DNA from: Verrucomicrobiota bacterium
GTDB taxonomy: Bacteria > Verrucomicrobiota > Verrucomicrobiia > Opitutales > T3Sed10-336
NCBI GenBank assembly: GCA_003565135.1
Contig: PXDC01000016.1
Span: 1-35,590, forward strand
Direction of reading: 5' to 3'
Length of the DNA stretch: 35,590 nucleotides
How positions within the stretch are numbered: position 1 is the stretch's first letter; every line of letters begins with the position of its first letter. The notes under the pieces are model-generated. The model made no database searches, had not been told where the DNA came from, and saw only the letters and a list, made by a program, of their open reading frames with translations. Made by a program: the position numbers and the translations under genes. Shown one piece after another: positions 1 to 35,590 of the stretch.

Positions 1-925
1 CGGTCACGCGCACCCATTGGTTGGCTTCATTGCCCCGGTTGTCGATGGCGTCCGCGCCCCAGATTTCAATGTTCGGCGTGCCGTCGGGCTCAGGATCGCT
101 GAAGTCGTCGGCAAAGATAAGTCCCTCTTCGTCCGGGGGCTCCGGTACGGATACGGGATCCATAACAAACGCGTCGTCATAAACAATCACTTCGTTCACG
201 TACAAATGGTTGCGGCCGTTGCCGAACACCACAAAGGCGAGCGATTCCAACCCGGTGCCGATCGTAGTATCGCTGTCATGGGAATTGTAGCGATGGTTGC
301 GCAGGATCAGCTCCCCGTCGATCCACACGTCGTACGCATCGGAAATAAGCTCCACCTGGCCGTCGAGGTAGGCGATCGTATCGGGAGAGTTATTGTAAAT
401 AAGCTCGAGGCGCTGCGGCTGGTTCAACTCGTAGACGTTGCTCCCGCCGGCAAAATTTCCGTTCTCGAACCGCGCATCCTGGCGGGCCCGGTTGGAATTG
501 AACACCACGTTGTTGACACCCGTCCGGAGACTCGGTCCCAGATCATCCGAACCGGGATGGTTAAACTCCATGCTGATGGTGATCACATCGGACGCTTCGG
601 AGAACCGATTCTGTCCCACCAGCCATATGGATCCGGGATCGAATCCGCTGGTCCAGATCTCCATGTAGTTATTTCCGGCTTCGCCGAAAAGCTGCTCCGC
701 ATTGACATCTCTAACTTGAATCCACTGCTCGTCAAACGAGCCCTGGTTGACAACCGATTCCTCACCCCAGATTTCCTCGCTGGGAATCAGGATCGTGCCG
801 ATTTCAGTCGTTTCCAGTTCGCTCGGATCGCTGAAATCGTCCGAGAATATAATATTGGGCGTCTCGGCCTGCAGCGATGCCGAACAGGCGAACGCGGAGG
901 CCAGTAGAAGGGTAGCGTATTTCAT
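1..925 (-). CDS. Secreted protein with repeated beta-sandwich/LamG-like modules, truncated by window edge
   Basis: ATG at 925 (minus). Open frame to window edge: MKYATLLLASAFACSASLQAETPNIIFSDDFSDPSELETTEIGTIL... with signal peptide; second module starts LIFADDFSDPEPDGTPNIEIWG. The listed + ORF 17..907 is its antisense shadow. Confidence 0.8.
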   Translation of the reverse strand, partial: MKYATLLLASAFACSASLQAETPNIIFSDDFSDPSELETTEIGTILIPSEEIWGEESVVNQGSFDEQWIQVRDVNAEQLFGEAGNNYMEIWTSGFDPGSIWLVGQNRFSEASDVITISMEFNHPGSDDLGPSLRTGVNNVVFNSNRARQDARFENGNFAGGSNVYELNQPQRLELIYNNSPDTIAYLDGQVELISDAYDVWIDGELILRNHRYNSHDSDTTIGTGLESLAFVVFGNGRNHLYVNEVIVYDDAFVMDPVSVPEPPDEEGLIFADDFSDPEPDGTPNIEIWGADAIDNRGNEANQWVRVT

Positions 926-1020
926 AAGGAGTTGTTTAAGTGATTAACGTTCGGGATTAGATGGTTATTTATGATTCGTCACCGACACACTTGTCAATAT
1001 TTTTTAAACACTCTCCGAAC

Positions 1021-1118
1021 CCCGGGGTGATGGGGTGATGGGGGATTCGTTCGGTGCAGGGACAACGGAGGGCGGAGGGCGAAGGGGAAATCAGGGGACA
1101 GGAGACAGGAGGGACGGG
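1021..1118. repeat. Degenerate heptanucleotide tandem repeat tract
   Basis: GGGTGATGGGGTGATGGGGGATTCGTTCGG and CAGGGGA-CAGGAGA-CAGGAGG show 7-bp periodicity. Confidence 0.6.
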
Positions 1119-1127
1119 GGGGCGATT

Positions 1128-1279
1128 CCATACTCCCCGTCGCCAGGTTTTCGGATTTCTTCGTAGCGAGGGGGTTTATCGCCCGATTCTCCGGGTCCCC
1201 GGATCTCCCGGGGCAAACCCGGTCGCCACAACCACGGGATAGCCGCTGTTTTCGAAGAACTTGATGACGGCGAGTATGG
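1128..1279. mobile_element. MITE-like element M, copy 1
   Basis: Terminal inverted repeats CCATACTCCCCGTCGCCA / CCATACTCGCCGTCATCA (15/18 match); strongly similar by eye along its whole length to 25879-26028; internal inverted GGGTTTATC-type arms. Confidence 0.75.
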
Positions 1280-1290
1280 ATTTCCGAACA

Positions 1291-1324
1291 AATCCCGAAT
1301 CCCCTACCCCCGGTCACGAACCCG
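1291..1324. repeat. Degenerate heptanucleotide repeat tract
   Basis: AATCCCG-AATCCCC-TACCCCC-GGTCACG-AACCCGC. Confidence 0.5.
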
Positions 1325-1355
1325 CCGGGACCTACGCACGGTCCGCGTTCAATCG

Positions 1356-2558
1356 TTAACCTCCCCCTCCCCCGGCGGGATCCGGGGTGAAGTGGGCGTT
1401 TTCCTCCTCGCGGGTGGTATCGCCCGGTGCGAAGCTTATGGGGTAATACTTGCCAGGGACATCCTCGGCGGGATTGGCGATGCGTTTCAACAGCATGGCG
1501 ATGATGTCCTCCCCGATCCGCTCCAGCGGCTGGTGCATGCTGGTCAGATAAACCGGATCGCGCGCCTCCTCACCCCGTAATTCGCTGCCCCCGACGACAC
1601 TGACGTCCTCCGGAATTCGGAGACCGTGGGCGGTGAGGGCGTCGGCCACACCCAGGCCCAGGGGGGCCCCGGCGGCGTACACCGCGTCGGGGACAAAACC
1701 CTCGTCCAGGGCCCGGCCGATGGTGGCCGCCCCGGTTTCCCGGCGGACATCGCCGGCCTCGAAGATCCGCACCGTGACCTCCCGTCCGAGCGCGGCGCCC
1801 AGTCCGGCCATGATCCCGTTACACCGCAGCCGCACCGAAACCGACTTGTCGATGGCCGGGTGCATCACCATGGCGATACGGGTCCGGCCGGTATCTTTCC
1901 AGACCCGGCCCAGCCGGCGGCTGGCCCCGTAAAAATCGGATGAAAGAAAATTGACCGTGGCCTCCTCGTCGGCCGGATTCAGGTCCACAAAGGCCCGTCC
2001 CTCCTTGCGGAATAGCGACCGCAGCCGCCGGTTGTAGAGGGACGGGTAAAGCACCAGGCCGTCCAGTTCCTTTGCCGCCCGGGCCAGTTTCTCCCAACTC
2101 CCCCTCCCCTCCTGCATATCCAGGGGGAGCGATTCGATCATGAGCGGGGTCGGACTCTGCAGCATGCCGTGAAGGATCCCCCCGTAGATGCGGAAAGCCC
2201 AGTTCGAATCCTTGTAAGGGGTCTGAGACGGCAGCGGAATGTTCAATCCGATGCGGTAGACGCTCTTGCGGTGGACCTTGGCCGCGACGAGGAAACTCCC
2301 GTTGCCCACCTCCGAGCGGATCCGTCCCATCCGCGAAAGGCGGCCGAACACGTTCTGCACCGTGGCGGTACTGACGTTCAACTGGCGGGCCAACTGCCGC
2401 ACCGAAGGCAGCCGGCAGCCGTCCTGCAGCTCCGGACGATCGAACTCCGACATGAGGTAGTTGATGACACGCTCGGCAGGCCGCAGGTACTCGTCATTGA
2501 GTGCCTGCGCCGCAGCGGACCCGAGGTCCTCTTTTTCCTGCCGTCTGCGCGAAGCCAT
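1356..2558 (-). CDS. Transcriptional regulator with GntR-type winged HTH and LacI/periplasmic-binding-like sensor domain (AraR-like architecture)
   Basis: 400 aa. N-term LPSVRQLARQLNVSTATVQNVFGRLSRMGRIRSEVGNGSFLV is typical GntR wHTH; C-term has LacI-type sensor features (GFVPDAVYAAGAPLGLGVADALTAHGLRIPEDVSVVGGSE). Confidence 0.93.
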   Translation of the reverse strand: MASRRRQEKEDLGSAAAQALNDEYLRPAERVINYLMSEFDRPELQDGCRLPSVRQLARQLNVSTATVQNVFGRLSRMGRIRSEVGNGSFLVAAKVHRKSVYRIGLNIPLPSQTPYKDSNWAFRIYGGILHGMLQSPTPLMIESLPLDMQEGRGSWEKLARAAKELDGLVLYPSLYNRRLRSLFRKEGRAFVDLNPADEEATVNFLSSDFYGASRRLGRVWKDTGRTRIAMVMHPAIDKSVSVRLRCNGIMAGLGAALGREVTVRIFEAGDVRRETGAATIGRALDEGFVPDAVYAAGAPLGLGVADALTAHGLRIPEDVSVVGGSELRGEEARDPVYLTSMHQPLERIGEDIIAMLLKRIANPAEDVPGKYYPISFAPGDTTREEENAHFTPDPAGGGGG

Positions 2559-2646
2559 AAAACGCTTATACCGCCAAACCCGTACCGAGTGTTAAGGATT
2601 GTGTCAACTCCCAACCAGACACTGAAGCAACGGCCTTCCGCTCCGG

Positions 2647-2764
2647 GCGGGGGATTGGGGACGGGTGATTCGGAGTTCGTTCGGAAATCCAGAATCGTTC
2701 CCTCGCCCCTCGTCCCTCACGCCCCGTCCAACCAATCACCCGTCCCCAGTCACCCATTCACACT
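2647..2764. repeat. Degenerate heptanucleotide tandem repeat tract
   Basis: GGGGATT-GGGGACG-GGTGATT ... CCTCGCC-CCTCGTC-CCTCACG-CCCCGTC ... CCAATCA-CCCGTCC-CCAGTCA-CCCATTC. Confidence 0.65.
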
Positions 2765-2825
2765 TTTCTCAAGATTTTCCTTGCGCTTTCCGCTGAAACG
2801 GGACTTAAATTCGGAAGCGATTAGG

Positions 2826-2837
2826 AATTACGTAAGT
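2826..2837. promoter_or_regulatory. Candidate operator AATTACGTAAGT (core TTACGTAA), site 1
   Basis: About 60 bp upstream of ATG 2891. Possible -35 TTGCGC (2781-2786) and -10 TTAAAT (2805-2810), 18-bp spacer, just upstream. Confidence 0.7.
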
Positions 2838-2890
2838 TCCCACAACCCTTCGGGCTTACTTTTCAACCCACCAACCCAAACCGAAATCCA

Positions 2891-3772
2891 ATGACAATAA
2901 ACCCACACACCCGCCCTGTTTTCGGGCGCCTTCCGGCATTTTTTGCCGGTGCCGCGCTGCTGCTTGCCGGCGCGCCCCTGCTGACCGCCCAGCAAATGAG
3001 CTGGCTGATGATCGATGATTTCAGCAACCCCGATTACCAGATCGGCCAGCCGGTCGACGGTACCGGCGGCTGGGTTGCCAATGACGCCTACATCATCGCC
3101 GAGGATCCGCACAATCCCGCCAACCGGGTCATGTCCGTAACGAGCGACGGAAACGATTTGCTCGCGTACAACCTGTTCCCGGAACCGATCCGGCATTTTT
3201 CCGGAAACGGGGAGCAGGGCCGCTACGGCACCCTTACGTTTAACGCCCTGATCCAAACCGATCCGGATTCCGGCGGGATTGACATGTCACATAATGCGGG
3301 TTCGTCCTACCGGCTTGAGCCATCCGGAACCAATTGGGCGGCTTACCATCAGCTTCGCGGAGAAACCCCGAACAATATGCACGGCTTCCGCGACGGCGGG
3401 AGTTCGGAGGTGGTCGCAGCGGTCGATGAGAACGTCTGGTACACGGTCTGGATCGTGCACGACATGCAGGAGCATCAGTACGACGCCTACATCGTCGATC
3501 AGTCGAACGGATTCCGGAACGCCACCGAAGACGACCTGGTGGCGGAAAACTTCGCCTTCCGCGAGCAACGGGTCGGCGATGATCTCGAATCGCTGTACAT
3601 GCGCATATTTGCCGGTAGCGCCCGTATTGGCCAGACGGCGATGTATGACAACTTCGCGATCGACCCGGACAACATGAATCTGACCGTCGTCCCGGAGCCG
3701 TCCACCGTAGCCCTTTTTATGGGGCTGGGAATCGGTCTGGGGGTCGTTGTCTTGCGCCGCAGAAGGCGCTGA
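2891..3772 (+). CDS. PEP-CTERM sorting-domain protein with LamG-like/concanavalin-type module
   Basis: 293 aa, N-terminal signal peptide, C-term VVPEPSTVALFMGLGIGLGVVVLRRRRR (PEP-CTERM motif, TM, Arg cluster). Confidence 0.92.
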   Translation: MTINPHTRPVFGRLPAFFAGAALLLAGAPLLTAQQMSWLMIDDFSNPDYQIGQPVDGTGGWVANDAYIIAEDPHNPANRVMSVTSDGNDLLAYNLFPEPIRHFSGNGEQGRYGTLTFNALIQTDPDSGGIDMSHNAGSSYRLEPSGTNWAAYHQLRGETPNNMHGFRDGGSSEVVAAVDENVWYTVWIVHDMQEHQYDAYIVDQSNGFRNATEDDLVAENFAFREQRVGDDLESLYMRIFAGSARIGQTAMYDNFAIDPDNMNLTVVPEPSTVALFMGLGIGLGVVVLRRRRR

Positions 3773-3806
3773 CCGGAATCCGAGTCCAGGTTTCATTTCG
3801 AAAGGC

Positions 3807-3836
3807 GGCGGATGGGGAAACCCATCCGCCGTTTCT
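3807..3836 (+). terminator. Rho-independent terminator
   Basis: Perfect 10-bp stem GGCGGATGGG-GAAA-CCCATCCGCC followed by GTTTCT, just after stop of 2891..3772. Confidence 0.85.
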
Positions 3837-3907
3837 GTTGCCGCCCCCCAAGCCCACCGGTGTCACCGTCCGGAGGGCTTATTTACCAGCAAGCGAGCCC
3901 CCCCATC

Positions 3908-5308
3908 TCAGGCGGTGCCCTCGTAGCCCTGAAAGGCGCCGAGGGCATCCTTCTCGGCACGGAACAATTCGTCGAAAACGGCGTGGGTGTCGCCGATTGA
4001 ATGGGTCAAGGGATCCACCAGCAAGGCCCGTCTCAGGAGCGAAAGGTCCCGTTTGAAAACGCCTTCGGCCGTGAGTTCATGCGTATCGAGAACCTGTTCC
4101 ATGAGCCCGCGGATGCCTCGAGGCATACGACCGACCGGGAGCGGCCTGGGACCTTCCATGTCCAGCTCGCAAAAAAGTTCCAGGAAGGCATCGTCCGCCA
4201 TATTCTCCACGGCTCCCCGGTTCCACGTGTTGATGAAGAAACGTTTCTTCAGATTTCCCCACATCGTCTCGACCAGGTCGGTCGCCGGATCGGGCCCGAA
4301 TTCGGTGCTGAAGTCGGCGATCGGCACGCTGCCATCCAGGTAGGCGTCGACTCGCCGCCACACCTCATCGGTCCATCCCAGGCGCGCGTTCGCGTCAAAA
4401 AGCGACAGCGGCGGAATCTCCTCATCGGTGACGCCCTTTCCCTGCCAGTAGCGCAGGTACTCTTTGGTATGTCCGGTCACGGTGGGCAGCCAGCCCAGCT
4501 CCTCGTAACACTTTAATTGAATCGGTGTGTTCAAAAAACCCTTTGAGCCACTGTAGCTTTTGGGGTCCTCCTTCTTCAGCATGTCCTTGTGCGCATCGAC
4601 GCGCATCGAGGCAATGATGTCCGGGATCCTGTCCACGCCCCGGTAATCCGCCCGCAACAGAAAGGTGAAATGATTCGGCCCGGCGGCACGCACATCCCAG
4701 GCCTCGTCCTGCTCCGGGGTCGGAGACTCGCCTTCACTGAGGATGCCCGCCGCCCGGGCAAGCCGTTCCCTGAGGGTCCACTGCGCGTCGCAGATGGCGA
4801 AGGATTTCAGTTCCGGAAAATAGCGCTTGAGCGCCATGCCGTGGACCGCGGTGGGGTTAATGTAATTGATCACCCAAGCCTCCGGCGCAAGTTCCAGCAC
4901 ATCTTCCGCACAGCCCTGAATTTCCGGAAACTCCCTCATGGCACGGAACACGCCCCCGGGGCCGATCGTATCCCCGGAGCACATACGAATACCGTACTTC
5001 GCCGAAACTTCGCAATCGATCCCCCGGTAGCGCGCATTGTCCCGGGCGAAGCTCAAAATGACAAAATTTGCCCCCGGCAACACCTCCCTCCGGTCCGTCG
5101 CGGCCTCGATCTTCAGTTTCACCCCGTTATGGGCGGCAACCTTTTCGGCCAGCGCCTTGAGTTTTTCCAGTCTCCGGGAATCCTTGTCGACCAACGCGAG
5201 GGTTCCGTCCCGGAGCACGGGCGAGTGGGCCATTTGCCAGATGGCCTTTCGGCCGAAAAAAAGGCTTCCCGCTCCGATGACGACGACTTTTGGGTTCTGT
5301 GGCTTCAT
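3908..5308 (-). CDS. Glycoside hydrolase family 4-type (NAD-dependent alpha-galactosidase/alpha-glucosidase/alpha-glucuronidase-like)
   Basis: 466 aa: KVVVIGAGSLFFGRKAIWQMAHSPVLRDGTLALVDKD Rossmann start; GDTIGPGGVFRAMREFPEI; VINYINPTAVHGMAL, typical GH4. Confidence 0.93.
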   Translation of the reverse strand: MKPQNPKVVVIGAGSLFFGRKAIWQMAHSPVLRDGTLALVDKDSRRLEKLKALAEKVAAHNGVKLKIEAATDRREVLPGANFVILSFARDNARYRGIDCEVSAKYGIRMCSGDTIGPGGVFRAMREFPEIQGCAEDVLELAPEAWVINYINPTAVHGMALKRYFPELKSFAICDAQWTLRERLARAAGILSEGESPTPEQDEAWDVRAAGPNHFTFLLRADYRGVDRIPDIIASMRVDAHKDMLKKEDPKSYSGSKGFLNTPIQLKCYEELGWLPTVTGHTKEYLRYWQGKGVTDEEIPPLSLFDANARLGWTDEVWRRVDAYLDGSVPIADFSTEFGPDPATDLVETMWGNLKKRFFINTWNRGAVENMADDAFLELFCELDMEGPRPLPVGRMPRGIRGLMEQVLDTHELTAEGVFKRDLSLLRRALLVDPLTHSIGDTHAVFDELFRAEKDALGAFQGYEGTA

Positions 5309-5427
5309 GACTTCGGTTGAGGTTTAAAGGAAGTCAAGGGCAAGAACGCCCGCGGTCAACCGCCATAAGCGTCCCGGGAACAATTTGTCCCGGCCAGCCC
5401 GACCCCGGCGGGCCGGATCCCCGCGAA

Positions 5428-6111
5428 TCAGTCAAGCCGGCCGCCGTAACCGTAGGGCCAGTGCGCCGAATCGAGATTCGGCGCGCTGCCGGGATATCCC
5501 TCCACACCGATCGAGCGAACATGGCCGTCGACAAAGACATGATTGGAACGATCGTTGTGGCGGAAAACGACCGCCGTTCGCGTTTCGTTTCCAATCACGT
5601 CCTGCGGCCGGGCCGCCCGGTTGGTGCCCCTCCAGTCGGCATAAAGCATAATCTGGGTGGGTTCGCGAATTCCGGACATGGTGTGGCTGGGAGGGGGGAC
5701 GTCATCCGGGTTACCGCCCCACGGCCCGCCGAGCAGACCGTTCAAGGCATAATCGATGTGCCACCAGGCATAGACGCCGTTTACCATCATCTCGCGAACC
5801 GGACAACGGTAGATCTCCGGAGTCTCCCCCAGGCGGCGCGGGTCGACGTCGAGGTAATGCCCGATGCCCTCCGGTGTGTGGAAGTTTGGCTGACTGGAAC
5901 TGTAGTCCGGAGGGAACATGTCGTTGTTGTCGTTCGCAAATAGAAGCGTGGCGGCATGCAGCTGGCGAAGGTTGCTTTTGCACACGCTGTCCCGGGCGGA
6001 GTCGCGAACTTTCGCCACGACGGGGATCAGGATGGACGCCAGAATACCGATGATCGCGATCACCGTAAGGAGCTCGATGAGGGTGAACGCATGCGTCGTT
6101 CGTCTGTTCAT
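5428..6111 (-). CDS. Prepilin-type N-terminal cleavage/methylation domain protein (DUF1559-like pseudopilin)
   Basis: 227 aa: [37 protein letters not shown]; later [19 protein letters not shown] typical of this family. Confidence 0.95.
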
Positions 6112-6217
6112 GGTTTGATGGGATTGAGGTTCGCAAGGGCCTGGGAAACGGGAGCCGGCAGCCGGTTTTGACCGGGAGTGGCAGCGAAGAAAACACCGTT
6201 AGAATAACAATCTATCA

Positions 6218-6225
6218 TTACGTAA
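6218..6225. promoter_or_regulatory. Candidate operator TTACGTAA (CATTACGTAATT), site 2
   Basis: About 110 bp upstream of minus-strand start 6111; AATAAT -10-like hexamer adjacent on minus strand. Confidence 0.7.
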
Positions 6226-6260
6226 TTATTGCAAGCGTGGATTAAACATTTAACCGTTCC

Positions 6261-6295
6261 GGAGGTCCGTCCGCTTCCTGGATCGGCGGACCTCC
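6261..6295 (-). terminator. Inverted repeat after 905-aa secreted protein gene, likely terminator
   Basis: GGAGGTCCG...CGGACCTCC, 9-bp arms. It lies between the upstream gene stop (6309) and site 2; U-run is weak. Confidence 0.45.
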
Positions 6296-6308
6296 ACAAT
6301 TTTGCCCA

Positions 6309-9026
6309 TCAGGGACGCGAGACGTTGAGCCGCATGAATCGGCGGTACGCTTCCGACTGCTCGACCGAGTCCCGCCATATTTCCGTGACCGTGCCGTCCC
6401 CGTTGGGAGACGCCTCGACGAGGACGGCATCCGCCTCCCAGGCGCCCGGATCGTCGGCCGTCTGAACCTCCAGGCTGACGTCGCCCAGCTCGGCGGTCCT
6501 CGTAATAACGAGGGTCAGGTATCGGCCTTCGGCACCGTCGACCGTGAAGGTTTCGCCCGTTGCGAGCGGCAACAAGCCGCGGTTGCTTTGAAGCGGATCG
6601 GCGGCCAGGACGAATGCCAACAGGTTAACGATGCCGTCACCCGAAGCGTCCGCGAGAGGTCCGCTGATCGATTCGTCGTTTTGTTCCTCCGGAGTGAAAT
6701 GCGCCGACAGCCATGCCGAATAGGGATCGGCCGGCACCTCGGGCTCGAGCCAACTCACCTCGACGGAATCGATGTAGAAATACGAGGAGGTGGGATTCTC
6801 GTCCACCCCGAGATGAAGGCGCGGATAAACCGGCTGCGCCGTGGTCGGAATCGTACCGGCGGCAACATTCTCGGCCGAGGTCAAAAGGTTGTCCTCCATA
6901 TCGTAAACACGGGCGTGGAACAAGGCGCCCTCACCCGGAACCAGATCGACAACGAAACGGTAGAAGGCGTCCGCCGAGGGAGTCGCGTCCGGAAGCGTCT
7001 CGAGGTCACCGGCGCCCGCGACGACAAACGAATTGCCGCTGAAGCCGACCAGCGCCCGACCGCCCGCTCCGGCATCCACGCCGAAAGTGCCCACGGTATC
7101 GGCGGCGCCCGGCGTCGCCACGGTTTCAACGCGATAGGAATACGGAAGCGCGGTCAGGCGCTCCCCGTAATCGGTATCCACGACACCGTTCCAGACCGGC
7201 CAACGCTCTTCCACGATGGGCCGGCCGATGACGGCGTCCCGGAACGTGCTCAACATCTCGACCAGTTGGGACCCGCCGCTCGGCGAATCGGGCCGGCTCC
7301 CTCCGGCGCTTTGCACCCGGATCGGAGGATTGAATCCATCCAGCAAAAGCCACTCATTCTGGCCATCGAGATTGGTACCGGCCGTGTAGTCCGGTGCGTC
7401 GAATTGCGTTTGCAGCGGCGGCGGCACCGGCAGCGGATAAGGGTCGGCCGGAAAACTCAGGTTCTCCCCCGCCGGATCCACGGAGATCCGGTCGAAGAGA
7501 ACCGGCTCGTCGCGGCGGGAGCCGCTCAACCGGGCGTAAAACATGTGCAGGGACTGATTCTCGGCCGAGGCATTGAACGCCAGTCCGGCGCCGACCCGAT
7601 CCTCTTCGGTCGCCTCCATCCGGTCTCCCGGAGCAATATAAATGTCATAGGTCTTGTCGGCATTGTCGAAGACCATCCACAGGTTGTACCAGACCCCGAC
7701 ATCGCCCTCGTGGAGTTCGATCGTGCTCCCGCCGTCGCGAACACTGTTCATGAACACGCCCTCGGTTCCGATTCCGTCGAGCCGGTGAAAGCCGGCTGCG
7801 GCACTGGTTGTGGTCGGATTGTCGATATCGCTGACAATCAGGCCGATCGAATGGCTCGGATCGCTGTTCCGCACCATGTACCGGTAGAACAAGGTACCCG
7901 TTTCCCCATCCGCAATCGACTGGGCGCCCAGCCGTTTGCGAATCCAGGAATTCGGGCCCGACCGCAACTCGCCCTCCAGGACCTGGTTTTCCGGATCCTC
8001 CGGATCGGCGATAATTTGATAATCGCCCGCACGGCGCCCCTCCCATTTATCCACGCCGAAGGGTGAATCGCCCATGCGGAAAACCGCATCGGAGAAATCG
8101 CCGGCGAGGAACCAGTCCACGTCATCCGGCACCGGGGTTGGCGCCGGAGGCGGTGGTGGTGGAGGAGGCTCGTCGCCGAGGATGGCGAGACGCCCCATCG
8201 AGACGGTCGTCTTGTGGTCCTCGGAAGTCCCGTCCGCCTGAAAGTATTGCAGGTGCAGGTGTGCCCCGCCCCAGGGCCCGCTCAAACCGTGCGCTCCCGC
8301 CCAGTCGGCCGTCGAACCGTCGGAGAACGTCGCCGCCACTTCGAGATCGGTCGCGTCGAGACTGAAAACAACATCGGTCAACGACTCCCCTTCCGGCGGA
8401 GCCAGGCTTCCGACCTCGGTGTGTTCGCCACCGTCGGAGACCCACACCCCGAGCGCGCCGGCGGCGGCCGGATCGATCCGGAGAAAGGCGGCATCGCCGC
8501 CGTAATTCCACAGTCCCGTCGAGGAATCCACCGGTCCGGAGGTAAACCCGACCGGGAAGATCCGCAGGCCTTCGGGTTCGGCCGGAAGATCGAACGCGAT
8601 ATCGTTCACCTCCAAAGAAACAGGATTGTTCTGAAAATCAAAGGCCGATCGCCGGTCGCTGCTGAAATACTGGATGAGCCGGTTATTGAAGGTCGCCTCG
8701 ATCGTGAAACGGAGCCTTCCGTCGTCGACCGACAGACCGCCCTCGCCGACCAACTGACTCGGCAGGTTATAGTCCCAAAACCCGGGAACCTCGTCACTGT
8801 CGGTCAAGCTGTTGTTGTCAAAATTGTCCTCGAACAGCGTCCCCGCCCCCGCGCCGCCGGCGCCGAGGACCAGGAAACCGAGCAGGGCCAGGGAAATCCG
8901 TCGCAACCCGGCCGATGCCGCGGGTTGTCGCCCGCCTTCGGTTCGGCGGACAGCGCAAAAGGAGGGGCGGGTTGGAAGAATCCCGCCGGGAGTGCCGGCG
9001 GTTTGCGGGGATGAGGGAGTGGTCAT
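6309..9026 (-). CDS. Large secreted multi-module protein (three LamG-like modules plus C-terminal DGDGIVNLLAF-type domain common in Verrucomicrobiota)
   Basis: 905 aa with hydrophobic leader; internal module VWYNLWMVFDNADKTYDIYIAPGDRMEATEEDRVGAGLAF resembles the 2891 protein; C-term PYSAWLSAHFTPEEQN...ASGDGIVNLLAFVLAADP. Confidence 0.88.
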   Translation of the reverse strand: MTTPSSPQTAGTPGGILPTRPSFCAVRRTEGGRQPAASAGLRRISLALLGFLVLGAGGAGAGTLFEDNFDNNSLTDSDEVPGFWDYNLPSQLVGEGGLSVDDGRLRFTIEATFNNRLIQYFSSDRRSAFDFQNNPVSLEVNDIAFDLPAEPEGLRIFPVGFTSGPVDSSTGLWNYGGDAAFLRIDPAAAGALGVWVSDGGEHTEVGSLAPPEGESLTDVVFSLDATDLEVAATFSDGSTADWAGAHGLSGPWGGAHLHLQYFQADGTSEDHKTTVSMGRLAILGDEPPPPPPPPAPTPVPDDVDWFLAGDFSDAVFRMGDSPFGVDKWEGRRAGDYQIIADPEDPENQVLEGELRSGPNSWIRKRLGAQSIADGETGTLFYRYMVRNSDPSHSIGLIVSDIDNPTTTSAAAGFHRLDGIGTEGVFMNSVRDGGSTIELHEGDVGVWYNLWMVFDNADKTYDIYIAPGDRMEATEEDRVGAGLAFNASAENQSLHMFYARLSGSRRDEPVLFDRISVDPAGENLSFPADPYPLPVPPPLQTQFDAPDYTAGTNLDGQNEWLLLDGFNPPIRVQSAGGSRPDSPSGGSQLVEMLSTFRDAVIGRPIVEERWPVWNGVVDTDYGERLTALPYSYRVETVATPGAADTVGTFGVDAGAGGRALVGFSGNSFVVAGAGDLETLPDATPSADAFYRFVVDLVPGEGALFHARVYDMEDNLLTSAENVAAGTIPTTAQPVYPRLHLGVDENPTSSYFYIDSVEVSWLEPEVPADPYSAWLSAHFTPEEQNDESISGPLADASGDGIVNLLAFVLAADPLQSNRGLLPLATGETFTVDGAEGRYLTLVITRTAELGDVSLEVQTADDPGAWEADAVLVEASPNGDGTVTEIWRDSVEQSEAYRRFMRLNVSRP

Positions 9027-9098
9027 GGTTCTATGTGGTTCGTAGATAGAAGGAAGCTGCTCACAAACGCTCGCAGCCCGAAAGAAAGCGCTTAAGAA

Positions 9099-9106
9099 TT
9101 ACGTAA
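9099..9106. promoter_or_regulatory. Candidate operator TTACGTAA (AATTACGTAAGA), site 3
   Basis: About 76 bp upstream of minus start 9026; TTGACA on minus strand at 9134-9129 positioned as -35. Confidence 0.7.
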
Positions 9107-9231
9107 GAATTCGCTGTTTTTATTCGGGTGTCAACACCTTTTCTTTCCGGTAGCGGCAAAATCCTGGGCGCGGGCACCGAAGGCGGCAACAACCGGGAGG
9201 TCGGGGGCGGCAACGCTCTCCCGGGGACGCA

Positions 9232-10569
9232 TCACCGCCAGTCGCGCAGGTGACGTTGGGCCCAGGGACCGAGCCAAAAGTCATCCGTCTCCTCCCGGTA
9301 CCCTTGCATCTTTCCGCGAAACGATTGCAGCCGGTCGCCATGGGCCGGATCGCCGGCGAGGTTCCGGGTTTCCAGGGGATCCCGCGCAACGTGGAACAGC
9401 TGCTCTTCCGGTGGATGAAGAAAATCGGCCGTCGCCCGCGATCCCATTTTCGCCACGCGGTCCGTCTCGATCGCTTGCCAGGATGGCGACCGGTAAATAT
9501 CGATCGGAATCGGCGCGGTCAGCCCGGGATACAAGAGGAGCACGTATTTCCACTCCCGCGAGCGAATGATGCGGTAGGGGAAAAACTCGGTCACGCCATG
9601 AAACGTATGGGAGAGGAAAACCTCCTCCCACCCTTCCGGCTCCCGCGTCTCCAGGACCGGCAGAAACGAGCGCCCGTGGCATTCCTCCGGGACGGGCACA
9701 CCGAACCACTGGCAAAAGCTCGGGAGGTAATCGGTCCACCCGACCAACGCCGGACTTCGTTCGATCGCGGGTTTCCCGCCCGGCGGAACGACAACGAGGG
9801 GACAGCGATGCCCGGAATCGTAAAAGGATGCCTTGGCTCCGGGAAACGGCATGCCGTGGTCGCTCGTCAACACGATCAGCGTCTCCTCTCCCCGCCCGCT
9901 TCTCTCCAATTCGGCGACGACCCGTCCCACGGCGAAATCGAAGCGCGACACGGCCTGGTAATAATCCGCCAGATCGTCGCGAACAGGCGGCAGGTCGGGG
10001 AGGAACCCCGGGACCGGGACTTCATCCGGAGAGTAAATCCGCTTCTCCACACCGGGGAGGACAACGCTGTTGCCAAAGCCGTCCGGCTCGCGGTGCGGTG
10101 TCGGAAAACCGACGTGCAGGTAAAACGGCTTCCCCTCGGCGCGGCCCAGGAACTCGCGGACCGCGCCGGCCACCGCCATCGGATCACGATGATCGATCCG
10201 ATCCGGACTGGAATCCCCCCGGTCGTAATCCCACGGATAAACCTCGCGCGGATAGGTGTGCTGTTTTCCGATCATCCCGCAGAAAACCCCCGCGGCACGC
10301 AGCAGGCGCGGCAGGGTCGGAAGCTCCGGCAGCGTCCGGAATGTATGCCGCCCGTGGGTATGGCCGTACTGCCCGTGTTTGTGGGAGTGCAATCCGGTCA
10401 AAATCGTGGCGCGGCTCGGTGCGCAGGATGGCGTCGTGCAGAAGGCATGGTCGAAAGTTATCCCCCGCTCGGCCAGCGCATCGATGTTCGGGGTGTGTAT
10501 AACCGGATCCCCGTAACAACGGGCGAGCGGGCTCCAGTCGTCGGCAATCAGGAAAAGTACGCTTTTCAT
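9232..10569 (-). CDS. Sulfatase (arylsulfatase family; CxPSR formylglycine motif), no evident signal peptide
   Basis: MKSVLFLIADDWSPLARCYGDPVIHTPNIDALAERGITFDHAFCTTPSCAPSRATILTGLHSHKHGQ; VLTSDHGMPFPGAKASFYDSG. ORF extends to 10593 but start at 10569 fits better. Confidence 0.95.
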   Translation of the reverse strand: MKSVLFLIADDWSPLARCYGDPVIHTPNIDALAERGITFDHAFCTTPSCAPSRATILTGLHSHKHGQYGHTHGRHTFRTLPELPTLPRLLRAAGVFCGMIGKQHTYPREVYPWDYDRGDSSPDRIDHRDPMAVAGAVREFLGRAEGKPFYLHVGFPTPHREPDGFGNSVVLPGVEKRIYSPDEVPVPGFLPDLPPVRDDLADYYQAVSRFDFAVGRVVAELERSGRGEETLIVLTSDHGMPFPGAKASFYDSGHRCPLVVVPPGGKPAIERSPALVGWTDYLPSFCQWFGVPVPEECHGRSFLPVLETREPEGWEEVFLSHTFHGVTEFFPYRIIRSREWKYVLLLYPGLTAPIPIDIYRSPSWQAIETDRVAKMGSRATADFLHPPEEQLFHVARDPLETRNLAGDPAHGDRLQSFRGKMQGYREETDDFWLGPWAQRHLRDWR

Positions 10570-10609
10570 AAAAATTTCGGTGGATGCGATCACTCCCCAA
10601 CCGGCGATG

Positions 10610-12901
10610 TCAGCCGGAGCGGACCCCCGGAGCGGCTTTCCCGGGCGGCACCGGCGCGCGGATGGCTGCTTCTTCCGCGGCGGGCGAGATCTCCGGCAGC
10701 GGCGAGCGCGTCAAGCCCTCCCATCCGATCCGGCCACCGGCCAGGCGCGCCCGCAACCAGGCCAGGTGCTGAATCACCTTGGTCGCTCCGTGGTCCCAGG
10801 TAACCCTGGAGGCGGCGTATCGGCTCCAGGAATCCTCCCAGGCCCGGTAATAGTCGGCATTGCCGGTACGCACGGCGGCCCAGCCGAGGATCAGCCCCAG
10901 GTACTCCACGTGCCAGGGTTCCCGGGTCCGGGCATTCCGGTCCGCCTCCGACGCCGTCTCCCCATCTCCGTGGCTGTAGAAATACGGCCAAAACGTCGCG
11001 TCGCCGCACGCGACTTTATGATCCAAAAGCCAATCGGCGAAACGCAGGACCGCCGTCTCCAGCTCGGTTTCTTCGGCCAGGAAAAGATAATCCACGATTG
11101 CCTCGGTAGCCGCACATCCCATCCAGGGTTTGATGGTGAGGTTGACATGACTGTGGATGCCGACCGTGCCGCCTTGCTGGCGGTACGAGCCATCCGGGAG
11201 CTGGGTCGCCATGACCCGCCCGATCGCTTCGCGCGCCCGCAATCGGTACAGCTCGTTTCCGGTGCAGCGATAAATCGCCAGCAGGCTGCGAATGTAGGAA
11301 GCGTCCCGGCCGATGCTGCGACGCGGCCAATGGCCGGTATCCCAATGCCAGGCCCGATCGGCCACCGCCTCCGCCGTCTCGAGAAACCACGGGTCTCCCG
11401 TCTCGAGAAACCCGCTGACCATCCCCCCGACCCGCTGCATGCTCAGCGACATCGCCGGGGGACCGTAGCCGTGCATGCGAACCGAATGCAGGACGTGATC
11501 GGTCGCCACGTCAGCCAGGTGGTAGCAGGACCTCAAGGCCAGGTCGTAGACATCGGCATCCCCGGTGTGGTAGGCGGCAAGCATTTGCCCGAAAGCGGTT
11601 TCGCCCTCCCATCCCGGTTCCTCCGGAAGGCGATCACTTCTCCCCACCGCCCCGTCGTCGAAGCAATGCGTGTGGGCTCGTTTGAAAAAGTACTCGACCG
11701 CCCGCTCGAAGGTAACGTGAAAACGGTCCCGCACCGGAAGCAACGGCTCCAGGAAGAGCTCTCCGGTGGCGCCATACCACCAATCCGGAACGAGATAGGT
11801 GGCGATCTCGGGCTCCGCCTCTCCCAGTGAGCAGCGAAAACCCACGGTGCGGGCGGCGCCGCGCGGAATCCTTCGTTGCCCGGCACGGGCCAGAAAATGA
11901 TCGCCCCGAATGATCGCCGCCGGCTTTCCCGCCTTGGGCTCCACGCCCGTGTAGGGCTGATAGACCAGGCAGCCGTCGGCCCGCCAGGCGCGCCCCGGCC
12001 GTTCCGGGCCCACCAGCGTGGCCGCGGGCGTCGTGTCGATCGCCACTTTCGAACCGGCCCAGCGCATCGCCGCGGTCACCTCGCCCGGGAGATCGTCGGG
12101 CGGCAGTCCCTTGGCCCGGAACCCGATGACCGGGACGGCGTCCTCCACGTCGCCCCCTTCGGAAAAAAAGGTGCCGTTGATGTGCCGTACCCGCAGGTCG
12201 ATGACACCGTTGCGGAAACAGCGCGCGAAGATTTCGCCCCGGACGTGATTGTGCCGGTGGGCGGAAGGGTGGCTGAACGGCATTCCCTCCTCCGGTTCGT
12301 CCCCGGGACGATCAAAATGCACCGGTATCGCGCCCAGCGCCCGGATTTCCCGGCAGACCGGTCCCTCGTGCAGGACCTCGAGACGCACCCATTGCCACCA
12401 ATGCAGCCCCTCCCCGGTTTGCAACCCGACGCGCACCCCCAGCTCGGCGTTCCCCCCGTCGAGGACCAGCTCGTTGATTTCATAGGGGGCCACGCGGTCG
12501 TGGTTCGCCGCCAGAATCGCTATCCGCGCCGCCGGTCCCTCGAAACTTCCGGTTTCGGCGACACCCCGCCGAAGGCCGATCCGTTCCGGCGCCGACTCAA
12601 CGCACGCCGAAAGAAGAAAACGCCGGACACCCCCGTCGCCCACCGCTCCGCCCGGCCATTCTCCCAGGGGCCGCCCCTGCGTCGCGATCCCGCCGAAAAC
12701 CGGCGAAACCCCGTTTTCCTCCGGCACCCCGCCCCCGGAGGGCAGCGGCAGAGACAAAGTGATCGCCGATGCAGCGCCGGAACCGTTTATGCGCCTGGCC
12801 TCGAGCGACTCCAGCCATTTCCAAAGATCGAACCCCATGAGTAAATTCAGTTTATCCGTTACCCCGCCGGAGGGCGAACCAGCGCCCGTTTCTCCGGCCA
12901 C
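10610..12901 (-). CDS. Uncharacterised protein, probable (alpha/alpha)6-toroid carbohydrate-active enzyme
   Basis: 763 aa (alternative start 12839, MGFDLWKWLE). C-terminal half with helical-repeat features (ETAFGQMLAAYHTGDADVYDLALRSCYHLADVATDH; YIRSLLAIYRCTGNELYRLRAREAIGRVMATQLPDGSYRQQGG); operonic with sulfatase. Confidence 0.75.
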   Translation of the reverse strand: MAGETGAGSPSGGVTDKLNLLMGFDLWKWLESLEARRINGSGAASAITLSLPLPSGGGVPEENGVSPVFGGIATQGRPLGEWPGGAVGDGGVRRFLLSACVESAPERIGLRRGVAETGSFEGPAARIAILAANHDRVAPYEINELVLDGGNAELGVRVGLQTGEGLHWWQWVRLEVLHEGPVCREIRALGAIPVHFDRPGDEPEEGMPFSHPSAHRHNHVRGEIFARCFRNGVIDLRVRHINGTFFSEGGDVEDAVPVIGFRAKGLPPDDLPGEVTAAMRWAGSKVAIDTTPAATLVGPERPGRAWRADGCLVYQPYTGVEPKAGKPAAIIRGDHFLARAGQRRIPRGAARTVGFRCSLGEAEPEIATYLVPDWWYGATGELFLEPLLPVRDRFHVTFERAVEYFFKRAHTHCFDDGAVGRSDRLPEEPGWEGETAFGQMLAAYHTGDADVYDLALRSCYHLADVATDHVLHSVRMHGYGPPAMSLSMQRVGGMVSGFLETGDPWFLETAEAVADRAWHWDTGHWPRRSIGRDASYIRSLLAIYRCTGNELYRLRAREAIGRVMATQLPDGSYRQQGGTVGIHSHVNLTIKPWMGCAATEAIVDYLFLAEETELETAVLRFADWLLDHKVACGDATFWPYFYSHGDGETASEADRNARTREPWHVEYLGLILGWAAVRTGNADYYRAWEDSWSRYAASRVTWDHGATKVIQHLAWLRARLAGGRIGWEGLTRSPLPEISPAAEEAAIRAPVPPGKAAPGVRSG

Positions 12902-12913
12902 CGGCGGCAGGCC

Positions 12914-14818
12914 TCACTCTCTGGCCCGGAGGCGTTGCTCCGGGTTCTTGAAGAGCAGGCGCTCGACCGCGCCGTGCAGGGTCACTCGAAAGTCCGCCGT
13001 GTAGCGGTTCTCCCACGGCTCCTCCGGCGGCCTGAATCGCACCTCGTGCACCTCCCGGTCGGCGGGAATCGCCACCTCGATCACGTCGCCGGTTTCACCC
13101 ACCGCCTCGTGCTCACCGTTCACCACGATCCGCCCGACCTGGCGGGGCCCCATCCGGACCCGGATGGAGGCCGGCGAATTCCCGCCGGAACGGGCCACGT
13201 AATAGGTCTGGTCGGAAGAAAACGGATACGCGTAATGCAAAGGCGGCTGATCGGTCGCCACCCCCAGGTGCCGTGTATTCGGGAAACGGAGATCGTAAAT
13301 CGCTCCCGCTTCGGTGCCACTGCTGACCACGAACGCGTGCAACCCGGTTCGCGGTGCCGGGATCGTGAGGTCCTGCCGTCCGCCGGGCAGGATGATTTCG
13401 TTGTGCAACTCGTTGCCGTCGGGATCGAGCAGGTAGTATTGAATCAGGCGGTTGCGAATGCGGTGACGCAACTCGTAACGGATCGGTTCGCCGGCCTCGG
13501 CCCACAGGTAAACGACCTGGTAGTTGCGCAGGCGCATCCACTCCGGTTCGCCCTCGCCGCTGCCGGCGGGTACGAGGTCGGGAATGCGAACCTCGCTCAA
13601 ATCGATGGCCGGAGCCAAACGATCGACTTCGACGAACTCGATCTCCTCCGGACGCGGTGATCCGGTTTCGAGCGCCTCGCGGATCATGCTATTGGCTTCT
13701 CCGAAAGCCGCCCAGTAATCGTCCGGCTCGTACCCATGCGGCAGTTGCAGATAAGCCCGGTCCTGCCCCGGCGTGAACATACTCAACACCCAGAGGGAGT
13801 AGCCGTCGGCCATCATGGCGGCGTGAAAGGCCTGATGGGTTATCTGCCCGGGATGAAACTGGTTGGGCGCAAACCAGGGAACGTACAAAATATTGGGGTT
13901 GGCCTCCAGGAACGCTTCCCGCCGCTCGACGATCCGCGGCGTGAACCCGGTTCCCTGGTACATGTCCCATGTATCCATGATGGCCGGCAACTCCGGCGTA
14001 CCCATCACTTCCACCCACGGCGCCATAAAACGGTCCTGCAAACGGGCCGGCATCAGCCCGAGCGTCAGGTTCGGATTCTTCTCCAGCATGCGTTCCTGGA
14101 ACCTGGCGGCGATTTCCCGGTACTGGCCGAAAAACCACTCCTCGTACCGCTCGAGAAGGTTGCGGCCCTCCAATTCGGCCTTGCGCCCGGTCCGTTCCGT
14201 GTCCGGGTCCACGTCGTGTTCCGCGGCGAACCGCGCCCAGATCACGTCATCGTAGGACGGCGCCCGGTTGACCGTTCTCTCCAGGTCGATCCGGACCGCG
14301 GGGATACCGAGTTCCGCGCTCACCCCGGCCAACTGGAAGGCCCCATCCAGCATGATCTCCCAGGGCTCCCAATGGATCAGGCTGTAACGATCCTCCACCA
14401 CCCGGCCGGCCTCGGTCACGAATGGCACGGTGTGCGCGTCTTCCTCCGGATCGCGCTCTCCGAATCGATTGATGGGATAAACGTACAGGATCAGCGCAAG
14501 ATTCCGCTCTCGACAAGCCTCGGCCAGGGCCCGGAGCGACTCGTACTGCCGTTCGTCCGACAAATCCATCCGCCAGGGCTGGATCTTGAGATCGACCGTG
14601 TTGAAACCCGCCTCCGACATCGGATCGAGCCAGTCCCGGATAACGGTGTCCAGGTCCGAATTCAACAGGTGATAACCGCCGTAAGCGCTCAGGATCGGCG
14701 AGGGCAACCGGGCCTTCTCCCCGGCGAAAGCAATGGATCCGGTCAACATGGCGGCGGCGATAAGGGTGCGGCGGAAAAGATTCAGAATTGCGGGAGAAAG
14801 GATCGGATTATACTTCAT
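12914..14818 (-). CDS. Secreted TIM-barrel glycoside-hydrolase-like protein
   Basis: Start MKYNPILSPAILNLFRRTLIAAAMLTGSIAFAGEKARLPS at 14818; YGGYHLLNSDLDTVIRDWLDPMSEAGFNTVDLKIQPWRMD, RNLALILYVYPINRF, PNLTLGLMPARLQDRF. ORF track start 14896 would run through operator site 4. Confidence 0.75.
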   Translation of the reverse strand: MKYNPILSPAILNLFRRTLIAAAMLTGSIAFAGEKARLPSPILSAYGGYHLLNSDLDTVIRDWLDPMSEAGFNTVDLKIQPWRMDLSDERQYESLRALAEACRERNLALILYVYPINRFGERDPEEDAHTVPFVTEAGRVVEDRYSLIHWEPWEIMLDGAFQLAGVSAELGIPAVRIDLERTVNRAPSYDDVIWARFAAEHDVDPDTERTGRKAELEGRNLLERYEEWFFGQYREIAARFQERMLEKNPNLTLGLMPARLQDRFMAPWVEVMGTPELPAIMDTWDMYQGTGFTPRIVERREAFLEANPNILYVPWFAPNQFHPGQITHQAFHAAMMADGYSLWVLSMFTPGQDRAYLQLPHGYEPDDYWAAFGEANSMIREALETGSPRPEEIEFVEVDRLAPAIDLSEVRIPDLVPAGSGEGEPEWMRLRNYQVVYLWAEAGEPIRYELRHRIRNRLIQYYLLDPDGNELHNEIILPGGRQDLTIPAPRTGLHAFVVSSGTEAGAIYDLRFPNTRHLGVATDQPPLHYAYPFSSDQTYYVARSGGNSPASIRVRMGPRQVGRIVVNGEHEAVGETGDVIEVAIPADREVHEVRFRPPEEPWENRYTADFRVTLHGAVERLLFKNPEQRLRARE

Positions 14819-14880
14819 CGTGTTCGTCGTTGGCATGGGCGATATCGCCGCCGGGCACGCGCCCGGAGCGTCTCGCTGAG

Positions 14881-14892
14881 AATTACGTAATT
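14881..14892. promoter_or_regulatory. Candidate operator AATTACGTAATT, site 4 (perfect 12-bp palindrome)
   Basis: About 68 bp upstream of minus start 14818; TTGACC on minus strand at 14924-14919 as -35. Confidence 0.75.
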
Positions 14893-14939
14893 TCAAAAAT
14901 CATGGCATCGCCCTCCCGGGTCAAGATTCAAAACCGCAT

Positions 14940-16019
14940 TTATGGCTTCGAGCCGGAAACAGCACCGCACGAATCCCGAACGACCAGTTCGCACGGCAGG
15001 GCGAGGGTTACGGGCGACTGAGAATCCCCCTCCTCCTCGATCATCCTCCAGAGACGGTCGACCGCCTCGCGCGCCATGGCGTGAACCGGCTGGGCCACGG
15101 TGGTCAGGGGCGGGCGGCAATAATCGCTCAGGCGCTCATTGTTGAAACCGGTCACGGCGACGTCGTCGGGAACCGTAAGCCCCTCGTCCCAGCACGCCGA
15201 GATCGCGCCGACCGCCCAATGGTCGTTCGTGCAAAGCACGCAATCGGGCAGTTTCTCCCGTCGCTTCAGAATGCCCTGCATCGCATTCTTCCCCATTTTG
15301 TAGGGATCGTCGACGTCGGGAACCCAGACATCCTCGATACAAACCTCGACCGAATCAGCCGGAAGCTCGTGCTCGCGCAGCGCATCCTGAATGCCATCGA
15401 GGGCGGCCCACGCCGTGGGCGAATGTTTGCGCTCGCGATGCGAATCGGGCCACCGCCCGAGCAACGCGAACCGGCGGTGCCCGACCCCGATGAGGTGGGT
15501 CATCAACTCGTAAAACCCCTGCCGCTTGTCCGGGACGATTTGAGTGATCTTGTCCTGCAACACACCTTCGATCGCGACCAGCGGGATCCCCGCCCGCAAC
15601 AGGCGCTGCATCGCCTCTTCGGGAAACCGGGAACCGGCCCGGACCAGGACCACGCCCTCGACGGCGTGATCGAGGATCAGGTCGCAGGCCGAGGCGACTC
15701 CCTGTCGAAACCAGAGCGTGTCGCTGACCATCGGCGTATAGTCGCGCTCGCCGATCAGGCGACCGACCTCCATCACCTTGAGCACCTCCTGGTGGGTAAC
15801 ACACCCCGAATGAATGACTCCGATGGCCCGGCTGCGGGCGCGCCGGAGGACGCGCGCGGCAAGTGACGGTCGATAGCCCATTTCCTCCGCCGCATCCAAA
15901 ACCCGGCGCCGGGTTTCCTCCGGAATTTTCGCCCCGCTGCGATTGTTCAGCACGGCCGAGACGGTCGTCTGGTGGAGTCCGAGACGGGTCGCCACATCGG
16001 CTTGAGTTACCTTATCCAT
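14940..16019 (-). CDS. LacI family transcriptional regulator
   Basis: 359 aa: MDKVTQADVATRLGLHQTTVSAVLNNRSGAKIPEETRRRVLDAAEEMGYRPSLAARVLRRARSRAIGVI; LTVPDDVAVTGFNNERLSDYCRPPLTTV. Confidence 0.97.
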   Translation of the reverse strand: MDKVTQADVATRLGLHQTTVSAVLNNRSGAKIPEETRRRVLDAAEEMGYRPSLAARVLRRARSRAIGVIHSGCVTHQEVLKVMEVGRLIGERDYTPMVSDTLWFRQGVASACDLILDHAVEGVVLVRAGSRFPEEAMQRLLRAGIPLVAIEGVLQDKITQIVPDKRQGFYELMTHLIGVGHRRFALLGRWPDSHRERKHSPTAWAALDGIQDALREHELPADSVEVCIEDVWVPDVDDPYKMGKNAMQGILKRREKLPDCVLCTNDHWAVGAISACWDEGLTVPDDVAVTGFNNERLSDYCRPPLTTVAQPVHAMAREAVDRLWRMIEEEGDSQSPVTLALPCELVVRDSCGAVSGSKP

Positions 16020-16232
16020 TTAGCGTTCGGCATAGAATTCCAGTCCAAAAGGAAATCCCCGGGCCGGGACTCTCCCGTTCCCGAAAGCCGCCCGCACGCG
16101 GTTCGCGGTTCGACGGGACGGCGGAGTCCCGCAAAAGCACCCGGCGGGTTTCCCTTTTGCCATAACGTCATTGTACGGTATGGGCGTATCCGGCAACGAC
16201 ATATTTCCTTCCCTTTCCCCATCGTTCTTCCA

Positions 16233-17594
16233 TCAACGGCCCGTCCCGGAACCGTCTTCGCGGGAACCGACCACGGGCCGCCCGTTGATCGTCAGGGTAA
16301 AATCCTCCCCCACCCACTCGCGGTCGATGTCCCATCGCGCGCCATGCGGATTGGCCACCGTGATCTCCCCCTGCACGTCCTGCCAGCCTTCAAAGCCGTC
16401 GACACCGGTCACCACCAGGGCCGGCCGATCGCGTTTGTCGTAAACAAAGGTATTCCTGAATTCGATCCCGCCCTGTTTCGGTTGGCGCGCGGTTTGCGCG
16501 TGCAGGACGATCGGCGCCCGGGGCATTCCTCCCCCGTCGACGGTGGACACGTTGTAAAAAAAGTTATTATCGAAAACCAGGCGAATACTGTCGGCACCCT
16601 GCCCGCGAACCAGCAGGCCGTTTCGCTCGCTTCCCTCGACGATGTTGTTGCGGTACTCGATCATGCCGCGGGGACCGTCGTGAACCATGGTATTGAAGTG
16701 AATGCCGTAATGACTGCCCCGGACGTAGTTGCTGTCCCACAGAATCGAAACCGGGGGCGACTCGGCCCGCAGGTGCCCGAGCCAAACGTGCATGCCCAGC
16801 ACTTCGTTGCCGTCGAACAGGCAGTTCCGGATCACGATGTTTTCCAGGTATTCGTTCGCCCGATTCGGCTCCAGGCAGATCCCCGCGCTGGGCCCGGTAC
16901 CGCTGGTGTTGCTGAATACGGAATTCTCCACCAGGAGGTTGCGGGCTGAGATCACGCTCATTCCCTGCCGGTGATGGCCGTCGGCGACCACGTCCCGGAT
17001 GACAAAATCCTCGCAGGCCACACTGCCGCCATCGAGCGAGCGGCCGAGGTATATCCCGTCACCGCCGCTCTCAAGCAGGGTCAACCCCAGGATTCTGACG
17101 TTCCTGCAGCCGCGGAATATCAGGCACATTCGCCATTGAGCCGGTTCGTAGGGCGGATTCTGGTAGTCCTCCTTCCGCATTTGCAGCGTCGCCCCGTAAC
17201 CCCGCAAAACGATGTTTTCTACGTCGCGGAACTCGATCAGGGAGTCGTTCAGCCCGCGGAACTCCCCTTTCTTCGCCATCAGGTGCGCCCCTTCCTCAAA
17301 AATGATCTCCAGGTCGCCGCGGCGGACATGCAGCGGACGAACTATCCAGGGATCCTCGGTTTTCGGTATGATGACCCGGTCGGCCGGCGAATCCAAAGCC
17401 GCCTGGATCGCCTCGGTCGAATCCTCCGGGTCGAACCCCCACCAGGCGGCGTTCGCCGTGGCCGATTCACCCGCCATGACCCGGGCCACCGCCTCCGGAT
17501 CGGCGCCGTTGGCCGGCAGGTTCGCGGTTGATAAAAGGAGCGATCCGCTCATCGCCATCAGAATCCCGACGTAACTGGAGGTGTTTTTTTTCAT
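16233..17594 (-). CDS. Secreted right-handed parallel beta-helix protein (pectate-lyase-like fold)
   Basis: 453 aa, signal peptide; successive rungs such as VENIVLRGYGATLQM, CRNVRILGLTLLESGGDGIYLG, ENIVIRNCLFDGNEVLGMHV, GMIEYRNNIVEGSERNGLLVRG. Confidence 0.9.
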   Translation of the reverse strand: MKKNTSSYVGILMAMSGSLLLSTANLPANGADPEAVARVMAGESATANAAWWGFDPEDSTEAIQAALDSPADRVIIPKTEDPWIVRPLHVRRGDLEIIFEEGAHLMAKKGEFRGLNDSLIEFRDVENIVLRGYGATLQMRKEDYQNPPYEPAQWRMCLIFRGCRNVRILGLTLLESGGDGIYLGRSLDGGSVACEDFVIRDVVADGHHRQGMSVISARNLLVENSVFSNTSGTGPSAGICLEPNRANEYLENIVIRNCLFDGNEVLGMHVWLGHLRAESPPVSILWDSNYVRGSHYGIHFNTMVHDGPRGMIEYRNNIVEGSERNGLLVRGQGADSIRLVFDNNFFYNVSTVDGGGMPRAPIVLHAQTARQPKQGGIEFRNTFVYDKRDRPALVVTGVDGFEGWQDVQGEITVANPHGARWDIDREWVGEDFTLTINGRPVVGSREDGSGTGR

Positions 17595-17653
17595 AACCGA
17601 ATGGCCGTTTTCCGATTTTTCGGGCGGACGGCGGATGCCGCCCTTCCCCTGGA

Positions 17654-17665
17654 AATTACGTAATT
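17654..17665. promoter_or_regulatory. Candidate operator AATTACGTAATT, site 5
   Basis: About 65 bp upstream of minus start 17594; TTGACG (-35-like) on minus strand at 17691-17686 with TAACAA -10-like next to the operator. Confidence 0.75.
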
Positions 17666-17720
17666 GTTAACAGGCCCCCACGTCCCGTCAATCCTGTTTT
17701 TCGATCTGACCCGCCGGGGC

Positions 17721-17750
17721 GACGGGGGATTCGTGACGGGTGACCCGTTT
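17721..17750. repeat. Heptanucleotide tract
   Basis: GACGGGG-GATTCGT-GACGGGT-GACCCGT. Confidence 0.6.
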
Positions 17751-17862
17751 CAGCGGATCCCCACTCGCAACTCCCGGGAACTCCGTTTTCCGCCTTTTTC
17801 GGTCTGTCGTACCGTATCCCGACAACGGACAACCGCTCGCCCCCTGTCCCCTGACGCGGGAT

Positions 17863-18009
17863 CGGACGTTGAGCGCGGTTCCCCACACCGGCCGCTCCGT
17901 GAGCGTGGGAACGCGGTTGGCCGGGGCTCCGGGAAAGCGGTGCGGAGCACCGCACTCCAAAAGCGCTTCGCGCAACATACCCGTACCGCCCGGAGATCCC
18001 TGGAACAGG
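17863..18009 (-). repeat. Structured repeat element S, copy 3
   Basis: Reverse complement reads CCTGTTCCAGG...GGGCGGTACGGGTATGTTGCGCGAAGCGCTTTTGGAGTGCGGTGCTCCGCACCGC...CCACGCTCACGGAGCGG...CAACGTCCG, matching copies at 23235 and 24628. Confidence 0.8.
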
Positions 18010-18111
18010 AAGACCAGGAAACCCAACCACAGAACCCAACTCCCTTATTCCGTGTGCGCCATCCGCTCCGCGGGAAAAGACCGAACACAGGACGGTGCCT
18101 GAGCCCGCCGG

Positions 18112-18150
18112 ACGAATCACGAATCACCAATCCCCCATCACGAATCCCCC
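18112..18150. repeat. Heptanucleotide tract
   Basis: GAATCAC-GAATCAC-CAATCCC-CCATCAC-GAATCCC. Confidence 0.7.
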
Positions 18151-21100
18151 ACCGGTCCGAATTCGAGGTCGTCGACCCAGAGGACCTGGTCCGGTTCGCC
18201 TCCGGGGTCCATGTGGATAAAGACCTCGCAATAACCGGGAGCCATTTCCAGGTCGAGGCGGTACTCCTTCCATTCCTCGCTCGGCTCGAGGGAGACGGTG
18301 CCACCGGAGCCGCGGGCGCCGGCCACCCGGACGCGGGCGTGGGTGGCGTCGCCCCGGGCGAAAAAGCGGAGGACGTAGTCGCCGCCCCGGCTGAGCCGCA
18401 TGGGCTGGCTCCGGGCCGTGACCCGGTCCTCGGGACGCACGAAGCGCAGGGCGGATTTGCCGGTGACGGCGTCCTCCTGGCTCCATCCGGGCCAGCCGGG
18501 ATCGGGCGAACGGGAATTGTGATTCACGTGCCAGCCCCGGGGCGGGTAATCGGGAATGCCCTCTTCGAAATCACCGTTGCGCAGCAGGTTCACCACGCGG
18601 CCGGCGTAGGACTCGACCTGTTCAGCCCGGAAGCGGGGCATTTCGTCGCCGGGAACGAAGCGGAAAAACACCTCCGTCTTGTCGCGCAGGGCACCGGTCA
18701 CGGCCCCGCGGCCGCGGACACTCGCTACCGGTGTCCAGCGGTCCTGCACCAGGAGTTCGGCCCGGTCGTCGGAGCTCTCCAGGCGGTAGCGCCCGGCCGC
18801 CCGGACCTGCGTTTCCGCGTAGGCCACCCACTCGCCGTTTTCGGCCCGCAGGACGTGCAGGGGCAGGTCGTACTCGCCCTCGCCGTCCCGCACCGTCAGC
18901 ACGGCCCCGGGCGGGCTTTCGCGGGGATCGTTTCGCGGGTCGACCCAGAGCACCCCGTCGAATTCGCCGGGCCAGGCCACGACCAGTTCGCCCGCCTCCC
19001 AGGAAAACGCGATTTCCGAGGCCTCGTCCGGTCGGTGCTGGGGGGCGATGAACACCCGCGAGGGTTCCCCGCCGCTGTAGAGGCGGATTTCCTGCGCCTC
19101 CGCCCGGGAGACCCAGAAGACCGCACGGGCGTCGGCACCGCCAAAGGCCCCGTAGACGTCGGCCGGGGACTCCATGCGGAGCAGTCGCCGGTCGCCGGCG
19201 TGCAGCCGGGACCCGCCGGACACCATCCAGCGCCGCACGTCGCCGTCGCCGTCGCGGGCGGCCGAGGCGGCCACGCCGTTGCTCTGCAGCCCGTGGCCGT
19301 AGATCTCATTGCCGTCCCGCAGGTAACGGCGGAAAAGCACGGTCTCCTCGCCCTCGGGACCGTCGAACGCCACCCCGATCGTAGCCGGATTCTCCACCGT
19401 GCGCCCCTCGCCCAGCGCGTCGCCGTCGGCGGCCTCGTAGGTGTTCATGAGAGCCAGAAAACGCTGTTCCTCCGCCTTGTTCGCAGTAGTGACCCGGATG
19501 TGCCAGGGCTCGGGAAAGGCCTCGGTAAAGCGGGACCAGGCCCGGGTCTGGATGGGGTACCGGCGCTCGTTCGATTGACGGTAGTCCAGCTCGCGGGGCA
19601 GGAGGTGCCGCACCCGCAGGCGCCGGTCCTGCTGGGGCACGGTCAGGACCCGCGCGGACGAATCGATCTCGGTCTCCTGGAAGGTGTTGAGCAGCCAGGA
19701 AAACGCGCTCGGCTCCTCCGCGGCCAGTTCGTCGTACACCACGTAGACCCCGGGCCGGATGAAGAGGATGGCACGCTCGAAGCGCTTCATCGGTTCCTCG
19801 TAGGCCCGGGAGGCGTCGCCGGAGAAAAAGGTGTAGGCGGGAGAATGGAAGAACTCGGTGATCTCACCCTTGTAATCGATCCCCTTGGGCTGCCCTTCTC
19901 CGTTGATGAGGATCGAATTGTGGGTGTTGGTGGTCACGGTCCACTTCATGTGGTAATCGTCGCCGTAATACGTGTAGTACCCCGTATCGGCGGCCAGGAT
20001 TTCGCCCCCGGAGTGGATGACGAAATTGTTCTGGTCGGCGTGGGCGTGACTGTGCCCGCCCCACCAGCTGCTGCGGAAAAAGATCCGGTCGCTCAGGTGA
20101 TCGTAGAAGCGGTCGTAGGCGGCGAGCTGCCCGGTCTCCGGAAACAGTTTGGCCTGCGCGATATCGACCGGCGGCTTGGGGGTCAGCTCGGTGTCGGACA
20201 GGTACTGGAACGGGATGTGATCCGGATTGGCGAATACGGTGTCGGACCACCACTGCAGGTAGGGATCCTCGTTCATCGAGGCCATGAGATTGGAGATGTA
20301 GGCGTCGGCCGAATTCCCCCAGGGCCACAGCAGGCTGTAGATGTCGCCGCCGTGATGGTACCAGTAGTTGAGCGCCATGGCGTAGAGCCAGAACTCCCCC
20401 GAATTGCGGATGCGGGGTTTGGCGAACACGTCGATACCGGTGGCCGAACGCATGGCGGCGAGCCCCTCCAGGATCCAGCGGAACTTGTGCCCGTAGGTCT
20501 GTCCCTCGAAGTACCCGCCGTCCTCGCTCGTCCAGGCGATCCGATTGGCGTACTGGCGCACCAGGTAATCGGTCCATTCCGCCGCCGCCGGGATGTCGGT
20601 CGCCACCGCCATCACCGTGGTGAGCAGGGCGTGCATGCATTGCTGGGGATGGGAGCGCTGGTACTCGAGGTGAATCCTCACCCGGTCGCGCAGGTACTCG
20701 TAGGCGGGCTCGGCGTGATACGCGATGTGATCGAGCACCCGCGCCCGCTCCCCGGCCGAGAGGTGGTGGTAAATCCGGTCGTAGGTGAGGGCGGCGTACT
20801 TGAGTCCGTTCTCGTAGGCGTAAACCACCGTGTCGTGCTGCGCCCGGTCGTCCACGTGGTAGTCGAGACGGGCATCGGCGACAAAGAGGAGCCACTCCCG
20901 GGCGGCTTCGGCGTACTCGGGTTCACCTGAGATGAGGTAGGCGAAGGAAAGGATGTTGCCGTTGTCGGCCGCGCTGTTGAGCGCGCGGTAATCGAATCCG
21001 TCATCCCAATACGGTTCCCCGTCCACCAGCCAGATCACCTGCCGGCGGGTGGGCTGACCCTCCCGCCAGGAATTGCTGCCGGGCGTCTCGCCCTCCGGCC

Positions 21101-21710
21101 GCCGCTCGGCCAGCGCCACCCGATCGCCCGGCTTCTCCGGCGACCGGTCCAGCACCCGGCCGGCACGCCACCGCACTTCCTCCCAGGCTTCCCGGGCCGA
21201 TCCCAACCGTCGCTCGCGGAACGCCTCCAGTTCGTCCGGCGTGGTGAAAACCCGCGGGTGATCCGGCATCGAGGCCAGAATGTCGTCCGTCGGCGGCACC
21301 GGCAGGGCCACCGCCGCCTCCGTCACTTCGAAGCGCCGCGACGGTCCCGGACGGGACCGCTCGCCCTCCTCCGTGACCGCGTAGTACCGCCAGTACCAGG
21401 TGCCCTCCTCCAGCACCGCCGAGTGATTGTAGAACGGCAGGTCGATGTCCTCGACCCGGAAAACGCCATCGGAAAACGCTGCGTCCCGGGCGAACTCCAG
21501 GGTGTAGGTCGCCGCCCGGTCGTCCACCCGCCACACCATGGGCGGGGGGTTGACCGCCACCGTTTCGCCGTCGGCGGGCGCCAGCGGCGGATGAGTCGAA
21601 GGCTGCTCGGACGCGTCCACCTCAAACCCCGCGTGCACGCAGCCGGAAACCCCGATGATCCCCGCCACCAGGGCGGCTTTTATCTGCAAGTACCGTGTTC
21701 GTTTCATCAT
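18138..21710 (-). CDS. Heparinase II/III-like / DUF4962 polysaccharide lyase-type protein with C-terminal carbohydrate-binding-like module
   Basis: 1190 aa; N-term leader; PADGETVAVNPPPMVWRVDDRAATYTLEFARDAAF (DUF4962-like); SSWWGGHSHAHADQNNFVIHSGGEILAADTGYYTYYGDDYHMKWTVTTNTHNSILINGEGQ (heparinase II/III-like); C-term NLLRNGDFEEG...ALRF. Confidence 0.88.
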   Translation of the reverse strand: MMKRTRYLQIKAALVAGIIGVSGCVHAGFEVDASEQPSTHPPLAPADGETVAVNPPPMVWRVDDRAATYTLEFARDAAFSDGVFRVEDIDLPFYNHSAVLEEGTWYWRYYAVTEEGERSRPGPSRRFEVTEAAVALPVPPTDDILASMPDHPRVFTTPDELEAFRERRLGSAREAWEEVRWRAGRVLDRSPEKPGDRVALAERRPEGETPGSNSWREGQPTRRQVIWLVDGEPYWDDGFDYRALNSAADNGNILSFAYLISGEPEYAEAAREWLLFVADARLDYHVDDRAQHDTVVYAYENGLKYAALTYDRIYHHLSAGERARVLDHIAYHAEPAYEYLRDRVRIHLEYQRSHPQQCMHALLTTVMAVATDIPAAAEWTDYLVRQYANRIAWTSEDGGYFEGQTYGHKFRWILEGLAAMRSATGIDVFAKPRIRNSGEFWLYAMALNYWYHHGGDIYSLLWPWGNSADAYISNLMASMNEDPYLQWWSDTVFANPDHIPFQYLSDTELTPKPPVDIAQAKLFPETGQLAAYDRFYDHLSDRIFFRSSWWGGHSHAHADQNNFVIHSGGEILAADTGYYTYYGDDYHMKWTVTTNTHNSILINGEGQPKGIDYKGEITEFFHSPAYTFFSGDASRAYEEPMKRFERAILFIRPGVYVVYDELAAEEPSAFSWLLNTFQETEIDSSARVLTVPQQDRRLRVRHLLPRELDYRQSNERRYPIQTRAWSRFTEAFPEPWHIRVTTANKAEEQRFLALMNTYEAADGDALGEGRTVENPATIGVAFDGPEGEETVLFRRYLRDGNEIYGHGLQSNGVAASAARDGDGDVRRWMVSGGSRLHAGDRRLLRMESPADVYGAFGGADARAVFWVSRAEAQEIRLYSGGEPSRVFIAPQHRPDEASEIAFSWEAGELVVAWPGEFDGVLWVDPRNDPRESPPGAVLTVRDGEGEYDLPLHVLRAENGEWVAYAETQVRAAGRYRLESSDDRAELLVQDRWTPVASVRGRGAVTGALRDKTEVFFRFVPGDEMPRFRAEQVESYAGRVVNLLRNGDFEEGIPDYPPRGWHVNHNSRSPDPGWPGWSQEDAVTGKSALRFVRPEDRVTARSQPMRLSRGGDYVLRFFARGDATHARVRVAGARGSGGTVSLEPSEEWKEYRLDLEMAPGYCEVFIHMDPGGEPDQVLWVDDLEFGPVGDS

Positions 21711-21717
21711 ACATCCT

Positions 21718-23064
21718 TTAAAAAATGCCCCGGTCCCGCATCCGGTTGAGCCATCGGTTCAGATCCTCCTCCAGGCCGTCGATCACGGCCTGCTCGCTCA
21801 GTTCCGGGTACGCCACCGCCTGGGAAAAGCGGTTGGTGACGATGCGGTGAATCTCCATGATGCCGGGTGCGTAAAGAAGCGGGGCGGTCTGCCCCTCCTC
21901 CATGGTGTCGGAAAACCGGGCCATCGAGGCCGGCGGCCGCATGCCCAGAAACTCCTCCCCGTAGGCGATCTCCCGGTAGATCGGCTGGGTGCGCAGCTCG
22001 CGCATGTTGATACGGGTCCCCTCCGGCGAAGCGGCGAAACGAACGAACTTCCGCGCCGCTTCCTCGTGGGCGGTGTGCTCCCATACCGCCAGGGTGGCCG
22101 CGCCCATCATGGATTCGGCCGAATGCTCACCGGCGGGAAACGGAAGCACGTCCCACTCGAATTCGGTGTGGTCGCGAAAGAGCGCCGTTGACATAATGGA
22201 GGCAAAGGTCAACGCCACCCGACCGTCCCGGAAGAGTTGCGAATGCCCTTCGTCCGCCCCCACCTCCGGCGGCACGGTGTAGCCCTCCTCGTGGAAACGC
22301 CGGATAAACCGCACCGCATCCAGCGCCTCCGGCTGGTTCACGGTGACGCGGGTCGGATGGTAGGAACTGTCAAAGAGGGTCACCCCCCGCTGACGCAGGA
22401 ACACCACCGGGTGTGGCAGGGAAACCGCATAGTCGGTCGGGGCGTCCGGGTCGGCGCGACGGCGCGACAGCCGCGGCGCGATCTCCTCCACGTACTCCCA
22501 CGTCCACTCCTCGTCCGCCGGCACGGGGATGCCCGCCGCCGCCAACGCCTCCATGTTGGCGTAGGTCACCGTCCCCATTACCGCCAACGGCAGCGCGTAA
22601 ACCCGGCCGTCGCGCTCGACCGCCTTGCGCACCATCGGCATGATCTCACCGTAGTCCTCCAGCGCCTCCATTTCGTCGGTGACATCCATGAGCACGCCGC
22701 GCGAGGCCCACTCGTCGTAGTAATTCACCCCGATCATGAACACGTCCGGCGCAACCGACCCCACCATCATGGCCTGGATCTTGTTGAAGTACTGACTGTA
22801 GCCCATGACCGTGACGTCCACCCGGATATCCGGGTGCTGCGCCTCAAACGCGTCCGCCAGGGCTCGCGCCGCGCGCTCCTGTTCCGGCGTGCCCCAGCAG
22901 GCGTAACGGATGCGCTCCCGCTCCCCCGCCTCCGGCTCGGTACACCCGGCCAGGCCCAGCGCCGCCAGGCCGAAGACAGCGCCCAGCACCGCCCGCCAAA
23001 AGACCCCTCGCCCGCTACCGGGACGCGGACCGTTCACTCCGGACGGTATTCTAAACAACAACAC
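21718..23064 (-). CDS. ABC transporter extracellular solute-binding lipoprotein, family 1 (sugar)
   Basis: 448 aa; lipobox LAALGLAGCTEPEAGERERIRYACWGTPEQERAARALADAFEAQHPDIRVDVTVMGYSQYFNKIQAMMVGSVAPDVFMIGVNYYDEWASRGVLMDVT. Confidence 0.93.
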   Translation of the reverse strand: MLLFRIPSGVNGPRPGSGRGVFWRAVLGAVFGLAALGLAGCTEPEAGERERIRYACWGTPEQERAARALADAFEAQHPDIRVDVTVMGYSQYFNKIQAMMVGSVAPDVFMIGVNYYDEWASRGVLMDVTDEMEALEDYGEIMPMVRKAVERDGRVYALPLAVMGTVTYANMEALAAAGIPVPADEEWTWEYVEEIAPRLSRRRADPDAPTDYAVSLPHPVVFLRQRGVTLFDSSYHPTRVTVNQPEALDAVRFIRRFHEEGYTVPPEVGADEGHSQLFRDGRVALTFASIMSTALFRDHTEFEWDVLPFPAGEHSAESMMGAATLAVWEHTAHEEAARKFVRFAASPEGTRINMRELRTQPIYREIAYGEEFLGMRPPASMARFSDTMEEGQTAPLLYAPGIMEIHRIVTNRFSQAVAYPELSEQAVIDGLEEDLNRWLNRMRDRGIF

Positions 23065-23169
23065 GGATCGAGACCTGGTTCGGGATTCATGCCATCAACA
23101 ACCCCTCCACCTAAATCACTTCCAAACAAAATTTCTACACTAAAAATCACTCAATCCCAAAAACCGCCA

Positions 23170-23220
23170 CGGATCCGTGATCGGTGATCCGTGATTGGTG
23201 ATTGGTCACTGGTGACTCAT
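23170..23220. repeat. Heptanucleotide tract
   Basis: GATCCGT-GATCGGT-GATCCGT-GATTGGT-GATTGGT-CACTGGT-GACTCAT. Confidence 0.8.
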
Positions 23221-23234
23221 GCCGTCCAGGTACG

Positions 23235-23367
23235 CCTGTCCGTGAGGACAGGAAACCCCGGGCGGTACGGGTATTTTGCGGAAAGCGCTTTGCCGTGCGG
23301 TGCTCCGCACCGCATTCCCCCCGCTCCTCACGGAACGGCCTGCGTGGGGAAGCACTCCCAACGTCCG
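23235..23367 (+). repeat. Structured repeat element S, copy 1
   Basis: CCTGTCC-GTGA-GGACAGG hairpin, GGGCGGTACGGGTA, AAAGCGCTTT, TGCGGTGC-TCC-GCACCGCA hairpin, CTCACGGAACGGCCTGCGTGGGG, CAACGTCCG. Confidence 0.8.
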
Positions 23368-23378
23368 ATTTCCCGAAC

Positions 23379-23410
23379 CGAATCACCAATCACGGATCAC
23401 CAATCATCCG
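23379..23410. repeat. Heptanucleotide tract
   Basis: AATCACC-AATCACG-GATCACC-AATCATC. Confidence 0.7.
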
Positions 23411-23502
23411 CTAACTCTCACCGGGCGGAAACAGTTTACGGCGAACGGGGCCATTCCGGGATTGCAGTGGACCGCCTTTCGGGTAAATTAAGCGTTCTGA
23501 TT

Positions 23503-23943
23503 ATGGATGTCTGGGAGACGGTACGGGTACTGCGACGGCAGGCGTGGGTGCGCCTGGCCATGGTGGCGGCGTGCGGCCTGCTGGTGTATTTGACGGGGCG
23601 CGATTCGGGGCGGGCGGCCGATTTTGCGTTTCTGCCCGGTTGGCTCGTCGATTGGGCCGATTCCCACGACCAGGCACCTCATTTCTTCGCGTTTTTCCTC
23701 GTCTGCCTGCCGGCCTTCGCTTTCCGGTTTCCGGAGCGCGACGTCCTCCGGATCGCCGGCGCCGAAACCGAACCGCGCTCCCGTTACCAGCTTTTTTCGG
23801 CATTTTTCTTCGCCTTCCTGGCCGTCCTCCTCGAGTTCGTCCAGCGCCTGATCCCCACCCGCTCCTTCAACCCGGACGATCTCGCCGCCAACCTGCTCGG
23901 CGTTACCGCCGCCTGGTGCGTGTGGAAAATAATCCATCGCTAA
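23503..23943 (+). CDS. VanZ-like family membrane protein
   Basis: MDVWETVRVLRRQAWVRLAMVAACGLLVYLTG...DSHDQAPHFFAFFLVCLPAF...LLEFVQRLIPTRSFNPDDLAANLLGVTAAW; VanZ-like H-F and E-Q-...-R-...-D-N/D-GxN pattern. Confidence 0.8.
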   Translation: MDVWETVRVLRRQAWVRLAMVAACGLLVYLTGRDSGRAADFAFLPGWLVDWADSHDQAPHFFAFFLVCLPAFAFRFPERDVLRIAGAETEPRSRYQLFSAFFFAFLAVLLEFVQRLIPTRSFNPDDLAANLLGVTAAWCVWKIIHR

Positions 23944-24180
23944 CCCGTTCCCCGGCTGAGCCCCGGTTTACCCGGGCCCCGCCGGCCTGGCGCGGCGTGA
24001 CGGCAGGTACCGGCTGAAGCGGCGCATGACGTCCCGTTCGCACAAATCAGGGCAAATGCACAATTTACGGGTTTCCCCTATAGACCCCGAGCCATTCAGG
24101 GTATATAAAGAGTTTATCCATTCTGCTTTATCCCTCGTCCGGGAACAATCAACCCAACACCCAAACCGGAGACCCCAACC

Positions 24181-24453
24181 ATGAAATACATCCTCTCCTT
24201 CGGAGCCGCCCTCCTTATTCTGTTGGCCGCGGGCGCGGTCCAACAAACCGCCTTCAGTCAGCCCGGAAACGCGCCCGCCCCGGCGCCGGGATTCGCCCAG
24301 GGTAACGCCGTCGGTCCCCCCGACGCCTTCGCCCCGCCCCGCACCGACAACCCCCGGGCCAATGAACGCAGTCGTCCCGGCGGCCCCCGTGTCGGCGACG
24401 GCCAGCAAATGATCGTTATCCCCGGCCACGGCGTCGTCATCTCGCCCAGCTGA
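24181..24453 (+). CDS. Small secreted Pro/Gly-rich protein of unknown function
   Basis: 90 aa with clear signal peptide MKYILSFGAALLILLAAGAVQQTAFSQ; low-complexity remainder. Confidence 0.6.
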   Translation: MKYILSFGAALLILLAAGAVQQTAFSQPGNAPAPAPGFAQGNAVGPPDAFAPPRTDNPRANERSRPGGPRVGDGQQMIVIPGHGVVISPS

Positions 24454-24581
24454 TCGGAACGAATCAGGATTTTGTCGCCGGCGATCGTCCGCGGAGGCGA
24501 CCGGGCTTAACCGTGAATCCAGACGCCGCTACCGCCCCCCGGGAACTCTCTTCTCCGGGCTGATTGGCATCAATCCTGTTT

Positions 24582-24611
24582 TGGGGATTGGTGATTCGTG
24601 ACTCGTTATTG
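24582..24611. repeat. Heptanucleotide tract
   Basis: GGGGATT-GGTGATT-CGTGACT-CGTTATT. Confidence 0.75.
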
Positions 24612-24627
24612 TCAGCGCCCACGACGA

Positions 24628-24790
24628 CCTGTCCGTGAGGACGGGGAACCCCGAGCGGTACGGGTAATTCGCGCGAAGCGCTTTCGGAGTGCGGTGCTTT
24701 GCACCAGCTATTCCCCGAACCGCAGCCAACCGGCGTTCCCACACTCACGGAGCGGCTTTCGTGGGAAATCAATCCCAGCCTCTAGTCCAC
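24628..24790 (+). repeat. Structured repeat element S, copy 2
   Basis: CCTGTCCGTGAGGACGGGGAACCCCGAGCGGTACGGGTAATTCGCGCGAAGCGCTTTCGGAGTGCGGTGCTTTGCACCAGC...CCACACTCACGGAGCGGCTTTCGTGGGAA. Confidence 0.8.
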
Positions 24791-24834
24791 GTCGAACAAA
24801 TCACCGATCAGCCTCCCCCAGTCGCACGGCCGCG

Positions 24835-25698
24835 CTACCGGCGGCGACGACGGAGCAGCACCACGGCACCGAGGACACTGGCGCCGAAGAGCAGCGCGTA
24901 TGTGGACGGTTCGGGAATCACGGTACCGCCCAAGTCCGGACCCACCAGACGGCCGAAGGCCACCGTGTTGGTATTGGTGGTATTGGCGTTACCCCAGGCA
25001 AAAAGCGCGAAGGTGACCTCGGTACCTGCCGCCATCTCCTGCAGATCCGAAAACGCGCTCAAGTCGAATGTCGGCATGGGATTGCCGGGATCCGTCGTAT
25101 TCCCACTCTGACCGGCAAGATCGGGAGGAAGCTCGAAAGCGCCCGGATCATTGGGATCGGGTACGCCGAACTTCATGTATTCTTCCGGATTGAACGAAGT
25201 ATCGGTGTTGGTGCCGGACGAACGCCCCCGATAGGTAAAGTCCACCACCGTGGTCCCGGCCGTGGCGAAGCCGTCGAGACTGTACTGAAGCTCGAAAAAC
25301 ATGGGGCCGTTAAGCGCCGAACGCCGCAGAGAAATGTCGAGGGTCGACAGGGACGCCGTGTAACCGGGAAGTACGGAAACGTTCAGGCCGATCCATTCAC
25401 CGTTGGCAATGGCGATATCCCTGCTCGGAAGCGGCGAATCGCCGCCGTCGCCCACATGCCAGTTATTGGCGCTGAAGCCGTTGGTGAGGTTGGTGTTGTC
25501 GACACCCGGCCCGCGCAAAAGGCCGTCGGAGGCCAACCCCTCGGCAATCGTCGTCGGCGCCCGCGTAGCCAAAGGCTCATTCGGAATCCCCGAAAGATCG
25601 AAATTCATAATCGATTGTCCGTGCACATGCGCACCGGTCGCCGCTACCAGCGCACCGAGGGCAAAAACCGAACCAAAGTTTTTCGAAACGGAAGTCAT
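24835..25698 (-). CDS. PEP-CTERM sorting-domain protein
   Basis: Start MTSVSKNFGSVFALGALVAATGAHVHGQS at 25698; C-term VIPEPSTYALLFGASVLGAVVLLRRRRR. ORF track start 26091 runs through a MITE-like repeat and is unlikely. Confidence 0.9.
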   Translation of the reverse strand: MTSVSKNFGSVFALGALVAATGAHVHGQSIMNFDLSGIPNEPLATRAPTTIAEGLASDGLLRGPGVDNTNLTNGFSANNWHVGDGGDSPLPSRDIAIANGEWIGLNVSVLPGYTASLSTLDISLRRSALNGPMFFELQYSLDGFATAGTTVVDFTYRGRSSGTNTDTSFNPEEYMKFGVPDPNDPGAFELPPDLAGQSGNTTDPGNPMPTFDLSAFSDLQEMAAGTEVTFALFAWGNANTTNTNTVAFGRLVGPDLGGTVIPEPSTYALLFGASVLGAVVLLRRRRR

Positions 25699-25803
25699 GG
25701 AGGTGTGGAGTTTGAGATTTAGAAAAGCGTCACGTCCGGCATTAGAGGCGACGTATACCAAGAAAGAAAGCGGCAGGCACCGCAAATCCTGGATAGTTAT
25801 CCT

Positions 25804-25819
25804 GAATGAAAATTCATTC
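25804..25819. promoter_or_regulatory. Possible operator palindrome GAATGAA-AA-TTCATTC
   Basis: Perfect 7-bp arms about 105 bp upstream of PEP-CTERM start 25698. Confidence 0.35.
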
Positions 25820-25878
25820 CTGTCAAGAAACTTCCGAGTATTATTATTCAACCCGGACCCCCAATACCCTGTCCTTAT

Positions 25879-26028
25879 TATACTCCCCGTCGCCACGTTT
25901 TCGGATTTCTCCGTAGCGAGGGGGTTTATCCACCGATTCTCCGGGTCCCCGGATCTCCCGGGATAAACCCGGTCGCCACAAAAACGGGAGTGCCGCTGTT
26001 TGCGAAAAACTCGATGACGGCAAGTATA
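25879..26028. mobile_element. MITE-like element M, copy 2
   Basis: TIRs TATACTCCCCGTCGCC / TATACTTGCCGTCATC; internal arms GGGTTTATCC...GGATAAACCC-like; strongly similar to 1128-1279. Confidence 0.8.
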
Positions 26029-26079
26029 TATGAGTGCGTGGTGGGTGCCTGGCAACTCATCCCAACTTCCGCTGCCTGC

Positions 26080-26114
26080 CCAACCCATCACGAGGAGTCA
26101 CCCATCACCGATCC
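26080..26114. repeat. Degenerate heptanucleotide tract
   Basis: CAACCCATCACGAGGAGTCACCCATCACCGATCC. Confidence 0.45.
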
Positions 26115-26319
26115 AGGCAGGCTGCCGCCCGTTACCTCCAACTTCGGAAGCAACCGCGGAACATCGGATCCGTTTTCCACGTTTCCTCGTCCCTGACCCT
26201 CCCCGATCCGGACTTGCTTTCCGGGGACTTCTCCAGCAGATTGGGGGCACGAATCGGTGTTTTCACTTGCCGGTGTCATCGGAGATCCGAGGCGGCGGCG
26301 CGAGCGAAGGAACTAAAAA

Positions 26320-26661
26320 ATGGTACTGAAAGAGGGAGAAAAAATTCACGTCATTGTGCGGCGGTTCTTTGAACGGGACGTGCGTCGTCATTTCATCGGC
26401 GAAGTCGAGGGTGTCTCCGAATCGGTCGCGCGGGTGCGCGGGTACACCTTTCTCATGGACAAGGGTACCAACCAGTACGTTCGCCGCAGCGAACGCACCC
26501 GGTTAATATCGCTGGTGGACGCGGGCAACGCCATTACCGTTCTGCCCGACAAGAGCAGTATCGAGGATGCCCGGTACGTCTACTCCGAAACGGAGGGAAT
26601 GGTCATTACCGACGGCAGCAACTTCCAGCTCGAGATCAACGAAATCGGTTTCCGGGCGTAG
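26320..26661 (+). CDS. Conserved-looking small hypothetical protein
   Basis: 113 aa: MVLKEGEKIHVIVRRFFERDVRRHFIGEVEGVSESVARVRGYTFLMDKGTNQYVRRSERTRLISL; no overlapping better ORF. Confidence 0.8.
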   Translation: MVLKEGEKIHVIVRRFFERDVRRHFIGEVEGVSESVARVRGYTFLMDKGTNQYVRRSERTRLISLVDAGNAITVLPDKSSIEDARYVYSETEGMVITDGSNFQLEINEIGFRA

Positions 26662-26774
26662 GGAGGCGTTGGGGATGGGTGATCGGTAGATTCGTTCCGC
26701 ACACAGTCAGCACCGACAACGGAAAACCTTCCGCTCTGTCGATTTTGGCAAAATCATTTTTTGGAGGTAGTGAC

Positions 26775-26803
26775 GGATCTCCCGGAATAAACCCGGTCGC
26801 TAC
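26775..26803. repeat. Fragment of element M (right inner arm)
   Basis: GGATCTCCCGGAATAAACCCGGTCGCTAC versus GGATCTCCCGGGATAAACCCGGTCGCCAC in copy 2. Confidence 0.7.
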
Positions 26804-26817
26804 AGTGTTAGGTTAGG

Positions 26818-26886
26818 TACTTGTTCGTTACCGACAACCGACAACCTCCCCGCCCCACCGAATAACCCATCACGAGTCACCCATTT
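26818..26886. repeat. Degenerate heptanucleotide tract
   Basis: CCGACAA-CCGACAA ... AACCCAT-CACGAGT-CACCCAT. Confidence 0.6.
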
Positions 26887-26920
26887 CCCCGGGGAGACGT
26901 GATTCGGGGGGGGGGCCGCG

Positions 26921-29116
26921 TTAGGCGACTTTGTCGTCCTGGTAGTATTTTTTGTAGCGGGAGTGGCCGTAGTAGCCGTAGCCGTGGTAGTAGTAGGCGC
27001 CGCGTTTACGGTTGGGCATGCCGTTGAGAACCATGCCGGCGATTTCGGCGTCGGTCTGGTGGAAGCGTTCGAGGATGCGTTTGATCTGTTGGCGGGGGAT
27101 CTTGTTGAACCAGCAGACGTAGAGGAGTTCGTCGACGTGTTTGGACAGGGAGAGGCTGTCGGGGAATAGGCCGGCGGGGCTGGTGTCGAGAATGAGAAGA
27201 TCGTAATGTTTGCGCAGGCCCTTGATAAGGCGGGCGAAGGTTTCGTCATCGAAGAACTCCGTCGGTTTCTTGCTCCGGCCGCCGGTGCGGAGGAGGTCGA
27301 GATTTTCCTCCACCTTGATAATACCCAGGCGGGAATCGGAGGCGGGATCGGCGGGAACCTCCGCCCCGGTTTCCTCCAGCCAGGTGAGGAGGCCGCGATC
27401 GTTTTTGGTGTCGTGGAGCCGGTGGAGGGTGGGACGGCGGAGATCGCAGTCGATGAGCAGCGTTTTTTTGCCGTGTCCGGCAAAGGCGTGGGCCAGGTTG
27501 GTGGCGACGAGGGATTTCCCTTCCTCCGGGAGGGTGCTCGTCACCAGGAGCGCCTTGGGCAGCTCCACTCTGGAACTGAGCTCCATCTGGCTGTAGGCGG
27601 AGCGAAAGGCTTCGGCGGCGTTTTCGTCCTTTTCGTTCGTCACCACGGCGGCGCGGTGCTTTTCGTCGACCTTGCGGAAGAGCGGCACCTCCCCGACGAG
27701 GGGGATGTCGATAAAAGACTCGAGGTCGGACCAGCTCTTGACCCGGCTGTCGATGGCGTCGATGCCGACGGGCACCCCGACAAAGAGAAAACCACCGAGA
27801 AACAGGACCATGAGGGCGGTGCGCCGCAGGCTGGGTTCGACCGGGTACTCCGGCACCACGGCGGAATCGGCCACGCGGATATTGGTGTTTTCGAGCTGGC
27901 TGGCGATGCTGGTTTCGTTGAGCCGTTCGAGGATCTGATCGTAGGTGCGGCGGGTGGACTCGAGGTTGCGGCGCAGGACGTTGTGCTCCCCGGCGATCCG
28001 GTCCATGCGGAGGGATTCGGCCTCGGCCTCGGCCAGGTTCTGCTGGAGGCGGCGTTCCTGTTCGCGGGCGTTCTCCAGGCGGTTGCGAAACTCGGCCACG
28101 GCCCGCTCGATATTGCGATCAAGACGCACGTCGACCTGTTCGAGGGACCGCTCGTTCTCGATCATGCGGGGGTGGCGTTCGAGGAATTCCTCCGAGAGGA
28201 CGGAGCGCTTGGCCTCCAGTTCCTCCCGCTGCTTGAGGAGGTCCATAATGGGACCAAACCCGACAATCTCCTCGATTTCGACGAGGTCCCGGCTGTTCTC
28301 CCGGTGCCGCTCGATATCGTCGAAAACGGTCTCGAGCTCGACCCGGCGAATGCGGGCCTGGGTGTGGGCGGCGCTCAACTGGCTGACGCGCTCGGCCACG
28401 TTGTTCTGGTTTTCGGCCATGGACACCAGGTTGTGCTCCTCGCGGTAGTCCTGGAGAGCGCGCTCCATGTCCTCGACTTCGGCCCGGATCTCGTCAGCCT
28501 GGCGGTTGAGAAAGATGATCGCCTGGTTATTGCTCGCGCTGCTGCGCTCGAGCAGGTACTGAATATATTCCCCGGCGTACTTGTCGGCGATGAGAGCGGC
28601 GACCTCGGGGTCGCGGTGCCGCGCGCTGATGCTCAGGAGGTAGGTGTCGGAGCCCCGGCGCGAGACCTCCACGTTATTCTCGAGGATGCGGGCGAGCGAG
28701 GGCGGCGGGTCGTCGGGATCGGCGTTTTCCACGAACGGCGCCAGGATCCTCGTCCGTTCCCGGTCGTCGAACATGGTCGCCACCCGTTCGCGGAAACTCG
28801 ATGTGCGCAACTGCTCGACGTGGGTGTGCAAAAAGGTGTCGGCGCGCCCCTGGATGCTGGTGTCCACCACCTCGTCGATGTCGAGCACGCGCTCCTTGAA
28901 CGGTTCGATGAGGAGCGCCGAGGCCGACTCGTACACGGGCGGCCGGCTGAGAAAGTAGTAGCCCACGAGGGCGGCCGCGGTGATCGATACCGCCAGGGCC
29001 AGCATCCAGCGTTCGCGGATGACCTTGACGTAATGCCCCAGGTCGATGAGTTCGAGGTCGTTCCAGGCGTTGGCCCGGGATGAGGATGGTGTTGGGTTCG
29101 GTGAGTCCTTCTTCAT
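26921..29116 (-). CDS. Wzc-like polysaccharide co-polymerase / BY-kinase
   Basis: 731 aa: Wzz domain with two TM segments, coiled coil, Walker A-like LLVTSTLPEEGKSLVATNLAHAFA, LLIDCDLRRPTLH, Tyr-rich C-tail GAYYYHGYGYYGHSRYKKYYQDD. Confidence 0.96.
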   Translation of the reverse strand: MKKDSPNPTPSSSRANAWNDLELIDLGHYVKVIRERWMLALAVSITAAALVGYYFLSRPPVYESASALLIEPFKERVLDIDEVVDTSIQGRADTFLHTHVEQLRTSSFRERVATMFDDRERTRILAPFVENADPDDPPPSLARILENNVEVSRRGSDTYLLSISARHRDPEVAALIADKYAGEYIQYLLERSSASNNQAIIFLNRQADEIRAEVEDMERALQDYREEHNLVSMAENQNNVAERVSQLSAAHTQARIRRVELETVFDDIERHRENSRDLVEIEEIVGFGPIMDLLKQREELEAKRSVLSEEFLERHPRMIENERSLEQVDVRLDRNIERAVAEFRNRLENAREQERRLQQNLAEAEAESLRMDRIAGEHNVLRRNLESTRRTYDQILERLNETSIASQLENTNIRVADSAVVPEYPVEPSLRRTALMVLFLGGFLFVGVPVGIDAIDSRVKSWSDLESFIDIPLVGEVPLFRKVDEKHRAAVVTNEKDENAAEAFRSAYSQMELSSRVELPKALLVTSTLPEEGKSLVATNLAHAFAGHGKKTLLIDCDLRRPTLHRLHDTKNDRGLLTWLEETGAEVPADPASDSRLGIIKVEENLDLLRTGGRSKKPTEFFDDETFARLIKGLRKHYDLLILDTSPAGLFPDSLSLSKHVDELLYVCWFNKIPRQQIKRILERFHQTDAEIAGMVLNGMPNRKRGAYYYHGYGYYGHSRYKKYYQDDKVA

Positions 29117-29176
29117 GCGTTGTGGAAGCTGCCGGATCGAAAAGGATCGCGCGGTTTCAGCGGTCGGGGGGGTAAA

Positions 29177-29938
29177 TCAGAACAGGCGCTCGGGCACAAA
29201 GACGGAATCGCCCGGGTAGACGTAGACGCGGGACCGGTCATCACGGTCGCGCCCCTGCATCATCTCCTGGACATCGACGATTACGGTCTCTTCCCGGCCC
29301 TCCTCGTTGATCCGGATCAAACGCACGCGGTCGGCGCGGGCCACGCGGGTAAACCCGCCGGCCTTGGAAATAAGATCGACGATGTCGAGGCGGTTTTCCT
29401 CAATGGGAAACTCGATACGCCCGGGGGCTTCGACGTTGCCCAGGACTGAGACAAACCGCGGCGCGTATTCCTCCACCGTAATGGTCACCTCCGGATTGCG
29501 CAGGTAGCGCTCCTCCCGGTAGCGCTCCTCGATGCGCGCCTCGGCGTCGCGGATGGACATGCCGGCGACGTTGACCGTACCGATGAGCGACATCCGGATG
29601 CGGCCGCTGCCGTCCAGTCGCTGGGTAGTGGAGAGGTCCTCGTGTCCGTAAACCTCGACCCGCACGTAATCGCGCGGCACCAGGAAGTAGGACTCGCCGG
29701 CGTCCTCGGGCGGGACCGCGGGGGCCGGCGCGCGAGCGGCGACCTGTTCAATGGCCGCCGCGAGGGCCGCCCGTTCTTCCGCGTCGTTGCCGTTGCCGTT
29801 GCCGGACCCGGTGCCGGCATCGGACCCGGATTCGCCGCCGCCGTGCAGGCAGGCGGTGGTGAAAAACAGGAACAAGGTGTAGAGGCCCATCATGGGGCCG
29901 ATTCTTCGGAATTGAGTCATACTGAAAAAAACGGCCAA
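29177..29938 (-). CDS. Polysaccharide export (Wza-like, Poly_export/SLBB) protein
   Basis: 253 aa: YFLVPRDYVRVEVYGHEDLSTTQRLDGSGRIRMSLIGTVNVAGMSIRDAEARIEERYREERYLRNPEVTITV...VYPGDSVFVPERLF. Confidence 0.96.
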   Translation of the reverse strand: MAVFFSMTQFRRIGPMMGLYTLFLFFTTACLHGGGESGSDAGTGSGNGNGNDAEERAALAAAIEQVAARAPAPAVPPEDAGESYFLVPRDYVRVEVYGHEDLSTTQRLDGSGRIRMSLIGTVNVAGMSIRDAEARIEERYREERYLRNPEVTITVEEYAPRFVSVLGNVEAPGRIEFPIEENRLDIVDLISKAGGFTRVARADRVRLIRINEEGREETVIVDVQEMMQGRDRDDRSRVYVYPGDSVFVPERLF

Positions 29939-30026
29939 CGTTAACCCCGGACTTTCGCCCGCGTCAATTGTGTTTGCGAATAAGAACGAGGCGAAAAGCG
30001 AAAAACAGCCGGAAAGGGGGCGGATG

Positions 30027-30068
30027 GTGGTTGGTGACTCGTTATGGGGGATTGGTGATTCGTGATTC
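30027..30068. repeat. Heptanucleotide tract
   Basis: GGTGACT-CGTTATG-GGGGATT-GGTGATT-CGTGATT. Confidence 0.75.
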
Positions 30069-30090
30069 CTTCGGAAACCAAGCCAAAATC

Positions 30091-30181
30091 GTCCCCTGCC
30101 CCCTGCCTCCTGTCCCCTGTCCCCTGCCCCCTGCCCCCTGCCTCCTGTCTCCTGTCCCCTGCCTCCTGCCTCCTGCCTCCT
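30091..30181. repeat. Regular heptanucleotide tandem array, 13 units of G(T/C)C(C/T)CCT
   Basis: GTCCCCT GCCCCCT GCCTCCT GTCCCCT GTCCCCT GCCCCCT GCCCCCT GCCTCCT GTCTCCT GTCCCCT GCCTCCT GCCTCCT GCCTCCT; 13 x 7 = 91 bp without indels. Confidence 0.97.
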
Positions 30182-31346
30182 AGAACCGCACGCGGGTGGA
30201 GAGGTCCACGATGTGACGGCTGTGAGTGAAGAAGGCTTCGCTTGATTCGCGGCGGATAAAACGGTAGGCGAAGGCGGCGGAGGCGCGTTCGGTCAGGCTG
30301 TAGCGGACCCCGCCCTCGGCGCCGTAGCGATGATCGGTACGACCGGAGCGGTTGGCATCGGCGGAGAACCGGTCGTGGGTGTAGCTGAGCGCGGCGTCGA
30401 GGCGCACCGGGTCGGTCAGGCGGTGGGTGGCCTCGAGGTAGATGATGGTGGCGTCGACATTGCGCTCGTCGGCGCTGGTGCGGAAATCGCGTCCGGCGCC
30501 CAGGGTCAGGGAGGACTGCGCGGTGGCCTCCCAGGTGGCGTCGACGTCGAAGCTGATCTGGTCCCGACTGTCCCGCTCGCTGTCGTCAAAATCGCGGTAC
30601 TGGTAACCGGTCCGGACCGATCCGGTGACCTTGGGCAGGAGATCGCCGGCGGCACCGACCGAGATCCGGTGATCGCGGTTCGAGGCAAACCGCCATTGAT
30701 CGGCCGCCCGTTGGGTTTCGGTGCGCCGGAAGCGGTAACCGGAGAAAAATTCCAATTTCTCGGAATAGACCCAGATGCCGTCGGCCGAAGCGGCGTAGAT
30801 GTCCTGATCACTCAGGCGGTCGCCCCGGTGACGCAGACGCTCGGCCCCGAGGGCGCTCCGCAGGGCGGTTTTTTCGGTCAGGCGGTACCGGAGCCCGTAG
30901 TCGCCGCCGTAACGCGTGGTTTCGGCCACGTCGCCGACGTCCTCGATAGGGGCGGTGCGCTCGCGGTAATAGAGGTCCAGACGGTGTTCGGAGCGGGCGC
31001 GGCCGGGAGTGACCGGATAGGACAACCCGACCTCGGCATAGAAATCCTCGGAGTTCAATCGGGAAACGTCGAGGTAACGCTGCCACACCACCCCGGTTCG
31101 CGCCTCCAGGTGGACGGCCCCGGCATCACGCACAAACTCCAGCTGCGGCGTCACGGCCACGGAAACGTCTTCGATCCGATCCCGGTTGGAAAAGACGTTG
31201 GAGTCGTAGGTGGTCCGCACCTCCCCGCCGACAAAAAGTTCGCCGTTGGCCACCGGCACGAGCCCCCGGCCCGTCGCCGGTGCGAGCAGCATAGTCGCGG
31301 TGATGAGGATTCCCGCGAGCTGCCGCCGGGCGGCTCGCCTGGTCAT
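30180..31346 (-). CDS. Outer membrane beta-barrel protein (EPS-cluster barrel, EpsL/BBP2-like)
   Basis: Start MTRRAARRQLAGILITATMLLAPATGRG at 31346; alternating beta-strand pattern, C-terminal RVRF; follows Wza/Wzc. Confidence 0.88.
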   Translation of the reverse strand: MTRRAARRQLAGILITATMLLAPATGRGLVPVANGELFVGGEVRTTYDSNVFSNRDRIEDVSVAVTPQLEFVRDAGAVHLEARTGVVWQRYLDVSRLNSEDFYAEVGLSYPVTPGRARSEHRLDLYYRERTAPIEDVGDVAETTRYGGDYGLRYRLTEKTALRSALGAERLRHRGDRLSDQDIYAASADGIWVYSEKLEFFSGYRFRRTETQRAADQWRFASNRDHRISVGAAGDLLPKVTGSVRTGYQYRDFDDSERDSRDQISFDVDATWEATAQSSLTLGAGRDFRTSADERNVDATIIYLEATHRLTDPVRLDAALSYTHDRFSADANRSGRTDHRYGAEGGVRYSLTERASAAFAYRFIRRESSEAFFTHSRHIVDLSTRVRF

Positions 31347-31572
31347 GATGATGCTGTAATTCAAAATGGCTGTAATCTGGGGTGGCTTTCCCCCTGTCGG
31401 CACAATCAGGATTCCGCGTGAACTTCGTCCCGTCACTTCCGCCACCGGAAATGACGAGCCTGGACGGCCCCGAAGCAAATTGGGAGCAAACGACCACGGC
31501 CGTCCGCCTCAAAAAAAGAAGTCAGACGCAGAAAAAAAAGTGAATCAAGTCTCTTCTCAATTTTGTTTGAAT

Positions 31573-31620
31573 GCGGGGATTGGGTGCCGGGTGATGCACG
31601 CACCGACAACCGACTTTCCC
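31573..31620. repeat. Degenerate heptanucleotide tract
   Basis: GCGGGGATTGGGTGCCGGGTGATGCACGCACCGACAACCGACTTTCC. Confidence 0.5.
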
Positions 31621-31762
31621 CGCGATTGACACGGATCCGGTTAATTCCCACATTCTTGTTGTGAAGCTCAAATTGTTCCAACTCCGCCCGATGTTACCGG
31701 GCGCGAGGTAAGCGACGGCCCGGCGTTGGATTCCGCTGTGCGTCCACAAGAAAGACCCGTCC

Positions 31763-34101
31763 ATGCCGCCTGCCCGCCCGGAACAACATGTGTGGATTCT
31801 CCTGATAGCCGGCCCGACCGCACCGTTTGCTCCGGTTGCCGAATACCTCCGGGAGGCGGGTTACACAATTCGCGAAGCGAACACCCCAGATGAAGCGCTC
31901 GCGCACCTGCGTTATCCCGGGTGCGGGCTCATTCTTATAGACGCTCGGCTCGAGGCGCCCGACCTTTCCAAGGTGCTGGCGACTCTCCCGTTCGCAGGTC
32001 CCGGGGACCGGCCGCCGGTGCTCATGGCGGGAAGGGACGAGGACGGCTCATCCGTTCCAGGACCGGGCGGGGCGTTCGAGGCCGACGATTACCTGCCGCT
32101 GCCGACAACGCGGCAAGCCCTGCTCGCCCGCATGGGGGCACTCAGGCGGCAGGCATCCCTGGCCACGCGGCTGCGGCGGACCGAAGAACGCTACCGGTCC
32201 CTTTTCAACCGGAGCCTGGACGCGGTGTACCTGTACGACCTGCAGGGCCGCTTTCTCGATGCCAACCAGGCCGCATTGGACCTCACCGGCTACCGCCGGG
32301 AGGAAATCCCGACCCTGAATTTCTCTTCGCTGCTGACCAGCGAGCAGGACCTCCACCGGGCCCAGGGTCTCATCCGCGAACTGCTTGAGAACGGGCAGCA
32401 GGAGCGGCCGGCGGAATACCTGTTGGCCCGCCGGGACGGCTCGACGGTTTGGGTGGAAGCCACGGCGAGCCTGATCTACGACGGGACCCGTCCGGTCGCG
32501 GTCCAGGGCATCGCCCGGGACATCACCGAGCGCAAGCGGGCGGCGATAGAACTGGAGAACCAGGAGCGCCGGTTCCGGTCGATTTTCGAGAACGCGGGAA
32601 TTGGCATGGCCATCGTGGACACGAAAACGAGACGGATCCTGCGTTGCAACAAGGCGCTGGCGGACATGTTCGGTTACGAAATGGGCGAACTCTGCGCCCT
32701 GACGGTGGCCGACATCAGTCATCCCGAGGACCAGGGGCGGGACGAGGCGCTGGGGAACGAGGTGCTGACGGGCGAACTCCAGCGGTTCCGGATGGAAAAA
32801 CGCTACCGTCACAAGAGCGGCGACTGATCTGGGGAACCCTGACCTCGACCGTGGCATGGGACAAATCGGGCGAGCCGTTGTTCATCATCGGCATGGTCGA
32901 AGACATCAGTGAACGGAAGCGCCTGGAGCACGACCTCCTGCGCACTCAGCGCATGGAGAGCATCGGCACCCTCTCGGGCGGCATCGCCCACGACATCAAC
33001 AACCTGCTGGTTCCCATCCTCATGGGAGTCGACCTTCTGGAGACACACGAGCGCGACAGTTTCAATCTCGAGGTCCTGCAACGAATCCGTCTCAGCGCCC
33101 GGCGCGGGGCCGACCTCGTACGGCAGGTTCTCTCCTTCGCCCGCGGCGTGACCGGTGAGCGACGGGAGGTTTCGCTTGCCGCGCTGGCCCTGGAAGTCGA
33201 GGCCATCGTGGCCAACACGTTCCCCAAAAACATCCGGTTCCACCGCGACATTCCCGACACCCTGCCCTCCGTGATCGGCGACCCCACTCAGCTCTCGCAG
33301 ATCCTCCTCAATCTTTGCGTGAACGCGCGCGACGCCATGCCCGCGGGGGGCCGCCTGACCCTGACCGCCCGCCCGATAGATATCGACGCCGCCTACGCGG
33401 CCATGAGAAGCGGCGTCGCCGCCGGCGAATTCATCGAGATCACGGTTTCCGATACCGGATGCGGTATCCCGGAAGGCAAGCTCGACCGGATTTTCGAACC
33501 CTTTTTCACCACCAAGGAACATGGAGAAGGCACCGGCCTGGGCCTCTCCACCGCGCTCGGCATCGTCCGGAGCCACGGCGGGTTCGTGGACGTGGACAGC
33601 GCGGTCAACCGAGGCAGCGCCTTCCGGGTCTACCTGCCCGTAACGGCATCAGCCGAAGGCGCGCGGGCGGAAACGGACGACCTCATCTCGCTGCCGTCGG
33701 GTAAAGGCGAGACGATCCTGCTGGTCGACGACGAGGAATCGATTCGCGACATCGTGCGGCAGACCCTGGAGGCGTGCGGTTACCGGGTGGTAATCGCGGG
33801 CGACGGCGCTGAGGCGGCCACCGCGTTCACGCGTTACTCCGGCAAGATCGACCTGGTGATCACCGACGTCATGATGCCGGTCATGGACGGCTCGGCCCTG
33901 ATTGCGGTGCTCCGGCAGATCGACCCTTCGGTCAGAATCATAGCCGCCAGCGGCCTGAGCGAGCGGAAAACGCCCGCGGAAAGTCCCGACCTGCGAGCGG
34001 ACCACTTCATCCCGAAACCCTTTTCCGCAAGGACGCTGCTGGAACGGGTCCGGCTGGTATTGGACCAGCGAACGGACGGGAAAGGGATTGGCGATGGGTA
34101 A
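31763..34101 (+). pseudogene. PAS-domain hybrid sensor histidine kinase with receiver domains, interrupted by a 1-nt frameshift near 32825
   Basis: ORF 31763..32827 (N-terminal receiver-like domain plus two PAS) ends ...YRHKSGD*; the continuation LIWGTLTSTVAWDKSGEPLFIIGMVEDISERKRLEHDLLRTQRMESIGTLSGGIAHDINNLL... (HisKA, HATPase, REC) is in the -1 frame. Confidence 0.8.
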
Positions 34102-34230
34102 CTCGTGAATCGTAACCCGTAATTCGTTCGCCGCACTGTCGCACCGACAACCGACAACGGACACCCAACAATTGTCGTGACGGTTGCCGGGTGACTGGGG
34201 ATTGATTGGGGATTCGTGCCCCCGCGCAGG
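34086..34230. repeat. Degenerate heptanucleotide tract
   Basis: GATGGGT-AACTCGT-GAATCGT-AACCCGT-AATTCGT ... ACCGACA-ACCGACA-ACGGACA-CCCAACA ... GGGGATTGATTGGGGATTCGTG. Confidence 0.7.
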
Positions 34231-34260
34231 CCTGTCCGTGAGGACCGGGAACCAACGTCC
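34231..34260 (+). repeat. Structured repeat element S, internally deleted derivative (copy 4)
   Basis: CCTGTCCGTGAGGACCGGGAACC joined directly to AACGTCC, i.e. both ends of S without its middle. Confidence 0.6.
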
Positions 34261-34262
34261 AC

Positions 34263-35021
34263 TCACGGTCCGATTTCGATGCGGTAGTAGCCGGACCGGC
34301 CAGGGGGGCGGGAGACGAGCGATTGGCGAAGGGTTTGCCGCATGAAACGGTCGAGAGAATCATCACCCGAGCTCTCGACCAGAACCAGAGGACCGAGGGA
34401 GCCAAGCGCGGTGACGTGGAGGGAAAAGGTAACGGGGTGGCCGGGGAAACGGTCGGCGTCGATTTCGGCCGGGACCGCGTCACGGGGCACGTCGAATCCG
34501 AACCGGGAACCGTCCCCAACCACCGGATACAGCTCTACCCGGGCAAATCGGTCGTCCCCGGGAGACGCCTCGCCCTGGTGGCGGCCGAGGGCGGTGAAGG
34601 GAAAGACGTCGCGGGGCAGGAGCTGGTCGCGGGGACTGGCGACCTCATCCAGGCGCAGGGAAAGCTCGGCCGCGGCGGGCGAGTCGTCAAAGGAAAGCCG
34701 GGGAGCGAACAGTTCGAACAGGTCCCCGGGCCGGCGGCCCCGTATGACCTCCAGCTTTCCGCTGGAGGTATTCCAGCGGGTGGGCAGGAACAGGGGCGCT
34801 GTATCGAGCAGGGCAAGCTGATCAAAGGCGTCGTTTGGCGACGATTCCGCGCCGCCGCCAGCCAGGGCCAGGTACGGGTTTTCCACACGGATGGGGTGTT
34901 CGGGAACCGGCTCGACGCGCAGGAGGAACAGGCCCAGGGCGTGAACCGCCACGCCGGCGGCGGTGCCCACAAGCAGAAACCGCATCCGCGGTCGTTTCTT
35001 ATAGTGTTTTTTGGCGCTCAT
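34263..35021 (-). CDS. TonB-like energy-transducing protein (single N-terminal TM)
   Basis: Start MSAKKHYKKRPRMRFLLVGTAAGVAVHALGLFLLRV at 35021; next to exbD; C-term MRQTLRQSLVSRPPGRSGYYRIEIGP. Confidence 0.7.
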   Translation of the reverse strand: MSAKKHYKKRPRMRFLLVGTAAGVAVHALGLFLLRVEPVPEHPIRVENPYLALAGGGAESSPNDAFDQLALLDTAPLFLPTRWNTSSGKLEVIRGRRPGDLFELFAPRLSFDDSPAAAELSLRLDEVASPRDQLLPRDVFPFTALGRHQGEASPGDDRFARVELYPVVGDGSRFGFDVPRDAVPAEIDADRFPGHPVTFSLHVTALGSLGPLVLVESSGDDSLDRFMRQTLRQSLVSRPPGRSGYYRIEIGP

Positions 35022-35031
35022 CCCAACGCGG

Positions 35032-35487
35032 TCAGCGTCCCGATTCAAAAAACTCCCGTTCCTCCGCCGGTGCGGGAACGGCGGCGATCTGCACGCGCTC
35101 GACGCCGACAGCCCGCGCGAGCTGCGCGACCTCCATAAGGGTTTCCATGGAAATCGACCGGTCGGCCCGAATGAGGAGGGCCCCGTCGGTGCGGCCCGCA
35201 AAGTAATCCTCCAACCGGGCCTCAAAGTTGTCGAAGTTGAGGATTGCCCCCTCGAAGAGCAGCATTTCGTTGGCCCCGATCGTCAGGACGGCATCGGTGC
35301 GGATACCGACGAGATCGTCGGCGGCCACACGCGGGAGGTCGATGGTGATTCCGGGCGCGAAAATAAAGCGTGAACTCAGCAAGGTGAAACCGAAGACAAC
35401 CACCATGATGTCGAAGAGAGCAACGACGTCGAAACGCAGCGACGGCTTCTTCAGCCGGGACAGCAAATTGAGAGGACGGGTGATCAT
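35032..35487 (-). CDS. exbD: ExbD/TolR-like biopolymer transport protein
   Basis: 151 aa: RFDVVALFDIMVVVFGFTLLSSRFIFAPGITIDLPRV...GALLIRADRSISMETLMEVAQLARAVGVERVQIAA. Confidence 0.92.
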   Translation of the reverse strand: MITRPLNLLSRLKKPSLRFDVVALFDIMVVVFGFTLLSSRFIFAPGITIDLPRVAADDLVGIRTDAVLTIGANEMLLFEGAILNFDNFEARLEDYFAGRTDGALLIRADRSISMETLMEVAQLARAVGVERVQIAAVPAPAEEREFFESGR

Positions 35488-35496
35488 TATTCAGAA

Positions 35497-35590
35497 TCAG
35501 GCGTCGCTGACACGGGTAGTCTCACTTTCGGCTTCCTCGTCGAGATCCTTGAGCAGAAACTGCATGATTTCGTTGCCCACCCATTCGATA
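35497..35590 (-). CDS. exbB: ExbB/MotA-type proton channel protein, C-terminal fragment (truncated by window)
   Basis: Reverse translation IEWVGNEIMQFLLKDLDEEAESETTRVSDA*, immediately upstream of exbD. Confidence 0.7.
   Translation of the reverse strand, partial: IEWVGNEIMQFLLKDLDEEAESETTRVSDA

Follow-up and report, generated by a model that had tools for sequence, protein, structure and literature searches.

A dispersed multi-hairpin repeat of an uncultured verrucomicrobial lineage, very probably a hybrid REPIN/BIME-type element

We analyzed a 35,590-nt stretch of DNA (the window) from the draft genome, G000, of an uncultured Verrucomicrobia-type bacterium in which element S, a non-coding multi-hairpin repeat, is dispersed among intergenic sites. 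Three copies with a shared layout, described in an earlier note on this DNA, are all real, and all three are intergenic (3/3). An inverted pair of module B (GTAGGCC-TGTCC-GTGA-GGACA-GGG) forms the outer parts of S, and module A (GGAGT + GCGG...CCGC) its inner part. The features of the window are as follows.

17721-17748, plus strand: heptamer tract left of S copy 1
17863-18009, minus strand: S copy 1, whose left B is degenerate (CCTG-TTC-CAGG) and is followed by the spacer GGCGGTACGGGTA, a small hairpin (GCGCGAAGCGC), the REP-A hairpin and, on the right, an inverted B of the GC stem type
17934-17958, minus strand: REP-A unit GGAGTGCGGTGCTCCGCACCGCTTT of S copy 1, cognate of the RAYT clade
18105-18153, minus (opposite) strand: heptamer tract right of S copy 1
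23172-23220, plus strand: heptamer tract left of S copy 2
23230-23253, plus strand: left REP-B of S copy 2, with a stem of the TG/CA type and GTAC as its decayed tag
23235-23367, plus strand: S copy 2, flanked by two divergent genes that encode a solute-binding and a VanZ-like protein
23292-23316, plus strand: REP-A hairpin of S copy 2, GCCGTGCGGTGCTCCGCACCGCATT
23321-23345, minus strand: right inverted REP-B of S copy 2, GC stem type, tag GCAG
23378-23405, minus (opposite) strand: heptamer tract right of S copy 2, part of an inverted pair
24579-24613, plus strand: heptamer tract left of S copy 3
24628-24790, plus strand: S copy 3, flanked by a convergent ORF (24181-24453, plus) and a PEP-CTERM gene ending at 24835 (minus)
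24686-24712, plus strand: REP-A hairpin of S copy 3, GGAGTGCGGTGCTTTGCACCAGCTATT, slightly decayed
34225-34248, plus strand: solo REP-B outside any S copy, tag GCAG

The hairpin order was common to all three window copies. With copy 1 as the BLAST query, copy 2 was recovered at 73% identity (E 5e-18) and copy 3 at 85% identity (E 4e-27). The genome holds further copies: at least four composites, on contigs C235, C241, C349 and C470, as well as several solo inner hairpins. Composite S was observed at seven separate G000 sites in the common order B-spacer-C-A-B'. Taken together, the same order in three copies, the BLAST E-values, the intergenic sites and the four extra copies place S far beyond chance. 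By BLAST, the composite copies were 73-89% alike to copy 1, and they are partly decayed; that S was copied as a unit is therefore deduced from the shared order rather than seen. The copy on C235 is intact and folds as a single REPIN-like hairpin (z -6.3); in the window, the fold z was -2.95 for copy 2, -2.88 for copy 3 (24633-24780) and -1.05 for copy 1, which has decayed. Decay is also a better reading than compensatory change of the CCTG-TTC-CAGG hairpin, which had been ascribed to copy 3 as a sign of retained pairing and which really lies in the first copy. The layout strings quoted for the three copies proved to be a blend: GCGCGAAGCGC is present in copies 1 and 3, but copy 2 has GCGGAAAGCGC; AACGTCCG is present in copies 1 and 2 only; and the exact CCACGCTCACGGAGCGGCCTGCGTGG is in no copy. 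Tags of the window copies of B have decayed to GTAC, GCAG or none. S in the window is best read as partly decayed by now, and the sequences suggest that these copies have probably lost their mobility.

We searched for module B with patterns, a reversed-pattern control and pair counts. Strict matches numbered 24, 40, 30 and 34 in G000 and three related genomes (G001, G002 and G003, respectively), compared to 0 in the control, and relaxed copies numbered 43-82 per genome. The remaining 369 genomes of the order gave just two single one-mismatch matches, a phylum-wide sample of 289 genomes (assembled without G001-G003) gave a match in G000 only, and viral contigs in IMG/VR gave no exact match. At the collected sites, a G[T/C]AG tag, mostly GTAG, lies immediately 5' of the stem, which corresponds to the GTAG/GTRG at the palindrome foot by which REPs are recognized. 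Also as in REPs, there are many dispersed copies (24-40 strict matches per genome), the three window copies of S are all intergenic, and the palindromes of both B and A are kept by compensatory change. For B, collected with a pattern that left the 3' arm free, the stem was paired in 93.4% of cells, compared to 43-55% in slid controls; double changes numbered 40, compared to 13.9 in shuffles; and 5/7 stem pairs had changed on both sides. The covariation score was 0.423 versus 0.150 when shuffled, and 0/500 shuffles scored as high. The A stems covary between species (39/58 paired at 2 nt versus 21.9 shuffled). The earlier note was thus right that the element is dispersed and non-coding and has several hairpins whose structure is conserved; the covariation evidence comes from other copies. 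B has GNRA loops (GTGA/GTAA) and occurs solo, in tandem arrays and in doublets. Inverted doublets were heterotypic in stem type in 44/44 cases, direct neighbors were homotypic in 42/46, and 26 convergent doublets of 55-169 nt have the inverted-pair arrangement of REPINs/BIMEs. The ends of S likewise differ, the left B having the TG/CA stem type and the right B the GC/GC type. Judged by these sequence features, B is a REP family specific to one lineage.

The inner part of S has a different affiliation. Among 48 loci with RAYT-homologue genes, the motif GGAGTGCGG occurred 109 times in the 44.8 kb within 500 bp of these genes versus 12 times in 224.6 kb elsewhere, a 46-fold enrichment, and it lay within 500 bp of the gene at 38 of the 48 loci, which span several phyla. 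Module A is thus the repeat that flanks the genes of one clade of REP-associated tyrosine transposases (RAYTs). The A-type RAYT of G002 (contig C172; 184 aa) scored 82.3 bits against NCBIfam NF047646 REP_Tyr_transpos (cut-off 80), contains the HUH and Tyr motifs NHYH and YVIQNP, and resembles the solved TnpArep 4er8. Its NHYH, WH and Y...NP motifs and its length place it, by motif only, near TnpA(Y1) subclass 2.8 of Quentin et al. 2018 (NHYH, W[YH], YIHYNP, 199 aa; PMC6006769). That subclass was reported with GT[AG]G-tagged long REPs (PMC6006769), whereas family A has a GGAGT tag. A search of the running text of papers for GGAGTGCGG gave unrelated papers among the matches listed (ten of 108). 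The A-type RAYT was absent from the G000 draft (82% complete).

The earlier note had proposed looking for RAYT/TnpA-type transposases, which was right for the inner hairpin, as A flanks its RAYT, but yielded none for B: no Y1 transposase gene had B within ~1.5 kb in the four B-bearing draft genomes. The Y1 genes of G000 itself were rejected as the source of B (0/8 with B within ~1.5 kb), as were the RAYT on contig C47 of G003, whose flanking repeat differs (GTGGCGAGCGACTTTATGTCG), and the RAYT on C155 of G002 and other RAYT fragments examined in G001-G003, which lack module B. In G002, S is missing beside the orthologues of three genes (heparinase, solute-binding and VanZ-like), and their other neighbors differ too; since synteny is broken on that other side, no clean empty site for S was found in G002.

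Heptamer tracts flank S. These are degenerate (GATTSGT)n repeats whose length and sequence differ from site to site. A tract was present on at least one side of 7/7 S copies and on both sides of 5/7, often at a distance of 0-38 nt, and opposite neighboring tracts faced inward in 12/12 cases. Of the flanking tracts noted earlier, those on both sides of copy 1 were confirmed and copy 2 also has them on both sides, but at copy 3 only the left-hand tract is clear. These associations would fit a mobile unit made of tract, S and inverted tract, inside which REPs collect as passengers. We regard this as very unlikely: B sites outside S mostly lack tracts, G001 and G003 carry B with hardly any tracts, tracts also surround inserts without a REP, and they vary between sites as described. 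The heptamer framing is real but, for these reasons, does not define S; the tracts are a separate layer, forming inverted frames around S and other inserts. A literature search on cyanobacterial heptamer repeats found nothing among the papers covered. The inward-facing tracts might instead be frames or landing sites for REP-type elements, if paired opposite tracts formed a long hairpin exposing single-stranded DNA where Y1 transposases place REPs; frame and REP would then evolve as a layered mobile system, so far undescribed. We consider this an unlikely scenario.

The strong stem covariation and GNRA loops would also fit a structured RNA, either non-coding or part of a 3' UTR, that has a cellular function (terminator, mRNA stabilizer or sRNA) and was dispersed only secondarily, and REPs are generally able to act in mRNA (PMC3733652). 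An Rfam search of the window, however, gave no match for S. The genes on either side of a copy may be tandem, divergent or convergent, which leaves S without a constant position relative to genes. Its copies are partly decayed, and the tandem arrays and doublets of B are typical of REPs. We therefore assign this explanation a very low probability. A MITE (a DDE-type IS shortened by internal deletion, bearing terminal inverted repeats and target duplications) would match the inverted ends of ~24 nt and the dispersed, non-coding nature of S but is highly improbable, as the ends are self-complementary GTAG-tagged hairpins that each also occur alone, in tandem or in doublets, no IS with S ends was found in any locus examined, and the core belongs to Y1 transposases.

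S has GTAG-tagged REPs as its ends and, as its core, the repeat that flanks a clade of RAYT genes. The earlier view that it matches no recognized repeat family is therefore not supported, although Rfam contains no family for it. These data argue strongly that S is a hybrid REPIN/BIME-type element, either a mini-transposon that is non-autonomous and moves as single-stranded DNA or what decay has left of one, in which an inverted heterotypic B pair encloses a REP of family A. In single-stranded DNA, both B arms and the A hairpin would fold. Y1/HUH transposases (RAYT/TnpAREP) supplied in trans would recognize tag and hairpin, then cleave and rejoin the DNA, and REPs or doublets would be copied to new intergenic sites. 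Probably, a single entry of A into a B doublet gave rise to the composite, which was copied afterwards.

GTAG-tagged REPs and their doublets, REPINs/BIMEs, are known from other bacteria (Nunvar 2010, PMC2817692; Bertels and Rainey 2011, PMC3116915; Di Nocera 2013, PMC3733652). B resembles them in having GTAG beside a palindrome, intergenic dispersal, tandem arrays and inverted doublets (~70 nt in REPINs/BIMEs; 66-96 nt given for B). Its heterotypic partners recall the alternating REP types of BIMEs and also E. coli, whose rayt gene has Y and Z2 units as its borders. Unlike known GTAG REPs, B is a new sequence family confined to four related genomes, in whose drafts a cognate RAYT was not found. 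S also differs from known REPINs/BIMEs in having a second REP family within the inter-REP segment. Hybrid BIMEs of Stenotrophomonas join REPs of two different RAYTs (PMC2817692), and Pseudomonas GTAG-1 units are joined to unrelated stem-loops (PMC3733652); like these, S is one repeated unit with two unrelated palindrome families, but in S the second palindrome sits within the inverted doublet and has a RAYT clade that can be named. Since hybrid BIMEs and GTAG REPs are already known, S is a new combination within a known kind of mini-repeat, with some unusual rules. With S, RAYT/REP biology now includes an uncultured verrucomicrobial lineage, and GGAGT joins the REP tags through its link to a RAYT clade present in several phyla. 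The rule that inverted REP pairs always combine two different stem types is biochemically testable and is relevant to the question of how RAYTs distinguish the ends of a doublet. We note that three other Y1 genes of G000 have GGGGTCAG-type ends, which resemble the GGGGWSAS ends of TIRYT/TIRtrons (PMC3733652) and are unrelated to S.

Element S, the multi-hairpin repeat, is a real, hybrid REPIN/BIME-type (REP doublet-type) repeat built from two REP families, and it is explained in kind. As the earlier note had claimed, three copies with a common layout are present in the window:

17863-18009, minus strand, S copy 1
23235-23367, plus strand, S copy 2
24628-24790, plus strand, S copy 3

The CCTG-TTC-CAGG variant placed by that note in copy 3 is actually in the first copy, and several of the strings it quoted are mixtures of different copies. 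With copy 1 as the BLAST query, copies 2 and 3 were recovered at E values of 5e-18 and 4e-27, respectively, and the same search returned additional matches on other contigs of the source draft genome (G000; 4.23 Mb, 82% complete). Inspection of all matches gave seven composite copies: besides the three in the window, single copies lie on contigs C235, C241, C349 (intact at the left end only), and C470. Several solo inner hairpins were present as well. The consensus of the seven copies is CCACGTAGGCCTGTCCGTGAGGACAGGGAACCCCG.GCGGTACGGGTATTT.GCGCGAAGCGCTTT.GGAGTGCGGTGCTCCGCACCGCTTTCCCCGAGCCC..GCCAACCGC..TTCCCGCTCCTCACGGAGCGGCCT.CGTGGG. When reverse-complemented, the right end is the same kind of unit as the left end; this unit, module B, reads GTAGGCC, a 5-nt arm, GTGA or GTAA, the complement of the arm, and GGG. 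The middle of S is module A (GGAGTGCGG...CCGCTTT), which is preceded by a small hairpin, GCGCGAAGCGC. S is a B doublet holding A in its inter-REP segment; it measures 114-159 nt, against 66-96 nt for most A-less B doublets of this lineage. Combinations of this kind have precedents, both as hybrid BIMEs (PMC2817692) and as GTAG units fused to unrelated stem-loops (PMC3733652). What is new is the B family, an A family that carries a GGAGT tag and belongs to a RAYT (REP-associated tyrosine transposase) clade, a heterotypic rule that inverted B pairs of this lineage follow strictly, and the nesting of A inside a B doublet.

The least decayed copy, on C235, has GTAG at both ends and as single-stranded DNA is predicted to fold into one long hairpin with two B arms and A on top (z -6.3). 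For window copies 1, 2, and 3 the fold z values were -1.0, -2.9, and -2.9; because none of the three has an intact GTAG tag, they are probably fossils. Composite S was not found outside G000, the S probe matching only A-type cores in relatives.

We assessed the B stem with 24-mers selected only for their tag, their loop, and the length of the 5′ arm, leaving the 3′ arm unconstrained. Forty-two of 48 distinct 24-mers pair at 6 or 7 of 7 positions, compared to 0 of 5 in the reversed control. Across 43 of these 24-mers, 93.4% of cells were paired (only 43-55% in slid controls), and 40 cells had changed on both sides versus a shuffled mean of 13.9. B occurs solo, as inverted doublets, and in direct tandem arrays, the tightest of which have a spacing of ∼30-36 nt. 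Stem types differ in 44/44 inverted neighbor pairs, mostly TG/CA with GC/GC, and are the same in 42/46 direct pairs, counts that are not fully independent since each array gives several pairs. This heterotypic rule has a known parallel in E. coli, where two distinct units, Y and Z2, bound the RAYT gene and also build BIMEs (PMC2817692). On contig C154 of G000 (L114, 2703-3148), B units of alternating orientation form a regular array with a period of 141 nt, a modular BIME.

Allowing up to 3 mismatches, the B pattern gave 43, 82, 49, and 56 matches in G000 and the related drafts G001, G002 (labelled Opitutia bacterium isolate CSSed10_289R1), and G003, whereas its reversed form gave 9, 14, 16, and 7; nothing clearly exceeded this control in the other 49 genomes of the same set. 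The strict pattern matched in 6 of 373 genomes of the order, namely at 24, 40, 30, and 34 sites in G000 to G003 (control, 0) and at one single-mismatch site in each of two further genomes. Among 289 genomes spread over the phylum, a sample without G001-G003, the B pattern matched in G000 alone.

Module A flanks a Y1 (HUH single-strand) transposase gene in G002 on both sides, and the encoded protein scores above the cut-off of the NCBIfam model for REP-associated tyrosine transposases (82.3 bits; cut-off, 80). It also matches TnpArep 4er8, a solved structure. At 48 RAYT-homologue loci, GGAGTGCGG occurred 109 times in the 44.8 kb within 500 bp of RAYT genes versus 12 times in the remaining 224.6 kb (odds ratio, 46), with at least one occurrence at 38 loci. 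Beyond GCGG/CCGC, the A stems vary in sequence between species and complementarity tends to persist (24/57 paired over three positions versus 9.0 in shuffles). From this enrichment and these stems, we identify module A as the REP of this RAYT clade. The 48 loci (L134-L181) come from records labelled Verrucomicrobia, Kiritimatiellae, Acidobacteria, Planctomycetota, Chloroflexi, Fimbriimonadaceae, and others, with the caveat that labels may be off as many records are MAGs. Such an association of GGAGT-tagged REPs with one clade across many assigned phyla suggests that it spread widely by horizontal transfer. The clade's motifs NHYH, WH, and Y...NP resemble those of TnpA subclass 2.8, but the REPs described for that subclass carry a GT[AG]G tag, which differs from GGAGT (PMC6006769). 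No description of a GGAGT tag was found in the text of the articles consulted.

TnpAREP of E. coli and others binds single-stranded REPs and cleaves near a tetranucleotide, on which it depends to a degree that differs by system (PMC8266576), and the mobile unit is thought to be the REP doublet (PMC3116915). Beyond the observed sequence families, structure, A-RAYT linkage, and composite order at different loci, we infer the enzyme that moved the composite and its movement as one unit. By analogy, a B-specific RAYT would have copied B doublets and an A-type RAYT A units; a B doublet would then have received an A unit, and the composite would have spread in the G000 lineage. A weak point of this model is that no RAYT adjoins B in any of the four drafts, G000-G003. 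Since several B arrays lie at contig ends (e.g., G000:C394, G002:C140, and G002:C85) and repeats break assemblies, the bins may lack the B-cognate gene.

Tracts of the heptamer (GATTSGT)n lie on at least one side of all seven S copies and on both sides of five, and at 2/7 other B sites examined. Their pattern gave 129 matches in G000 and 140 in G002 (control, 0); because they are nearly absent from the B-bearing G001 and G003, the tracts are independent of B. Opposite-strand tracts within 450 nt of each other faced inward in 12/12 cases and never outward, around varied inserts:

Window 2653-2751, inward-facing pair
Window 17721-18153, inward-facing pair
Window 23172-23405, inward-facing pair
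Window 26667-26885, inward-facing pair
Fetched loci L316-L320, inward-facing pairs

Had S simply inserted into a tract, the tracts on its two sides would lie on the same strand, so this route does not account for the framing. REPs of other families are framed by tracts too (window 26667-26885, L317, and L318), as are inserts in which no REP is recognisable (L316 and L319). Shortly after a GATTSGT tract, window 30093-30181 holds 12.7 tandem copies of a heptamer variant, CCCCTGC.

A further dispersed repeat, a GTGG/GTAG-tagged palindrome with core GT[AG]GCGACCGGGTTTATCCCGGGAGATC, lies at window 1130-1277, 25880-26027, and 26774-26804 and has >15 matches in G002 (∼90-150 nt, 87-94% identity). It is probably the REP of a 330-aa Y1 class, since it is found near two G000 Y1 genes (L066, and L067, ∼80 nt past the stop). 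Another GTAG REP family in G002, GTAGGAGCGGGTTTACCCCGCGAT (L109, L317, and L318), much resembles Pseudomonas REPs and in the latter two loci lies within heptamer frames. A RAYT gene in G003 (L211, contig C47) is flanked by a different repeat, GTGGCGAGCGACTTTATGTCG. Finally, Y1 transposase genes on G000 contigs C229, C524, and C127 (L047, L062, and L063) have inverted GGGGTCAG-type ends and fit the TIRYT class of Di Nocera et al.
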